Source of the DNA: Lentzea indica
GTDB taxonomy: Bacteria > Actinomycetota > Actinomycetes > Mycobacteriales > Pseudonocardiaceae
Direction: 5' to 3'
Length of the DNA: 64,000 bases
NCBI RefSeq assembly: GCF_012184385.1
Contig: NZ_VSRL01000009.1
Coordinates: forward strand, 1 to 64,000
Shown here in pieces: positions 1 through 64,000 of this stretch (positions within the stretch are counted from its first letter, which is position 1; each line of letters begins with the position of its first letter). A program made the translations under genes and the position numbers. The notes under the pieces were generated by a model. That model was not told the DNA's origin, did no database searches, and worked only from the letters and a program-made list of their open reading frames with translations.

Positions 1-1908
1 CCCCCGTCCCGCCTGCGCCAGGACGACCCCGGCGCGGAACCGCAGTCGTCGCAGAACTTCTTCGCCGCCCGCACGGCTGCGGACAGCACAGGCGCGGATT
101 CCCAGGCATCGCAAGACTTCTCCGCCGGCGCCCACTCCGACCATCCTGACCGCCTCGCCGACCCCGCGTCCCCGGACATGGCCGACCGCCCGACCCGCAC
201 GGGCCTGTCCGCGGCGTTCAACCGCCCACCGGCGGCCCCGGACTTCGGCCCCCACGTGGACGACCCGGCCCCGTCCTACCCGCTCTACACCCCGGCATCG
301 GGCTTCCCTGCCACGCCTGCCGACCCGGACGAGCGCAAGCTCCCCGACCTGGACTTCAGCTCGCTCGACTTCAGCACCCCCAAGTCACAGGAGCAGCCCG
401 CCGCCTCCGTCCCCTCCCCGGAGCCGGCGGAACACCCGGAGACACAACCGGATCCGGACCACAAGCCGCTGCCGCCCATCCCGGACCCGGTCCCGTCGGT
501 GCCGATTCCGGACGAGATCCCGCAGTCCCCGGAACCGGACCTGCTGTCGAGCACCTTCCTGAGCTCCGCGGACGTGGAGGACGACGCCTCGGACGTCCCC
601 ACGGTCCCGGTCCGCGTGTCCCGCGCCCCGGACCAGCCGGCCTCCACCGACGTGCCACCGACGCAGGCCGACCACACCGCCCAGCCGACCTTCGGCACCC
701 AGACCAGCTTCGGCACGCAGACCAGCTTCGGTACGCAGCCGAGCTTCGGGACTCAGAGCTTCGGCACGCAGTCCGGGTTCGGGACCCAATCCGGTTTCGG
801 AACCCAGTCAGGCTTCGGCGCCCAACCTGGTTTCGGGGCGCAGCCCGGCTACGGTGCCCAACCCGACCCCGCCACGCCGGCTGAGCCGGATGCCCAGTCC
901 GAGCCGGCCGCGCAGTACGACTTCTTCGCGGCGCAACCCGAGTCTCCGGCCCGACCGGACTCAGCCGAGTCCGCTCGGACCGAACTCGACCACGCCACCG
1001 ACAGCGAGATGGCGGCGTCAGGTCTCACCACGCCGACCGTCAGCGAACCGGTGGGCGACGCGACCCCCGCCGAGTCCAATGACGAGTCCGGCACGCGAGC
1101 AAGCCGTCCGAGCAGCCGCCGCAAGCCGAGCGACCTGAGCCTCGCCGACCTGCTCGCCGAAGCTCTCGTCGCCTACGAGACAGGCCGCCGCTCCGATGAG
1201 GAGCAGCTCGACTCCGCGGACATGACCGCCCCGGACTGGTCGGCGGTCGAACCCGGGCCTTCCCCGGAAGCCTCCGTTCCGGAGCCATCCGACGCGGCGG
1301 AGCAGTCCTACCTGCCGGAACGATCCGCCGAGGTTGAGCAGCCGTCCAGCGCGGATTCCCTCTTCCGTCCGGGGGAGTCGTTCGGCTCGCATCAGGCCTC
1401 AGCGGAGTCGGCCGGCTCGGACTCGGACTTTCGCCCTGGCCAGTCGTTCGGCTCGCCTGAGCTGGGCGCGGACACCACGTCCGGTTCGGACTCCTATTTC
1501 GGTTCTGGTCCGTCGTTCGGCGGGCAAGAGGATTCGGCTGCGGAGGCGCGGCCCGGTTCGGACTTCCTCTTCGGCGCTGGTCAGTCCTTCGGTGCACAGC
1601 AGGAATCGTCCGCGGAAGCTCGGACCAGTTCGGACCCCGTCTTCAGGCCCGGCGAGCCCTTCAGCTCACCGGAGTCAGGCGAAGCCCGGCCCAGCTCGGA
1701 GTCCTACTTCCTCCCCGAGCAGCCCTTCACCCCTCAGTCGTACTCCCCGGACCCGGCTCGACCCACCCAGGAGCCGGCCCAGCCGTCGGAGTCCGAGAAA
1801 ACCGGCCCGATCGTCCCCGTGGGCGCCGCGCCGGACAGCGAGACCACCGGCCCCATCCGCCCCGTCCCGCCAGCCGGTCCCGCCGGGTGGACGTTGCCGG
1901 GGACGTGA
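1..1908 (+). CDS. FG-repeat, Pro/Ser-rich disordered protein (5' end outside window)
   Basis: Reading frame 1 is open from the first base, so the true start lies upstream; 635 codons are visible. The product is low-complexity, rich in Pro, Ser, Ala, Gly, Asp and Glu, with no hydrophobic segment long enough for a membrane helix and no recognised domain. Ten FGTQ/FGAQ motifs run through residues 230-287 of the visible part. A looser repeat of about 24 residues with FRPGxSFGS-like centres fills roughly residues 450-580. The tail carries two TGPIxPV motifs. This looks like the disordered C-terminal part of a larger protein; function not recognised. The nearest downstream gene is gdh, 369 bp away on the same strand. 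Confidence 0.7.
   Translation, partial: PPSRLRQDDPGAEPQSSQNFFAARTAADSTGADSQASQDFSAGAHSDHPDRLADPASPDMADRPTRTGLSAAFNRPPAAPDFGPHVDDPAPSYPLYTPASGFPATPADPDERKLPDLDFSSLDFSTPKSQEQPAASVPSPEPAEHPETQPDPDHKPLPPIPDPVPSVPIPDEIPQSPEPDLLSSTFLSSADVEDDASDVPTVPVRVSRAPDQPASTDVPPTQADHTAQPTFGTQTSFGTQTSFGTQPSFGTQSFGTQSGFGTQSGFGTQSGFGAQPGFGAQPGYGAQPDPATPAEPDAQSEPAAQYDFFAAQPESPARPDSAESARTELDHATDSEMAASGLTTPTVSEPVGDATPAESNDESGTRASRPSSRRKPSDLSLADLLAEALVAYETGRRSDEEQLDSADMTAPDWSAVEPGPSPEASVPEPSDAAEQSYLPERSAEVEQPSSADSLFRPGESFGSHQASAESAGSDSDFRPGQSFGSPELGADTTSGSDSYFGSGPSFGGQEDSAAEARPGSDFLFGAGQSFGAQQESSAEARTSSDPVFRPGEPFSSPESGEARPSSESYFLPEQPFTPQSYSPDPARPTQEPAQPSESEKTGPIVPVGAAPDSETTGPIRPVPPAGPAGWTLPGT
688..861 (+). repeat. Ten tandem FG(T/A)Q repeats
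   Basis: In-frame tandem repeat of 15-18 bp encoding TSFGTQ, PSFGTQ, SGFGTQ, SGFGAQ, PGFGAQ and PGYGAQ variants. Third-base variation between units suggests that the peptide pattern is being kept rather than freshly duplicated. Confidence 0.85.
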
Positions 1909-2277
1909 CAGTGGCCAGCTCCACACTTCGGAGCGCCCGCGAGGAAGAGATCTCCTCAACAGCGAGATGACCACCCGAAGGTGTGCGGTGGGTTATTTAC
2001 ACGGTTCGGCGGTGAGCACGACGCCGCCGGGCCATGATCGTTGTGTGTGCCACGGATCGACCGGATGCCGGGGCCGGCTCGCTCGTCGGAGCCGGCCGGT
2101 GTGCTGTCGCGTCCACGATGCGGAATGCGTTGCCGCCACTGATGATGTGACTCGATTCAGCCCTCGATTCAGTGGTCCGTCAGTGCCCCTCCCGTTGCCG
2201 GTGACGGCCCACACCCCATCTAGGGTGGGGTCGGACCCGGCACACAGAGGTGCCGGATAGCGTGGAGTCGCCTGAAG
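1909..2277. other. Intergenic region upstream of gdh
   Basis: No convincing gene. It holds a 9-bp perfect-stem hairpin (2072-2097), a dyad around 2211-2231 (ACCCCAT/AGGTGGGGT type) and a 7-bp perfect hairpin at 2237-2256 (CCGGCAC/GTGCCGG) ending 21 bp before the gdh ATG. The last may affect gdh translation or mark a leader structure. No clear -10/-35 pair was seen. Confidence 0.5.
2072..2097 (+). terminator. Hairpin after the FG-repeat gene
   Basis: GGCCGGCTC pairs perfectly with GAGCCGGCC across an 8-nt loop. There is no T-tract, which is common for actinobacterial terminators. It lies 164 bp beyond the stop codon, so the assignment is tentative. Confidence 0.4.
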
Positions 2278-5200
2278 ATGACCTCGACTGGAGCCCCGAC
2301 CCGAACCGACGATGCCTCCGCGGTGAGTACCGCGGACGGCGAAAGTCGAACGGCCAGTCCTGAGCAGGTCCGTGACGAGCTGATCGAACGGGCCGCCGCC
2401 AATGCCCCCGAACTCGCTGATCTGATCCGCCTTTTCTACCGGCACGTGCCCGCTGAGGAAGTCAACGACGACGACCCGGTGGACCTCGTCGGAGCGGTGC
2501 GGTCGAACTACCAGCTCGCTGAGAGCCGCGTCCCCGGACGCGCCGCGGTGCGCATTCTGAACCCGACACGCGCGACCGACGGGTGGCAGTGTCCTGTCAC
2601 CGTGGTCCAGGTTGTGACGGACGACATGCCGTACCTCGTGGACTCGGTCGCGTCCGAGCTCACGCGCGGCGGTGTGCAGGTGCAGCGCGTTGTGCACCCG
2701 ATCGTCGTGGTGCGCCGTGATCCGGTCACCGGTGAGCGCATCGAGGTGCTGCCGACCGCGGATCCGGCCGACCCGCCCGCGGACGCGCTGGCCGAGTCGT
2801 GGATGAACATCGAGGTCGACCTCATCACCGACGCCGATCGGGCCCGCGAGCTCGAGAACAGGCTGCTGACGGTGCTGACCGACGTCCGCGAGGTCGTCGA
2901 GGACACCGACCGCATGGTCACCACGGCGTTGCAGCTGGCCGACGAGCTGGAGAAGGACTCGTCCGAGGACACCACGGACGGCGCGAAGCTGCTCAAGTGG
3001 CTTGCGGACGGGCACTTCACGTTCATGGGCTACCGGCAGTACGAGCTGGTACAGGAGGACGGTGAACCCGCGCTGCGGGCCGTGCTCGCGAGTGGTCTCG
3101 GCGTGCTGCGGCAGGACAGCCTCGCGGCGCGCAGCCTGACCGCGGGCCCGGACAACGGCGCGCAGGCGCTCAGCCCCGAACTGCTGGTGCTGACCCAGGC
3201 GAGTGCGCAGAGCAGTGTGCACCGCAGCGTCTACCCGTACTACGTGGGCGTGAAGACGTTCGACGGCGAGGGCAACGTCTCCGGTGAGCACCGGTTCCTC
3301 GGCGTCTTCAGCACCACGGCGCTGCACGAGGACGTGCTCGACATCCCCGTGATCGAGCGCCGGGTGCGCGACGTGATCCACCGCGCCGGCTTCCCGCTGC
3401 AGTCGTACTCGGGCCAGCGGATGCTCGAGGTGATCCAGAACTACCCGCGCACCGAGCTGTTCTCGGTCGACGCCGACACGCTCTACCAGACGACGACGGG
3501 CGTCATCGCGCTCGCGGAGCGGCGGCGGCTGCGGCTGTTCCTGCGGCGCGACCCGTACGGCCGCTTCTTCTCGTGCCTGGTCTACCTGCCGCGCGACCGC
3601 TACACGACGACGAGCCGCCTCGCGATGCAGGAGGTGCTGCTCGCCGAGCTCGGCGGCCTGAACCTCGAGTACAGCGCGCGCATCGGCGAGTCCGCTCTGG
3701 CGCGCGTGCACTTCATGGTGCACACGGACCCGGCCCGCACGATCGAGCCGGACACCATGGCGATCCAGCACAAGCTCGCCGAGGCCGTGCGCAGCTGGGA
3801 CGACCGCATGGTCGAGGCCGTCGTCGGTGACGACGGCGTCGGCGCCGAGTCGGCCACCGAGCAGGGCCAGCGGTTCGCCGCGGTGTTCCCGGAGGCCTAC
3901 AAGGAGGACTTCCCTGCGAGCACGGGCCTCGAGGACTACCGGCGCATCGAGGCGCTCGCCGAGGGCGACCTCGACATGGTGTTCTACGTGCCGGACGACG
4001 CCGAGCCGGGGGAGCGGCGCTTCAAGCTGTTCGTGACCGGTGAAGGCATCACGCTGTCCGACGTGCTGCCGATGCTGCAGCGCATGGGCGTGATCGTCGT
4101 CGACGAGCGGCCGTACGAGATCGCTCGTGAAGACGGCGTGCAGTGCTGGATCTACGACTTCGGCCTGCGCATCAACGCCGCGGCGCTCGCTCAGCTGTCC
4201 GAGGCTGACCTCGAGAACGTGCGCGTGCGGTTCCAGGACGCGTTCGCCGCGGTCTGGCGCGGTGAGGCCGAGGTCGACAGGTTCAACTCGCTGGTGCTGC
4301 AGGCCGGGCTCACCTGGCAGCAGGCCGCGATGCTGCGCGCGTACGCGAAGTACCTGCGCCAGGCGGGCACGCCGTACTCGCAGGACTACATCGAGGACGC
4401 CGTGCTCGGCCACACGAGCGTGGCGATCGCGCTGGTCGCGTTGTTCGAGGCCAGATTCGACCCGCGGCTCGACGACGCCACACGCGCGGACCGCACCGAG
4501 ACGATGGTCGTCGAGACCGGCAAGCTGATCGACGACGTCACGAGCCTGGACGCGGACCGCATCCTGCGCAGCCTCCTCACGCTGATCAACGCCACGCTGC
4601 GGACGAACTACTTCTTCCGCGACGCGGAGGGCAACGCCCGCCCGTACCTGTCGGTCAAGCTCGACCCGCAGGCGATCCCGGACCTGCCGGCCCCGCGGCC
4701 GAAGTTCGAGATCTTCGTGTACTCGCCGCGGATCGAAGGCGTGCACCTGCGGTTCGGCTCGGTGGCGCGTGGTGGTCTGCGCTGGTCCGACCGCCGCGAG
4801 GACTTCCGCACGGAGATCCTCGGCCTGGTGAAGGCGCAGGCGGTGAAGAACGCGGTGATCGTGCCGGTCGGCGCGAAGGGCGGCTTCGTCGTCAAGCGCC
4901 CGATCCCGGCGACCGGTGACCCCGGCATCGACCGCGAGAACTTCATGTCCGAGGGCATCGCCTGCTACAAGATGTTCATCTCGGGCCTGCTCGACCTCAC
5001 CGACAACCTGATCAACAACGAGGTCGTGCCCGCGCCGCAGGTCGTGCGCTACGACGGCGACGACACGTACCTGGTCGTGGCCGCGGACAAGGGCACCGCG
5101 ACGTTCTCCGACATCGCCAACGGCGTGAGCCAGAGCTACGGCTTCTGGCTGGGCGACGCGTTCGCCTCCGGTGGCTCGATCGGCTACGACCACAAGGCCA

Positions 5201-7218
5201 TGGGCATCACGGCCAAGGGCGCGTGGGAGAGCGTGAAGCGCTCGTTCCGCGAGCTCGGCGTGGACACCCAGAGCGAGGAGTTCACCGTCGTCGGCATCGG
5301 CGACATGTCCGGTGACGTGTTCGGCAACGGCATGATGCTGTCCGAGCACATCCGGCTCGTGGCCGCGTTCGACCACCGGCACATCTTCATCGACCCGGAC
5401 CCGGTCGCGGACACGTCGTACGCCGAGCGTGTGCGGCTGTTCACCGTGCCGCGCTCGTCGTGGGACGACTACGACCGCTCGCTGATCAGCGAGGGCGGCG
5501 GCATCTTCCCGCTGACGGCGAAGTCGATCCCGGTCTCCGAGCAGGCCCGCGTTGCGCTGGGACTGCCGGAGGGCGTGGTGAAGCTGTCGCCGCCGGAGCT
5601 GAAGAAGGCGATCCTGCTCGCGCCGGTCGACCTGCTCTGGAACGGCGGCATCGGCACGTACGTGAAGGCGTCGACCGAGTCGCACGCCGACGTCGGCGAC
5701 AAGGCCAACGACGCGATCCGCGTCAACGGCGCCGACCTGCGCGTCAAGGTCGTCGGCGAGGGCGGCAACCTGGGCCTGACCCAGCGCGGCCGCATCGAGT
5801 TCGCGCGCATCGGTGGCAAGGTCAACACCGACGCGCTCGACAACTCCGCGGGCGTCGACTGCTCCGACCACGAGGTCAACATCAAGATCCTGCTGGACCA
5901 GCTGGTCCGGGAGGGATCGCTCGAGCAGCAGCAGCGCAATGACGTCCTCGGCGAGATGACCGACGAGGTCGGCGAGCTCGTGCTGGCGGACAACTACTCG
6001 CAGAACAACGTCCTCGGCGTCAGCCGGGCGCACGCGGGCCCGATGCTGTCGGTGCACGCGCGCCTCACGGCCGACCTCGAGCAGCGCGGCGCGCTCAACC
6101 GCAAGCTGGAGGCGCTGCCGAGCGTGGCGGAGTTCAAGGCGCTGGAGAAGAACGGCGAAGGCCTCACGTCGCCGGAGCTCTCCACGCTGCTCGCGTTCAC
6201 CAAGCTCACGCTGAAGGAAGAGCTGCTCGCGAGCGACATCCCGACGATCGACACGTTCAAGAACAAGCTGCCGGACTACTTCCCGAGCCTGCTGCGCGAG
6301 CGTTTCGGCGCGGCCATCCCGAACCACCCGCTGGCCAAGCAGATCATCACCACGGTGGTCGTCAACGAGGTGGTCGACGGCGGTGGCGTGTCCTACGCCT
6401 TCCGCCTGGCAGAGGAGATGAGCGCGCCGGCGACCGACGCGGTCCGCTCCTACGCCGTGGTCACGGAGGTCTTCGACCTGCCGTCGATCTGGCGCGAGAT
6501 CCAGGCGCTGGACAACGTGGTGCCGACGGACGTCCAGGACAACATGGTTCTGGAGACCCGCCGTCTCCTGGACCGCGCGTCCCGCTGGCTGCTCTCCAAC
6601 CGCCCTCAGCCGCTGCCGGTGGGCTCGACGATCAACCGCTTCCGCGGCGTGGTCTCCGAGCTCAGCCCCTTCGCCCTGGACCTGTTGCAGGGCAAGGAGT
6701 ACAGCGTGGTCGCCGACAAGGCGGACAGGTTCGTCGAACAGGGCGTCCCCGCCGAGCTCGCCCGCAAGGTCGCGGCCCTGCTCTACATGTACGGCCTGCT
6801 CGACGTCACCGAGATCGCCGAGCTCGCCGAACGCGAGATCGGCCCGGCCGGTGGAATGGGCCCCGAGCGTTCGCACCGGGAGACGGCCGAGCTGTACTTC
6901 GCGCTCTCCGACCACCTCGACATCGACCACATGCTGGACTCGGTGACGAACCTGGAGCGCGGCAACCGCTGGCACGCCCTGGCCCGCCTGGCTCTCCGCG
7001 ACGACTTCTACTCCTCGCTGCGGGCCATCACCCTCGACGTGCTGAGGGCGAGCGACCTGGGCGACACGGCGAGCGAGAAGATCGCCAAGTGGGAGCAGGC
7101 CAACGCTTCCCGCCTTTCTCGCTCGCGCGGTGCGCTGGACGAGATCAACCGGGTCCACCAGCTGGACCTGGCCACCCTGTCCGTCGCCGCACGGCAGGTG
7201 CGGAGCATGGTCCGGTAA
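2278..7218 (+). CDS. gdh: NAD-specific glutamate dehydrogenase, large (180-kDa class)
   Basis: Encodes 1646 residues, the size of the L_180 class of NAD-glutamate dehydrogenases that deaminate glutamate to 2-oxoglutarate and ammonium in the cytoplasm. A long N-terminal regulatory region (about residues 1-700, ACT-like) precedes the catalytic half. The catalytic half includes SVARGGLRWSDRREDFRTE, VGAKGGFVVKR with the substrate-binding lysines, GSIGYDHKAMGITAKGAWES and the GIGDMSGDVFGNGM stretch around residue 1010, all hallmarks of this class. The ATG at 2278 gives a normal N-terminus. The gene stands alone. In mycobacteria the homologue (Rv2476c) is controlled by the GarA phosphoprotein; nothing in this sequence tests that here. 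Confidence 0.96.
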   Translation: MTSTGAPTRTDDASAVSTADGESRTASPEQVRDELIERAAANAPELADLIRLFYRHVPAEEVNDDDPVDLVGAVRSNYQLAESRVPGRAAVRILNPTRATDGWQCPVTVVQVVTDDMPYLVDSVASELTRGGVQVQRVVHPIVVVRRDPVTGERIEVLPTADPADPPADALAESWMNIEVDLITDADRARELENRLLTVLTDVREVVEDTDRMVTTALQLADELEKDSSEDTTDGAKLLKWLADGHFTFMGYRQYELVQEDGEPALRAVLASGLGVLRQDSLAARSLTAGPDNGAQALSPELLVLTQASAQSSVHRSVYPYYVGVKTFDGEGNVSGEHRFLGVFSTTALHEDVLDIPVIERRVRDVIHRAGFPLQSYSGQRMLEVIQNYPRTELFSVDADTLYQTTTGVIALAERRRLRLFLRRDPYGRFFSCLVYLPRDRYTTTSRLAMQEVLLAELGGLNLEYSARIGESALARVHFMVHTDPARTIEPDTMAIQHKLAEAVRSWDDRMVEAVVGDDGVGAESATEQGQRFAAVFPEAYKEDFPASTGLEDYRRIEALAEGDLDMVFYVPDDAEPGERRFKLFVTGEGITLSDVLPMLQRMGVIVVDERPYEIAREDGVQCWIYDFGLRINAAALAQLSEADLENVRVRFQDAFAAVWRGEAEVDRFNSLVLQAGLTWQQAAMLRAYAKYLRQAGTPYSQDYIEDAVLGHTSVAIALVALFEARFDPRLDDATRADRTETMVVETGKLIDDVTSLDADRILRSLLTLINATLRTNYFFRDAEGNARPYLSVKLDPQAIPDLPAPRPKFEIFVYSPRIEGVHLRFGSVARGGLRWSDRREDFRTEILGLVKAQAVKNAVIVPVGAKGGFVVKRPIPATGDPGIDRENFMSEGIACYKMFISGLLDLTDNLINNEVVPAPQVVRYDGDDTYLVVAADKGTATFSDIANGVSQSYGFWLGDAFASGGSIGYDHKAMGITAKGAWESVKRSFRELGVDTQSEEFTVVGIGDMSGDVFGNGMMLSEHIRLVAAFDHRHIFIDPDPVADTSYAERVRLFTVPRSSWDDYDRSLISEGGGIFPLTAKSIPVSEQARVALGLPEGVVKLSPPELKKAILLAPVDLLWNGGIGTYVKASTESHADVGDKANDAIRVNGADLRVKVVGEGGNLGLTQRGRIEFARIGGKVNTDALDNSAGVDCSDHEVNIKILLDQLVREGSLEQQQRNDVLGEMTDEVGELVLADNYSQNNVLGVSRAHAGPMLSVHARLTADLEQRGALNRKLEALPSVAEFKALEKNGEGLTSPELSTLLAFTKLTLKEELLASDIPTIDTFKNKLPDYFPSLLRERFGAAIPNHPLAKQIITTVVVNEVVDGGGVSYAFRLAEEMSAPATDAVRSYAVVTEVFDLPSIWREIQALDNVVPTDVQDNMVLETRRLLDRASRWLLSNRPQPLPVGSTINRFRGVVSELSPFALDLLQGKEYSVVADKADRFVEQGVPAELARKVAALLYMYGLLDVTEIAELAEREIGPAGGMGPERSHRETAELYFALSDHLDIDHMLDSVTNLERGNRWHALARLALRDDFYSSLRAITLDVLRASDLGDTASEKIAKWEQANASRLSRSRGALDEINRVHQLDLATLSVAARQVRSMVR

Positions 7219-7527
7219 AGCTCAGCAGTTCGTCGCCGGGGCGCTGTGGACGACTCTCCACCGCGCCCCGGCGCTGTTCCGGGCTGTTTTCGCAGCTCAA
7301 GATGGTGTCGCCCGAGTTATCCACAGGTTTTCGGAGGCACAGGGAACCGAAATTGTCTCTCACTCGTTGCGCCAGGAGGAAGCGCGCGGGGGAGCACGTG
7401 CGTCGTGTCGGATACAGCGGCGAGCGACCAGGATCGTCGTGTCGAATGCGGTGGTCGTCAGCTGACTCGTCGTCCCTGTACCCGCCAGCACAGCGCGTAG
7501 GCCGGGCCCGAGTTGAGTCGGGCAGGT

Positions 7528-7605
7528 CAGCATGGGGCACCCCCGAGGTACTGTGCCGCACCAGGCCAGCACGGGGCATCTGAGGCACTGTGCCGCACCA
7601 GGCCA
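7528..7605. repeat. Imperfect 39-bp direct repeat, two copies
   Basis: Copies at 7528-7566 and 7567-7605 share CAGCAyGGGGCA at the left and CTGTGCCGCACCAGGC at the right, with a 1-2 base length difference in the middle. Confidence 0.75.
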
Positions 7606-7631
7606 GGTTGCCAGTCGCCAGGTTGCCAGTC
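7602..7631. repeat. Perfect 15-bp tandem duplication
   Basis: GCCAGGTTGCCAGTC occurs at 7602-7616 and immediately again at 7617-7631. Each copy itself contains a GCCAG half-repeat. Confidence 0.85.
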
Positions 7632-7746
7632 GGATCCCAGAGACAGATCGTCAGGCCGAGCGGGTTCAGGTGAGACGTCGAGACGCTCCCGCCGTCGGCC
7701 GGCCACACAACAGGCCACGTGGCTGTGCGGCATCGGCCATGGCGGC

Positions 7747-7798
7747 GATCAGACCAACAAGACGATCAGACCAACAAGATGATCAGGCCAAACAAGAG
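7747..7798. repeat. 17-bp tandem repeat, three copies
   Basis: GATCAGACCAACAAGAC (7747), GATCAGACCAACAAGAT (7764) and a diverged third copy GATCAGGCCAAACAAGAG (7781), ending 49 bp before the thioesterase start. Spacing is head to tail with no gaps. It could be slippage-derived or a multi-site protein-binding array. Confidence 0.8.
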
Positions 7799-7847
7799 GG
7801 TTCGGGGTGGGGATGGCTCTACCGCTACGGGTGGGTAGGGTCCCTGT

Positions 7848-8279
7848 ATGGGTGTCTTCGTCACTGGTGTGCGACCGCGGTGGTCGGACATGGATGCGTT
7901 CGGCCACGTCAACCACGCGAACACCGTGACGTTGCTGGAAGAGGCCCGGATCGAGCTGCTGTTCACCGAGGCGGCGCGCCACGGGGTCAAAGAGATGGCC
8001 GAGGGCATGGTCGTGGCGCGGCTGGTGGTCGACTACGTCGCGCCGATCGTGTTCACCGGCGAGGCCATCGTGGTCGAGATGTCGGTGCGGGAGTTGAAGT
8101 CCGCGTCGTTCACGCTCGACTACGTGGTGCGCGGCAGCCGCGAGCTGGACAGCCCTGTGGTCACCAGGGCGGAGACGCTCATGGCGCCCTACAACGTGAC
8201 GACCGCACGGCCGCGGCGGCTGACCGAGGCCGAGCGTGATTTTCTCGCCGGGTGGCGGGCAGGGGGTAATGGTGCCTGA
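7848..8279 (+). CDS. Acyl-CoA thioesterase, hotdog fold (4HBT/FadM type)
   Basis: 143 residues, the usual size for a single hotdog domain that hydrolyses acyl-CoA esters. The N-terminal motif RWSDMDAFGHVNHANTV (residues 11-27) is the 4-hydroxybenzoyl-CoA thioesterase signature, with the catalytic Asp in SDMDAFGHVN. LLEEARIELLF follows as the central helix. The stop overlaps the next gene by 11 bp, indicating co-translation. It corresponds in position to the small thioesterase next to gdh in mycobacteria (Rv2475c, from memory). The natural substrate cannot be told from sequence. Confidence 0.88.
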   Translation: MGVFVTGVRPRWSDMDAFGHVNHANTVTLLEEARIELLFTEAARHGVKEMAEGMVVARLVVDYVAPIVFTGEAIVVEMSVRELKSASFTLDYVVRGSRELDSPVVTRAETLMAPYNVTTARPRRLTEAERDFLAGWRAGGNGA

Positions 8280-8898
8280 GCTGGTGTTGGCCGACGCGGC
8301 CGAGAGAGACGACCTCGGGGCGTTCGCGGCGCGGGCGGTGCGGCTGGACGGGCAGACCGTGGTGCGGCTGCGCAACCGCAACGAGGAGCTGCTCGACGCG
8401 TGGGTCGCCACGCCGTTCGACACGCTCGCCACGCGAACCGTTGCGGGACAGGCGAATCCGGCTGACGTGACGGTGTCCGGTTCCGAGCTGCTGACGGGAC
8501 TCGCGGTCATGCGCGACGAACGCATCGATCCGGGGCCCGCCAAGGACCTGATGTGGCGCTCGGCCCTGCCGCCCGCTGAGGGCTGGCTCATGGTCGACCG
8601 GTTGCCCGTCGAGGTCATTGCGAAGCTCGCGGACGAGGGCGTCGAGGTGGCGCGGGAGAACACCGGGCCGCAAGGGACGCCGCCGGCCTCGTTGCTGGAT
8701 CAGACGGTACTGACGGTCAGCGGGTCCGGCTTGGACGTGAAGATCCCGCTGCGGTGCCTGTTCGCGTTGTCGGGCATGGGTTTTCTCGGCGACAACGGCG
8801 AGGTCCGGGTCACCGCGACCGACTCGTGGCTGCGGATCGACGCCAAGTTCGGCGCCGTGGTCCGCCGGCGGCACTCGATGCTGCCGCTGCTCGTCTGA
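8269..8898 (+). CDS. Conserved hypothetical protein coupled to thioesterase
   Basis: 209 residues from the ATG at 8269, which follows an AGGGGGT ribosome site and overlaps the thioesterase stop by 11 bp; GTG at 8272 is an equally close alternative. No signal peptide, membrane helix or catalytic motif is visible. The product is a soluble, acidic protein with mixed alpha/beta character. Its position matches the conserved unknown gene beside the thioesterase in mycobacteria (Rv2474c, recalled). Translational coupling argues for a shared role with the thioesterase, but no biochemical function is recognised. Confidence 0.7.
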   Translation: MVPELVLADAAERDDLGAFAARAVRLDGQTVVRLRNRNEELLDAWVATPFDTLATRTVAGQANPADVTVSGSELLTGLAVMRDERIDPGPAKDLMWRSALPPAEGWLMVDRLPVEVIAKLADEGVEVARENTGPQGTPPASLLDQTVLTVSGSGLDVKIPLRCLFALSGMGFLGDNGEVRVTATDSWLRIDAKFGAVVRRRHSMLPLLV

Positions 8899-8909
8899 CA
8901 TCGGCGCTG

Positions 8910-8929
8910 ACCTGGAGTTAGCTTCAGGT
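8910..8929 (+). promoter_or_regulatory. MerR-type dyad upstream of ltrA-like gene
   Basis: ACCTGGAGTTAGCTTCAGGT is a 20-bp imperfect palindrome (8 of 10 pairs) preceded by CTG, giving the CTGACCTGGAG...CTTCAGGTT arrangement seen in MerR/SoxR-family operators. No MerR gene is visible nearby and the matching -10 is poor, so this is a motif call only. Confidence 0.4.
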
Positions 8930-8934
8930 TCGCC

Positions 8935-10125
8935 GTGGGAGAATTCGGGGCGCCGCAAGCGGATGCGCGTGGCACGATGTCGCGCGTGTCCGCCGAAACG
9001 CACGAAACGAACGAAGGCCACGAAGCGCACGAGGAGACCGAGTACCGCGTCTCGACGCTGGAGCTCTTCTTCGACCTGGTCTTCGTCTTCACGATCACGC
9101 AGCTGACGAGCACGCTGGCCGACGACACGTCACCGCTCGGGTTCGCGCGGGTCGTGATCATGCTGTTCGTGATCCTCTGGATGTACTTCGGGTACGTCTG
9201 GCTCACCAACTCCGTCCCGCCGAACACCACTGTGCGGCGGTTGCTGCTCATGGGCGGCATGGGCGGGTTCCTGGTCATCGCGCTGGCGATTCCGAACGCC
9301 TTCGGCGCAGCCGGTGCCGCGTTCGGCGTCGGCTACCTGATCGTGAACCTGGTGCACTCCGGCCTGTTCATCTCGGCAGGCGGCCCCGGATCGGCGGCGG
9401 CCATGGCACGGCTCGCGCCGTTCAACCTCGGGTCTGCCGGACTGGTGATGGCCGGTGGGTTCCTGCCACCCGCGGCGAGGGCGGCGGCGTGGACCGCCGC
9501 GGTGGTGCTCATGATCGTGTCGCCGTACGTGAACCGGCGGCACGGGGAGTTCCGCATCAGGTCGGCGCACTTCGTGGAGCGGCACGGCCTGGTGGTCATC
9601 GTCGCGCTCGGAGAGTCGATCATCGCGATCGGCATCGGGGCGGCGGGTCTGCCGCTCAACCTGGAGCTCGTGGTGGCGGCGTTGCTCGGTCTCGCGCTCG
9701 TCTACCAGCTCTGGTGGTGCTACTTCGGCCGCGAGCAGGACACGCGCGCCGAGCACAGCCTCGCGAGCATGACGCCATCCGACCGGGCACGGGCGGCGCT
9801 GTCGGCGTTCGGGTGGGCGCACGCGCCGATCCTGCTCGGCATCGTCGTCGTGGCGGTCGGAGTGAAGAAGACGATCGGCCACGCCACCGAGCACCTCTAC
9901 CTCAGCGGCGCGCTGGCACTGGGTGGCGGGGCGGCGATCTTCCTCGTCGGCGAGATCTACTTCCGGTGGCGGCTCAGGATCGGCGCCAACAAGTGGCGGA
10001 TCATCGCCGCCATCGCCGCTCTCGCGACTGTGCCGATCGGGTTGTGGCTGGCCATCGCCCAGGTCGCGGCACTGGTGCTCGTGTTCGGCGCACTGCTCGC
10101 GGTGGAGCAGAAGACGCAGGCGTGA
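8935..10125 (+). CDS. Low temperature requirement A (LtrA) family membrane protein
   Basis: 396 residues from GTG 8935; ATG 8977 (giving MSRVSAETHE) is an alternative that would leave the upstream dyad outside the coding region. The motif VSTLELFFDLVFVFTITQLT near the N-terminus is the LtrA signature (LELFFDLVFVFA), followed by about ten hydrophobic segments. A second block, RHGLVVIVALGESIIAIG, is also typical of the family. LtrA proteins are inner-membrane proteins first linked to growth of Listeria in the cold; the molecular activity is not established. Convergent with the GH13 gene. Confidence 0.85.
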   Translation: MGEFGAPQADARGTMSRVSAETHETNEGHEAHEETEYRVSTLELFFDLVFVFTITQLTSTLADDTSPLGFARVVIMLFVILWMYFGYVWLTNSVPPNTTVRRLLLMGGMGGFLVIALAIPNAFGAAGAAFGVGYLIVNLVHSGLFISAGGPGSAAAMARLAPFNLGSAGLVMAGGFLPPAARAAAWTAAVVLMIVSPYVNRRHGEFRIRSAHFVERHGLVVIVALGESIIAIGIGAAGLPLNLELVVAALLGLALVYQLWWCYFGREQDTRAEHSLASMTPSDRARAALSAFGWAHAPILLGIVVVAVGVKKTIGHATEHLYLSGALALGGGAAIFLVGEIYFRWRLRIGANKWRIIAAIAALATVPIGLWLAIAQVAALVLVFGALLAVEQKTQA

Positions 10126-10137
10126 CTCTTTCAGAGG

Positions 10138-10158
10138 CCGCGGGCTTTTCACCCGCGG
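10138..10158. terminator. Hairpin between convergent ltrA-like and GH13 genes
   Basis: CCGCGGG pairs with CCCGCGG across a 7-nt loop containing four T residues. It sits 12 bp after one stop codon and 21 bp from the other, so it could serve both genes. Confidence 0.6.
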
Positions 10159-10179
10159 TCCCCTGTCGAGAACTGTCGG

Positions 10180-11772
10180 TCAGACGAGCCAGACCGCGGT
10201 GTCCGGAGGCAGCTGATCGCCGTCCATCGGGCCGGACGACAGCAGCACCTGGCCGGGAGGCAGCGGCACGGACGCACCGGACGTGTTGAGCGCGCAGATC
10301 AGGCCGCCACCCTTGCGGCGGAACGCGAAGCAGCCCGCCGGGGCGCCGTACCACTCCAGCTCCTCGCCGGCGAACCCCGCGTTGGACTTCCTGTGCTCCA
10401 GCGCCTCCCGGTACAGGGACAGCATGGAACCGGGGTCCTCCAGCTGGGCTTCCGCCGTGAGGTGGTCCCACTCGTTCGGCTGCGGCAGCCACGTGTTCAC
10501 CGCGGTGGAGAACCCGAACGGCGGGGTGGTGCCCTCCCACGGGATCGGCACGCGGCAGCCGTCACGGCCGCGCTCGGTGTGGCCGGAGCGCTCCCACGTG
10601 GGGTCCTGCAGCGCCCAGTCGGGCAGCTCCACGTTCGGCAGGCCGAGCTCTTCGCCGTTGTAGAGGTAGATCACGCCCGGCAGGGCCAGTTCGACCAACG
10701 TCATCGCGCGGGCCCGCTGCTCGCCGAGCGCGCCACCGCCGTAGCGGGTCACGTGGCGCACCACGTCGTGGTTCGAGAGCGTCCACGTCGCCGAGGTCCC
10801 GGAGAGCGCGACGGCGCCCAGCGAGTGCTCGATGGCCGTACGCACGGCGTCGGCGTCGAAGCCGGCCTCGACCAGCCGGAAGTTGAAGCCCAGGTGCAGC
10901 TCGTCGGGGCGGACGTAGGCGGCGAAGCGCTCGTCGTCCTTCACCCAGATCTCGCCGACGGCCATGGTGCCGGGGTAGCCGTCCATGACCTTGCGGATCA
11001 TGCGGTGGATCTCGTGCACGCCTTCGTTGTCGAAGCGCGGGTCGTGGGCGTCGTCGGACAGCACGCCGGGAACCTGCGCCCGGATCTCCATGTCCGGCAG
11101 GCCCTCCGGCTTGGCCATGCCGTGCGCCACGTCGATGCGGAAGCCGTCGACGCCGCGGTCCAGCCAGAAGCGCAGCGTGTGCTCCAGGTCGGCGCGGACC
11201 TCCGGGTGGTCCCAGTTGAGGTCGGGCTGCTCGGGCGCGAACAGGTGCAGGTACCACTGGCCGTCGGGCACGCGGGTCCAGGCGGGTCCGCCGAAGACGG
11301 ACACCCAGTTGTTCGGCGGCTGCGAGCCGTCGAAGCCGCGGCCCTCGCGGAAGATGTAGCGAGACCGCTCCATGCTGCCGGGCCCGGCCTGCAGCGCCTC
11401 CTGGAACCACTCGTGGAGGTCGCTGGTGTGGTTCGGGACCAGGTCGACGGTCACCCGGATGTTGTGCTCGTGCGCGTCCGCCACCAGCCGGTCGAACGCG
11501 GCCAGGTCACCGAAGAGCGGGTCCACGTCGCGCGGGTCGGCCACGTCGTAGCCGTGGTCGGCCATCGGCGAGCGGTAGAACGGGGTGAGCCACAGGGCGT
11601 CGACACCGAGCAGTTCCAGGTAACCGAGGCGGGACCGGATGCCGTCGAGGTCGCCGACGCCGTCGCCGTTGGAATCGGCGAAGGAGCGCACGTAGACCTG
11701 GTAGAAGACGGCGTCACGCCACCAGACGGACTCTTCGGCGATCTCGGTGGTGAGGTCGGAGGATCGTCGCAC
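10180..11772 (-). CDS. aglA: GH13 alpha-glucosidase / oligo-1,6-glucosidase
   Basis: 530 residues, cytoplasmic, starting VWWRDAVFYQVYVRSFADSNGDG as in GH13 subfamily glucosidases. The catalytic set is complete: nucleophile Asp214 in GFRIDVAHG, acid/base Glu274 in VGEIWV and transition-state Asp336 in LSNHDVVRH; region I reads DLVPNHTS. It should hydrolyse alpha-1,4 or alpha-1,6 glucosides from the non-reducing end. Exact linkage preference cannot be read from the sequence, and a maltose-to-trehalose-type activity is less likely because trehalose synthases are longer. Mycobacteria carry aglA (Rv2471) beside glbO in the same order. Confidence 0.92.
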   Translation of the reverse strand: MRRSSDLTTEIAEESVWWRDAVFYQVYVRSFADSNGDGVGDLDGIRSRLGYLELLGVDALWLTPFYRSPMADHGYDVADPRDVDPLFGDLAAFDRLVADAHEHNIRVTVDLVPNHTSDLHEWFQEALQAGPGSMERSRYIFREGRGFDGSQPPNNWVSVFGGPAWTRVPDGQWYLHLFAPEQPDLNWDHPEVRADLEHTLRFWLDRGVDGFRIDVAHGMAKPEGLPDMEIRAQVPGVLSDDAHDPRFDNEGVHEIHRMIRKVMDGYPGTMAVGEIWVKDDERFAAYVRPDELHLGFNFRLVEAGFDADAVRTAIEHSLGAVALSGTSATWTLSNHDVVRHVTRYGGGALGEQRARAMTLVELALPGVIYLYNGEELGLPNVELPDWALQDPTWERSGHTERGRDGCRVPIPWEGTTPPFGFSTAVNTWLPQPNEWDHLTAEAQLEDPGSMLSLYREALEHRKSNAGFAGEELEWYGAPAGCFAFRRKGGGLICALNTSGASVPLPPGQVLLSSGPMDGDQLPPDTAVWLV

Positions 11773-11828
11773 GGGGGGTCATCCTGCCATTCGTCTCGCT
11801 GCGAAAGGACCCGATCGGTGATGGGCGA

Positions 11829-12230
11829 TCAAGACCAGCTGTTCATCAGGCTGTTCGCGGCCATCTCGAGGTAGTCCCAGAGCTGCTTGCGGTGGGCCTC
11901 GTCCAGGCCTGCCTCGTCGACGGCGATCCGCATGCAGCGCAGCCACGCGTCCCGTTCGATCGGTCCGATCTTGAACGGTACGTGACGCATCCGCAGCCTC
12001 GGGTGGCCGCGGTTGTCCGAGTACGTGTGCGGGCCGCCCCAGTACTGCATGAGGAACAGCCGCAGCCGCTCCTCCGCAGGTCCGAGGTCCTCGTCCGGGT
12101 ACAGGGGGAGGAGGACCTCGTCAGCCTTCACCTCTTTGTAGAAGCGCGCGACGATGCGGTGAAACGTCTCCTCGCCACCGACCTGTTCGAAGAAGCTCAC
12201 GGGGTTGCCCACACAACCATCCTGACTCAC
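11829..12230 (-). CDS. glbO: Truncated haemoglobin, group II (HbO)
   Basis: 133 residues. Contains [54 protein letters not shown] and WLRCM, which are diagnostic of group II truncated globins: the proximal His is in LRMRH and the distal-pocket Tyr/Trp residues are present. It binds haem and O2 in the cytoplasm or at the membrane; proposed roles include oxygen delivery to oxidases and NO or peroxide chemistry. It starts 57 bp before the GH13 gene on the same strand. Confidence 0.93.
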
Positions 12231-12330
12231 GCGAGCCGCGGCGCGCAGGCCGCCCCGGCTATTGGCTCCGCCACAGGGGCGTGAACTGGCAGGACGCCGG
12301 TTGATCGCCGTCTCGAATGGGTGTTCTAAC

Positions 12331-13239
12331 TCACTTGGCCGTGAAGCCCGCTTCTTCGAGCGCCGGCATCAGCTGCGCGCGCAGGTTGCGCTGGACCGCC
12401 CACTGGCGTCCTGGACGCGTCTTCACGGTGACACGCAGGGTGATGTTCTCCGGCGTGAACTTCTCCACGCCGAGCACCTCGGGCTTGGCCGTGATGTCCG
12501 TCTTCAACGGCTCGGTGTCGGCCACTTCGGCGACTCGGCGCTCCAGCACCTTGGTGGCCTCGGCGAGGTTCGCGCCGTAGCTCAGCGGCAGGTCGACGAC
12601 GGCGACCGCGAAGCCCTGCGACGAGTTGCCGACGCGCAGGATCTCGCCGTTGCGGACGTACCAGACCGTGCCGCCGGTGTCACGGATCGTGGTGGTGCGC
12701 AACGCCACCGCCTCGACGGTGCCGGTCGCCGGGCCGAGGTCCACGACGTCGCCGACGCCGTACTGGTCCTCGAGCAGCATGAACATGCCGGCCAGGAAGT
12801 CCTTCACCAGGTTCTGGGCGCCGAAACCGATCGCGACGCCCAGGATGCCGGCCGAGGTCAGGATCGGCGTGATGTTGATGTTCACCACGAGCAGGATCTC
12901 CAGGAACGCGATTCCGAAGATCAGGATCGTGACGATGGACTTCAGCACCGAGCCGATGGTCTTCGCCCGCTGCTCGCGGCGTTCGGAGATCAGGTTCCCG
13001 AGCGCCTGCGGAGCGCGTTCTCTCAACGGCTTGAGCAGACCCGGCTTCTTGCCCTCCTTGCCGGGCGTCGTGATCCGGTCGATGACCTTGCGCAGCATGG
13101 CCCTGATCACGAAGGCGGCGATCAGGATCAGGACGATCTTGATCGCGCCCGCGAGGATCGTGGGACCGTACTTCTCGAAGAACTCGACCGCCTGCGCGGT
13201 CTTGTTCGCGGCGTCATCCACTGGACTCGTCGCCAACAC
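12331..13239 (-). CDS. MscS-family mechanosensitive ion channel
   Basis: 302 residues. Two or three N-terminal transmembrane helices (about residues 28-46 and 105-150) lead into the MscS pore/beta domain: [44 protein letters not shown] is the classical TM3b/upper beta-domain block with the GxAIGFGAQ pore lining. It acts as an emergency osmotic valve in the membrane. Transcribed in the same direction as the oligopeptidase gene just upstream (15-bp gap), so the two probably form an operon. Confidence 0.9.
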
Positions 13240-13253
13240 GTGTTCGTGCCCTC

Positions 13254-15350
13254 CTACAACTCCATGCCGGTGGCATTGGCCAGGAACGTCAGTTGGTCCA
13301 CGGCGAGAGCGACCGTCCGGCTGACCGACCTGCCTGCGTGACCGACCTCGGTCTCGCGGCGGATCAGCACCGGGTGCTTGGCCGGATCACTTGTCGAAGC
13401 GTGCTGCAAGGCCGCGCACATCTTCCTGGCGTGGTTGGGGTCCACACGAGAATCCGACTCGAACACCGTGAACAGGACCGAAGGGTACTCAACATCGGCT
13501 TCGACGCGGTGGTACGGAGAGTAGGACAACAGCCAATCCAACTCCTCGGGAACCGAAGCGCTGCCGTATTCGTCGGCCCACAACCGTCCGAGCAGGAACT
13601 TCTCGTAGCGCACCATGTCGAGCAGTGGCGCTGAGCACACCACGGCCGCGTAGAGCTCGGGACGCTGGGTGAGAGCGGCGCCGACGAGCAGGCCGCCGTT
13701 GGAGCCGCCCATGATCGAGAGCTGCTGCGGCGTGGTCCACCCGTCGCGCACCAGGCGTTCCGCGGCGGAGTGGAAGTCGTCGAACACGTTCTGCTTGTTG
13801 GCGCGCATGCCGGCGACGTGCCAGTCCTCGCCTTCCTCATCGCCACCGCGCAACGACACGTGCACCCACACGCCGCCCGCTTCCACCCACGCCAGGGTGG
13901 TCGCGCTGTAGCCGGGGCCGCGGCCGATCGCGAAGCCGCCGTAGCCGGTGAGCAGCGTGGGACGGGGCAGGTCGGGCTTCTGCTCGCCGCTCACCACGAA
14001 CATCCGCACGGTCGTGCCGTCCTTGGACGTGTACGCGATCTGCTGCGTCGTCACGGTCGGCAGCGCGACGCGACCGGGCGCCGCCTCGTGCAGCACGGTC
14101 TCGCCGGTGGAGGTCGAGAAGCGGAACACCGACTGCGGCGTCACGAAGTCCGTCCATCCGAACCACAACGTGTCCTGGTCGTGGTCGGTGTGAGCGTCCA
14201 CGACGGACATGCCGTGCAGCGAACCGGTGCCGGGCAGCGGGATCTCCTGCTTGTACGCGCCGGTGGCGGCGTCGTGCAGGTGCAGTTCGGACACCGCGTG
14301 CCGGGTGCGCAGCACGACGAGATCGCCGTTGAGCCACCGCACGCCGTCGAGCACCGAGTCCGGTTCCTCGCTGATGAGCTCGGTCCACTCGGCGGGGTTC
14401 GCGGGATCGGCGACGCAGAGGCGCTGCCGGGGCGCGTCCAGCGTGGTGTGCAGGTAGAGCCTGCCGTCACGCGCGACGAACGCCGAGCACTGCACGCCGG
14501 CCTCGGACAGGATCACGGGCTTGAGCGCCCCGTTGCCGTGCAGGTCCGCGATCCACACGGAGTCGTGCTTCATCGTGCTGGGCGCACCGCTCACGATCAG
14601 CCAGCGACCGTCGTGCGAGAGGTTGAGCGAGTAGTAGAAGGTGTGCTCCAGGCCGTCGCCGTGCACGTTGACGTCCGTGTCCGGGTCGGTGCCGACGCGG
14701 TGACGCCACACGCGGCGGTGGAACAGCTTCTCGTCCTCGGGCAGCAGCGCCGGGTCGAGCTGGCGCACGTAGAAGAACTCCTCGCCTCCGGCCAGCCAGC
14801 CGATGGCGGAGTAGCGGCACCTGTCGATCGGGCCCTCGATGAGCTCGCCCGACTCGACGTCGATGACGTGCAGCAGTGAGTGCTCGTTGCCGCCGACGGA
14901 CACCTGGTACGCCAGGCGCGTGCCTTCGAGGCTGGGGGACCAGCCGTCCAGAGTGGTCCGGCCGGACGGGTCGAGCACGCTGACGTCGAGCAGCACACGT
15001 TCGGTGCCGTCGAGCTCGCGCACCATGACGACGGGGTGGTCCTGCTCGGGACCGCGGCGGGTGAAGAACGCCCTGCCCGCGCGCCAGGTCGGCGTGGACA
15101 CCGAACCCGTGCGCATCAGCTCCTTCAGCCGCTCGCCCAGGCGTGCGCGGCCCGGCATCGCGTCCAACCAGGAACGTGCGAGCACGTCCTGGGCCTGCGA
15201 CCACTCCTCGGTGCGAGGGTCCGCCGTGTCCTCGAGCCAGCGGTACGGATCGGCGACGTCACGGCCGTGAATCCGCTCGGCGAGGTTTAGCCGCTCAGCG
15301 ATCGGGTAAGAGATCGTCGCTGGCAGTGGTGTGGAAGGAGCCTGAGTCAC
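13254..15350 (-). CDS. Prolyl oligopeptidase (S9A serine peptidase)
   Basis: 698 residues, normal length for S9A: an N-terminal seven-bladed beta-propeller (about residues 75-425) and a C-terminal alpha/beta hydrolase. Nucleophile Ser550 is in MGGSNGGLL, the Asp is in ESDSRVDPNH (about 635) and His671 is in EVGHAG. It cleaves after proline in peptides up to about 30 residues. No signal peptide, so cytoplasmic. The start is at ATG 15350. The 151 bp up to the divergent HNH gene must hold both promoters. Confidence 0.93.
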   Translation of the reverse strand: MTQAPSTPLPATISYPIAERLNLAERIHGRDVADPYRWLEDTADPRTEEWSQAQDVLARSWLDAMPGRARLGERLKELMRTGSVSTPTWRAGRAFFTRRGPEQDHPVVMVRELDGTERVLLDVSVLDPSGRTTLDGWSPSLEGTRLAYQVSVGGNEHSLLHVIDVESGELIEGPIDRCRYSAIGWLAGGEEFFYVRQLDPALLPEDEKLFHRRVWRHRVGTDPDTDVNVHGDGLEHTFYYSLNLSHDGRWLIVSGAPSTMKHDSVWIADLHGNGALKPVILSEAGVQCSAFVARDGRLYLHTTLDAPRQRLCVADPANPAEWTELISEEPDSVLDGVRWLNGDLVVLRTRHAVSELHLHDAATGAYKQEIPLPGTGSLHGMSVVDAHTDHDQDTLWFGWTDFVTPQSVFRFSTSTGETVLHEAAPGRVALPTVTTQQIAYTSKDGTTVRMFVVSGEQKPDLPRPTLLTGYGGFAIGRGPGYSATTLAWVEAGGVWVHVSLRGGDEEGEDWHVAGMRANKQNVFDDFHSAAERLVRDGWTTPQQLSIMGGSNGGLLVGAALTQRPELYAAVVCSAPLLDMVRYEKFLLGRLWADEYGSASVPEELDWLLSYSPYHRVEADVEYPSVLFTVFESDSRVDPNHARKMCAALQHASTSDPAKHPVLIRRETEVGHAGRSVSRTVALAVDQLTFLANATGMEL

Positions 15351-15501
15351 CTTGTCAAGCGTAGCGGGCGATGAAAACCATCTCCGATAGGGAGCTGGTT
15401 AACCCCGGGTTCGATCACACATCCATGACGCGTCACTTATCACACGTGATTTTTTGCTGGTATGTGTGGTCTCCTATGGCTGAACCGGTGGAGGTGGTCG
15501 C

Positions 15502-16170
15502 GTGCCAGACCGACAACCGACCCCTATCGGCGCCTCGCCACCAGGCGAGACGACGCCGACGGTCCCCCCATGCCGAAAACAGGCCGAGTTGCGGGCAGTG
15601 CCCGATGGGGATCGAGATGGGGGAGGTTCCGGTCCGACGCCGGCGGTTTTCCCCTGGGGAAGACGCAAGGTCCTGCTGCTGAACGCCACGTTCGAGCCGC
15701 TCACGGCGTTGTCACTGCGCCGGGCGGTTGTCCTGGTGGTGTGCGGGAAAGCCGAAGTCGTGCACGGAGACGCTTCGGGGCTTGTTCTGCACTCGTCGAA
15801 GTCCGAGGTGCTCGTGCCGTCCGTGATCCGGCTGAGCACCTACGTTCGCGTGCCTTATCGAGGTCGTGTGCCGATGACCCGTGCCGGGCTCATGCACCGC
15901 GACCGTTATCGCTGCGCCTACTGCGGCGGGCGGGCCGAGACGATCGACCACGTCGTGCCGCGCTCGCGTGGCGGACCTCACACCTGGACCAACTGCGTCG
16001 CCTGCTGCGCGAAGTGCAACCACCGCAAGGCGGACAAACTGCTGTCCGAACTGGGCTGGCGGCTGCGCGTCGTTCCCGCGGCGCCACGTGGCCCTCACTG
16101 GCGGCTGCTCGCCGGGGTGGCCGAGGCTGATCCGCAGTGGTTGCCGTACCTGGGTGAACCCGCGGCCTGA
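15502..16170 (+). CDS. HNH endonuclease family protein
   Basis: 222 residues from GTG 15502. The conserved part begins about residue 55 with RKVLLLNATFEPLTALSLRRAVVLV, continues with YRGRVPMTRAGLMHRDRYRCAYCG and ends in the HNH core TIDHVVPRSRGGPHTWTNCVACCAKCNHRKADK, with two CxxC zinc pairs. The first 50 residues are proline-rich and not family-typical, so an internal start is possible, although no better ribosome site was seen. The homologue is a core actinobacterial gene (Rv2469c position, from memory); its natural DNA target is unknown. Stops 24 bp before the convergent repeat-protein gene. Confidence 0.85.
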   Translation: MPDRQPTPIGASPPGETTPTVPPCRKQAELRAVPDGDRDGGGSGPTPAVFPWGRRKVLLLNATFEPLTALSLRRAVVLVVCGKAEVVHGDASGLVLHSSKSEVLVPSVIRLSTYVRVPYRGRVPMTRAGLMHRDRYRCAYCGGRAETIDHVVPRSRGGPHTWTNCVACCAKCNHRKADKLLSELGWRLRVVPAAPRGPHWRLLAGVAEADPQWLPYLGEPAA

Positions 16171-16193
16171 TCGGCCGGCGTCGAGCTGGTGGG

Positions 16194-16757
16194 TCAGGCC
16201 GCGAGGCTGAAGTCGTCCTGGCGGGCCGTGATGCGCACGGAGTCGTCGTGCGCGGTGATCCGGACCGAGTCGTCCATCGTGATGCGCACGGAGTCTTCAC
16301 GCGCGGTGATGTGGACGCTGTCCTGCTGAGCCGTGATGCGCACCGAGTCGTCGAGCGCGGTGATGCGCACCGAGTCGTCCATGGTGATCCGGACAGAGTC
16401 GTCGTGCGCCGTGATGCGCACGGAGTCGTCCATCGTGATCCGGACGGAGTCCTCACGCGCCGTGATCCTCACCGAATCCTGCTGAGCGGTGATCCGGACC
16501 GAGTCGTCGAGCGCGGTGATGCGGACCGAGTCGGAGGCCGTGATCCTGACCGAATCGCTCGCAGTGATGCGCACGGAGTCCGTCATCGTGATGCGCACCG
16601 AGTCAGCGGCCGTGATGCGCACCGAATCGGCCGCCGTGATCCGAACGGAGTCGCTCGCCGTGATCCGGACGGAGTCACTTGCCGTAATACGCACTGAATC
16701 GTCCTTGTAGCTCGGAAGAGTGAAGGTCACGGCCTGGGGGCGGGTCATCGTGAACAT
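16194..16757 (-). CDS. DSVRIT tandem-repeat protein, unknown function
   Basis: 187 residues from ATG 16757, chosen because GGAGG ends 7 bases upstream; the longer open frame has no such site. After a 19-residue leader (MFTMTRPQAVTFTLPSYKD) the protein is almost nothing but 19 copies of DSVRIT joined by 2-3 variable residues (AS, AA, MT, ALD, AQQ, ARE, MD, AHD), then a short DDFSLAA tail. One copy reads DSVHIT. There is no Cys, no membrane helix and no signal peptide. Alternating V/I suggests short beta-strands, possibly a beta-solenoid or amyloid-like fibre; a multi-core peptide precursor is another option. No modifying enzyme lies nearby, but an MFS exporter gene is divergent across 207 bp. 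Not recognised as a known family. Confidence 0.8.
   Translation of the reverse strand: MFTMTRPQAVTFTLPSYKDDSVRITASDSVRITASDSVRITAADSVRITAADSVRITMTDSVRITASDSVRITASDSVRITALDDSVRITAQQDSVRITAREDSVRITMDDSVRITAHDDSVRITMDDSVRITALDDSVRITAQQDSVHITAREDSVRITMDDSVRITAHDDSVRITARQDDFSLAA
16218..16700 (-). repeat. 19-unit in-frame tandem repeat, 24-27 bp per unit
   Basis: Codes for the DSVRIT array. Unit length is 8 residues for copies 1-7 and then alternates between 8 and 9. Copies 8-13 (16377-16532) and 14-19 (from 16376 down) have the same linker order ALD, AQQ, ARE, MD, AHD, showing that a 156-bp block of six units was itself duplicated. Confidence 0.9.
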
Positions 16758-16964
16758 TTTGTGTCCTCCAGGACTCTCGGGGCGGGTGCGCAAGACCCGT
16801 ATAGGTGAAAAGCTAAGAGGTGGGTGTTCCGGGAACAAGACCCCAAACCGGCACCCGTTCGCATCCGACCGGGTGAGGCCTGACCGGGTGTAACCGCTGC
16901 GCCGCACGAGAGCACTCATTGCCTCTACTGGCCGGTATGGACACGCTCTGTAGCGTTCAAACTG
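16758..16964. promoter_or_regulatory. Divergent promoter region of repeat protein and MFS gene
   Basis: 207 bp between two divergent starts. An 11-bp perfect palindrome GTTCCGGGAAC lies at 16826-16836. On the minus strand TATACG (16803 to 16798) could be a -10 about 40 bases before the repeat-protein ATG. No good -35 partner was found; assignment tentative. Confidence 0.45.
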
Positions 16965-18167
16965 ATGGAACGTGACGTGCGTCATACCCCTCAAGGCGTG
17001 CGCGGACGTGGTTTCCGAGCGCTCACCGCCGCCTGGGCGGTGTCGCTCGTCGGGGACGGCGTACGCATTGTCGCGCTGCCCTTGTTCACCGCCGCGAGCA
17101 CCCGTAGTCCGCTCGCCGTTTCCGCGGTGGCAGTCGCTGTCACTCTGCCCTGGTTGCTCGTCGCGCTGCCCGCGGGTGCGCTCGTGGACCGCTGGCGGCC
17201 AAGAACCGTTGTCGTGGTGGCACATTGGCTGCGCGCGGGGGTGACCGGACTGCTCGCGCTGGCAGTCCACACCGGACACGCGACGGTCGTCGTTTTGTGT
17301 GCCACAGCTTTCGTGCTGACCTCCGCGGAGACGTTCGCGGACTCGTCGTCGCAGGTGTTGCTGGTCGAGCTGGCGGGCGTGGCCGAGCTGGAGGCGGCGA
17401 ACAGCAGGTTCGTCACGGTCGAGACGGTCGGCATGGACCTGGCCGGTCCCCTGGCCGCCGCGGTGCTGTTCTGGTGGGAGCCGGCCGCCTGTTTCGCGCT
17501 CGACGCGGTCTCGTTCGTCGTCGCCGCGCTGCTCGTGTCACGCGTGCCGGATGTCGCGCCCGAGCGCGGGCGTGGTGATCTTCGCTGGCAGCTCGTGGAG
17601 GGCGCGCGGTACCTCGTGCGGACCCCTGGCCTGCGGTCACTGGTAGTTGTCGTTGCAATCACAGCCGTCTGTGCGGCCGCGATCAACGCCATGCTGGCGC
17701 TCTACTCCATCCAGGTGCTCGGCCTCGCCGAACCGGTGGTTCCCGGCCTTGTCATGTGCATGGCGGCCGGTGCTCTGCTAGGTGCCTGGCTGTCCCCTCG
17801 GCTCGCGTCCCGGTGGGGCGCCGGCCGGGCCATGGTCGGGTTCCTGGCGTTGCTCGGCGCGGCGTTCGCGTTGTTCGGTCTCGCGCCCTGGCTGGTGGTG
17901 GCGGTGTTCGCGTGCCTGCTGTTCGGCGTGGCGTCCGCGGGCTGGAACGTGTTGTCCGCGACCCGCCGCCAACGGCTCACACCCGGACCGATGATGGGCC
18001 GCGTGACGAGCGCTTATCGGGTTCTCGCATGGGGCCTCTCGCCGCTGGGCGCCGGCCTCGCGGGACCGCTCGCCTCGGTGACGTCACTGGGGACGGTCTA
18101 CGTCGTGGCGGGCTCGATCGTGGGATTGACCTCGATCTTGCTGGCCCGGCCGCTCGTGCGCGGCTGA
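16965..18167 (+). CDS. MFS transporter (EntS/drug-exporter-like)
   Basis: 400 residues with about 12 hydrophobic segments. The N-terminal half has AAWAVSLVGDGVRIVALPLF and the inter-helix motif GALVDRWRPRTVVVVAHWLRAG (family motif A, DRxxRR-like). Similar proteins (MFS_3 group) export siderophores or small drug-like molecules by proton antiport. It is divergent from the repeat-protein gene, and the next gene starts 20 bp downstream on the same strand. The substrate is unknown. Export of a product from the neighbouring repeat protein is only a positional guess. Confidence 0.85.
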   Translation: MERDVRHTPQGVRGRGFRALTAAWAVSLVGDGVRIVALPLFTAASTRSPLAVSAVAVAVTLPWLLVALPAGALVDRWRPRTVVVVAHWLRAGVTGLLALAVHTGHATVVVLCATAFVLTSAETFADSSSQVLLVELAGVAELEAANSRFVTVETVGMDLAGPLAAAVLFWWEPAACFALDAVSFVVAALLVSRVPDVAPERGRGDLRWQLVEGARYLVRTPGLRSLVVVVAITAVCAAAINAMLALYSIQVLGLAEPVVPGLVMCMAAGALLGAWLSPRLASRWGAGRAMVGFLALLGAAFALFGLAPWLVVAVFACLLFGVASAGWNVLSATRRQRLTPGPMMGRVTSAYRVLAWGLSPLGAGLAGPLASVTSLGTVYVVAGSIVGLTSILLARPLVRG

Positions 18168-18187
18168 GTTCGGCTACCGTACCCGCC

Positions 18188-18439
18188 GTGACCATCGTGG
18201 AGACCGTTCTCGTCTTCGCGCTGATCCCGCTGGCGATCTACGGCGTGATCACGCTGCTGACGGTGAGGCCAAAGGCCACCCGGATTCCCCGGTACAGGCC
18301 CGGCCAGGAGTGGGGCTACGCCCCGGTGTGGTGGAGCGCGAACCCTGCCGGGTTGAGCGCGCACCACCACGGCGCCGCCGAGCCCGCTGCCCAGGACTCG
18401 GGCTCGACCGCCAAGGGAGGTGCCCGTGGCAACTGGTAA
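18188..18439 (+). CDS. Small membrane protein, probable aa3 cytochrome oxidase accessory subunit (CtaJ/CtaI type)
   Basis: 83 residues from GTG 18188. One N-terminal transmembrane helix (VETVLVFALIPLAIYGVITLL), a basic stretch, the RPGQEWGYAPVWWSANP motif and a KGGARGNW C-terminus. From memory, mycobacterial genomes have the same pair (small protein plus DUF5130) beside pepN, and products of that pair were found in the M. smegmatis bcc-aa3 supercomplex under the names CtaI and CtaJ; which name belongs to which I cannot settle. The next gene overlaps by 14 bp, so the two are coupled. Family match is good; the oxidase role is inferred. Confidence 0.65.
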   Translation: MTIVETVLVFALIPLAIYGVITLLTVRPKATRIPRYRPGQEWGYAPVWWSANPAGLSAHHHGAAEPAAQDSGSTAKGGARGNW

Positions 18440-18905
18440 GGCGATCGAGGCCGTCGACCCGTCGACGCTGCCGGTCGGCGCTGTCGTGACGAACAGCGGC
18501 CGCGTGTCCGCCGCGAAGATGTACGAGCCGCACGCGCCGGAACTGCCGTTCACGCCCGCCCAGCTCGCGCAGCTGGACGAGGCGCTGACGCTGTCCAGCC
18601 GCACCACCGGCCTCGACTTCAGCGTGTACCTGGGAGAGCTCGGCTCGTCCCCGCGTGAGCGCGCGGAGGAGCTGCACGGCTCCACCGAGCGCCCGTCGCA
18701 CCACGTCCTGGTGGCCGTGTCGCCGGGCGAGCGCGTCGTCGAGATCGTGACGGGCGAGGAGTCCCACCGCCGTCTCGCCGACCGCGGCGCCAAGCTCGCG
18801 GTGATGAGCATGGTGGCGTCCTTCAAGGAGGGCGACCTCGCGGGCGGCCTGCTGTCGGGCCTGCGGATGCTGACCGACCAGGCTGGCGACGCACCGCGTT
18901 CCTGA
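18426..18905 (+). CDS. DUF5130 domain protein, possible cytochrome aa3-associated subunit
   Basis: 159 residues from GTG 18426; GGGAGG at 18415-18420 fits this start, whereas GTG 18420 would overlap it. The fold resembles the TPM/DUF5130 group: FTPAQLAQLDEALTLSSRTTGLDFSVYLGEL, a central HHVLVAVSPGERVVEIVTGEE and a C-terminal amphipathic helix. There is no transmembrane segment, so it would bind its partner peripherally. Overlap with the preceding membrane protein suggests assembly in one complex. A strong hairpin terminator follows at once. Confidence 0.75.
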   Translation: MATGKAIEAVDPSTLPVGAVVTNSGRVSAAKMYEPHAPELPFTPAQLAQLDEALTLSSRTTGLDFSVYLGELGSSPRERAEELHGSTERPSHHVLVAVSPGERVVEIVTGEESHRRLADRGAKLAVMSMVASFKEGDLAGGLLSGLRMLTDQAGDAPRS

Positions 18906-18917
18906 TTTCGCTCTGTG

Positions 18918-18949
18918 AACGCCCCCGGTGTCGTGCCGGGGGCGTTTTC
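18918..18949 (+). terminator. Intrinsic terminator after DUF5130 gene
   Basis: AACGCCCCCGG pairs with CCGGGGGCGTT over a 7-nt loop and is followed by TTTT, a full Rho-independent terminator 12 bp after the stop. Confidence 0.9.
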
Positions 18950-19587
18950 TACGCGCTGACGTCGTTGCGCGCCACCACGAGGTCGGAGATCTTCTCCCAC
19001 CCCAGCCTGCGGTAGAGGTGCAGGCCTTCGGTCGAGGAGAACAGCAACCCGGTCAACGCCGCGTCCTTCACCGCTTCCCGTGCCAGCGTGCCCATCACGA
19101 CGCTGCCGAGCCCACGGCGCCGATGTGCGTCCGAGGTCTCGATGCGGTGCGCGACAGCGTCTTCGCCGACGACAGCCATCAGCCCGCTCGCCGCCTGTTC
19201 GCCGTCCGGCGTCAGCACCCGCACCTGGATGACCGGACTCCTGGTCACCTCGACCGCATAACCCGCGGGTGAATCGAACAGCGGGTGGTCGGCGAGCGAG
19301 CGCCGCATGAAGGTCTCGTCCGGACGGGCCACGATCATCCCGGCCGCTTCGATCTCCGCGAACACCTTCTGCGGCGCGTCCGTCGCCACGCTGAGCCAGT
19401 TCGGTTCCGCGGTGGTGGCGACGAGCTTGGCGACCTCGGTGACGTCGTCTTCGTCGGTGATGATCCACTCGTACTGTCGGCGGGAGCGGTTCACGTGGAC
19501 GACCAGGTGTCCGTCGCGCCGCTCGGAGGTGAGTCCGTCGGCCGCGATCCAGCCGCGGTGCCAGCGCTCCACCAGATCACTGATCAT
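18949..19587 (-). CDS. GNAT acetyltransferase, paralogue of upstream fusion's C-terminus
   Basis: 212 residues. The C-terminal half is a GNAT fold with the acetyl-CoA motif HRIETSDAHRRRGLGSVVMGTLAREA (residues 144-170) and LYRRLGWEKISDLVVA. The N-terminal half (LVERWHRGW, YEWIITDEDD, FMRRSLADHPLF) matches residues 365-500 of the upstream 580-residue protein block by block, so the gene is a duplicate of that protein's C-terminal 215 residues without the barstar part. It starts inside the end of the upstream gene (11-bp overlap). The acceptor substrate is unknown. Confidence 0.85.
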   Translation of the reverse strand: MISDLVERWHRGWIAADGLTSERRDGHLVVHVNRSRRQYEWIITDEDDVTEVAKLVATTAEPNWLSVATDAPQKVFAEIEAAGMIVARPDETFMRRSLADHPLFDSPAGYAVEVTRSPVIQVRVLTPDGEQAASGLMAVVGEDAVAHRIETSDAHRRRGLGSVVMGTLAREAVKDAALTGLLFSSTEGLHLYRRLGWEKISDLVVARNDVSA

Positions 19588-21319
19588 GATTCCCCTCGGT
19601 GTTGGACGCGATCACGACGTCGGAAACCGTTTCCCAGCCGAGTTTCCGGTACAGGGGCAGGCCGTCCTCGGTCGCGAACAGCAGCCCCGTGGTGGCACCG
19701 GCGGCGATCGCCTCGCGGACCAACGCGCCCATCACCACACTGCCGAGGCCGCGCCGCCTGTGTTCCGGCGTGGTCTTGATGCGGTGCGGCGCAGCGTCTT
19801 CATCGACCACCGCGATCAGGCCGCTCGCCACCGCCGAGCCGTTCCACGTGACCTCGACCGAGATCACGTCTCCGCGCTTCACCGTCACCTCGTAGCCGTC
19901 GGGTGCGGGCGGCGCCGGATGGCCGGCGAGGTCGCGGCGCAGGAACGTCTCGGGCGGCCGGATCCACAGCCCCTCGTGCATGATCGCTCGCGTTACCGCT
20001 TCCGGGGAGTTGGTCGGCGTGGTCAACCATTCCGGGTCCGGCGACAGGGCCATCTCCGCGGCCGCCCAACGGACCTCGGCCGAGGTGTCGGTCACGATCC
20101 GTTCGTAGCGCCATCCTGGCCGGTTCACGTCCACGATCCAGGTGTGCCGTTCCCTGGCCTCGTGCACGGTGAGGCCGGCGGCCTTGGCCCAGGTCCTGCA
20201 CCATCGCTCGGTCAGCTTTCTGAGCGCGGCGAGGCCGTCCGCAGCCACCAAACCGTCCAAAGTGGAGTCGAGCTCGACGGTCGCACCGAAGGCGCGCAAC
20301 TTTTCCAGCACACGGGTGAAGTAGTCGCGATCAGCGTCATGGGCGACGTGCGCGTCGTGCCACACAAGCGTGAATTCGGTGAAGTCCAGACAGTCGGCGA
20401 TCTCATCGATGTTCCGCCCGAAGTACCCGCCAGGACCGGCCATCGCCTCACCGAGCGCGAGGTGCAGACCCTCGCGGTCGGTCGCGAACCTGCCGTCGAG
20501 GTGGTGGACACCGGTCTGGTCCGCGGCGGGCCGCTGGTTGCCGTGGGTGAGGTCGAGCCAGGCGCGGCGCCCGGCGGAGTCGAACGGCGCCCACAGGTTC
20601 TTCTTCTCCGGGACGCCGTCGCGCCAGAGCTCCCACACCGGGCGGCTCGCCGGCCCAGGCCGTTCCCTGTAGTAGCCCGGCGACCACGTCACGGACGACT
20701 GGTCGAGCACGACGTCGAGCAGATCGTTGCCGAGCACCGAAGGCCGGATGTCCGTGACCACGAACTTGATCATCGCGAACGACATCGGTCTGCCGTCGTG
20801 GTCGAGCGCGCGGATGCCGCCCCAGTCGTTGACGGCCACCAGGTCGCGGATGCGGTCCGGCCGGTCGCAGCCGATCAGCGTGACGGCGGGCCATCGGTAG
20901 CGGGGCTCGTCCTCCGGCAGGCCGTCCACCGTCCGGCACGTGCCGGCGAAACGTTCGCCCTCGAAGAGCCGGTACTGCGCGGGTCGCGCCTTCTTCCGCG
21001 GCCTTGCCGGACGATCGTCGCGCAGACACACCGCCGCGCTGAGCACCACATCACCGTCAGGCAGTGTGGCGTGCACGACCGGGTCGACCAGATCCCACCA
21101 GTCCATCGAGTCGTCGTGGTAGCGCAACGCCACCGCCAGGTCTCCCACCGGCGCCTCGAGCGGGGAGCCGCGCAGCACCAGCGTGCGCCGTTCGGGCAGC
21201 AGCACGTCGGCGCACCAGCCGTCGACGTCGACCGCCCTCGCCAGCACCTCGCCCGCCACGGTGTTGACGAACTCGTCCTCGACCGCCTCGACGAGCTCGT
21301 AGCGGAACGGAAAGTTCAC
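19577..21319 (-). CDS. Barstar-like / GNAT fusion protein
   Basis: 580 residues in three parts. Residues 1-260: unrecognised region containing YRLFEGERFAGTCRTVDGL and WPAVTLIGCD. Residues about 270-360: barstar-like domain with LDGRFATDREGLHLALGEAMAG, GGYFGRNIDEIADCL and FTLVWHDA, the helix-loop pattern by which barstar blocks barnase-type RNases. Residues 365-580: GNAT acetyltransferase with HRIKTTPEHRRRGLGSVVM and LYRKLGWETVSDVVIA. No signal peptide, so cytoplasmic. No barnase-like toxin gene is adjacent. The downstream GNAT gene is a partial duplicate. The fusion could be an immunity protein or use barstar as a binding module; unresolved. Confidence 0.8.
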   Translation of the reverse strand: MNFPFRYELVEAVEDEFVNTVAGEVLARAVDVDGWCADVLLPERRTLVLRGSPLEAPVGDLAVALRYHDDSMDWWDLVDPVVHATLPDGDVVLSAAVCLRDDRPARPRKKARPAQYRLFEGERFAGTCRTVDGLPEDEPRYRWPAVTLIGCDRPDRIRDLVAVNDWGGIRALDHDGRPMSFAMIKFVVTDIRPSVLGNDLLDVVLDQSSVTWSPGYYRERPGPASRPVWELWRDGVPEKKNLWAPFDSAGRRAWLDLTHGNQRPAADQTGVHHLDGRFATDREGLHLALGEAMAGPGGYFGRNIDEIADCLDFTEFTLVWHDAHVAHDADRDYFTRVLEKLRAFGATVELDSTLDGLVAADGLAALRKLTERWCRTWAKAAGLTVHEARERHTWIVDVNRPGWRYERIVTDTSAEVRWAAAEMALSPDPEWLTTPTNSPEAVTRAIMHEGLWIRPPETFLRRDLAGHPAPPAPDGYEVTVKRGDVISVEVTWNGSAVASGLIAVVDEDAAPHRIKTTPEHRRRGLGSVVMGALVREAIAAGATTGLLFATEDGLPLYRKLGWETVSDVVIASNTEGNHDQ

Positions 21320-21338
21320 TGCACCCCCATGAGACGGG

Positions 21339-21375
21339 AAGGCCCCGTGCCGCCATCAAAGCGTCACGGGGCCTT
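21339..21375. terminator. Hairpin between pepN and barstar-GNAT gene
   Basis: AAGGCCCCGTG pairs perfectly with CACGGGGCCTT (11 bp) across a 15-nt loop. It lies 16 bp after the pepN stop and 19 bp before the next minus-strand start. No T-tract. Confidence 0.7.
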
Positions 21376-21391
21376 CACCGCACAGCGATTT

Positions 21392-23953
<2,562 letters not shown>

Positions 23954-24116
23954 TGTTCACCTCGTCTGCCGCGCGTGTGGTTACGCGCTGACGTCGTCGG
24001 GAATGGTTATGACTCCCGCATCCAATCACGGAACCGGCGTACGGGAAGAGATGACAGGGTGATCTCGTTGGGCTGATGGGGCGATAACGCCACCTACCGT
24101 CACTAAAGGGGCACGC

Positions 24117-24725
24117 ATGGCCGACAAGGCGAAGGTCGACTTCTACTTCGACCCTCTTTGTCCGTTCGCCTGGATCACCTCCCGGTGGATCCTCGAAGTG
24201 GAGAAGGTCCGCGACATCGACCTCAGCTTCCACGTGATGAGTCTCTCCGTGCTCAACGAAGGACGCGATCTGCCCGAGCAGTACAAGGAGCTCATGACCA
24301 AGGGCTGGGGTCCGGTTCGCGTCGCCATCGCCGCCGAGCAGAAGTTCGGCAACGAGGTGCTGCCGCGGCTGTACGCCGCGATGGGCACGCGCATCCACAA
24401 CGAGGGCAACCAGGACTTCGACGAGATCATCAAGCTGGCTCTCGCGGACGCGGAACTGCCGGCGGAACTCGCTGAGGCCGCCACCTCGACCGAGTTCGAC
24501 GAAGAGCTGAGGGCCAGCCACCACCGCGGCATGGACCCTGTCGGCATGGACGTCGGCACGCCGACGATCCACATCGACGGTGTCGCGTTCTTCGGCCCGG
24601 TGCTCACGAAGATCCCGCGGGGCGAGGAGGCGGGCCAGATCTTCGACGGTGCCCGGCTGCTCGCCGGCTACCCGCACTTCTTCGAGCTCAAGCGCACGAG
24701 GTCGGGCGAGCTGGACTTCAGCTGA
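24117..24725 (+). CDS. Rv2466c-like mycothiol-dependent nitroreductase (DsbA fold) with CPFA active site
   Basis: 202 residues. [92 protein letters not shown] and [11 protein letters not shown] align by eye with M. tuberculosis Rv2466c, a thioredoxin-fold enzyme that uses mycothiol. In Rv2466c I recall the active site as CPWC; here it is Cys15-Pro-Phe-Ala18, so the resolving cysteine is gone and only a one-Cys mechanism through mixed disulfide with mycothiol is possible. The upstream element TACCGTCACTAAAGGGG precedes the ATG. Confidence 0.9.
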
Positions 24726-24761
24726 GTTTTTTGTCGGTGGTGCTCGCTAACGTGCTTTGAC

Positions 24762-25604
24762 ATGGCACACCACCGCGTCGAAGTCGCAGTTCAGGGGCCC
24801 TGGTCGCTCGCGACCAGCCGCGCCTTCTGGGAGGGCTTCACGCCGTCCGCGTTGCCTCAGCGCGAGGGCGAGGCGCTGCGGTCGACGTTCCTGGTCGAGA
24901 GTGAGTGGCGCCGTGCTTCGGTCTCCGTGACCCAGCGCGGCGCCACAGCTGTGCTGGAGCTCGCGGGCGACGGTGACCTCGACCTGGCGGCGGCCCAGGT
25001 GTGCAGGTTCCTGTCGCTGGACGTCGACGGGCGCGCGTGGCCCGAGGTCGGCTCGCGGGATCCGGTGATCGCTGCGGCCCAGTCGGAACTACCCGGTTTG
25101 CGGCCGTGCGGGTTCTACTCGCCGTACGAGGCGGCGGCGTGGTCGGTGCTGTCGCAGCGGGTTCGCGTGTCGCAGGCGGCCAAGCTGAAGGCCAGGCTCG
25201 CCGTTGACGGCGTGTTCCCGGCGCCTGCCGTCTTGCGGTCGCTGGACCTGGATCTGCCCGGTCGCAAGGCCGAGTACTTGCGCGCAGTGGCTGAGGCGGC
25301 GTTGGACGGGCTGCTGGACGCGGTCACGTTGCGTTCGATGAAACCTGCTGCAGCTGTGCTCGCCGTGCAGCGGGTGAAGGGTCTGGGTCCGTTCGCGGCC
25401 GAGCTGGTCGTCTTGCGCGGAGCGAACGCGCCGGACGCCGTGCCGCACAACGAGTCCCGGCTCACCGACGAGGTGAGCGAGCGGTACGGCAGGCCGTTGG
25501 CCGAGGTGTCCGAGGCGTGGCGGCCGTATCGGACGTGGGCGTCGGTGCACCTGCGAGTGCTGCGTGAGCGGCGGCTGGGAGGTGCGATGGCAGCTTCGGG
25601 GTGA
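24762..25604 (+). CDS. AlkA-type HhH DNA glycosylase family protein
   Basis: 280 residues. Domain order fits DNA-3-methyladenine glycosylase II: an N-terminal beta domain (1-95), a helical domain with [30 protein letters not shown], and the helix-hairpin-helix [16 protein letters not shown] (about residues 206-221). In AlkA the catalytic Asp sits just after this motif; here the stretch reads [13 protein letters not shown], with Asn-Glu where Asp is expected, so catalysis is uncertain. It follows the nitroreductase gene after 36 bp and may be co-transcribed. Confidence 0.8.
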
Positions 25605-25675
25605 CCACCGCGAGGCGATGTGACAGGCTGGACCGTTGTCAGCGCATTGGTGTCACATCCGTCTGGAGGGCTCTC

Positions 25676-27028
25676 GTGATCGAGGTCGTCAACCCCGCCA
25701 CCGAGGAAGTCATCGGCACGCTCGCCGAAGGCACACCGGCCGACGTCGACACGGCCGTGGCCGCCGCGGTGGCCGCGTTCCCGGCGTGGTCGCAGACCTC
25801 GGTGGAGGAGCGGGCGAAAGCCGTTCGGGCGATCATCGACGGACTCAAGGAACGTGGCGGCGAGCTCGCGGCGACCATGACCCGTGAGATGGGCACGCCC
25901 CTCACGTTCAGCCAGAAGGTGCAGGTAGCGAACCCGATCGCCATCGCGGAGGGTGTCGCGGACGTGCTGGAGCGCGGCTACTTCGAGCCCGAGGAGATCG
26001 GCAACTCGCTGATCTTCCGCGAGCCGATCGGGGTCGTCGCCGCCATCACGCCGTGGAACTTCCCGCTGCAGCAGATGGTCGCGAAGGTCGTGCCGGCGCT
26101 CGCCGCGGGCAACACCGTTGTCCTCAAGCCGAGCGAGCTCGCGCCGGGTACCGCCGGCCTGCTCGCCGAGATCATCACGGCCGCCGTGCCGGAGGGTGTC
26201 TTCCGGCTGGTGCACGGCACCGGGCCGGTCGTCGGCGAGGCGCTGGCCGCGCATCCGGACGTGGACATGGTGTCGTTCACCGGTTCCACGAAGGCCGGGC
26301 GCCGGGTGTCTGCGGTGGCGTCCGAGACGGTCAAGCGGGTCGCGCTGGAGCTGGGCGGCAAGTCGGCGTGCATCGTGCTCGACGATGCCGACTTCGGCCG
26401 GGCGGTGAAGATCGCGGTCGCCAACTCGTTCATGAACAACGGCCAGGCGTGCAGCGCGTGGACGCGTCTGCTGGTGCCCGCCGACCGTCACGACGAGGCC
26501 GTCGAACTGGCGGCTGCCGCTGCCCGGAAGTACACCTCGGCCGACCCGAGCGACCCGTCCACGCGCATCGGCCCTGCCGTGTCCAAGGCGCAACGCGACC
26601 GCGTGGTCGGCTACATCCGCAAGGGTGTCGAGGAGGGCGCTCAGCTGGCCGCCGGTGGGCCGGACGCGCCGTTGCCGCAGGGCTTCTACGTCACGCCGAC
26701 GGTGTTCGGCGGGGTGACGCCGGAGATGACGATCGCGCAGGAGGAGATCTTCGGGCCGGTCCTGTCGGTCATGCCGTACGCGGACGAGGACGACGCGGTG
26801 CGGATCGCGAACTCCACCATCTACGGCCTGGCGGGCGGTGTGTTCTCCGCCGACACCGACAGGGCGATGCGGGTGGCCAAGCGCCTGCGCACCGGTCAGG
26901 TCGACATCAACGGCGCCGCGTTCAACACGAGCGCGCCTTTCGGTGGCTACCGCCAGTCGGGCAACGGTCGTGAGTTCGGCAGGTTCGGCCTGGACGAGTT
27001 CTGCGAGATCAAGTCGGTCCAGCGGTAA
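25676..27028 (+). CDS. NAD(P)-dependent aldehyde dehydrogenase
   Basis: 450 residues from GTG 25676, chosen because GGAGGG ends six bases upstream and the family N-terminus ([17 protein letters not shown]) starts there. ALDH superfamily: cofactor motif [24 protein letters not shown], Glu225 in [17 protein letters not shown] and catalytic Cys259 in [12 protein letters not shown]. It oxidises aldehydes to carboxylic acids in the cytoplasm. Specificity is unclear; the sequence resembles broad-range aldehyde dehydrogenases of actinomycetes. The Eis-like gene follows after 41 bp. Confidence 0.93.
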
Positions 27029-27069
27029 TTGAGCTGCGGGAGTGGCCATGGCGGCGTATCACTGCCGCT

Positions 27070-28284
27070 ATGGCTGACTCGACGCTGAGCATCAGGACCA
27101 TCGACGAATCCGACATCCCCGAGTTCCAGCGGGTGATGGCGTGGGCGTTCCTCAACGACCCCCGAGGCGTGGACAGCAAGTGGCTCAAGGTCCTCGAGCA
27201 CGACCGGGCGCACGCGGTTCTCGACGGCGACGAGATCATCGGTACCGCCGGGATCCTCAGCCGCGAGATCACCGTTCCTGGTGGCCTGCAGGCGCCGGCC
27301 GGCGCGGTGACGGTCGTGACGGTCAAGCCGGGCCATCGGCGGCGGGGTGTCGCGTCGTTGCTCATGAGGACGCAGCTGCACGGCATGCACGAGTCGGGTG
27401 AGCCGATCGCGATCCTCTGGGCGTCGGAGGGCTCGATCTACCGCCGGTTCGGTTACGGCGAGCTGGCCACCAGCATCAACCGGATGACGATGCCGACGCG
27501 GATGCCGTTCCACGCCGGCGTCTCGGTGAGCGACACCCGGATCCGGCAGGTGACTCGCGAAGAAGCGATGCCGTTCATGCGAGAGGTGCACGACAGGGTG
27601 CGCCGCACGCGGGTCGGCTGGCTGAGCAGGGTCGATGCGACGTGGGACGTGCAGCTCGCCGACCGCGAGGTCGATCGCGACGGCCTGACCTCCTACCGCT
27701 ACTGCCTGCACCCCGAGGGGTACGTGGTGTTCCGGGTCAAGGGCGGGCACGGCCCGCGCGGGCCGCAGGACGAGCTGCACGTGCGGGAGCTGGTGTGCGA
27801 GACCGAGCAGGCGTACGTGGACCTGTACCGGTTCCTGCTGGACATCGACCTGGCGACGGAGATCTCCTTCTACACCGCCGCCGACGACCCGATCGTGCAC
27901 CTGGTCGACAACCCGCGGAAGGTGGGGCGCGACCTCGGCGACGCGCTCTGGCTGCGGCTCGTCGACGTCGACCGGGCTTTGCCGCTGCGCCACTATTCGT
28001 CCGATGTGGACAGTGTGTTCGACGTCGAGGACTCCTTCTGCCCGTGGAACTCCGGCCGCTGGCGCTTCACCGTGAAGGGCGGCGAGGCGGTCGTGGCGCG
28101 CACCGAGGACCCCGCGGACGTGTCGCTCGACGTCGCCGCGCTCGGCAGTGCATTCCTCGGTGGTGTACGGCTTTCCGTGCTCAAGCGGGCACACCGTGTG
28201 GTCGAGCACACGCCGGGTCACGTGGACGCGCTGACGATGGCGTTCCTCGGCACGCAGGAGCCGCACTGCCCCGAGGTGTTCTGA
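27070..28284 (+). CDS. eis: Eis-type GNAT N-acetyltransferase
   Basis: 404 residues, the length of Eis (enhanced intracellular survival) proteins. An N-terminal GNAT domain has VTVKPGHRRRGVASLLMRTQLHGMHESGEPIAILWASEGSIYRRFGYG, a second GNAT-like lobe follows, and there is an SCP2-like C-terminal part (GGEAVVARTEDPADVSLDVAALGSAFLGG). The C-terminus LGTQEPHCPEVF ends in a free carboxyl-bearing Phe, as in Eis where the C-terminal carboxylate takes part in catalysis. Eis acetylates multiple amines of aminoglycosides and lysines in proteins, so it may contribute to intrinsic drug tolerance; physiological substrate unknown. Confidence 0.9.
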   Translation: MADSTLSIRTIDESDIPEFQRVMAWAFLNDPRGVDSKWLKVLEHDRAHAVLDGDEIIGTAGILSREITVPGGLQAPAGAVTVVTVKPGHRRRGVASLLMRTQLHGMHESGEPIAILWASEGSIYRRFGYGELATSINRMTMPTRMPFHAGVSVSDTRIRQVTREEAMPFMREVHDRVRRTRVGWLSRVDATWDVQLADREVDRDGLTSYRYCLHPEGYVVFRVKGGHGPRGPQDELHVRELVCETEQAYVDLYRFLLDIDLATEISFYTAADDPIVHLVDNPRKVGRDLGDALWLRLVDVDRALPLRHYSSDVDSVFDVEDSFCPWNSGRWRFTVKGGEAVVARTEDPADVSLDVAALGSAFLGGVRLSVLKRAHRVVEHTPGHVDALTMAFLGTQEPHCPEVF

Positions 28285-28341
28285 CGGAACTCAGGGCGGA
28301 TGTTGCTCGTTGACGGTTTACCTGGTGTGGGAGGTAAAGCC

Positions 28342-29070
28342 GTGGGCACCATCGTGTGGGTGGTCGTACTGGTACTGGTGATCGCAGGGGTGTTCTACCT
28401 GGTCAACCAGAGCAACGCGCGCAAGGCACGTGAGCTCGACGACGCCAAGGCGGAGGCCCGCCGCTGGGTCGAGCGGCTCGGCGGGCAGGTGATGAGCCTC
28501 ACCGGCAGCAACACCGCGTCCACTCAAGCGATGGCGGACGCGTCCGAGCGCTTCACCGCAGCCGGTTCGCAGATGGAGCAGGCCCGCACGATCCCGCAGG
28601 CGCGGCTGGTCACCCAGACCGCGATGGAAGGGCTGCACTACGTGCGCGCGGCGCGTGAGGCGATGGGCATGGACCCCGGACCCGCGCTGCCCGAGATCGC
28701 CGGGCAGAAGCAGGCGGGTGCCGTCAGTGAGGACCGTCAGGTCAGCGTCGAGGGCCACCAGTACGCCGCGTCGCCGCACTCCGGTTCCGGCACGCCTTAC
28801 TACTACCCCGGTGGCATGGTGGCCGGACGTCCGGTGCCGCGTGGCTGGTACTCCGAGCCGTGGTGGAAGCCCGCGCTCGTGGCCGGTGCGTGGGGCGTCG
28901 GCACGTTCCTGCTGATGGATGCCATGTTCTCCGGCATGCACGGCGTCGGCGACTACGGCATGGGCGCCGGTGATGCCGGCGGCGACATGGGCGGTGCTTC
29001 GGACGTCGCCGACACGGGTGACGCCGGTGGCTTCGACTTCGGCGACATGGGCGGCGGGTTCGACTTCTAG
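28342..29070 (+). CDS. Membrane-anchored protein with Gly/Asp/Met-rich tail
   Basis: 242 residues from GTG 28342, placed by a GGAGGT site six bases upstream (28330-28335). The N-terminus is one transmembrane helix (IVWVVVLVLVIAGVFYLV), followed by an amphipathic alpha-helical region rich in Ala, Gln and Glu. A hydrophobic segment near residues 190-205 (PALVAGAWGVGTFLLMDAMF) comes next, and then a low-complexity tail with repeated GDxGG and GxDF elements. Function not recognised; similar architectures are annotated as DUF1542-like or hypothetical membrane proteins in actinomycetes. A perfect hairpin terminator lies 3 bp after the stop. Confidence 0.75.
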   Translation: MGTIVWVVVLVLVIAGVFYLVNQSNARKARELDDAKAEARRWVERLGGQVMSLTGSNTASTQAMADASERFTAAGSQMEQARTIPQARLVTQTAMEGLHYVRAAREAMGMDPGPALPEIAGQKQAGAVSEDRQVSVEGHQYAASPHSGSGTPYYYPGGMVAGRPVPRGWYSEPWWKPALVAGAWGVGTFLLMDAMFSGMHGVGDYGMGAGDAGGDMGGASDVADTGDAGGFDFGDMGGGFDF

Positions 29071-29072
29071 CC

Positions 29073-29099
29073 GAAAGTGCTCATCAACTGAGCACTTTC
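29073..29099. terminator. Perfect 11-bp hairpin between convergent genes
   Basis: GAAAGTGCTCA pairs with TGAGCACTTTC over a 5-nt loop, between the membrane-anchored protein and the convergent nei gene. Each arm ends in a GAAA/TTTC run, so it is usable in both directions. Confidence 0.8.
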
Positions 29100-29133
29100 T
29101 GGCCGGACCCAAAAAGCCACCCCCGGCAAAAAT

Positions 29134-29934
29134 TCAGGGCTGGCAAGCAGGGCACCAGAACAGGTTGCGCGCCGCCAGTTCCGTGGTCATGACCTCGGTG
29201 CCGCAGATCAGGCACGGCTCGCCGGCACGGCGGTAGACGTACACCTCACCGCCGTGCCGATCCACGCGTGGAGCCCGGCCCATGGCACGCGGCATGTGCT
29301 CCCGGCGGACGGTGTTGATCTGGCCGACCTTCACGCCGTCCTTCATCAGCACGACCAGGTCGTCCCACACCGCGTCCCACAGCTCGCGGCTGACCTTGTT
29401 GCCGACCAGCAACGGGTTGACGTTGTGCCGGAACAGCACCTCGGCCCGGTAGACGTTGCCGACGCCCGCGAGGATCTTCTGGTCCATCAGCAGCACGGCG
29501 AGCGGCTGCTTCGAACGGATGATCCGCTCGTAGGCACGGTCGGGGTCGGCGTCGCGGCGCAACGGGTCGGGTCCGAGCCGTTCCCGGATCGCCTTGACCT
29601 CGTCGGTGTTGAGCACCTCGCACGCCGTGGGGCCGCGCAGGTCCGTCCAGTGCGTCTCTCCGACCATTCGCATCCGGACCTGGCCCACAGGCAGCAGCGC
29701 CGGCAGCGGCGACTCGGTGAACGTCCCGTACAGCCCGAGGTGGACGTGCACGACCGCGTCCGGGCCGTAGACGTGGAAGAGGTGCTTTCCGTGCGCCTCG
29801 GCGCGGACGAGCTTGCGTCCGTCCACAAGGGACGCCGCGAAGCGTCCCTGCGGACTGGTGACGGACACGGGCTTGCCCGCGTACCTGCGCTGGTGCAGCC
29901 GCGCGAGGCGGTGCAGGGTGTGGCCCTCGGGCAT
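29134..29934 (-). CDS. nei: Fpg/Nei family DNA glycosylase/AP lyase (endonuclease VIII-like)
   Basis: 266 residues from ATG 29934, which gives the processed N-terminus MPEGHTLHRL with the catalytic Pro2 and Glu3 of the family; longer frames would bury this and are rejected. The H2TH region contains DQKILAGVGNVYRAEVLFRHNVNP, and the C-terminal zinc finger is CLICGTEV...FWCPAC. It excises oxidised pyrimidines or purines and cuts the abasic site. The start is 10 bp after the rpiB stop, the same nei-rpiB order as Rv2464c-Rv2465c in M. tuberculosis (recalled). Confidence 0.93.
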   Translation of the reverse strand: MPEGHTLHRLARLHQRRYAGKPVSVTSPQGRFAASLVDGRKLVRAEAHGKHLFHVYGPDAVVHVHLGLYGTFTESPLPALLPVGQVRMRMVGETHWTDLRGPTACEVLNTDEVKAIRERLGPDPLRRDADPDRAYERIIRSKQPLAVLLMDQKILAGVGNVYRAEVLFRHNVNPLLVGNKVSRELWDAVWDDLVVLMKDGVKVGQINTVRREHMPRAMGRAPRVDRHGGEVYVYRRAGEPCLICGTEVMTTELAARNLFWCPACQP

Positions 29935-29944
29935 CAGCGTGAGC

Positions 29945-30412
29945 TCAGCCGGCGTGCGCGTCTTCGTAGGCGCTGACCTGGTCGATGCGCCGCTGGTGCC
30001 GGGCCTCGCCGGAGAACGGCGTCTCGAGGAACGCCGAGACGATCGCGGTCGCTTCCTCCGCGGTGTGCTGGCGAGCGCCGATGCCGACCAGCAGAGCGTC
30101 GTTGTGCTGGCGGGCCAGCTGCGCGGTGTCGACGTTCCACGCCAGTGCGGCGCGTGCACCCTTCACCTTGTTCGCGGCGATCTGCTCGCCGTTGCCGGAG
30201 CCGCCGATCACGACGCCGAGGCTGTCCTGGCCGTTGGCACGGTCGTTCACGACTCGCTCAGCGGCGTCGGTGCAGAACGACACGTAGTCGTCCTGAGCGT
30301 CGTAGGTGTGGGCACCGACGTCGACGACCTCGTAACCCTGCTCGTCGAGAGCCTTGGACAGGTGGGACTTCAGCTCGAAGCCCGCGTGGTCTGCTGCCAG
30401 ATAAACGCGCAC
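29945..30412 (-). CDS. rpiB: Ribose-5-phosphate isomerase B
   Basis: 155 residues. RpiB/LacAB family: RVYLAADHAGFELK at the N-terminus, the VVIGGSGNGEQIAANKVKGARAALAWN phosphate/active-site block and a C-terminal ETPFSGEARHQRRIDQV. The catalytic position in GGSGNG is Ser rather than Cys, as usual in actinobacteria. It interconverts ribose-5-phosphate and ribulose-5-phosphate in the pentose phosphate pathway. Upstream of nei in one operon, and divergent from the ComB-like gene with only 27 bp between starts. Confidence 0.95.
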   Translation of the reverse strand: MRVYLAADHAGFELKSHLSKALDEQGYEVVDVGAHTYDAQDDYVSFCTDAAERVVNDRANGQDSLGVVIGGSGNGEQIAANKVKGARAALAWNVDTAQLARQHNDALLVGIGARQHTAEEATAIVSAFLETPFSGEARHQRRIDQVSAYEDAHAG

Positions 30413-30439
30413 GTCACGGAGTCTGACACGCTGGTGAGC

Positions 30440-31120
30440 ATGTTTGCTCAGGAGGGGTACCGGCTCCGGCTGGAGTGGGGGCCTGAGGGCGTTGAGGCGC
30501 TGCGGGGCTGTGACGTGCTGGTTGTCGTCGACGTGCTGTCGTTCACGACGTCCGTCGACCTGGTGGTCGGCAACGGCGGACAGGTTCGGCCGTCGCGGTG
30601 GCAGCCCTCGTCGGGCAAGACGCTGCGACCAGCATCACTCGTCGGGGCGGCCGGGTTGGTCGAGCTGCCGTCGCCGAACGGGTCGAACCTCTGCTCACTG
30701 GCGGCGAAGACCGGTGCTCACGTGCTGGCGGCCTGCCTGCGCAACGCCTCGGCGGTGGCCGAGCGGGCGCAGGAGCTGGGGAAGACCATCGGGGTCGTGC
30801 CCGGCGGCGAACGGTGGGGGCTCGACATCCTCAAGAGCGGGCCGCGTGAGTTCGGGCCGCTGCGGCCGTGCGTCGAGGACTTCCTCGGCGCGGGGGCGGT
30901 GCTCGCGGCGCTGGACGGGGAGGCTTCGCCGGAGGCGCGGCTCGCGGCCACGGCGTTCCTGAACACCGACGTCGCGACCGCGGTTTCGGAGTGCGGGTCG
31001 GGCAGGGAACTGATCGAGAACGGGCACGCGGCCGATGTGGCGCTGGCGGTCGAGATCGGCGTGAGCAGGGCGGTGCCGGTTCTGGTCGACGGGGTTCTGA
31101 TCAACGGGGTTCTGCGGTGA
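30440..31120 (+). CDS. ComB-like 2-phosphosulfolactate phosphatase family protein
   Basis: 226 residues from ATG 30440 (GTG 30434 also possible; no clear ribosome site, so the mRNA may be leaderless). ComB motifs are VLVVVDVLSFTTSVDLVV, LPSPNGSNLCSLA, VLAACLRNASAVAE, VVPGGERWG and CVEDFLGAGAVLAAL. The family dephosphorylates 2-phosphosulfolactate in archaeal coenzyme M synthesis, but no other CoM gene is present here and the substrate in actinomycetes is uncertain. The MBL hydrolase start overlaps the stop (GTGA), so the two are coupled. Confidence 0.85.
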   Translation: MFAQEGYRLRLEWGPEGVEALRGCDVLVVVDVLSFTTSVDLVVGNGGQVRPSRWQPSSGKTLRPASLVGAAGLVELPSPNGSNLCSLAAKTGAHVLAACLRNASAVAERAQELGKTIGVVPGGERWGLDILKSGPREFGPLRPCVEDFLGAGAVLAALDGEASPEARLAATAFLNTDVATAVSECGSGRELIENGHAADVALAVEIGVSRAVPVLVDGVLINGVLR

Positions 31121-31740
31121 TCGAGATCGCTTCAGGGGTGTTCATCCGGCGGCACACCGAACTGGACCTGACCCTCGGTCTCATCACCGGATCAGGTGAT
31201 TCGCTGCTCGTGGACTCCGGGATGGACCCGGCGCTCGCGCGCGAAGTCCATCCGTCGCGAATCGTGTTGACGCACAACCACTTCGACCACGTGCTCGCGA
31301 CGGAGGCGTTCCTGCCGTGCGAGGTGTGGGCGCACGAAGACTGCGTCGTGGACGAGAGCCTGCTCGAAAGCCGCGCCAGGTACTACGCAGAGCCCTTCGA
31401 GGGCAGGCTCATCGCGCCCACCCACACGTTCCGCGACACCGTCACGCTGGACGTCGGCGGCCGCAGGGTCGATCTGTACCACTTCGGCCCAGCGCACTCC
31501 TCGCACGACGTGATCGTGCACGTGCCGGACGTTGATGTGGTGTTCGCGGGCGACCTCGTGGAGGAGGGTGCTCCCGCTCAGGCCGGATCGGATGCCACGC
31601 CGTCGAACTGGCGCAACGTTCTCGACCGGATGCTGGAGCTGAACCCGCGGATCGTGGTGCCGGGCCACGGGAACCCGGTCGACGCGCGGTTCGTGCGGGA
31701 GATGGCGATTCCGGGGGAGATCAACCCGGAGGCCACGTGA
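31117..31740 (+). CDS. MBL-fold metallo-hydrolase
   Basis: 207 residues from GTG 31117, overlapping the ComB-like stop as GTGA. It has the dinuclear metal motifs of the metallo-beta-lactamase fold: His53-Asn-His55-Phe-Asp57-His58 (THNHFDH), HFGPAHSSHDVIVHVP, VFAGDLVEEG and VVPGHGNPVD. It hydrolyses an ester or thioester; which one cannot be told. The 3' end overlaps the convergent HIT gene by 20 bp. Confidence 0.9.
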   Translation: MIEIASGVFIRRHTELDLTLGLITGSGDSLLVDSGMDPALAREVHPSRIVLTHNHFDHVLATEAFLPCEVWAHEDCVVDESLLESRARYYAEPFEGRLIAPTHTFRDTVTLDVGGRRVDLYHFGPAHSSHDVIVHVPDVDVVFAGDLVEEGAPAQAGSDATPSNWRNVLDRMLELNPRIVVPGHGNPVDARFVREMAIPGEINPEAT

Positions 31741-32056
31741 GACCGCGTCCACCCAGGACGTGGCAGTGCACGTGGAAGACGGTCTGGCCGCCGTCCTTGC
31801 CGGTGTTGAACACGAGCCGGTAGCCGGACTCGTCGACGCTTTCGGACTTCGCGACCTGGTGCGCGGTCGCGAGGATCTGCCCCGCGAGCACGGGGTCGAC
31901 GTCCCCGATCGCCTGGTGGTGTTCCTTGGGGATCACCAGGACGTGCGTGGGGGCCTTGGGGTCGATGTCGCGGAACGCGAGCGTGGTGTCGGTCTCCGTC
32001 ACCACGGTCGCCGGGATCTCGCCCGCGACGATGCGGCAGAACAGGCAGTCAGTCAC
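31721..32056 (-). CDS. HIT family nucleotide hydrolase (HinT-like)
   Basis: 111 residues from GTG 32056, where the family N-terminus (TDCLFCRIVAGEIPA) begins; the frame stays open to a GTG at 32104. The histidine triad is His95-Val-His97-Cys-His99 in VFHVHCHVLGG. HinT-like enzymes hydrolyse adenosine phosphoramidates and acyl-adenylates in the cytoplasm. CLFC may bind zinc. The gene is convergent with, and overlaps, the MBL gene end. Confidence 0.9.
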   Translation of the reverse strand: MTDCLFCRIVAGEIPATVVTETDTTLAFRDIDPKAPTHVLVIPKEHHQAIGDVDPVLAGQILATAHQVAKSESVDESGYRLVFNTGKDGGQTVFHVHCHVLGGRGLTWPPG

Positions 32057-32121
32057 ACCGAGATGGTATTGGTCCCGATGGGTGCTGTTGTTCTCGCTGT
32101 TCACCGTTGAATCATGGCGGG

Positions 32122-32238
32122 GTGAAGGGCGCCAAGCTGCTGATCATCGTTCGGTGCCTCATCAGTTTCGCGATCGGCGTGCTGCTCGTGATCGTCGCGA
32201 TCCGCTTCGGTGAGGCGCTCTGGCGCGCGGTTCAGTAG
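32122..32238 (+). CDS. 38-residue single-pass membrane peptide
   Basis: GTG 32122 to TAG 32238. The product MKGAKLLIIVRCLISFAIG... is mostly one hydrophobic helix (about residues 5-29) flanked by basic residues, ending ALWRAVQ. It fits exactly between the HIT and VOC genes. The ribosome site is weak (GGCGGGG). Could be a real small protein or a chance frame. Confidence 0.45.
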   Translation: MKGAKLLIIVRCLISFAIGVLLVIVAIRFGEALWRAVQ

Positions 32239-32242
32239 TTCC

Positions 32243-32578
32243 TCAGTGGACGAAGCAGAACTCGTTGCCCTCCGGGTCGCGCATGACCTGGAAGCTGCCC
32301 TGTTCGTCCGTGACGATCAGGCCCTCGCGCGATGCCCCGAGGTTGACCGCCTTCACGACAGCGGCCTCGATGTCGTCGACCTCGAAGTCGAGGTGCAGCC
32401 GGTTCTTCACGTCCTTGCGCTCGGGCACCGGCTGGAACGACATCCGCACGCCACCGGCCGGCGCGACGTGCGCCCACCCGTGCTCGCGGTTCACCGGCTC
32501 GGCGCCGAGCATCTCGGCCCAGAACCGGACCAGCCGGCTCGGGTCGTTGCTGTCGATGACGATCTGCTCAAGACGCAT
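32243..32578 (-). CDS. VOC family (glyoxalase/bleomycin-resistance-like) protein
   Basis: 111 residues from ATG 32578 (MRLEQIVIDSNDPSRLVRFWAEMLGAEP), a typical VOC start. Paired beta-alpha-beta modules: HLDFEVDDIEAAVVKAVNLGA and a C-terminal VMRDPEGNEFCFVH carrying the usual Glu metal ligand. Such proteins act as dioxygenases, isomerases or antibiotic-binding proteins; this one is unassigned. It overlaps the HxlR regulator's 3' end by 11 bp, so the two form an operon. Confidence 0.85.
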   Translation of the reverse strand: MRLEQIVIDSNDPSRLVRFWAEMLGAEPVNREHGWAHVAPAGGVRMSFQPVPERKDVKNRLHLDFEVDDIEAAVVKAVNLGASREGLIVTDEQGSFQVMRDPEGNEFCFVH

Positions 32579-32936
32579 CGGTCTCCACCAGGTTCTCCCG
32601 GACCCAGTTCTCCCTGGCCCAGTCACAGCACAGGTCGAGCAGTCCGAGCATCTTGCGGCCCTGTCCGGTCAGCTCGTACTCGACCCGCGGCGGGTTCTCG
32701 TCGAACGCCTCGCGTGTCACCGTGCCGTCGCGCTGCATGGCTCGCAACGTCTCGGTGAGCACTTTGGGCGTCACGGACGGCATTCCAGCCCGCAGCTCGG
32801 AGAACCTCTGGCGCCCGTGCTGCAGCCCTCGCAACACGTGCGCGGTCCACTTGTCACCTATGCGGTAAGGCAGGTCACCGTGCTGGCATTCCACCTGGTC
32901 ACCCCCGATATCGTTGCGGAAACCGGACACCCGCAC
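32568..32936 (-). CDS. HxlR-family winged-helix transcriptional regulator
   Basis: About 122 residues from GTG 32936 (GTG 32930 also possible). HxlR signature: RIGDKWTAHVLRGLQHGRQRFSELRAGMPSVTPKVLTETLRAMQRDGTV, then PPRVEYELTGQGRKML. The cysteine in VECQHG before the domain may sense redox or electrophiles as in related HypR/YodB proteins. It is divergent from an NAD(P)-binding oxidoreductase gene with about 15 bp between starts, a common regulator-target arrangement, so that gene is the probable target. Confidence 0.85.
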   Translation of the reverse strand: MRVSGFRNDIGGDQVECQHGDLPYRIGDKWTAHVLRGLQHGRQRFSELRAGMPSVTPKVLTETLRAMQRDGTVTREAFDENPPRVEYELTGQGRKMLGLLDLCCDWARENWVRENLVETDAS

Positions 32937-32951
32937 CCTACCTTCGCGCTC

Positions 32952-33506
32952 ATGGCGAAGATCGTTGTTTTCGGAGCGTCCGGCAAGGCAGGACGCCAGA
33001 TCGCGGCCGTCGCGGAATCCCGCGGCCACGAGGTGACCAAGATCGGGCGAGACCCAGGCGTGCAAGCCGCGGCACAAGTGGCCGCGGGCCACGACGTCGC
33101 TGTGAGCGCGGTGGCGGACCTCTCCCGCGACCCTGCAGAGTTCTACACAGAGGCGGCCCGCGCCCTAGTGGCGTCCGGGGCCGGGCGGATCATCGTGGTC
33201 GGCATCTACACGCTGATGGAGACCTCACCGGGCGTGCGAGTGATCGACAGCCCAGACTTCCCAGACGAGCACAAGCCGTTCTGCCTGGGCCACGCAGCGG
33301 GCATAGAGGTGCTGGCACGGTCCAACGCGGACTGGCTGGTGATGAGCCCCGCCGGAAACTTCGGCGGCAAGCCCACAGGAACGTACCTGCTGGGCCAGGT
33401 AGACCCAACAAACGAGCTGACCTACGAGGACTTCGCCCAAGCAGTAGCAGACGAAATCGACCGCCCCACCCACCACCACACTCAAATAGGAGTGGCCTCA
33501 ACCTGA
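32952..33506 (+). CDS. NAD(P)-binding oxidoreductase (NmrA/YwnB-like Rossmann protein)
   Basis: 184 residues from ATG 32952. Rossmann start KIVVFGASGKAGRQIAAVAESRGHEV with GASGKAG dinucleotide-binding glycines. The central ALVASGAGRIIVVGIYTLMET and C-terminal NELTYEDFAQAVADEIDRP fit SDR-type NAD(P)H-binding proteins (NmrA-like or quinone reductase-like). Divergent from the HxlR regulator, its likely controller. A role in electrophile or quinone stress is plausible but unproven. Confidence 0.85.
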   Translation: MAKIVVFGASGKAGRQIAAVAESRGHEVTKIGRDPGVQAAAQVAAGHDVAVSAVADLSRDPAEFYTEAARALVASGAGRIIVVGIYTLMETSPGVRVIDSPDFPDEHKPFCLGHAAGIEVLARSNADWLVMSPAGNFGGKPTGTYLLGQVDPTNELTYEDFAQAVADEIDRPTHHHTQIGVAST

Positions 33507-33876
33507 CCCACGAGTGACCAGCCCATCCGGCACAGCCTCAGTACCAGCCACACGCACCGGCGCACACAGCGGACATGCCCCCGATGTGAGCCACGTCATA
33601 CGGGGCTCGCTCCAACATCGGATCGGGTAACTCGGCCCCCGGGACAAATGCAAGGGCCAACCCGACCCTGCGTCCCACCCGCACATAACCACGGCGCCCA
33701 CCACCGCACTCCGCCCCCACCACCACACTCTGCCCCGACAACGTCACTCCGACAACGTCATATGGGGGTCCGGGGGCTCGCCCCCGGCTGGGGGTCTGGG
33801 GGCTCGGCCCCCAGAAAAAACCCGAGAGACCGACCCGGTCTGCGCATTCCGCAGACATGGGTCGGCCTCGGTCGCG
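33507..33876. other. Intergenic region before tRNA-Gly
   Basis: No gene supported. It contains CCAC-rich low-complexity sequence (33640-33740), a short direct repeat (ACAACGTCA at 33739-33759) and two strong GC hairpins at 33770-33814. Codon-like patterns in this stretch are not protein-like. Confidence 0.6.
33770..33814. terminator. Twin GC-rich hairpins
   Basis: CCGGGGGC/GCCCCCGG (33770-33787) is followed by CTGGGGGC/GCCCCCAG (33796-33814), which is followed by six A residues. On the minus strand the second hairpin is thus preceded by a T-run. Similar CTGGGGC..GCCCCAG hairpins recur at 51323-51339, suggesting a dispersed intergenic element. Confidence 0.6.
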
Positions 33877-33947
33877 AGCGGGCGACGGGAATCGAACCCG
33901 CGTAGCTAGTTTGGAAGACTAGGGCTCTACCATTGAGCTACGCCCGC
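33877..33947 (-). tRNA. tRNA-Gly(TCC)
   Basis: 71 nt on the minus strand. The acceptor stem GCGGGCG pairs with CGCCCGC, D-arm AGCTC..GAGC, anticodon stem CTAGT/ACTAG with loop CTTCCAA (anticodon TCC), and T-arm GGGTTCGATTCCC. The CCA end is not encoded. Confidence 0.96.
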
Positions 33948-34009
33948 GTGGCCCCTCGAAGAGGGGCTGCGGTTATGAGCTTAACGTAGGGCGGTAAGCT
34001 GGTTGCAAC

Positions 34010-34083
34010 CGGGGCGTGGCGCAGTTTGGTAGCGCACCCGCTTTGGGAGCGGGGGGTCGCAGGTTCAAATCCTGTCGCCCCGA
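34010..34083 (+). tRNA. tRNA-Pro(TGG)
   Basis: 74 nt. Acceptor CGGGGCG/CGCCCCG, anticodon stem CCCGC/GCGGG with loop TTTGGGA (anticodon TGG), T-arm AGGTTCAAATCCT and discriminator A. Divergent from tRNA-Gly across 62 bp. CCA not encoded. Confidence 0.96.
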
Positions 34084-34096
34084 CTGGTTGACGTTG

Positions 34097-34128
34097 GCCC
34101 CTGGCGAAGGAACCTCGCCGGGGGCTTT
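34097..34128 (+). terminator. Terminator of tRNA-Pro
   Basis: GCCCCTGGCGA pairs with TCGCCGGGGGC (one G-T wobble) over a 7-nt loop and ends in TTT. It lies 13 bp after the tRNA and also just beyond the stop of the minus-strand hydrolase gene. Confidence 0.85.
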
Positions 34129-34133
34129 CGTCG

Positions 34134-34895
34134 TCATTCCACCAGGTAGCGGCTGGCCCACGCGGCGAGCACTTCTGCCACGTAAGTGGCGTCCGCGCGG
34201 TCGGTCAGCAGGTGATCGGCGCCGTCCAGTGAGACGAACGACTTGGGGTGGCGGGCCGAGTCGAAGATCAGTCTGGCGTTCTCCACTCCCACCAGGTCGT
34301 CCTGCGGCGAGTGCATGACCAGCAGTGCGCGGTTCAGCCCTGCGATGCACGCCGTCTGGTTCTGCTGGTTGATGTCGACCAGGAAGTCGTTGCTGATCCG
34401 GAACGGCCGCCCGGCCAGCAGCACCTCGGCGACGCCGAGCGCCTCGATCTCGTCTTTGGACGGTCCGAGCAGGTGCTCCACGTGGGTGGTGTTGGCGGGA
34501 GCGCCGATCGTGACGACGGCACGGACCTCCGCGACGCGGTGGGCGGCGGCCAGCACCGCCGCGCCGCCCAGTGAGTGTCCGATGAGGACGCTCGGGGCGC
34601 CGATGGTGTCGCGCAGGTGGTTGGCGGCGCACACCAGGTCGTCGACGTTGGACGTGAACGTGGTGTTCGCGAAGTCGCCGTCGGACTGGCCGAGGCCGGT
34701 GAAGTCGAAGCGCAGCACCGCCACGCCGCGTGCGGCGAGCTCGCGGGAGATCCGTGTGGCGGCCACCGAGTCCTTGCCGCAGGTGAAGCAGTGCGCGAAC
34801 ACGGCGGTCGCCACGACCTCTCCGGCAGGCAGTTCGAGCCGGCCGGCCAGCGACTGCCCGTCGGTGCCCGCGAAGACCGCTTTCCTGTTGTCCAT
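34134..34895 (-). CDS. Alpha/beta hydrolase (OsmC-fusion type hydrolase domain)
   Basis: 253 residues. Nucleophile Ser108 in GHSLGGAA, oxyanion region FAHCFTCGKDS, Asp near SPQDDLVGV and His in GADHLLT. The closest pattern I know is the N-terminal hydrolase half of alpha/beta hydrolase-OsmC fusions, but here the OsmC half is absent. Soluble, no signal peptide. Divergent from the 588-residue unknown gene with start codons 8 bp apart, so both promoters overlap the coding starts. Confidence 0.85.
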   Translation of the reverse strand: MDNRKAVFAGTDGQSLAGRLELPAGEVVATAVFAHCFTCGKDSVAATRISRELAARGVAVLRFDFTGLGQSDGDFANTTFTSNVDDLVCAANHLRDTIGAPSVLIGHSLGGAAVLAAAHRVAEVRAVVTIGAPANTTHVEHLLGPSKDEIEALGVAEVLLAGRPFRISNDFLVDINQQNQTACIAGLNRALLVMHSPQDDLVGVENARLIFDSARHPKSFVSLDGADHLLTDRADATYVAEVLAAWASRYLVE

Positions 34896-34902
34896 GAAGT
34901 CT

Positions 34903-36669
34903 ATGGTGCGTCACGTGCGCTACCAGTACCTCGACGCCCGGCTGCGGCACGCGTTCGACGAGGCCGGGCTCGATCGCGGGCAACGGGCGTTGCTGCAGGG
35001 CGTGCTGCGCGCTCTCGACCCCGACGCGCACCTCGGCGAACACGTGGCGGGCCTCAACAGTGCGTTCCTCGCCGTCACCCGCGCGCAGGCCGCGCTCGAG
35101 AGTCACGCCACCGAGGACCAGCCGCGGTGGAACCTGTTGCGGCGCATCATCGCCACGTCGCTCGCGTGCATGGACGCCGCCAGGCCCGCGTACGCCCGCG
35201 GTGGGGCCAAGGAGCTCGCCGCGGCGCGCAAGGTTCTCCTCGACGTCGACGCGGCCGTCGCGGCGGACGGCCAGAAGCTCGATCCGCAGGTCACGGCGGC
35301 GGCTGCCGCGAAGCTCGACCCGGCAGCGCTCAAGGCAGCGGTGCAGGGGTGGATCACTCCACTGTGGAACGGTGTCGAACTTCCCTTGCGCGCCAGGATG
35401 ATCGCCGAAGTCGCGGTCGTCGTGGCGGTGCACGGCCGCGACGGCAGGCAGCTTCGCGCGGACCTGCTGAGGTGGCTCAAGAAGCCGGGAGGCCTCAAAG
35501 AGGTGCTCTGGCCGGACGAGCGCAAGCACGTCGTGGCGCTCGTGGTGAGAGGCGCGCGGGTCCTGCGACACCTGGACGAGCTGCTGCCGCAGGCGAGGCA
35601 GGAGCCGTTGCACCGCAACCGGTTGCCGAAAGACGACTTCCTGAAGGAGGCCGTGAACGGCTCGTCGGTGCTGGTGCGGCTGCCGGTCGACGCGGCCGAC
35701 ACGCACACGGCGGCGCTGCGGGGCCGGCGGATCCTCAACGAGGTGCTCGACCAGTACGCGGCGGGGGAGCGGCTCACCGAGCTGAACATCGCGCCGGTCT
35801 GGCAGGTCAGTGGCCCTGGCGGACGGGTCACGCGCGGCACAGAGCACCAGCGCACGGTCGGCAACGCCTACCCGCTCACCGCGTACTGGGCCGCCGAGCT
35901 GCGGAGTGCGATGCGGGTGGCGAACCTGGCCCGCCAGGTCGACGCGCCGATGGCCAGCGCAGGGCTCGCGTGGAGCGCGCTGGAGGCGACGGGGCTCGAC
36001 CCGAGCAAGATCGCGTGGCTGGCCAAGGCGTGCGCGCTGCAGATGTTGCGGCAGCACCTGATCAGCCTGCACGTGGTGGTCACCAACCACGACGACCAGC
36101 TGCGGCTCCCGCTCGCCGCGCAGGTGCCGACAATCGGAGTGAAGCACCACCTGAGGTCGGTTGACGCCTGGCTGGAGGTGCTGATCAGGCACAATCGCCC
36201 GAACGAGCAGCTCACAGCCGCCCAGGAAGCCGTCACGGCGCTGGCCGAGAACGAGGGTGGCCTGGTGCAGGACCTGGTGGAGCTCTGGCGGAGCAGGCTC
36301 GCGGACTCGAAGGACCTCGCCGGCTGGCTGCGCGAACAGGAGAACACCGCCGCCGCGGTGCTGGAATGGCTCTACGTCACCAGGAATCTGGCGTTTCACG
36401 CGGGACGGTTCGCGTCACCCGCCGACACTCTCACGGCACATGCGGGGCAGGCCGTCGCCGATCTGACGCTGGAGTTCCTCGGAAACTGGCGGACCGTCGA
36501 AAGACAGCGGAGCCGGCAGGAGACCTCCACGGTGGAGATCTACCGCCGGCTCGCGCAACGACAAGACCAGCTGGTGGCCCGGCTCAAGCGAGCGGGGTCC
36601 GTTCGCAGGCTCAGCGTCGAGGACATCTCCGGCCCCGACGAGAAGTGGTGGTCCAGGGGCAACAGCTAG
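34903..36669 (+). CDS. Large helical protein with C-terminal HEPN-like RNxxxH motif
   Basis: 588 residues from ATG 34903 (ATG 34894 in frame; no ribosome site, so probably leaderless). No known domain recognised over most of the length; it is strongly alpha-helical and charged. Near the C-terminus TRNLAFHAGRF places Arg494-Asn-Leu-Ala-Phe-His499, the Rx4-6H pattern of HEPN RNases, in a helix context (VLEWLYVTRNLAFHAG) like ApeA/MAE-28990 HEPN domains. HEPN proteins often act in phage defence or RNA cleavage. It lies beside two tRNA genes and overlaps the convergent binding-protein gene by 4 bp. The HEPN link is inference from one motif. Confidence 0.65.
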   Translation: MVRHVRYQYLDARLRHAFDEAGLDRGQRALLQGVLRALDPDAHLGEHVAGLNSAFLAVTRAQAALESHATEDQPRWNLLRRIIATSLACMDAARPAYARGGAKELAAARKVLLDVDAAVAADGQKLDPQVTAAAAAKLDPAALKAAVQGWITPLWNGVELPLRARMIAEVAVVVAVHGRDGRQLRADLLRWLKKPGGLKEVLWPDERKHVVALVVRGARVLRHLDELLPQARQEPLHRNRLPKDDFLKEAVNGSSVLVRLPVDAADTHTAALRGRRILNEVLDQYAAGERLTELNIAPVWQVSGPGGRVTRGTEHQRTVGNAYPLTAYWAAELRSAMRVANLARQVDAPMASAGLAWSALEATGLDPSKIAWLAKACALQMLRQHLISLHVVVTNHDDQLRLPLAAQVPTIGVKHHLRSVDAWLEVLIRHNRPNEQLTAAQEAVTALAENEGGLVQDLVELWRSRLADSKDLAGWLREQENTAAAVLEWLYVTRNLAFHAGRFASPADTLTAHAGQAVADLTLEFLGNWRTVERQRSRQETSTVEIYRRLAQRQDQLVARLKRAGSVRRLSVEDISGPDEKWWSRGNS

Positions 36670-37634
36670 GGCTTGGCCTTCGTGAGCCAGTCGTCGACCC
36701 GGTCGGGGTTCGCCTCGATCCACCGCCGCGCCGCCTCGTCCGGCGACATCTTGTACTTGGCGATGAACGACGCGACCGCGTCCTGCTCGTCGTTGCTCCA
36801 CTGGAAGTTCTGGATCAGCCGGGCGGCGGGACCGCCCTTGTCCATGAACTTCTTGGAAGCGATCTTGTCGAGCTCGTAACGCGGGTAGTCGCAGGCGACC
36901 TTGGCCGCGTCCGCGTCACAGCCGGCCTTGTACTCGGGCAGGTCGATCTTGACCAGCTCGATGTCGAGGTGCAGCCACTGCGGCTCGAAGAAGTAGCCGA
37001 TCAGCGGCGTCTTCTTCTCCTCGGCCTGGCGGAACGCCTTGATCGACGCCAGCTCGCTGCCCGCGTAGACGACCTTGTAGTTGAGACCCAGGTTCTTCAC
37101 CAGCGCCTCGTCGTTGGTCACGTACGAGGGGTCGCCGTCGAGCACCTGGCCCTTGCCCTCGGACTGCGGGGTGACGAACAGGTTCGCGTACTTGTTGAGG
37201 TTCTGCCAGTTCGTGATGTCCGGGTAGGTCTTCTTCATCCACGGCGGCACGTACCAGCCGATCACGCCCTTGTTGCCGGACGGGCCGACCCGTACGGCGG
37301 TGCGCCTCTCGTCGATGTACTTCTGCTTCAGGTCCTCGTGACCCCAGTTCTCCAGGATCACGTCGATCTCGCCGGAGTCGAGTCCCTGCCAGGCGGTCTG
37401 CTCGTCGACTTCCTTCTTGGTCACCTTGCAGCCGAGCCGCTTCTCGGCGAGGTACGCGATCACGGCCGCGTTCGCCTCGTAGCCGACCCACGGGTTGACC
37501 GCGATGGTGATGGAGTCGCAGGGCTCTGTCGGTGCTGCCGAACTGGAGCGCGGTGAAGACGACGTCGATCCACCGCCACATCCGGCAATTGTCAACACGA
37601 GCGTGATTGCCAGAGCGATTCTGGGGGCTTGCAC
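36666..37634 (-). CDS. proX: Glycine betaine/choline-type ABC substrate-binding lipoprotein (copy 1)
   Basis: 322 residues. The signal peptide ends in lipobox TIAGC (Cys19), followed by a Ser-rich linker and the OpuAC fold: [72 protein letters not shown]. It binds a quaternary amine osmolyte outside the membrane. Divergent from the ATPase gene across 210 bp and clearly paralogous to the binding protein at 40819-41781. Its stop overlaps the upstream plus-strand gene by 4 bp. Confidence 0.9.
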
Positions 37635-37844
37635 GAACAGCTCCTCGTCGAGGGGAACAGCGGTACAGGAGACCGCTCAGTTCAGCTTTTCCCGATCGAT
37701 CACACTGCGTCAAGTCATGGGATGATTGGTTGTCCACAAAGGACGGAATTTGTAGCAGCCCTTGACCGCATCCGTGCGAAGGTTAATGCTGGCGCGCATC
37801 GAGGAACGGTGTGCGTAGTCCGCAACAGGTCGGAGTGGTTTGGC

Positions 37845-38867
37845 GTGGATCCCGTGATTTCGGTCAGGGACCTGTGGAAGGTGTTCGGCCCGAACGCGTC
37901 TCAAGTGGTGGCATCGGACGAGCTGAAATCGTTGTCACGGCAGGAGCTGATGGACCGCACAGGTGCCGTCGCCGCCGTGCGCGGAGTGGACTTCGACGTC
38001 GCTCCTGGTGAGATGTTCGTGGTCATGGGCCTGTCCGGGTCTGGAAAGTCCACACTGGTCCGTTGCCTCACGCGGCTGGTGGAGCCGACCGCGGGCACGA
38101 TCATGTTCGAAGGCGAGAACATTCTCGAGGCGGACGCCAAACGTCTGCGTGACCTGCGCAGAAACAAGTTCTCCATGGTGTTCCAGCACTTCGGTCTGCT
38201 CCCGCACCGGACCGTGGCCGACAACGTCGGTTACGGGCTGGAAATCCGCGGGGTACCGCGGGCGAAACGTGGAGAGCGGTCACAGGAAGTGATCGACCTC
38301 GTGGGTCTCACCGGTAATGAGAAGTCCTATCCGGACCAACTCTCCGGCGGTATGCAGCAGCGCGTCGGTCTCGCGCGCGCCCTCGCCGGTGATCCAGATG
38401 TATTGTTTTTCGATGAACCTTTCTCCGCGTTGGACCCGTTGATCCGGCGCGACATGCAGTCAGAGGTCATCAGGCTGCACCGCGAGGTCGGCAAGACGAT
38501 GGTCTTCATCACCCACGACCTGAGCGAGGCGCTCAAGCTGGGCGACCGCATCCTGATCATGCGTGACGGCCAGGTCGTGCAGGTCGGCACCGGCGACGAG
38601 CTGGTCGGCGCGCCCGCGGACGACTACGTGCGCGACTTCGTGAAGGACGTGCCGCGCTCCAACGTGCTGACGCTCAAGTGGATCATGCGCCCGCCGCGTC
38701 CCGACGACGAGCTGGACGGACCCGAGCTCGGGCCGGAAACCGTTGTGCGTGAAGCCGTGCGCAGCGTGCTCAGCGCTGACAAGCCGGTGAAGGTCGTGCA
38801 GGACGGCGAACTGCTCGGCGTGGTGGCGGACGAGGAGATCCTCGGGGTCGTCGCCGGGGAGGCGTGA
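37845..38867 (+). CDS. proV: Glycine betaine/proline ABC transporter ATP-binding protein
   Basis: 340 residues from GTG 37845 (GTG 37854 possible). Walker [10 protein letters not shown] (residues 62-70), Q-loop [14 protein letters not shown], signature [16 protein letters not shown], Walker [15 protein letters not shown] and switch His in FITHD. After the ATPase core, residues about 255-340 form the short ProV/OpuA C-terminal CBS-like regulatory part ([22 protein letters not shown]). It drives osmolyte import, and its stop overlaps the permease start by one base (TGATG). Confidence 0.93.
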
Positions 38868-40807
38868 TGGTCGCCGTTCCCGCGCCGCGGCAGGTCCCAC
38901 TGTTTTTCGATCGATACAAGCGGCTTGTGATCGTCGGCGGGATCGTGCTCGCGTGGCTGGTGCTGTGGCTGGTGTTCCGCAACTTCGGGACGCTGCCGCT
39001 GGACGCCTCCGAGCTGACCCCGCTGCACCGGTGGGTCAACAGCGTCAACGACGCGATCGGCGCGTCCAGGAACTCCAACCCGGTGTTCCTGTACTTCTTC
39101 AACGAGATCCGGCTCGTCATCGACGAGTTCGTGACCTTCATCCAGGCGTTGATCGCGCAGCCGTCGTTCGGCAGGCCGGTGCCGATGATCGGCTGGCTCG
39201 GCGTGGTCGGGATCGCGGGCTTCGTCAGCCTCGCGGTCGCCGGCTGGCGGGTCGCGCTGCTCGCCATCGCGGGCTTCGTGTTCCTCGGACTGCAGGGCCT
39301 GTGGCAGGAGAGCATGGACACGCTCTCGCTGACGCTCGCCGCGGTCGTCATCTCGTTGCTCATCGGCATTCCGCTGGGAATCTGGGCCGGCCTGTCCGAT
39401 CGGGCCAACCGGGTACTGACGCCGGTGCTCGACTTCATGCAGACCATGCCGACGTTCGTCTACCTGGCACCGTTGACGTTGTTCTTCCTGATCGGCCCTG
39501 CCTCGGCGACGATCGCCACGCTGATCTACGCCGCGCCGCCGGCGATCCGCATCACCGCGCACGCCATCCGCTCAGTGCCGCGCACCACGGTCGAAGCGAG
39601 CGAATCTCTTGGCGCGACCCGGCAACAGACGCTCGTGAAGGTGCTGCTGCCGTCGTCGCGCAAGACCATCGTGCTCGGCATCAACCAGACGATCATGGCC
39701 GCGCTGTCCATGGTCACGATCGCCGCGCTGATCGACGCGCCGGGTCTCGGCAAGACCGTGGTGAAGGCGTTGCAGACGCTCGACGTCGGCACGGCGTTCA
39801 ACGCGGGCCTGGCGATCGTGGTGCTGGCGATCGTGCTGGACCGCGTGACGACCGCCGCGACCGAACGCCGCTCGCTCCCGCGCTGGGCGCTGTTCAGCGG
39901 CCTCGGCGTCACGGGCGTCTCCGTGTACTTCTCGTACACCTACCTGTGGGCGGCGGAGTTCCCGACGGACGTGGAGATCGGCAGCTCCATCCGGCAGGGC
40001 GCGACGGCCGTGACGGAGTGGGTGCAGGACTCGCTGCCGGTGATCACGGGCGGCTTCAAGGACTTCGTCACGTTCGCGCTGATCAACCCGTTGCAGGCGC
40101 TGCTGGCGGAGTCGCCGTGGTTCCTGGTGGCCCTGGTGATCGTGGCGCTGTCGTTCATGATCGGTGGCCTGAAGTCCGCTGTGGTCTCCGCGGTGTGCCT
40201 CGGTCTGTTGGTCGCGACCGGCCTGTGGCAGGACTCGATGATCACGCTGGCGTCCACTCTGGTCGCCACGATCATGGTGATGGTCCTCGGCGTCGTGGTC
40301 GGCGTGTGGATGGGCCGCAGCAGGCGCGCGGACCGGGCCATCCGGCCGATTCTCGACGCCGCACAGGTGATGCCCGCGTTCGTGTACTTGGTGCCGTTCC
40401 TCGCTTTGTTCGCCGCGTCCCGCTTCACCGCGATCATCGCGGCCGTGGTGTTCGCAGCCCCGGTCGCCATCAAGATCATCGCGGACGGTGTGCGCGCGGT
40501 GTCGCCCGCGACCGTCGAAGCTTCCACGGCACTCGGTTCCAGCTCGTGGCAGACGATCGTGAAGGTGCAGCTGCCGATGGCGCGCGGGGCGTTGACCCTC
40601 GCCGCCAACCAGGGGCTGATCTACGTGCTCTCGATGGTCGTCGTCGGCGGTCTCGTCGGCGCCGGCGCGCTCGGCTACGACGTCGTCGCCGGATTCTCGC
40701 AAGGCCAGTTGTACGGCAAGGGGCTCGCGGCCGGTGTCGCGATCGTCGTGCTGGGCGTGATGCTCGACCGCCTCACCCAGGCGGCCGCCAAGCGGTGGAC
40801 CAACTAG
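38867..40807 (+). CDS. proW: Duplicated (fused) ProW-type ABC permease
   Basis: 646 residues from ATG 38867, coupled to the ATPase stop as TGATG; GTG 38864 is alternative. Two complete BPD_transp_1 permease domains lie in one chain: the first holds EASESLGATRQQTLVKVLLPSSRKTI and the second EASTALGSSSWQTIVKVQLPMARGAL (the EAA loops that dock on the ATPase). Each has about six helices around it. One fused polypeptide can thus replace a homodimeric permease. Part of the betaine-type importer with genes on either side. Confidence 0.92.
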   Translation: MVAVPAPRQVPLFFDRYKRLVIVGGIVLAWLVLWLVFRNFGTLPLDASELTPLHRWVNSVNDAIGASRNSNPVFLYFFNEIRLVIDEFVTFIQALIAQPSFGRPVPMIGWLGVVGIAGFVSLAVAGWRVALLAIAGFVFLGLQGLWQESMDTLSLTLAAVVISLLIGIPLGIWAGLSDRANRVLTPVLDFMQTMPTFVYLAPLTLFFLIGPASATIATLIYAAPPAIRITAHAIRSVPRTTVEASESLGATRQQTLVKVLLPSSRKTIVLGINQTIMAALSMVTIAALIDAPGLGKTVVKALQTLDVGTAFNAGLAIVVLAIVLDRVTTAATERRSLPRWALFSGLGVTGVSVYFSYTYLWAAEFPTDVEIGSSIRQGATAVTEWVQDSLPVITGGFKDFVTFALINPLQALLAESPWFLVALVIVALSFMIGGLKSAVVSAVCLGLLVATGLWQDSMITLASTLVATIMVMVLGVVVGVWMGRSRRADRAIRPILDAAQVMPAFVYLVPFLALFAASRFTAIIAAVVFAAPVAIKIIADGVRAVSPATVEASTALGSSSWQTIVKVQLPMARGALTLAANQGLIYVLSMVVVGGLVGAGALGYDVVAGFSQGQLYGKGLAAGVAIVVLGVMLDRLTQAAAKRWTN

Positions 40808-40818
40808 GAGGTTCGGAA

Positions 40819-41781
40819 GTGGCTAGGCACAACGTGCTGGGAACTGTGAGCGCAGGGCTCGTGGCGCTCGTGGTACTGGCCGGTTGCGGTGGCGCCAAGG
40901 TCGGTGACACCTCGTCGGGTGCGGCCGGTGACTGCGGCACGTTCAACCTCGCGATCAACCCGTGGGTCGGTTACGAGGCAAACGCGGCAGTGCTCGCGTA
41001 CGTGGCCGAGAAGGAGCTCAAGTGCAAGGTGACCAAGAAGGAGCTCAAGGAAGAGGTCGCCTGGCAGGGCTTCGGCACCGGTGAGGTCGACGCCGTCGTC
41101 GAGAACTGGGGCCATGACGACCTGCGCAAGAAGTACATCGACGAGCAGAAGACCGCCGTCAGCGCGGGCTCGACGGGTGTGAAGGGCCAGATCGGCTGGT
41201 ACGTGCCGCCGTGGCTCGCCAAGGAGCACCCCGACATCCTCGACTGGAACAACCTCAACAAGTACGCCGACCAGTTCAAGACGTCCGAGTCCGGCGACAA
41301 GGGCCAGCTGCTCGACGGCGACCCGTCGTTCGTGACCAACGACGAGGCTCTGGTGAAGAACCTGAACCTCAACTACAAGGTCGTCTACGGCGGCAGCGAG
41401 ACCGCTCTGATCCAGGCGTTCCGCCAGGCGGAGAAGGACAAGAAGTGGGTCATCGGCTACTTCTACTCGCCGCAGTGGCTGCTCAACGAGATCAAGCTCG
41501 CGAAGGTGAAGCTGCCCGAGTACAAGGCGGGCTGTGACGCCGACGCCGAGAAGGTCGCCTGCGACTACCCGGACTACGACCTCGACAAGATCGTGTCCAA
41601 GAAGTTCGCCGACGCCAACGGCCCGGCGTTCCAGTTGGTCAAGAACTTCAAGTGGACCAACGAGGACCAGAACACGGTCGCGAAGTACATCGCCGAGGAC
41701 AAGATGAAGCCGGAGGACGCCGCCAAGAAGTGGGCGGAGGCCAACGCCGACAAGGTGAAGGCCTGGCTGGCCAAGGCGTAG
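40819..41781 (+). CDS. proX: Glycine betaine/choline-type ABC substrate-binding lipoprotein (copy 2)
   Basis: 320 residues from GTG 40819, with AGGAGG seven bases upstream. Lipobox VLAGC (Cys23). The mature part repeats the copy 1 landmarks ([107 protein letters not shown]). It is 11 bp after the permease gene and so is the operon's own binding protein. Several dispersed differences from copy 1 suggest an old duplication with possible change of ligand. Confidence 0.92.
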   Translation: MARHNVLGTVSAGLVALVVLAGCGGAKVGDTSSGAAGDCGTFNLAINPWVGYEANAAVLAYVAEKELKCKVTKKELKEEVAWQGFGTGEVDAVVENWGHDDLRKKYIDEQKTAVSAGSTGVKGQIGWYVPPWLAKEHPDILDWNNLNKYADQFKTSESGDKGQLLDGDPSFVTNDEALVKNLNLNYKVVYGGSETALIQAFRQAEKDKKWVIGYFYSPQWLLNEIKLAKVKLPEYKAGCDADAEKVACDYPDYDLDKIVSKKFADANGPAFQLVKNFKWTNEDQNTVAKYIAEDKMKPEDAAKKWAEANADKVKAWLAKA

Positions 41782-42021
41782 TCAGCGCAAGGTCGTGGGG
41801 TGGTTCCCGGACGAGAGGAACCACCCCACGACCACCCCCGGCATCCAGGCAGCCTGTTGTCCGTTGGGGACCTCAGGCTCGTGCCGGTGTGTCATCCGGT
41901 GCCACCACGAGCGGGGCTTCCCGCCGTTGCGGTAGTACTCCTGGACGCGGCGGGCGTCCTCCCACAGGGCGGCCTGCCGGTAGTCCATCTCCGCCTTGAT
42001 CGCCTCGGGCGTCCACTCCAT
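41782..42021 (-). CDS. Small hypothetical protein
   Basis: 79 residues from ATG 42021, chosen because GAGGA lies nine bases upstream; GTG 42030 would sit on that site. A charged helical N-terminus (MEWTPEAIKAEMDYRQAALWEDARRVQEYYRNGG) is followed by WWHRMTHRHEP and a hydrophobic WMPGVVVGWFL end. The stop abuts the convergent binding-protein stop. Not recognised. Confidence 0.6.
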   Translation of the reverse strand: MEWTPEAIKAEMDYRQAALWEDARRVQEYYRNGGKPRSWWHRMTHRHEPEVPNGQQAAWMPGVVVGWFLSSGNHPTTLR

Positions 42022-42207
42022 CTGACTCACTCCTCAGTTCGTCTTGCTGATGAGGATGAGAGTGCTGCTGAGGGGTGGGCCCTTACATCAGACGATCACG
42101 TAAGGCTGCGCCGTGAGACCCCTTACTCCGGTGCTGAGGCGCAGGTCCTAGAGGCTCCCGCGGCCGCGTAAGGGGCCTGCGCCGAACGTCGCACCGCAGG
42201 TTCGCTC

Positions 42208-42244
42208 GTGAACGGGCGGGGTGCCGGGCACCCCGCCCGTTCAC
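42208..42244. terminator. Strong hairpin ending the N-glycan operon
   Basis: An 18-nt arm GTGAACGGGCGGGGTGCC is followed, after one base, by its exact reverse complement, effectively a 16-bp stem with a 5-nt loop. It lies 8 bp past the stop of the minus-strand GH18 gene. Confidence 0.85.
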
Positions 42245-42251
42245 GGTGGAA

Positions 42252-43151
42252 CTAGCGCTGCATCGCCGTCACGTCCGCGCTCCACCGCCACGGCGCCGCG
42301 GTGCCGCCGGGCAGCGAGTTGAAGTACTCCCACCCCGCCACGCCACCGAAGTTGGCGTACTTGGTCTTCAACGACCGCACGGTGTTGCCCAGCGTCGTCA
42401 TGTTCACGTAGCCCGACCCGCCGTTGGCCGGGTTGGTGAGCGTGCCGAGCACGACCTTGTTCGCCGGGATCACCCGCCGGTTGATGATCTGGTCGTAGTT
42501 GGTGGTGCTGCCGGCGTTGCCCCAGCCGTTGTAGAACTGGCCGTTGAACCACGCGATCTTCGAACCGTGGCTGCGGTACAGGTCCTCGTAGTTGAAGCCG
42601 GACAGGTTGCCGCCGCCCTGCAAGGCGCTGGCGACCGGCGAGAGCGTGACGATGAAGCCCGCGCCGAAGTCCGCCTTCAGCTGGTCGATCACCCGCCGGA
42701 TGCCCGCGATCGACATGCGCTCCTCGACGTCGAGATCCACGCCGTTGAGCTTGTACGTGCGGATCACGTCTCGCAGCAACGGGTAGTACTCCGTGAACCT
42801 GGTGTCGAGCCGCTGGAACGAGCCCGGCGCCGCGCCGCCCACCATGCCGATCACGTTGACGCCGCGTGCCTGCATCGCGGCGAGGTCCTTCCACATCTGC
42901 GTGTACCGCGAGTGCGACGGCGGGTGGTCGTTGAGGTGGACGATCTTGTTGTCGTTGAGGTGGATCGCGGCGACGAGGACGTCCGTCACGCCGGTGTTGC
43001 GGTCGATCAGAGGCTTCGGCGAGACGTACGTTCCGGTCGCACCGTTGCTGTACTGGGTTTGGTAGTAGACGACGGTCCGCTTCTGGGTTGCGGCCTGCGC
43101 CGGTGGTGCGGCGAGCACCACCAGCAGCAAGGCCAGGAACAGCTTCTTCAT
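42252..43151 (-). CDS. Secreted GH18 endo-beta-N-acetylglucosaminidase, Endo T-like
   Basis: 299 residues with a Sec signal peptide (MKKLFLALLLVVLAAPPAQA, cut after about residue 20). The GH18 catalytic motif is GVDLDVE, with Asp139, Asp141 and acid/base Glu143. Blocks VHLNDHPPSHSRYTQMW, GVNVIGMVGGAAPGSF, FIVTLSPVASALQGGGNLSGFNY and GGVAGWEYFNSLPGGTAAPWRW match, from memory, the Trichoderma reesei enzyme Endo T, which cleaves the chitobiose core of high-mannose N-glycans. A chitinase role is less likely given this similarity and the mannosidase neighbours. Last gene of the operon, 3 bp after the GH38 stop. Confidence 0.85.
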   Translation of the reverse strand: MKKLFLALLLVVLAAPPAQAATQKRTVVYYQTQYSNGATGTYVSPKPLIDRNTGVTDVLVAAIHLNDNKIVHLNDHPPSHSRYTQMWKDLAAMQARGVNVIGMVGGAAPGSFQRLDTRFTEYYPLLRDVIRTYKLNGVDLDVEERMSIAGIRRVIDQLKADFGAGFIVTLSPVASALQGGGNLSGFNYEDLYRSHGSKIAWFNGQFYNGWGNAGSTTNYDQIINRRVIPANKVVLGTLTNPANGGSGYVNMTTLGNTVRSLKTKYANFGGVAGWEYFNSLPGGTAAPWRWSADVTAMQR

Positions 43152-43154
43152 GCG

Positions 43155-46064
43155 CTACCTCGTAATCCGCAGGGTGATCACTTGGAAGGGGCGCAGCACC
43201 ACCTCTGCCGAGGCGTCACCGAGAGGCCGTTCGAGCAGGTCGGTCTCCTGGATTCCCTTGTACGCGAAGGAGGTGCTGATCGAGGCGCGTGCACGACCGC
43301 CGTGCGCCTCGTAAAGCCGGACGACGACGTCGCCCGACCGGTCGTCGGCCAGCTTCACGGCCTCGACCCTGACCGCGGGGTTGTCGGTCCGCACCAACGG
43401 TTCTGGTGCGGCTGAGCCGCGGACGGCCTGCGGCGGCAGGTTGATGCGGTACCCGGCGTCGATCGCTTCCTGCACTCCCGCTCCGACCACGAGGGCGTAG
43501 CGGAAGCGGTGCTCGCCCTGGTCGGTCTCCGGGTCGGGGAACCGCGGTGCGCGCAGCAGGGACAGGCGCACGGTCGTGGTGGTTCCGCCGTCCTCACGGG
43601 TGGTGCGGGTGACCTCGTGGCCGTAGGTCGAGTCGTTGACCACCGCGACGCCGTAGCCGGGCTCGCCGACGTGCAGGAAGCGGTGGGCGCAGATCTCGAA
43701 CTTCGCGGCCTCCCACGAGGTGTTGGTGTGCACCGGGCGGTGCAGGTGCCCGAACTGGGTCTCCGCGGTCGAGACCTCGGCGCGCAGGTCGAGCGGGAAC
43801 GCGATCTTGAGCAGCTTCTCCCGTTCCTGCCAGTCGACCTCGGTGTCGAAGTCGACCTGCTTGGCGCCTTCCCGCAGCCGGATGGTCTGGGTGAGCACCG
43901 AGTTGCCGAACTTCGCCCGCACGACCACGCCGTCGGAGGAGTCGACCCGTTCGGACGGGACCAGGTCGGCCTTCCAGTTGCGGTAGAACGGGTCGATGTC
44001 CCAGGCGTCCCACTGGTTCGGGTTGTCGCGGTGCAGCTGGGGCATGCCTGCGAACCCGTGCGGCGGCAGGACCTCGCGGTTCTCCTCCAGGTCCAGGATG
44101 GACAGCACGATGCCGTCGGCGTCGATCGTGACGCGAAGCCTGCCGTTGTCCAGAACGCCGTCGACGGGCGCGACGAACGGCTTTGGTGCGCAGCCTCCGA
44201 GCACGTCGAACGTCAGCTCCTCGTCGCCGTCGCCCTTGATCGCGTCGATGGCCTTGGAGGTCAGCGCCTTCAGCTCGGACGCCACACGAGCGTAGGTGGC
44301 CTCGGCCTCGCGGTGCACCCAGGCGATCGAGCTGCCCGGCAGGATGTCGTGGAATTGGTGCAGCAGCACGGTCTTCCACAGCCTGTCGAGGTCGTCGTAC
44401 GGGTACTCGTGGCCCTCCAGCGCGGCCGCGGTCGCCCAGTGCTCCGCCTCGCGCAGCAGGTGTTCGCTGCGCCGGTTGCCCTGCTTGGTCTTGGCCTGCG
44501 TGGTGTAGGTGGCGCGGTGCTTCTCCAGGTACAGCTCGCCCGCCCACACCGGTGCGTCCGGGTACTCGTCCTGCGCGGCCTGGAAGAAGTCGCGCGGAGG
44601 TTCCACCCGAACCGTCGGTGAGCCTTCGAGGTTCGCGACCCGGTGCGCGGTCTCCATCATCTCGCGGGTGGGGCCGCCACCGCCGTCGCCGTACCCGAAC
44701 GGCACCAGCGACCGCGAAGCCTTGGCGTGCTCGGCGAACTGGCGCGACGCGCGGGCCAGCTCCTCACCTGAAAGAGAGGAGTTGTAGGTGTCGACCGGCG
44801 GGAAGTGCGTGAAGATCCGGGTGCCGTCGATGCCCTCCCACCAGAACGTGTGGTGCGGGAACTTGTTGATCTGGTTCCACGACAGCTTCTGCGTCAGGAA
44901 CCAGCGCGAGCCCGAGAGCTTGATCAGCTGGGGGAGCGCGGCGCTGTAGCCGAACGAGTCCGGCAGCCAGACCTCTTCCGTCTCCACCCCGAAGTTGTCC
45001 AGGAAGAAGCGCTTGCCGTGCACGAGCTGGCGTGTCATCGCCTCGCCGCCGGGCATGTTCGTGTCCGACTCGACCCACATGCCGCCGACCGGCACGAACT
45101 GTCCACTCCGGACCTTCTCGCGGACCCGGTCCCACACGTGCGGGTGGTGGTCCTTCATCCAGGCGTACTGCTGCGCCTGGGAGCACGCGAAGTAGAAGTC
45201 CGGATACTCGTCCATCAGCTTGGTGACGTTCGAGAACGTCCTGGCGCACTTGCGGACGGTTTCCCTCAGCGGCCACAACCAGGCGCTGTCGATGTGCGCG
45301 TGGCCGATCGCGGAGACCTTGTGCGCGGAGGCGTTCGCGGGCAACGCCAGCACACCGGAAAGCTCTTGTCGTGCCAGGTCGGCGGTGGCGGCGACCTCGT
45401 TGAGGTCCAGCGCGTCCATCGCCCGGTCCAGCGCGTGCAGGATCTTGTGCCGGCGCGGGTCGTGCTCCTGCAGTTCCTTCATCAGGCTCTGCAGCACCTC
45501 GATGTCGAGCATCAGGTGCCACACCTGCGGCTGGAACACCGCGAGCTCAGCCTTGAGGATCTTGTACAACGGCTCGGACCCCGCAGTTTCCTTGTCTCCC
45601 AGCGGGGTCGGCAGGAACGGGTGGAAGTCCAGGATCGTCGGGTTGCCCGCGGCCTCCAGGTAGAACAGGACTTCCGAGCCGTCCACTGGCAGGTACGTGT
45701 TGCGCGGTTCGATGCCCTTGATCGGTTCGCCGGCCGCGTTGTACGCGAGGCCTTCCGACTGGAAGCCGGGGCCGGGGTGGGTGAAGCCGAGGTCCAGCAC
45801 GACCTCGACCTGCTTGCCCTGCCACGCCTGCGGAACCTGCCCGGTCAGCCTGAACCAGCTCGTGCTCCACGGTGCGCCCCAGGCGTCGCCGACGCTCGCC
45901 GGTTCGTAGGTGGCTCGAAGGGCTTCCCCGACAGGGACGGGCTCGTCCGGCACGGTCCACACGGCCAGGTCGAGCGGTGCGGTCTCGCCGTAGATCGCCG
46001 GGCGGATGCGTTCCTTCAGCGTGCGGTTGAGTCGTTCTTCCAGCAGCGCGCGTTCGTCGTGCAT
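43155..46064 (-). CDS. GH38 alpha-mannosidase
   Basis: 969 residues, typical for bacterial GH38. The zinc-binding motif is GHAHIDSAWLWPLRETVRKCARTF (His257, Asp259). Nucleophile Asp369 is in WLPDSFGYSAALPQ, with FHDILPGSSIAWVHREAE further on. The C-terminal beta-sandwich is complete. No signal peptide, so it works on imported oligosaccharides in the cytoplasm, removing alpha-linked mannose. It starts 4 bp after the GH5-like gene, fully within the operon. Confidence 0.93.
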   Translation of the reverse strand: MHDERALLEERLNRTLKERIRPAIYGETAPLDLAVWTVPDEPVPVGEALRATYEPASVGDAWGAPWSTSWFRLTGQVPQAWQGKQVEVVLDLGFTHPGPGFQSEGLAYNAAGEPIKGIEPRNTYLPVDGSEVLFYLEAAGNPTILDFHPFLPTPLGDKETAGSEPLYKILKAELAVFQPQVWHLMLDIEVLQSLMKELQEHDPRRHKILHALDRAMDALDLNEVAATADLARQELSGVLALPANASAHKVSAIGHAHIDSAWLWPLRETVRKCARTFSNVTKLMDEYPDFYFACSQAQQYAWMKDHHPHVWDRVREKVRSGQFVPVGGMWVESDTNMPGGEAMTRQLVHGKRFFLDNFGVETEEVWLPDSFGYSAALPQLIKLSGSRWFLTQKLSWNQINKFPHHTFWWEGIDGTRIFTHFPPVDTYNSSLSGEELARASRQFAEHAKASRSLVPFGYGDGGGGPTREMMETAHRVANLEGSPTVRVEPPRDFFQAAQDEYPDAPVWAGELYLEKHRATYTTQAKTKQGNRRSEHLLREAEHWATAAALEGHEYPYDDLDRLWKTVLLHQFHDILPGSSIAWVHREAEATYARVASELKALTSKAIDAIKGDGDEELTFDVLGGCAPKPFVAPVDGVLDNGRLRVTIDADGIVLSILDLEENREVLPPHGFAGMPQLHRDNPNQWDAWDIDPFYRNWKADLVPSERVDSSDGVVVRAKFGNSVLTQTIRLREGAKQVDFDTEVDWQEREKLLKIAFPLDLRAEVSTAETQFGHLHRPVHTNTSWEAAKFEICAHRFLHVGEPGYGVAVVNDSTYGHEVTRTTREDGGTTTTVRLSLLRAPRFPDPETDQGEHRFRYALVVGAGVQEAIDAGYRINLPPQAVRGSAAPEPLVRTDNPAVRVEAVKLADDRSGDVVVRLYEAHGGRARASISTSFAYKGIQETDLLERPLGDASAEVVLRPFQVITLRITR

Positions 46065-46068
46065 GTGT

Positions 46069-47199
46069 TCACCCCAGCTCGATCGAGGCCCGCACGCCGT
46101 TGCGCGCGAGATTCATCCACTCTTCGAAGAAAGCGCCACCCGGTCCCCACGAGGGCCGGTTGCCGTGCAGCTTGATCGGCGTGCGCTCGACCGGTGCCGG
46201 CGTCGCCTCTCGCCCTGCGTCGCGGACGATCCGGGCGATCGCTTCTCCGAGCGGCTTGACCTTGCGTTCCGTCGTCAACAGCCCCAACTCGTACTCGCGA
46301 TCGGGGAAGTCCACCAGCGCACGGTCGACGTCGTGCGAGCACCACCACGTGATGCCCCACAGGTTCGCGCAGGTCAGCACGTTCGCAAGCGTTTGCTCCG
46401 CGAACTCGGGCGCCTGCTCGGCACTGATCTCGGGCTGGGCGGCGCCGACCTCCTGCAGCCACACGGGCCGCTGCGGGTCCTTCGCGTGCGCCTTCGCCAG
46501 TTCGACGAGGTATTCGGCGTGATGGACGCTCTCGGCGGAGAGAGACCCGTAACGCTGTGCCGTGCCGTTGAAGACCCACGAGTGCACTGTCGTCATCGCG
46601 CCCTTGTTGGCGGCGTGCTCGGGCAGGAACGAGTGTTCGCTCTCGTACCAGACGGCGTCGTACTCGGAGTGGACGTGCGGCCGGCCCGGTGCGGCCTTGT
46701 CGCACTCGGCGAGCAGCGTGTCGATCCACTCGCCGGCCTGTTCCGGCGTGCAGGGGTTCGATTCGGTGAGCAGGTTGACCTCGTTGCCCAGGGTGAAGCC
46801 GAGGAAGCTGGGCTTGTCTTTCAGCGCCTCGGCGAGCGTGCGGATGTAGAACCTCTGCCCGCTGATCACCTCGGCGTCGGTGAAGATGTTGCGGCGGTGC
46901 CAGGTCTGCACCCACGACGGGTAGAAGTCGAAGCTCGACAGGTGGCCCTGCAGCACGTCGACCTGCACGTCCAGACCGGTCTCGTGGGCGGCGTCGAGCA
47001 TTTGCGCGAGCTGCTCGACGGCCTTGGGGCGGACCAGTCCGCGGTTGGGCTGGAACACCGGCCACAGCGGGAACACCCGCACGTGGTCGAGGCCGAGGCC
47101 GGCGATGGACTCGAAGTCGGCTTTGACGTCGTCGATGGAGAAGTCGAGCCAGTGGTGGAACCAGCCGGTCGACGGGGTGTAGTTCACGCCGAAACGCAA
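46069..47199 (-). CDS. GH5-like (clan GH-A) glycosidase, probable beta-mannosidase of N-glycan core
   Basis: 376 residues from TTG 47199, selected because AAGGAG ends eight bases upstream and this start avoids overlap with the permease gene. Clan GH-A: acid/base Glu140 in LGNEVN and nucleophile Glu250 in WLQEVG. The N-terminus RFGVNYTPSTGWFHHWLDF is like GH5_18, whose Bifidobacterium longum member hydrolyses Man-beta-1,4-GlcNAc in high-mannose glycan use (recalled). Cytoplasmic. In this operon it would remove the last core mannose left after GH38 action. Subfamily assignment is by eye. Confidence 0.8.
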   Translation of the reverse strand: MRFGVNYTPSTGWFHHWLDFSIDDVKADFESIAGLGLDHVRVFPLWPVFQPNRGLVRPKAVEQLAQMLDAAHETGLDVQVDVLQGHLSSFDFYPSWVQTWHRRNIFTDAEVISGQRFYIRTLAEALKDKPSFLGFTLGNEVNLLTESNPCTPEQAGEWIDTLLAECDKAAPGRPHVHSEYDAVWYESEHSFLPEHAANKGAMTTVHSWVFNGTAQRYGSLSAESVHHAEYLVELAKAHAKDPQRPVWLQEVGAAQPEISAEQAPEFAEQTLANVLTCANLWGITWWCSHDVDRALVDFPDREYELGLLTTERKVKPLGEAIARIVRDAGREATPAPVERTPIKLHGNRPSWGPGGAFFEEWMNLARNGVRASIELG

Positions 47200-47221
47200 G
47201 GCCGAATCTCCTTCTGGGGTT

Positions 47222-48028
47222 TCATCCCTTGATCGCGCCTTCTCCGACACCGCGGAAGAAGTGCTTTTGCAGCAACAGGAACAGCAGGATCAGCGGGAGA
47301 ACGGCGATGATCGTGCCCGCCGCCACCAGCCGCTGGTTCTGCACGAACGTGCCCTGGAGGTACGCCAGGCCGATGGTGAGCGTGTACTTCTCCTGGTCGC
47401 TCAGCACCACGAGCGGCCAGAGGAAGTCGTCCCAGCTGAACATGAACGAGAACAGCGCCACCACGACCAGCGTGCCCTTCACCGACGGCAGCGCGAGGCG
47501 GGTGAACCGCTGCCACGCGTTGGCGCCGTCGATGACCGCGGCTTCCTCGACTTCGGCGGGGAGTGCGAGGAAGGCGTTGCGCAGCAACAGGACGTTGAGC
47601 GCGGCGATCGAGCCGGGCAGCACGACGCCGGTGAGCGTGTTGGTGAGCCCGAGCCCGCGCATCACCAGGAACAGCGAGATCAGAATCGCCTCGAACGGCA
47701 CCAGGATGCTGCTGGCGAAGATCACACCGGCGAGCTTGCGGCCTCGGAACTTCAGCCGTGCCAAGGCGTATCCGGCCATGGCCGCGCCGAGGCAGTTCGT
47801 GATGACGTTGACGCTCGCCACTCCCAGCGAGTTGAGCGCGAACGTCCAGACCGGCACGACGTCGGCGACCGCGGCGTAGTTCCCGAACGTCGGGTCGTCC
47901 GGGATGAAGTCGGGGACGAAGACGTCCTCGTTCGGTCCCTTGATGCTGGTCGCGAACTGCCACAGGAACGGCCCGATGCTGATCGCGAGGATGGCCAGCA
48001 GCGCGCTGTAGCGGAGCACGAGCTTCAC
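47222..48028 (-). CDS. Sugar ABC transporter permease, MalG type
   Basis: 268 residues, six hydrophobic helices. The EAA loop reads EVEEAAVIDGANAWQRFTRLALPSVKG, and FIPDDPTFGNYAAV in the first periplasmic loop is typical of carbohydrate importers (CUT1). Its start overlaps the MalF-type permease stop by 4 bp. It forms the membrane channel with its partner; there is no ATPase gene in the operon, so a shared MsiK-type ATPase encoded elsewhere is presumed. Confidence 0.92.
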   Translation of the reverse strand: MKLVLRYSALLAILAISIGPFLWQFATSIKGPNEDVFVPDFIPDDPTFGNYAAVADVVPVWTFALNSLGVASVNVITNCLGAAMAGYALARLKFRGRKLAGVIFASSILVPFEAILISLFLVMRGLGLTNTLTGVVLPGSIAALNVLLLRNAFLALPAEVEEAAVIDGANAWQRFTRLALPSVKGTLVVVALFSFMFSWDDFLWPLVVLSDQEKYTLTIGLAYLQGTFVQNQRLVAAGTIIAVLPLILLFLLLQKHFFRGVGEGAIKG

Positions 48029-48894
48029 AGCTGGTCCTCCCTGCGGTTGAGCTTGAGGGTGATCAGCAGGAGCCCCAGCAGGATCACGAAGAGCACGAAG
48101 CTCAGCGCCGAGGCGTACCCGACCTCACCGGTGAGGCCGCGGCCGGTCAGCTGGATGAGCATCACCATCGTGGTGCTCGCCCCGCCAGGACCGCCGGACC
48201 CGCCGGAGAGCAGGTAGATCTCGGAGAACACGCGGAACCCGTTGACCGCGCTCAGCGCCGCGACGAGCACCATCGTGGGACGCAGTGAGGGCACGGTGAC
48301 CGACCAGAACCTCCTGACCGGTCCCGCGCCGTCGACCATCGCGGCCTCGTGCAGGTCCTTCGGCACGTTCGCGAGCGCGGCCAGGTAGATCACCATGTAG
48401 TAGCCAAGGCCGCGCCAGACCGTCACCACCATCGAGCTGACCAGCAGCAGTGTCGAGTCGGTGAGGAACCCGATTCTGGTGCCGCCCAACGCTTCGACGA
48501 CGTTGTTCACCAGGCCGCGGCTGTCCAGCAGCCACGTCCAGATGAGCCCGACCACGACCGCGGACGCGATCACCGGCGTGAAGAACGCCGTGCGGAAGAT
48601 CCCGATGCCCGGCACGATCTTCTGTGCGAGCATCGCGATCAGCAGCGGCAACAGCACCAACGGCGGCACGACGCACACCATGTAGAGCAGGCTGTTGCGC
48701 GCGGCCAGCCAGAACTTCGGGTCCTGCGCCATCCGCACGAAGTTGTCCACACCGGTGAACTGGCCGCTGCCCAGCGCGCTCGCGTCGGTGAACGCGAGCA
48801 CGATCATGTTCAGGAACGGGAAGATCGTGAACATGATGCAGACGGCCAGTCCTGGCAACAGGAACAGCCACGGCGTGTAGGGCCTGTGGGTCAT
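48025..48894 (-). CDS. Sugar ABC transporter permease, MalF type
   Basis: 289 residues, six helices, EAA loop LHEAAMVDGAGPVRRFWSVTVPSLRPT, start PWLFLLPGLAVCIMFTIFPFLNMIVLAF (CUT1 signature). It follows the binding-protein gene after 4 bp and overlaps the next permease by 4 bp, so the two subunits are made together. Confidence 0.92.
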   Translation of the reverse strand: MTHRPYTPWLFLLPGLAVCIMFTIFPFLNMIVLAFTDASALGSGQFTGVDNFVRMAQDPKFWLAARNSLLYMVCVVPPLVLLPLLIAMLAQKIVPGIGIFRTAFFTPVIASAVVVGLIWTWLLDSRGLVNNVVEALGGTRIGFLTDSTLLLVSSMVVTVWRGLGYYMVIYLAALANVPKDLHEAAMVDGAGPVRRFWSVTVPSLRPTMVLVAALSAVNGFRVFSEIYLLSGGSGGPGGASTTMVMLIQLTGRGLTGEVGYASALSFVLFVILLGLLLITLKLNRREDQL

Positions 48895-48898
48895 TGGT

Positions 48899-50152
48899 TC
48901 ACTTCAGCAGTCGGTTGCACTCGTTGACGGCGTCGTCCAACGCCTGCTTCGGTGACTTCTTGCCGAGCATGGCGTCGGCCAGTTGCTGCAGGAGCGCTTC
49001 GCGCATCTGGTCGCTGAACTGCACCGGCGTGTAGTTCACCGCGGTCTTGAGCTGCTTGGCCGCGGCGACGCGCACGCGTGCCTCGTCGCTGCCGTCCTCC
49101 GTGGTGAAGTACGGGTCGTCCCCGCCCTTCGACGTGGAGGGGAAGATCGACGCGAGCTTCGCGAACTTCACCTGGTTCTCGGCGTTGGTGACGAACCGGC
49201 CGAACGCGAGCGCGGTCGCCTGGTTCTTGCTGCTCTTCGGCACGCTCACGCCGTGCAGGAACATGTTGGCGCTGCCCGTGTTCGTGATGGGCTTGGTGAT
49301 GCCGATGTTCGCGTAGAGGCTGGGCGCGTCTGTCTTGAACTTGCCGAGGTCGTACGCGCTGCCGGGGTTGAGCGCGGTCTGCTGGGCCATGAACTTCGCG
49401 CCGGCGCCGGTGTAGTTCTGCGTGAGCGCCTCGGGGATCAGCGCGCCCGCGTCGTACATCCGCTTGTAGCTTTCGACGAACTCGACGCCCTTGGGCTCGT
49501 TGAAGGTGAACTTGTCGTTCTCGAACACCTTCACGCCGTACAGCCCGAAATCCGCGATCGACGGCGTCTGGCCGAGCATCGCGATCTTCTTCTCGGCGAG
49601 CTTGAGGGCCTGTTCCTCGAGCTCCTTGAAGTTCGCCGGTGGCTTGTTCGGGTCGAGGCCGGCCTGCTGGAACAACGCCTTGTTGTAGAAGATCGGGCCG
49701 GTGTTGAGGTACCACGGAAAGCCGTAGCAGCCACCCTTGCCGGGGATCTCGAACGCCTGCCAGGCGTTCTCGAGGTACTCCGGTTTGGCGTCTTTCAGGG
49801 ACTCGTCGAGGTTGACGAGCTGCCCGGCCTTGGCGAGCGGGAAGCTGAGGTCCGGCGGGACGTTGATGACGTCGGGCAGGCTGCCCGCGCTCGCGTCGGC
49901 CATGACCTTGGCCAGGTACCCGTCGGCCGGCTGGTCCACCCACTTCACGGTGGTGCCCTGGTGCTGCTTCTGGAACGCGTCGACGACACCGTTGACGTAG
50001 TCGGTGTACTTCGGCTTGAGAGACCAGGTCTGGAACGTGATCTCGCCGGTGACCTGACCGTTCGCCGCCGAGTTGCTCGCTGTGTTGCCGGACAGTCCGC
50101 ATCCCGCGACGGGCACCGCCGCCAGGCCCGCGAGGAACGTGCGCCTCTTCAT
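48899..50152 (-). CDS. Sugar ABC transporter substrate-binding lipoprotein
   Basis: 417 residues from ATG 50152, with GGAGGT eight bases upstream (GTG 50158 would be too close). The N-terminus MKRRTFLAGLAAVPVAGC has twin arginines and a lipobox (Cys18), so Tat export with lipid anchoring is possible. The mature protein is an SBP_bac_1 fold (GEITFQTWSLKPKYTDYVNGVVDAFQKQ). First gene of the six-gene operon; the ligand is inferred to be high-mannose oligosaccharide from its enzymes. Confidence 0.9.
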   Translation of the reverse strand: MKRRTFLAGLAAVPVAGCGLSGNTASNSAANGQVTGEITFQTWSLKPKYTDYVNGVVDAFQKQHQGTTVKWVDQPADGYLAKVMADASAGSLPDVINVPPDLSFPLAKAGQLVNLDESLKDAKPEYLENAWQAFEIPGKGGCYGFPWYLNTGPIFYNKALFQQAGLDPNKPPANFKELEEQALKLAEKKIAMLGQTPSIADFGLYGVKVFENDKFTFNEPKGVEFVESYKRMYDAGALIPEALTQNYTGAGAKFMAQQTALNPGSAYDLGKFKTDAPSLYANIGITKPITNTGSANMFLHGVSVPKSSKNQATALAFGRFVTNAENQVKFAKLASIFPSTSKGGDDPYFTTEDGSDEARVRVAAAKQLKTAVNYTPVQFSDQMREALLQQLADAMLGKKSPKQALDDAVNECNRLLK

Positions 50153-50184
50153 TGACACCCACCTCCTTGGTCGCGGACCCTAGC

Positions 50185-50196
50185 TAAACCGGTTTA
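50185..50196. promoter_or_regulatory. Probable LacI-family operator
   Basis: TAAACCGGTTTA is a perfect 12-bp palindrome with the central CG typical of LacI/GalR operators. It lies 33 bp upstream of the binding-protein ATG and 56 bp upstream of the divergent lacI-type start, well placed to control both. Confidence 0.8.
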
Positions 50197-50251
50197 TCTC
50201 CGGCTAGCCTCCGACCGTCTTGTTGTCTCGTTCCGGACAGGGTGCGTTGCG

Positions 50252-51241
50252 GTGAAGAGGCCGACCATCAAGGACATCGCGGCCGCGGCCGGGGTGTCGA
50301 AGGGTGCTGTGTCGCTCGCGTTGAACGGCCGGTCCGGGGTGTCCGAGTCGACGCGTGCCCGTGTGCTGGAGGTGGCTTCGTCTCTCGGGTACCGGCCGTC
50401 GGTCACCGCTCGGGCGTTGTCGTCTGCTTCAGCCGACGCGGTGGGGCTGGTGCTGGTGCGGCCGCCTCGGGCTTTGGGGGACGAGGCGTTCTTCTTCCAG
50501 CTGATCGCCGGGATGCAGTCCGAGATGTCTTCCGCGCTGTTGTTGCAGGTGGTGGCTTCTCGGTCGGATGAGATCGCCCTGTACCAGCGGTGGTGGGCTG
50601 AGCATCGGGTTGACGGCGTGTTCCTCGTGGATCTGCTGGTGTCGGATCCTCGGGTGGAGTTGATGACTTCGCTGGGGTTGCCGGCCGTCGTGGTGGGTGG
50701 GGCTGGCCACCACGGGGAGTTGGCCTCTGTTTGGGCCGACGACTATGCGGCCATGACCTCGGTGGTCGAGTACTTGAAGTCGTTGGGGCATCGGCGGATC
50801 GCCCGGGTCGCCGGGTTGCCGTCCCTGCTGCACACCGTGCGGCGAGACGCCGCCTTTGTCGAGTCCGTTGTGGATGGTGTGATCGTTCCTGGGGACTACA
50901 CGGCTGAGTCCGGGGCTGTGGCCACGCGGGCTCTGTTGTCGTCTTCTTCTCCGCCTACGGCGATCGTGTACGACAACGACGTGATGGCGGTGGCTGGGGC
51001 TGAGGTGGCTTCCTCGTTGGGGGTTGCGGTGCCTTCGGAGTTGTCACTTGTGGCTTGGGACGACTCGGTTTTGTGTCAGCATGGGCGGTTGACTGCGTTG
51101 TCTCGGGACACGTTCGCGTTCGGGGCTCGGGCTGCTCGGGCTTTGGGGGCTGTGATCGAGGGGGCCTTGCCTACCGATGTTGAGGATGTGTTGCCTGAGT
51201 TGGTTGTTCGGGGGTCTTCTGGGGTTGCGCCGGTTTCGTAG
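50252..51241 (+). CDS. LacI-family transcriptional regulator of the N-glycan operon
   Basis: 329 residues from GTG 50252. The N-terminal helix-turn-helix TIKDIAAAAGVSKGAVSLALNGRSGVSESTRARVLEVASSLGYRPS (residues 5-49) includes the hinge-helix start, followed by a periplasmic-binding-protein-like effector domain (VGLVLVRPP, DGVFLVDLLVSDPRVELM, AIVYDNDVMAVAGAEVASSLG). It most likely represses the divergent sugar operon through the palindrome at 50185-50196 until a liberated glycan fragment binds. Confidence 0.93.
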   Translation: MKRPTIKDIAAAAGVSKGAVSLALNGRSGVSESTRARVLEVASSLGYRPSVTARALSSASADAVGLVLVRPPRALGDEAFFFQLIAGMQSEMSSALLLQVVASRSDEIALYQRWWAEHRVDGVFLVDLLVSDPRVELMTSLGLPAVVVGGAGHHGELASVWADDYAAMTSVVEYLKSLGHRRIARVAGLPSLLHTVRRDAAFVESVVDGVIVPGDYTAESGAVATRALLSSSSPPTAIVYDNDVMAVAGAEVASSLGVAVPSELSLVAWDDSVLCQHGRLTALSRDTFAFGARAARALGAVIEGALPTDVEDVLPELVVRGSSGVAPVS

Positions 51242-51322
51242 GTTGTCTCCCTGTTGCGTTGGCGGGTGCCGGTTTGTTGTCCGTAGGTGGGTTGGGTTGC
51301 GTGCTTGTGTTCCTGCTGCTTT

Positions 51323-51339
51323 CTGGGGCTCCGCCCCAG
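51323..51339 (+). terminator. GC hairpin after lacI-type gene
   Basis: CTGGGGC pairs with GCCCCAG across a 3-nt loop, 82 bp past the regulator stop. Same sequence family as the hairpin at 33796-33814. Confidence 0.5.
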
Positions 51340-51440
51340 ACCCCGCCAATCTGATCAAAGACCAGTCCAGCGCCGCGCGCGGGTTGATGGCACGCCTGTT
51401 GCTTTTGGCGGCTTGCGGCTGCGTAGGTGGTGCTGTTGGT

Positions 51441-51514
51441 GTGGGGTGGTCCCGTCACGAGTCGCACGGAGGCGGCAGGACGCGTCGGTACGACTCGTGA
51501 CGGGACCACCCCAC
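51441..51514. repeat. 24-bp perfect inverted repeat with 26-bp spacer
   Basis: The arm 51441-51464 (begins GTGGGGTGGTCCCGTCACGA) is exactly complementary to 51491-51514. The pairing breaks cleanly at both ends. It could be a remnant of a small mobile element, an extruding cruciform or a terminator for one flanking gene; no flanking target-site duplication was evident. Confidence 0.85.
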
Positions 51515-51598
51515 CCGCTGGCTGTGTGAAGGGCGCGCTCGGCTCCGCCTTCGCGTTCGGCTCGGGCCTTCGGTCCTCGTCCTGCTGTCTGGTGGCTA

Positions 51599-52498
51599 CT
51601 AGGTCAGGGACGCGACCTGGTCGCTGACCACTTGTGCCGCTGCCGAGACCAGGGCTGTTACCGCCGGGTTCGTCGAGTTGTCCTGGCGCCAGCCGAACTG
51701 CGTGTAGACGCGGAAAGTCGGGGACCAGGGCAAGCGGACCAACCTGCCGTCGGTGAGCTCTGCGGACACGGTGACCTCTGGCATCAGGGCGATGCCCAGG
51801 CCGGAGGCTACGGCGCGTTTGGCGGCGTCCACCGAGTCGAGTTCCAGGACGGGGGCGCGGGTGTCGTCGTAGCCGAGCGACTGTTCGAAGAGTTCGTGGT
51901 AGGACGCGCCGTTTTCTGCGCGGATCACGGTGCTGCTGGTTATGTCGTCCTCGGTCAGGGACTGGCGTTGGGCGAGCATGTGGTTCGGGCCCGCGACCAT
52001 GACCAGAGGCTCGGGGCAGAGGACTGTTGTTTCCAGGCCTTCGCGCGGTTCGATCGCGCCGATGAAGAAGGCGCAGTCGAGTTGGCCGTCGCGTACTGAG
52101 TTCAGGTTGTTGATGGCGTTGCGCGAGTGCAGTGAGAGTTGGACCGAGGGGTAGCGCCAGCACATGTATTCGATGAGCGGTAGCAGACGGTAGTCGGTCA
52201 AACTCTGTGCGGAACCGATGACGAGTTTGCCGTGGGGCTCGCCGTTCATCGTGATGGCTTTTCGGGCCTTTTCGGTGAGGTTGATGATGTTTCGCGCGAA
52301 CGGAAGCAGTTCTACGCCCGCGGACGTCATCTGGATACCTCGGGGGAGGCGTCGGAAAAGGACGACCCCGAGGGCCTCCTCCAGCGCCTTGATGCGCGTG
52401 GTGATGGTCGGCTGCGAGCAGTTGAGCGTGGCAGCGGCCTTGGTGAAGCTCCCTGTCTGTACCACGGTTGTGAACGCGAGAAGCTGGCGTGTCTCCAT
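51599..52498 (-). CDS. LysR-family transcriptional regulator
   Basis: 299 residues. The N-terminal winged helix METRQLLAFTTVVQTGSFTKAAATLNCSQPTITTRIKALEEALGVVLFRR is canonical LysR, followed by the two-lobed effector domain (GKLVIGSAQSLTDYRLLPLIEYM, LDCAFFIGAIEPREGL, VASGLGIALMPEVTV). No obvious target is adjacent: the next gene upstream is the unknown secreted protein on the same strand, 293 bp away. Effector unknown. Confidence 0.92.
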   Translation of the reverse strand: METRQLLAFTTVVQTGSFTKAAATLNCSQPTITTRIKALEEALGVVLFRRLPRGIQMTSAGVELLPFARNIINLTEKARKAITMNGEPHGKLVIGSAQSLTDYRLLPLIEYMCWRYPSVQLSLHSRNAINNLNSVRDGQLDCAFFIGAIEPREGLETTVLCPEPLVMVAGPNHMLAQRQSLTEDDITSSTVIRAENGASYHELFEQSLGYDDTRAPVLELDSVDAAKRAVASGLGIALMPEVTVSAELTDGRLVRLPWSPTFRVYTQFGWRQDNSTNPAVTALVSAAAQVVSDQVASLT

Positions 52499-52790
52499 CA
52501 GGCGGATCCTCGGGGTAAAACAGTGCGACGACTTTTTCTCGTTCGTTCCCGTGGTCCTGTTACGGATGGTTCGGGCGTCGCAACGCTACCGGTCCGCTGC
52601 GCGGGGATCATTGGTGCTTATGGAGTCATCTTGATCGGTCGCGAAAGGCGGTTGCGGCCGAAAGAGTGAAATTGAGACGGAGCCTTTGACGGGCCGTAGT
52701 TGGGTGACTCTTTTCTGTTAAGTGGTTTGCGAGGCGAACAAAAGGCGCCGTAGCCCTGGGGTGGGCGGCGGCGCCGAGAGGGTGTTCTGG

Positions 52791-53513
52791 TTAGCAGGAC
52801 GCGGCGGCTGCGGCCACGAGGATGCGGTAGGTCGTGTCCTGCTGGGTGATCTGCAGTTCGTAGGCTCCCGCACCGGTATTGGTGCGGCCGTCGTACTTGG
52901 CGAACTCGGGGTACGCGGCGAGCTCGGCGGGGGTGGTGAAGCGGTTGACCTTCACGGTGGTGGGGATTCGGGGGCTGTTGTAGAAGCGCGGGGGCACGGT
53001 GCTCGTCCAGCTGGAGAGTTCGCCCCTGATCTCGTACAGCTCGCCGTCGGCCTGGCGCAGCCACAGACGCGGGCTGCTCTTGTCGCTGGTGTAGTAGGGG
53101 CCGTCGACTGTGCAGTAGTAGCTGCGGTAGCCGAGCTTCACCACCGCGAACGGGACGCCGCGAGGGTCGCGGTCGACCAGTGAGACGAAGCCGCCGCTGT
53201 CCGCGCTGGCCCTCGTGTCGGTGTGGGAGGCGTTGGCGCGCAGCTCCTGCGTTGGCAGGCCTGCGCCGTAGGTCTCGTCGGACAGGCGGATGTCCCAGCC
53301 GGGGTGGGACTCGGTGTAGCCGGAGGCCAGGTGCGGTGCGGAGAGGTTGGCGTTCTCTGCGGTCAGCGCCTCTGAGGTGGTGCCGTCGGTGTAGATGTAC
53401 GCGGCGACCGTGGCCTCTGGCGGCGTGGCCGCGTTGGCCGTGGGGACGGTGGTGCTCAGCAGCGCGGCGGCCGCCGCGCCGGCCGCGAGGAGTCTGGTGC
53501 CCTTGCGCGTCAT
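52791..53513 (-). CDS. Secreted protein of unknown function
   Basis: 240 residues from ATG 53513, where a GGGGGAA site sits just upstream. Sec signal peptide MTRKGTRLLAAGAAAAALLS... cut near TANA-ATPP. The mature 210 residues are rich in Tyr, Thr and Ser with beta-strand character. Only two cysteines are visible (in YYCTVDG and the very last residue), which may form a disulfide. Motifs AYIYTDGTTSEALTAEN and SPRLWLRQADGELYEIRGE are not recognised. Extracellular. The 292 bp downstream holds a weak GGCGCCG/CGGCGCC hairpin (52744-52775) that may end this transcript. Confidence 0.75.
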   Translation of the reverse strand: MTRKGTRLLAAGAAAAALLSTTVPTANAATPPEATVAAYIYTDGTTSEALTAENANLSAPHLASGYTESHPGWDIRLSDETYGAGLPTQELRANASHTDTRASADSGGFVSLVDRDPRGVPFAVVKLGYRSYYCTVDGPYYTSDKSSPRLWLRQADGELYEIRGELSSWTSTVPPRFYNSPRIPTTVKVNRFTTPAELAAYPEFAKYDGRTNTGAGAYELQITQQDTTYRILVAAAAASC

Positions 53514-53742
53514 CGTGATTCCCCCAAGTTGAGCTCGAAGCCCGGATCGCGGTCGGCTCGACCGCCGGCACACAGCCAATTGGGTGCGGCTCACAGTCCG
53601 GTCACGGTGCGGAACGGGAGCCGCGGTGCAGGGGTGGCGGCGGTCACAGCGCGGGTCTCGCCTAGACTCGCTGGGAATCCGGGCGCCAAGTGTGGCAGTA
53701 CCGGCTGTCTTGCACGTTCTTGTTCGTATCGAGGAGTCCACG

Positions 53743-55089
53743 TTGAAGAGCACCGTCGAGCACCTGAGCCCGACGAGGGTCCGGATCAACGTCGAGGTGC
53801 CGTTCGACGAGCTCAAGTCGAACTTCGACCAGGCGTACCGGAAGCTCGCGAAGCAGGTCCGCATCCCCGGCTTCCGTCCGGGAAAGGCCCCCGCCAAGGT
53901 GCTGGAGAGCCGCATCGGCCGCGCTCCGGTGCTGGACGAGGTCATCCAGGAGGCCATCCCGGCCAAGTACCTGGAAGCGGTCTCCGCGGGTGAGGTGCGC
54001 ACGCTCGGTCGTCCCGACTTCGAGGTCACCAAGATCGAGGACGGCGAGACGCTCGAGTTCACCGCCGAGGTCGACGTTCGTCCCGACATCACCGTGCCCG
54101 CGTTCGGCGAGCTGGCCGTGACCGTCGACGAGCAGGAGGTCACCGAGGAGGACGTGACCACCCAGCTCGACGAGCTCCGCGCCCGCTTCGGCACGCTCGC
54201 CGGCGTGACCCGTCCGGCCGAGACCGGCGACTTCGTCAGCGTCGACCTGTCCGCCACGGTCGACGGCGAAGAGGTCGAAGAGGCGCGCACCAGCGGCCTG
54301 TCCTACGAGATCGGCTCCGGCCAGCTCGTCGAGGGCATCGACGACGCGCTCGTCGGCGCGTCCGAGGGTGAGACCAAGACCTTCACCACCACGCTCGTCG
54401 CGGGCGAGCACACCGGCCGTGACGCCGAGGTGTCCGTGGTGCTGAACTCCGTCAAGGAGCGTCAGCTCCCCGAGCTGGACGACGAGTTCGCGCAGCTCGC
54501 CAGCGAGTTCGACACGCTCGACGAGCTCAAGGACGACCTGAAGACCCGCCTGGGCCGCGTCAAGAAGATGCAGCAGGGCGTCCAGGCGCGCGACAAGGTC
54601 CTCGAGGTGCTGCTGGAGACCACCGAGGTCCCGCTGCCGGAGGGCATCGTCCAGGGCGAGATCGACGCCCGCAAGCACGACGCCGTGCACGCCTTCGACC
54701 ACGACGACGCGAAGTTCGCGGCGTGGCTGGAGGAGCAGGGCCAGTCGGAGGAGGAGTTCGACGCCGAGCTGCGCAAGGCCGCCGAGCAGGCCGTCAAGAC
54801 GCAGCTGGTGCTCGACTCGATCGCCGACGCCGAGCAGGTCACCGTGTCCGACGGCGAGCTGACCGAGCGGATCATCTACCAGGCCCAGCGCTTCGGCATC
54901 TCGCCGGACGAGTACGTCAAGCGCGCCCAGCAGTCCGGCCAGCTCGGCGCGATCTTCGCCGACGTCCGCAGGGGCAAGGCGCTCGCGAGCGTTGTGCGCC
55001 AGGCCACGGTGAGCGACTCGGCCGGCCAGAAGCTGGACCTCGACGAGCTCTTCGGCGAGACCAAGTCCGATGAGGACGGCGAGAAGTAA
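53743..55089 (+). CDS. tig: Trigger factor, ribosome-associated chaperone and prolyl isomerase
   Basis: 448 residues from TTG 53743, fixed by GAGGAG at 53731-53736 and by the family N-terminus [32 protein letters not shown]. The ribosome-binding signature is GFRPGKAP, followed by an FKBP-type isomerase domain ([32 protein letters not shown]) and a long helical C-terminal cradle. It catches nascent chains at the exit tunnel. It stands first in the tig-clpP1-clpP2-clpX block, an order shared with mycobacteria. The upstream 229 bp contains its promoter; no specific box was seen. Confidence 0.96.
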
Positions 55090-55103
55090 CGCCTAGAGCG
55101 AAC

Positions 55104-55135
55104 GCGGGCGGTGTCGGGCATCTGACGCCGCCCGC
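55104..55135 (+). terminator. Hairpin after tig
   Basis: GCGGGCGGTGTC pairs with GACGCCGCCCGC (one G-T wobble) over an 8-nt loop, 14 bp after the tig stop. No long T-run. Confidence 0.7.
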
Positions 55136-55204
55136 CTTCGTTAAGGTCGATCGCAGAGAGTTTTCGCATCCAGATTCGTTCCACCTGGAGTTAGGCAGGC
55201 AGAC

Positions 55205-55822
55205 GTGACGCAGCACTCCTTCCCGACCCCCGAGATGCGGTCGGCCACCGCCGGGATGAACCTCAACGACTCGGTGTACGAGCGGCTGCTCCGCGAGCGG
55301 ATCATCGTCCTGGGATCACAGGTCGAAGAGGGCATCGCCAACCAGATCACCGCTCAGCTGCTGCTGCTGGCCGCTGAGGACCCCGAGAAGGACATCACCC
55401 TCTACATCAACTCGCCGGGCGGTTCCGTCACCGCGGGCATGGCCATCTTCGACACGATGCAGCTCATCGAGCCGGACGTGGCCACGTACGCGATGGGTCT
55501 CGCGGCCTCGATGGGCCAGTTCCTGCTCTCCGCGGGTACCCCCGGCAAGCGCCACGCGCTTCCGCACGCCCGGATCCTGATGCACCAGCCGTCGGCGGGT
55601 GTCGGCGGCACGGCAGCGGACATCGCGATCCAGGCGGACATGCTGACGCGCACCAAGCGCGAGATGGCCGAGCTGATCGCCGAGCACACCGGCCAGACGC
55701 TCGAGACCATCACCCGCGACTCGGACCGCGACCGCTGGTTCACGGCGCAGGAAGCGCTGGAGTACGGCTTCGTCGACAAGGTCGTCACCAGGGCCCAGCC
55801 CGTCGGCGACTCGAACAACTGA
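55205..55822 (+). CDS. clpP1: ATP-dependent Clp protease proteolytic subunit 1
   Basis: 205 residues from GTG 55205. Catalytic Ser102 in [11 protein letters not shown], His127 in MHQPSAG, and the Asp region [18 protein letters not shown]. Pairs with ClpP2 to form the mixed heptameric protease core used by ClpX and ClpC1 in actinobacteria. The next gene starts 20 bp downstream. Confidence 0.96.
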
Positions 55823-55842
55823 CGTCAGCTAGGAGACCTCAA

Positions 55843-56472
55843 GTGAGCCAGTTCCACATGCCTCAGTCGCGGTACGTGCTGCCGTCGTTCGTCGAGCGCA
55901 CCAGCTATGGCATGAAGGAGTCGAACCCGTACAACAAGCTGTTCGAGGAGCGCATCATCTTCCTCGGCGTGCAGGTTGACGACGCCTCGGCCAACGACGT
56001 CATGGCGCAGCTGCTGGTGCTCGAGTCCGAGGACCCGGACCGCGACATCCTGATGTACATCAACTCGCCGGGTGGTTCGTTCACCTCGCTGATGGCCATC
56101 TACGACACCATGCAGTTCGTCCGCCCGGACATCCAGACGTACTGCCTCGGCCAGGCCGCATCGGCCGCCGCGGTGCTGCTGGCCGCCGGCACGCCCGGTA
56201 AGCGCCACGCGCTGCCGAACGCGCGAATCCTGATCCACCAGCCTTCGATGGAGGGCGCGTACGGTCAGGTGTCCGACCTGGAGATCCAGTCGAACGAGAT
56301 CCAGCGCGTGCGCCGCCTGATGGAGTCCACCCTCGCGCGGCACACCAACCGGACGGCAGAGGAGGTTCGCGAGAGCATCGAGCGCGACCGGATCCTGACG
56401 GCCGAGGAGGCCAAGGAATACGGCATCGTCGACACGGTGCTGCCCTACCGCAAGCTTTCCGCCAAGTCCTGA
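55843..56472 (+). CDS. clpP2: ATP-dependent Clp protease proteolytic subunit 2
   Basis: 209 residues from GTG 55843, with AGGAG at 55830-55834. The N-terminus [31 protein letters not shown] is ClpP2-type; catalytic Ser107 in [11 protein letters not shown], His132 in IHQPSMEG and Asp in [16 protein letters not shown]. It forms a hetero-tetradecamer with ClpP1. A terminator-like hairpin follows, separating it from clpX. Confidence 0.96.
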
Positions 56473-56484
56473 AGGTCGTCCTGA

Positions 56485-56504
56485 GGGCTGGGAAACCCCA
56501 GCCC
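56485..56504 (+). terminator. Hairpin after clpP2
   Basis: GGGCTGGG pairs with CCCAGCCC around a 4-nt loop, 12 bp past the clpP2 stop. It may attenuate read-through into clpX, which has its own 210-bp leader. Confidence 0.65.
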
Positions 56505-56714
56505 CCAGGCACTGTCCGCCCACCCGACACGCCGATGAGATCGGTTAACTGGCCTGATCGGCGGGTCAGGGGGACGCTGGTCCTCCCCTGAAACGGGGTG
56601 GGCCAGGTACCGTCAGGAGAACGGGCTCAGCACCCACAGCCAGTGGGACTGCCACAGCAAGTCAGCAGGCGCACTACAGCAGGTGTGCGCCGGAGGGGAC
56701 ATAGGTCAGCGGTC

Positions 56715-57995
56715 ATGGCGCGTATCGGTGACGGCGGCGACTTGCTGAAGTGCTCTTTCTGCGGAAAGAGTCAAAAGCAGGTGAAGAAACTCATCGCCGG
56801 CCCCGGCGTCTACATCTGCGATGAGTGCATCGATCTCTGCAACGAGATCATCGAGGAGGAGCTGGCAGAAGCCGGTGACGTGAAGCTCGACGAGCTTCCG
56901 AAGCCCGCCGAGATCCACGAGTTCCTCGACCAGTACGTCATCGGCCAGTCCGACGCCAAACGGACCCTCTCGGTCGCCGTCTACAACCACTACAAGCGCA
57001 TCCAGGCGGGCGACCGCGGGCGCGAGGGTCGTGACGACGGCGTGGAGCTCGCGAAGTCGAACATCCTGATGCTCGGCCCGACGGGGTGCGGCAAGACCTA
57101 CCTCGCGCAGACGCTCGCGAAGATGCTGAACGTGCCGTTCGCCATCGCCGACGCGACCGCGCTGACGGAGGCCGGGTACGTCGGTGAGGACGTCGAGAAC
57201 ATCCTCCTGAAGCTCATCCAGGCCGCCGACTACGACGTGAAGCGCGCCGAGACCGGCATCATCTACATCGACGAGGTCGACAAGATCGCTCGAAAGAGTG
57301 AAAACCCGTCGATCACGCGCGACGTGTCCGGTGAGGGCGTTCAGCAGGCATTGCTCAAGATCCTGGAGGGCACGACGGCGTCGGTGCCTCCGCAGGGCGG
57401 CCGCAAGCACCCGCACCAGGAGTTCATCCAGATCGACACGACGAACGTGCTGTTCATCGTGGCCGGTGCCTTCGCGGGCCTGGAGAAGATCATTCAGGAC
57501 CGCGTCGGCAAGCGCGGCCTGGGCTTCGGTGCCGAGGTCCGTTCCAAGGCCGAGGTGGAGGCGTCGGACTTCTTCGCCGACTCCATGCCGGAGGACCTGA
57601 TCAAGTTCGGTCTGATCCCCGAGTTCATCGGGCGTCTGCCGATGGTCGCCTCGGTCACGAACCTCGACAAGCCGTCGCTGGTGATGATCCTCACAGAGCC
57701 GAAGAACGCCCTGGTGAAGCAGTACCAGAAGCTCTTCGAGATGGACGGCGTCGAGCTCGAGTTCACCAAGACCGCGCTCGAAGCGATCGCCGACCAGGCG
57801 ATCCTGCGCGGAACCGGTGCTCGCGGCCTGCGCGCGATCATGGAAGAGGTCCTGCTCCCGGTGATGTACGACATCCCGAGCCGCACGGACGTCGCCAAGG
57901 TCGTCATCACCGAGCAGACGGTGAAGGAGAACGTGAACCCGACGATCGTGGCCCGGCAGCCCTCGCGCCGGGAAAGGCGAGAGAAGTCGGCCTGA
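56715..57995 (+). CDS. clpX: ATP-dependent Clp protease ATPase subunit ClpX
   Basis: 426 residues from ATG 56715. The zinc-binding domain CSFCGKSQ...[10 protein letters not shown] selects substrates and adaptors. It is followed by an AAA+ module with Walker A GPTGCGKT (residues 121-128), Walker [11 protein letters not shown], pore loop GYVGEDV and [19 protein letters not shown]. It unfolds proteins and feeds them to ClpP1P2. A strong terminator follows. Confidence 0.97.
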
Positions 57996-58008
57996 TTTCT
58001 GCGATCTG

Positions 58009-58041
58009 AAGGGCGCCCGGTTTCTGACCGGGCGCCCTTCG
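58009..58041 (+). terminator. Strong terminator after clpX
   Basis: GAAGGGCGCCCGGT pairs perfectly with ACCGGGCGCCCTTC (14 bp) over a 5-nt loop, 14 bp after the stop; the loop starts with TT. Confidence 0.88.
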
Positions 58042-58059
58042 CCGTTCTAAGGTGGAGGC

Positions 58060-58638
58060 ATGTCGCTGCCTCATGTGCTCGTCCTCCACGGCTGGACCGG
58101 CTCCGGCCCTGACCACTGGCAGAGCTGGCTGGCCCGCACGGTGTCGGAGCACGGCGGCCTCGCCGACATGCCGCACTTCAGCGACCCGGACGAGCCCGAC
58201 CTCACCACCTGGCTGCGCGAGCTCGACACCCATCTCGAAGCCGCTCCCACCGATCGCGAACGGGTCGTCGTAGCGCACTCGCTCGGCTGCTACCTCTGGC
58301 TGCACCACGCCGCGCGCCAGAACATCGGGCACGTGGACCGCGTGCTGCTGGTGGCGCCGCCCGCGCCGGACTACCCGGAACGAGCCATCAAGTCGTTCTT
58401 CCCGGCCCCGCTCGACCCGGCCGGCCTGCGCCGCGCGGCCACGGAGACCCGCCTGGTAGTGGGCGACGGCGACCCGTACTGCCCGATGCCGGTGGCCAAG
58501 CAGCTGGCCGAGGCGTTGCGGATAGAGGTCGACGTGCTGCCCGGTGCCGCACACATCAACACCGACGCGGGCTACGGGGAGTGGCCCGCGGTGCTCAAGT
58601 GGGTGCGATCGAAGACGGTGCCGCTCTCACCGCGCTGA
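58060..58638 (+). CDS. RBBP9/YdeN-family alpha/beta hydrolase
   Basis: 192 residues. The RBBP9 motif LVLHGWTGSGPDHWQSWL at the N-terminus, nucleophile Ser74 in VVAHSLGCYLWLHHA, Asp in VVGDGDPYCP and His in LPGAAHINTDAGYGEWP complete the triad. Cytoplasmic serine hydrolase of unknown substrate. The tandem serine hydrolase genes start 27 bp downstream on the same strand, so a shared transcript is likely. Confidence 0.9.
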   Translation: MSLPHVLVLHGWTGSGPDHWQSWLARTVSEHGGLADMPHFSDPDEPDLTTWLRELDTHLEAAPTDRERVVVAHSLGCYLWLHHAARQNIGHVDRVLLVAPPAPDYPERAIKSFFPAPLDPAGLRRAATETRLVVGDGDPYCPMPVAKQLAEALRIEVDVLPGAAHINTDAGYGEWPAVLKWVRSKTVPLSPR

Positions 58639-58664
58639 ACAGAATTTCACTTCTGGGGGGGAAC

Positions 58665-59987
58665 GTGAACACGACAGCCGAGTGGCTGCACCGCAGGCTG
58701 CCCGAACTCATCGCAGAACACGGCATCGTCGGAGCTCAGGTCGCCGTGCTGCACAACGGCGAGATCGTCGACACGGCGGCGGGTGTGCTGAACAACGTCA
58801 CCAACGAACCGGTGACCACAGACTCGATCTTCCAGATCGGGTCGATCACCAAGGTCTGGACGGCCACGCTGATCCAGGAACTGGTGAACGAGCGCCTGCT
58901 CGACCTGGACCGGCCGGTGCGCGACGTCATCCCGCGGTTCCGGCTCGCGGACGAGCAGGCCGCGCAGGTCATCACGCCGCGCCACCTCCTCAGCCACACG
59001 GCGGGGTTCGAGGGTGATCTCTTCCTCGACACCGGCACCGGCGACGACATGCTGGAGAAGTACCTGGAGCTGATGGGCGACGCGAAGCAGGAGACTCCGC
59101 CCGGCGAGCTTTACACGTACTGCAACAGCGGGTTCGTGGTGCTCGGCCGGCTCGTGGAGGTGTTGCGCGGCAAGCCTTTCCACACCGTTCTCCGTGAACG
59201 GCTCGTCGACAGACTGGGGCTGAGGACGCCCGCCACGCGCCACGCGGAGTACTCCGGCCGGCGAGCTGCCGAAGGCCACCTGGGCACCGAGCTGAAGCCC
59301 GTCGACGAGCTGATGACCGAGGCGGACGGACCGGCCGGGTCGGTGCTCGCGATGTGCGCGCGCGACCTGCTCGAGTTCGTGCGCATGCACCTTGAGACCA
59401 CCGAGTTCGACGCGATGCGCGAAACCCAGGTCGTGCCACCGGACTTCGGCCTTGGCGGACGGCAGGGCCTCGGCTGGATGCTGCACGACTACGACAACGG
59501 CATGGCCGGCATGGGCCACACCGGCCAGACCCTGGGTTTTCTGGCCTGGCTGCGGGTGATCCCCGAGGCGGGCTTCGCAATCACGGTCCTGACCAACGGC
59601 GGCGAGGCGCTGCCGGTCGTGACAGCCTTGTACGAGAAGGCGATGCACGAGCTGGCGAACGCTCGCCTACCCGGCCTCCCCAAGCCACCCGCGACCCCCG
59701 TGCCGGTCGACGTCGAACGGGTCGTCGGGGTCTACCGCGCCGCGGGGCTCGACGTGCACATCGCCGCGGGCGAACAGGGCCGGGTGAAGGTGCGGTACGT
59801 GCCCCGCACCAAGGTTTACGAGGCGCTGACCGACACCGACGAGCACGAGTACACCTGGTTCCGCGACGACGCGTTGATCGCCGTCGAGGAGAAGGACGGA
59901 TTCCACTCGGTGATCGTCCTGTGTGGACGCGACGAGCAGGACAGGGTCAAGTGGGTGCACTACGGTCGCGCGGCGGTGCGCCAGTGA
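58665..59987 (+). CDS. Serine hydrolase, class C beta-lactamase/esterase family (copy 1 of 3)
   Basis: 440 residues from GTG 58665, preceded by a GGGGGG run. Catalytic Ser60-Ile-Thr-Lys63 in FQIGSITKVWTATL, the Tyr motif in LYTYCNSGFVVLG and the third box MGHTGQTLGFLAW (HTG). A C-terminal lipocalin-like extension follows from about residue 350. The family includes esterase EstB, LipP/LipL-type enzymes and D-amino-peptidases. No signal peptide. The stop overlaps copy 2's start (GTGA). Confidence 0.88.
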   Translation: MNTTAEWLHRRLPELIAEHGIVGAQVAVLHNGEIVDTAAGVLNNVTNEPVTTDSIFQIGSITKVWTATLIQELVNERLLDLDRPVRDVIPRFRLADEQAAQVITPRHLLSHTAGFEGDLFLDTGTGDDMLEKYLELMGDAKQETPPGELYTYCNSGFVVLGRLVEVLRGKPFHTVLRERLVDRLGLRTPATRHAEYSGRRAAEGHLGTELKPVDELMTEADGPAGSVLAMCARDLLEFVRMHLETTEFDAMRETQVVPPDFGLGGRQGLGWMLHDYDNGMAGMGHTGQTLGFLAWLRVIPEAGFAITVLTNGGEALPVVTALYEKAMHELANARLPGLPKPPATPVPVDVERVVGVYRAAGLDVHIAAGEQGRVKVRYVPRTKVYEALTDTDEHEYTWFRDDALIAVEEKDGFHSVIVLCGRDEQDRVKWVHYGRAAVRQ

Positions 59988-61297
59988 ACCAGTGGATCGA
60001 GCGAAGGCTGCCGGAACTGCTCGAAGAGCACGGCGTCGTCGGCGCCCAGGTCGCGGTGCTGCACAACGGCGAGATCGTTGACGCAGCGGCAGGTGTGCGG
60101 CACAACGTCACCAACGAACCGGTCACCGGCGACACGATCTTCCAGATCGGCTCGATCACCAAGGTGTGGACGGCCACGCTGGTCATGCAGCTGGTGAACG
60201 AGGGCCTGCTGGACCTCGATCGCCCGGTGCGTGACGTGCTGCCGGAGTTCAGGCTGGCGGACGAGCGGGCCGCGAGGGTCATCACGTCACGCCAGCTGCT
60301 GAGCCACACCGCCGGTTTCGAGGGCGATCTCTACTTCGACACCGGCGACGGTGCCGACATGCTGGAGAGGTACCTGGAGCGGATGGCCGGCACTGAGCAG
60401 GTGAGCCGGCCCGGCGAGCTCTACGTGTACTGCAACAGCGGTTTCGTGGTGCTCGGCCGGATCGTGGAAGTGTTGCGCGGCAAGCCTTTCAACACCGTCC
60501 TGCGCGAGCGGCTGATCGAAGGGCTCGGCTTGCGCAACGCCGCCACGCACTACGCCGAGTACACCGGACACCGCACCGCCGGGGGCCACATGCCGAAGGA
60601 CGGTGAACTGAGGCCCGTCGAGGAGCGGACGCCGGAAGCGGACGCACCTGCCGGGTCGGTGCTCGCGATGTGCGCGCGCGACCTGCTCGAGTTCGTGCGC
60701 ATGCATCTCGATACGACCGTGTTCAACGCGATGCGCGAAACCCAGGTCGTGCCACCGGACTTCGGCTCCGGTGGACGGCAGGGTCTCGGCTGGGTCTTGC
60801 ACGACTACGACAACGGCCTGACCGGCGTGGGCCACACCGGCCAGACCCCGGGCTTCCAGTCGTACCTGCGGGTGATTCCGGCGGCCGGCCTCGCGGTCGC
60901 AGTGCTCACCAACGGCGGTGCGGCTCTGCCGATGACGCGGGCGGTGTACCAGGCGGTGCTGGGCGAGTTGACGAACGTCACCCTGCGGGAGTTCCCCGAG
61001 CCACCCGCCGTCGCTGTCCCGATCGACGTCGAGAAGGTCGTCGGGGTCTACCGCGCCCTGCGAGCCGACCTCCACATGACCGCGAGCGGCCAGCGCGGGG
61101 TGAAGTTGCGCGTCGTGCCTCGCGGCGACACTGCGCCGATCGACGACCGCGAGTACGAGTACGTCGGATTTCGCGACGACGCGTTGATCTCCGTTGAGCA
61201 GGAGGGCGGTCGCCACGACGTGATCGTCCTGTGTGGACGCGACGAACAGGACAGGGTCAAGTGGCTGCACTACGGTCGGGCGGCGGTGCGCCGGTGA
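59984..61297 (+). CDS. Serine hydrolase, class C beta-lactamase/esterase family (copy 2 of 3)
   Basis: 437 residues from GTG 59984, overlapping the copy 1 stop as GTGA. Ser57 and Lys60 in QIGSITKVW, YVYCNSGF and VGHTGQTPGF are intact. Very similar to copy 1 over its full length, including an almost identical 3' end at the nucleotide level (GACGCGACGAACAGGACAGG), which implies recent tandem duplication. Confidence 0.88.
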   Translation: MNQWIERRLPELLEEHGVVGAQVAVLHNGEIVDAAAGVRHNVTNEPVTGDTIFQIGSITKVWTATLVMQLVNEGLLDLDRPVRDVLPEFRLADERAARVITSRQLLSHTAGFEGDLYFDTGDGADMLERYLERMAGTEQVSRPGELYVYCNSGFVVLGRIVEVLRGKPFNTVLRERLIEGLGLRNAATHYAEYTGHRTAGGHMPKDGELRPVEERTPEADAPAGSVLAMCARDLLEFVRMHLDTTVFNAMRETQVVPPDFGSGGRQGLGWVLHDYDNGLTGVGHTGQTPGFQSYLRVIPAAGLAVAVLTNGGAALPMTRAVYQAVLGELTNVTLREFPEPPAVAVPIDVEKVVGVYRALRADLHMTASGQRGVKLRVVPRGDTAPIDDREYEYVGFRDDALISVEQEGGRHDVIVLCGRDEQDRVKWLHYGRAAVRR

Positions 61298-62589
61298 ACG
61301 AGTGGATCAGGCGCAGGTTGCCGGAGTTGCTTGAAGAACACGGAGTCGTTGGCGCACAAGTAGCCGTGCTGCACAACGGCGAATTCGTTGACGCGGCAGC
61401 AGGTGTGCGCAACGTCGACACGAACGAGCCGGTCACCGGTGACACGTTCTTCCAGATCGGCTCGATCACCAAGGTGTGGACGGCCACGCTGGTGATGCAG
61501 CTGGTCAATGAGGGCCTGCTCGACCTCGACCGCCCGGTGCGCGATGCGCTGCCGGAGTTCCGGATCGCGGACGAGGAGGCGGCGCGGATCATCACGCCGC
61601 GCCAGCTCCTCTGCCACACCGCGGGCTTCGATGGCGACCTGAGGTTCGAGACGGGCTCTGGCGACGACATGCTGGCGAAGTACGTCGGCCTTCTCTCGGA
61701 GGCCGGCCAGATCAGTCCGCCCGGCGAGCTCTACTCGTACTGCAACGCCGGCTACGTCGTGCTCGGACGGATCGTCGAGGTGGTGCGCGGCAAGCCTTTC
61801 CGGGCTGTGCTCCACGAGCGGTTCGGCCTGCGCTCGTTCGCGGCATCCCAGGCCGAGTACGCGCTGCACGAGATGGCGGACGGACACCTGGACGAGGACG
61901 GCGAGCTGCGGCCGACGACCGACCACCTGCCGGAGTCGTGGGCGCCGTCCGGGGCGGTGCTCGCGATGAGTGCGCGCGAGCTGCTTGAGTTCGTGCGCAT
62001 GCACCTTGAGACCACCGAGTTCGACGCGATGCGCGAGCCACAGGCCACGCACCCGGACTTCGGCACCGGCGAGTGGTGGTGGGGCCTCGGGTGGGAGCTG
62101 TCCAACGTCGAGGGCGGCACGATGATCGGCCACACCGGCTCGACCGTCGGTTACACGTCCGTGGTGCGGGTGGTACCGGAGGCCGGGGTCGCGGTGGCCG
62201 TGCTGGTCAACGGGAGCAAGGCGGCCTGGCCGTTCTTCGCGGCGATCCTCGACCACCTGCTCGGCGAGTTGGCCGGTGTGCGCACCAGGAAGCTCCCCGA
62301 CGTACCCGCGGACCCGATCCCCGCCGACCCCGGCAAGCTCGCCGGGCTGTACCGCAGCACGCTCCTCGACGTGCACATCACGCCAGGTGCCACGGGCGTG
62401 CTCGTGAAGCGCGTCGGTCGGGACCCGCTCAGCGCGGCGTTGCTGTCGGCAGAGGAACGGGAGTTCGTCCACCTGACGGACGACGTGCTGATCGCGGTCG
62501 ACAAGAGCGGTGTGCTGCCACTGGGCGGCCGGGACGAGAACGGTCGCGTCGGCTGGGTGCACTGGAGCCGGGCGGCGATGCGGGTCTAA
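61294..62589 (+). CDS. Serine hydrolase, class C beta-lactamase/esterase family (copy 3 of 3)
   Basis: 431 residues from GTG 61294, again coupled by GTGA. Ser57 and Lys60 (FFQIGSITKVW), YSYCNAGYVVLG and IGHTGSTVGYTSV are intact, so all three copies should be active. It is more diverged than copies 1 and 2 in the middle (YVGLLSEAGQISPPGE) and the C-terminal domain (VHITPGATGVLVKRVGRD), suggesting a shifted substrate range. Its stop overlaps the convergent secreted esterase stop by 4 bp. Confidence 0.88.
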   Translation: MNEWIRRRLPELLEEHGVVGAQVAVLHNGEFVDAAAGVRNVDTNEPVTGDTFFQIGSITKVWTATLVMQLVNEGLLDLDRPVRDALPEFRIADEEAARIITPRQLLCHTAGFDGDLRFETGSGDDMLAKYVGLLSEAGQISPPGELYSYCNAGYVVLGRIVEVVRGKPFRAVLHERFGLRSFAASQAEYALHEMADGHLDEDGELRPTTDHLPESWAPSGAVLAMSARELLEFVRMHLETTEFDAMREPQATHPDFGTGEWWWGLGWELSNVEGGTMIGHTGSTVGYTSVVRVVPEAGVAVAVLVNGSKAAWPFFAAILDHLLGELAGVRTRKLPDVPADPIPADPGKLAGLYRSTLLDVHITPGATGVLVKRVGRDPLSAALLSAEEREFVHLTDDVLIAVDKSGVLPLGGRDENGRVGWVHWSRAAMRV

Positions 62590-63470
62590 ACCGCGCGCTT
62601 GGCGTACTTGGCGAGGAACTGCACGACGTCAGGCGTCACCTTGCGATACAACCGGTCGTCGTGCCCACCGGCCTTGACCGTGCCCACCTCGGGCCGCACC
62701 TCGCGGATGAATCGGCGGGTGCCCTCGATGAACCGGTCGCGGTCGCCGATCCACACGCCCAAAGCGGTCGGGCCGGTCGACTTGAGGTGCCGCAGCGGAT
62801 CCAGTGACGCCCACTCGCCCTCGTTCTTGAACGCCCTGCGCTTGGCCATCTCAGGCCACGTGGTGATCAGGCCGGGGGAGATGGCCGCGGCGGCCGCGAT
62901 CGGGTCGCCGCGTTCGGCGCGGCGGCGCGCGTAGAGCAGAGAGCCGAAGCCGCCCATCGACACGCCCGTCACGGCGAACGGTTCGCCGTAGCCGCGTTCG
63001 CGCAGCCAGCGCGGGACCTCGTCGAGCAGCATCGCCATCGGGTCGTCGCCGGGGACGTTCTCGTGCCAGTAGTTGTCGCCGCCGTCGACCGCGACGAAGC
63101 CGAACGCCGGGACCGAGCCCTTCGCGATGGCGGTGGTCAGCACCTCGGCGAGGTTGCCGACGGCCGCGTGCCTGGCGTCGCCGTGCAGGCCGTGCAGCAG
63201 GATCGACATCGGCAGGCCGCGCGGGCTCGGGCCGGTCGGGAGGTAGAAGGCGAGGGTGACCTCGCGGTGGCGGGCTGCCGAGTACACGCGTTCGAAGCGG
63301 ATGGTCGGCTTGGCGGCCAGGGTGCGGCTGAGGCGGTCCGCCGTCGCGATCTGCTGCTCGGTGGCGTTGGACGACGACACGTACGTCGCGACGCCGGTGG
63401 CTGTCGCGATGACCACGCCGATCGCCGCAAGGAGGGTGCGGCGGCTGTACCTCGGATCCCCCATGCTCAC
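62586..63470 (-). CDS. Tat-type secreted alpha/beta hydrolase (esterase)
   Basis: 294 residues. The N-terminus MSMGDPRYSRRTLLAAIGVVIATATGV has a twin-arginine pattern (SRRTLLA) and a hydrophobic stretch: exported or membrane-anchored. Alpha/beta hydrolase with oxyanion region ILLHGLHGDAR, nucleophile Ser171 in VTGVSMGGFGSLL, and Asp/His near WIGDRDRF and KAGGHDDRLYR. It resembles esterase D/antigen 85-like hydrolases with a compact lid. Substrate unknown. Convergent with the tandem serine hydrolases. Confidence 0.85.
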   Translation of the reverse strand: MSMGDPRYSRRTLLAAIGVVIATATGVATYVSSSNATEQQIATADRLSRTLAAKPTIRFERVYSAARHREVTLAFYLPTGPSPRGLPMSILLHGLHGDARHAAVGNLAEVLTTAIAKGSVPAFGFVAVDGGDNYWHENVPGDDPMAMLLDEVPRWLRERGYGEPFAVTGVSMGGFGSLLYARRRAERGDPIAAAAAISPGLITTWPEMAKRRAFKNEGEWASLDPLRHLKSTGPTALGVWIGDRDRFIEGTRRFIREVRPEVGTVKAGGHDDRLYRKVTPDVVQFLAKYAKRAV

Positions 63471-63503
63471 CTCATCGCGTGGGTGCCGTTCCTCGTTTCT
63501 GTC

Positions 63504-64000
63504 TCAGAGGACGGAACGCACGCGTAAGGAGGACAGTTCCTCGTCGGAATAACCCAGCCAGCGCAACACCTGATCATTGTGCGCGCCGAGCTCGGGGACC
63601 GCACCCGGTGACCACTCGAAGCCGGCCACCGCAGGCGGCAGCATCCGGGCCGTGCCGCCGGGAACCTGCACGTCAACCCAGGTGTCGAGCTGTGGATGGG
63701 TGGGCAGTTCGGTGATCGAGCGGGTCAGTGCGGCCGGCACGTCGGCCCTGTCCAAAGCGGCCAGCGACTCGGCTGCGGTGAGGCCTGAAAACGCCTGTTC
63801 GAGGATCTTCTGGAGCTCTGCGCGGTGCGCGACGCGAGAGGCACCTGTGGCGAACCTCTCCTCGAAACCAAGCCCGATCAACCCGCACAACCGCTGCCAC
63901 TGGCCGTCGTTCTGCACGGCCAGATGTACGGCACCGTCAGCACAGGCCACCGGACCGTACGGCGCGATGCTCGGGTGATGCGCGCCCGAACGCGGGGCGG
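63504..64000 (-). CDS. CaiB/BaiF family CoA-transferase (N-terminal part outside window)
   Basis: The minus-strand frame runs off the right edge: the visible C-terminal 165 codons begin RSGAHHPSIAPYGPVACADGAVHLAVQNDGQWQRLCGLIGL, which is the CaiB/BaiF (type III CoA-transferase) pattern, and end ELGAHNDQVLRWLGYSDEELSSLRV. Enzymes of this class move CoA between carboxylic acids. A methionine-like GTG at 63950 would be an internal position, not the start. Substrate unknown. Confidence 0.85.
   Translation of the reverse strand, partial: APRSGAHHPSIAPYGPVACADGAVHLAVQNDGQWQRLCGLIGLGFEERFATGASRVAHRAELQKILEQAFSGLTAAESLAALDRADVPAALTRSITELPTHPQLDTWVDVQVPGGTARMLPPAVAGFEWSPGAVPELGAHNDQVLRWLGYSDEELSSLRVRSVL

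Follow-up and report, generated by a model that had tools for sequence, protein, structure and literature searches.

A resident HEPN-like gene of Lentzea and its candidate place in the HEPN ribonuclease superfamily

Results

Genes and features at the locus

The window analysed here is a stretch of 64,000 nucleotides from Lentzea indica (contig NZ_VSRL01000009.1, positions 1 to 64,000). According to its ORF translation, an open frame of 588 residues at 34903-36669 on the plus strand encodes RNLAFH at residues 494-499. Residue numbers for the motif are counted below from the GTG at 34915, which gives R490, N491 and H495 in place of the R494 to H499 obtained from the ATG at 34903. The features that matter for the argument are the following.

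33876-33947, minus strand: tRNA-Gly, near the HEPN-like gene
34010-34084, plus strand: tRNA-Pro (tgg), syntenic neighbour
34134-34895, minus strand: alpha/beta hydrolase, divergent, with 19 bases between its ATG (34895) and GTG 34915
34902-34907, plus strand: TATGGT, a -10-like box (TANNNT) 7 bases before GTG 34915, containing ATG 34903
34915-36669, plus strand: HEPN-like gene from its likeliest start, GTG 34915 (584 residues plus stop; ATG 34903 lies 12 bases earlier), from translation and start comparison
34915-35499, plus strand: N-terminal helical region, residues 1-195, without a recognised family (blocks of ten residues at pLDDT 43-89, whole model 56)
35500-35850, plus strand: middle strand/helix region, residues 196-312, candidate regulatory part
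35854-36600, plus strand: C-terminal helical domain, residues 314-562, HEPN-like by structure comparison (modelled alone, pLDDT 88.8, pTM 0.86)
36382-36399, plus strand: RNxxxH codons, R490-N491-L-A-F-H495, at the end of a long helix

The two tRNA genes and the divergent hydrolase were reported in a preliminary description of this DNA, and all three are present at these positions. On the side away from the hydrolase, an OpuAC-type binding protein recognised by Pfam is convergent with the HEPN-like gene. The same description regarded the tRNA genes as a landing zone for defence or mobile genes, a reading that the wider comparison does not support in Lentzea. In 21 named loci with close copies, the hydrolase always lies beside the HEPN-like gene, tRNA-Pro is upstream in 20 (it is reversed in one locus and more than 4 kb off in another), tRNA-Gly is kept in 18, and the binding protein follows directly downstream in 19. 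Neither 22-base tRNA end recurs within 3 mismatches on either strand of the window, and the G+C content is 0.67-0.73 over the gene versus 0.62-0.70 around it. We rejected an element integrated at the tRNA for Lentzea on the kept synteny, the missing tRNA-end repeat and the G+C values. Judged from these sequence comparisons, the tRNA genes are ordinary synteny in most Lentzea loci.

We looked for an empty site in two genomes from other genera, those whose hydrolase matches ranked highest (65% and 47%); neither tRNA, and not one of the other six query proteins, lay within about 8 kb. Outside the syntenic set, no partner gene recurred among 24 loci in a scan with a crude gene caller based on codon-position G+C, which missed genes and returned a single gene at one locus. 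Small groups of loci have neighbours in common, among them pyruvate formate-lyase-like genes and BTAD regulators.

Two further observations concern the neighbours themselves. The genes at 36666-37634 (minus), 37809-38867 (plus), 38927-40807 (plus) and 40990-41781 (plus) look by eye like an ABC-transporter set, in which an ATPase gene and a long gene for a putative permease lie between those of two related, oppositely oriented binding proteins, the first with the OpuAC match. The hydrolase is broken in two genomes of the Lentzea group (locus L170 in G007 and L173 in G008), by an in-frame TGA in one and a split over two frames in the other, and the HEPN-like gene is open in both.

The start of the gene

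The preliminary description gave a protein of 588 residues whose start has no ribosome site. The frame is real, but the start is more likely GTG 34915, giving 584 residues. The codon corresponding to ATG 34903 is missing in 8 of the 24 genus loci, seven of which carry an in-frame TAG there (L009, L010, L016, L017, L018, L023 and L024; L022 has another codon), while the GTG at residue 5 of the 588-residue frame is kept in 24/24. In 42 of 46 rows (exceptions L089, L090, L099 and L100) and in seven of eight additional rows (exception L105), a TANNNT box stands 6-7 bases 5' of the start. Because two of the additional rows (L114 and L118) duplicate proteins counted before, 47 of 52 distinct homologues have the box; the rows share kinship, and the count is therefore no probability. 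Of the 3856 ATG/GTG sites on the two strands of the window, 8 have such a box at either spacing. Among distant relatives the box is kept while the bases flanking it vary.

A TANNNT box about 12 bases upstream is described in PMC3160421 as a mark of leaderless genes, which are frequent in Actinobacteria. Since ATG 34903 lies inside the -10-like box and TANNNT is kept before the start, the HEPN-like gene is probably leaderless, and a leaderless start would explain the absent ribosome site. A sigma-70 scan, which demands a -35 box, found no promoter. From the start comparison, GTG 34915 is the most likely start.

Conservation of the RNxxxH motif

The RNxxxH motif noticed in the preliminary description is conserved together with a glycine as RNxxxHxG in 51 of 51 distinct homologues, those outside the genus being just 27-44% identical to the window protein. 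The description had the protein end in the motif helix, which does not hold: 89 residues follow the motif, with two further predicted helices. In an alignment of 34 diverse rows, two of which repeat others, W353, E357, Q376, R379, R490, N491, H495, G497, D516, E520 and W525 are invariant in 34/34. The middle region has its own invariant positions in 26 rows, namely D262, R271, R272, E276, L278-D279-Q280-Y281, A283, G284 and R286. The best-kept stretches of the diverse set are residues 313-400 and 466-530, to which the first 95 residues are added within Lentzea.

RN-x3-H fits the HEPN motif pattern R-x4-6-H, with a polar residue (N, D or H) after the arginine. Many HEPN families, though not all, have a second conserved acidic residue, typically in Ex3[KR]; E357 and E520 are the invariant glutamates here, and E357 does not match this pattern literally, the position four after it being leucine in the window protein. 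We also observed a variable insertion, mostly of about 35-70 residues, in the C-terminal domain of most relatives outside the genus (columns about 455-530 of alignment A2). It is nearly or wholly missing in Lentzea, including Lentzea sp. NBRC 105346, and in the group L089-L092.

The gene is under purifying selection, with dN/dS of 0.13-0.24 between the window gene and 22 genus orthologues; a far relative (L024) gave 0.82 at high divergence and was left out of this range. Within the genus, the protein and the hydrolase show similar levels of identity, and the nearby ABC ATPase a higher one.

Database searches and family placement

As the preliminary description had it, the protein has no recognised family: the window protein had no significant match in Pfam, NCBIfam, PADLOC or PHROGs. 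Searching 26 homologues against Pfam and PADLOC gave just isolated weak matches and no Pfam HEPN model (E 0.5). A profile of these homologues against PDB sequences placed E. coli ApeA chains first, over the motif region and below threshold (E 0.06-0.28). The preliminary description had also suggested a search against ApeA, a link that the direct comparison did not uphold, as hhalign against six actinobacterial HEPN_Apea proteins gave E 0.06-0.07, which is not significant, and did not cover the motif. A comparison with a DUF4145 set by hhalign likewise gave no significant match. The ApeA identity is not supported, there being no PF18739 match in 26 members and no significant hhalign result. Since hhalign did not confirm ApeA and no family fitted, we filed the protein as a separate HEPN-like family. 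In the literature searched, no paper covers Lentzea together with HEPN, and no such protein is named in the titles and abstract openings examined.

The same genome (G000) also codes, at 4755-5147 of contig C105 (locus L025), for another protein, whose HEPN_Apea domain exceeds the Pfam cut-off (E 6.4e-19); this is a candidate ApeA-type gene.

Predicted fold and structural matches

Built from the 24 genus sequences, a full-length model was of low quality (pLDDT 56), and its structural matches, generic helix bundles, were discarded. It has strands between residues 203 and 309; in this low-confidence model the protein is not wholly helical, in contrast to the preliminary description. A structure-match search with residues 1-195 returned nothing significant. 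The AlphaFold2 model of residues 314-562, made from the 34 diverse rows, reached pLDDT 88.8 and pTM 0.86. The RNxxxH residues (177-182 of the model) end helix 152-183 and are followed by a loop and the next helix, 191-218. In HEPN domains the motif is placed by PMC3710099 at the end of core helix 3 and the start of the loop to helix 4; the model has extra helices, and the number of its motif helix is hence not fixed.

Foldseek of this model against PDB and viral structures gave nothing significant (best E 0.37); among the matches below significance were a viral HEPN protein of the MAE-28990 type (rank 24, E 2.6) and Csm6 6tug (rank 42, E 3.7). When 992 of the chains ranked highest by Foldseek were aligned with VIA-align 2, ranks 1-10 were Csm6, Las1 and Roquin, all HEPN proteins, and ranks 11-50 were not, judged by titles. 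Csm6 is represented by 6tug (Z 6.5, rmsd 3.8, 108 aligned residues), 8jbb (Z 5.8) and 8pe3 (Z 4.8), Las1 by 8j60_D (Z 5.2; taken as Las1 from its title and length) and 7y16_B (Z 4.2), and Roquin by 4txa (Z 5.1), 4z30 (5.0), 4qik (4.5), 4qil (4.5) and 4z31 (4.3). These Z values of 4.2-6.5 are modest, lie under the safe level of the tool for helical folds, and may reflect a common helix arrangement. The argument for a HEPN fold is drawn from the identity of the top ten matches and from the invariant motif in the right place. Structure prediction, suggested earlier as a check of the fold, supports a HEPN-like fold. The HEPN reading withstands both outcomes that the preliminary description named as refuting it, a motif lost among homologues and a fold unlike HEPN, the second with HEPN proteins as best matches at modest Z and a Foldseek result short of significance.

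Two alternatives bear directly on this evidence. The least probable of all the readings is that the motif arose by chance in a helical protein unrelated to HEPN; the lack of a significant profile or Foldseek match would suit it, as would the warning of the tool that middling Z values are frequent for helical bundles. It is opposed by the invariance of the motif at 27-44% identity outside the genus and by the change of titles between the tenth and eleventh ranks. Very probably, the protein belongs to the HEPN type.

Also improbable is a protein with a HEPN fold that, as in the corresponding part of Roquin, does not cut RNA or a nucleotide but binds it, with R, N and H as the binding residues. 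Roquin chains make up five of the top ten structural matches, and Roquin is described in PMC4614863 as having no nucleotide-binding motif and no GTP binding. Against it, the full RNxxxH is invariant in all 51 distinct homologues, and PMC3710099 reports mutations that tie the motif histidine, and sometimes the arginine, to RNase activity in RNase L, RloC and PrrC.

Distribution and signs of transfer

One copy was found in each of the 24 genus genomes searched, that of the window included. Twenty-two copies are 81-91% identical to the window protein; that of Lentzea sp. NBRC 105346 is at 36% and lacks the usual neighbours within 6 kb. Twenty of the 21 named records with close copies are titled Lentzea, the other Nocardia sp. 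NRRL S-836. At least 47 of 297 genomes of the family matched, of which 24 are the genus members, and outside the genus the gene was found in at least 23 of 273. Two genera searched whole had it in 10 of 25 and 5 of 16 genomes. The order sample gave at least 9 of 298 genomes (three are Lentzea and two are weak or short), the class sample at least 4 of 394 (one is that of the window and one is short), and the family of G635 at least 3 of 345 (G635 included). The family, order, class and G635-family searches scored 3-4 candidates per genome, which makes these counts lower bounds.

Four of the 23 family copies outside the genus (G184, G258, G269 and G276) are broken by stops, frameshifts or assembly error, and two Streptomyces plasmids carry relatives. 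The closest relative found outside the genus, at 44%, is on one of these plasmids and is nearer to the window protein than the NBRC 105346 copy; the 36% copy without its neighbours, set against this plasmid relative, points to transfer. No relative turned up in phage records, nor in viral contigs searched with conserved peptide patterns. By its distribution, the HEPN-like gene behaves as a resident in Lentzea and as an accessory gene in other genera.

The main rival to a conflict or stress RNase also concerns this distribution. A housekeeping or stress-regulation HEPN RNase could, in the manner of Las1 in rRNA processing, mature or turn over an RNA of the cell, with no defence role and with patchiness due to loss. 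Such a role is possible, though doubtful. It would accord with a gene present throughout the 24 genus genomes, with the same neighbours in 21/21 close loci and low dN/dS (0.13-0.24), with two Las1 chains among the ten best structural matches, and with a start pattern kept across genera. The signs of transfer in the NBRC 105346 copy (36%, no neighbours within 6 kb, versus 44% for the plasmid relative) argue against it, as does the lack of a match in 250 of 273 other family genomes, where the presence count is a lower bound.

Defence context

The 44% relative (locus L116) lies on a plasmid of Streptomyces sp. NBC_00513 (NZ_CP107847.1, 98668-118406) and is annotated merely as a hypothetical protein. 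Genes annotated as AbiV, DUF4145 and restriction endonuclease occur within 6 kb of it and a zeta-toxin gene about 8 kb away, and this plasmid stretch is possibly a small defence cluster.

PADLOC models of ten families matched among 124 neighbour proteins from 15 loci, nine families hitting a single protein and the tenth two, there being no background set for this comparison. The matches include one Cas3c model and WYL models. The 124 were drawn from 149 neighbours left after proteins longer than 1000 residues had been dropped; of the other 25, 17 lie at the edges of loci and 8 belong to L092, and six of these eight fall in clusters common to other loci. A defence role of the HEPN-like protein is possible.

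Discussion

An undescribed family within the HEPN superfamily is the best reading of the protein. We further propose, with a probability of about 0.55, that this family is a conflict or stress RNase of two parts made by a single gene, now resident in Lentzea. The protein would probably be a metal-independent ribonuclease whose C-terminal HEPN domain (residues about 326-560) cuts RNA by means of R490, N491 and H495. As in the superfamily, two HEPN domains would pair, probably in a dimer, and R490 and H495 would form the site of RNA cleavage. Until a signal comes, the HEPN domain may be kept inactive by the N-terminal 310 residues with their conserved D-RR-E-LDQYxAGxR module. Such an RNase of conflict or stress type, serving phage defence or growth arrest, would have moved among actinomycetes, sometimes on plasmids; in Lentzea its gene would have become resident and be passed on vertically, with translation from a leaderless mRNA.

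Several results weigh against this proposal: the Foldseek search gave no significant match, no Pfam HEPN model was found in 26 members, and hhalign gave no significant match to HEPN_Apea or DUF4145. We count against defence in particular the presence of the gene in all 24 genus genomes searched, the isolated nature of the defence-model matches and the lack of phage or viral relatives. In favour of the proposal we count the patchy distribution outside Lentzea (23 of 273), the broken copies (4 of 23) and the two plasmid copies, one of them near AbiV, DUF4145 and restriction genes. A more specific and unlikely version is an immune RNase of actinomycetes made of one protein. Its new sensor at the N-terminus, formed by the helical region and the D-RR-E-LDQYxAGxR module, would switch the HEPN nuclease, and the leaderless mRNA would permit synthesis when normal initiation is impaired, for instance during phage shut-off.

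The HEPN-like protein would add an unnamed family to an RNase superfamily that is important in bacterial immunity and growth control, and the domain and defence libraries we searched hold no entry for it. It is a candidate for a self-contained RNA cutter in stress or virus defence, and its invariant residues make point-mutant tests simple. With residence at one locus in Lentzea and patchy, plasmid-borne relatives, it offers a case of a possible conflict RNase turning into a resident gene.

Comparison with known systems

Csm6, the HEPN ribonuclease of type III CRISPR systems (6tug, 8jbb, 8pe3), gave the best structural matches, and it too has an N-terminal part before a C-terminal HEPN domain. 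The HEPN motif of EiCsm6 is given in PMC7101355 as R372-N373-H377; H377 lies 35 residues before the end of its aligned range, and H182 of our model 32 before the end of its own. In Csm6 and Csx1 a CARF domain precedes HEPN, whereas Pfam and PADLOC recognised none here.

ApeA (HEPN_Apea, PF18739; E. coli 9hxm and 9hxb) shares a length of about 600 residues, a C-terminal HEPN domain and RNxxxH. In contrast to ApeA-NTD1, described in PMC3710099 as mostly strands, residues 1-195 are helical in our low-confidence model.

Las1, a HEPN nuclease of rRNA processing that works with the kinase Grc3 according to PMC10942766, is a structural match at Z 5.2 and 4.2. Las1 has Grc3 as its partner, whereas no recurrent partner gene was found for the HEPN-like gene at 24 loci.

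The HEPN region of Roquin matches at Z 4.3-5.1. In PMC4614863 it is described as an RNA-binding region and not as a nuclease, which sets it apart from the RNase proposed here. The same source describes the HEPN bundle of Roquin as split by an inserted ROQ domain, and the HEPN-like family too has a variable insertion between helices; about 95 aligned residues spread over ranges of about 290 in the Roquin chains would fit the two halves of such a split HEPN domain.
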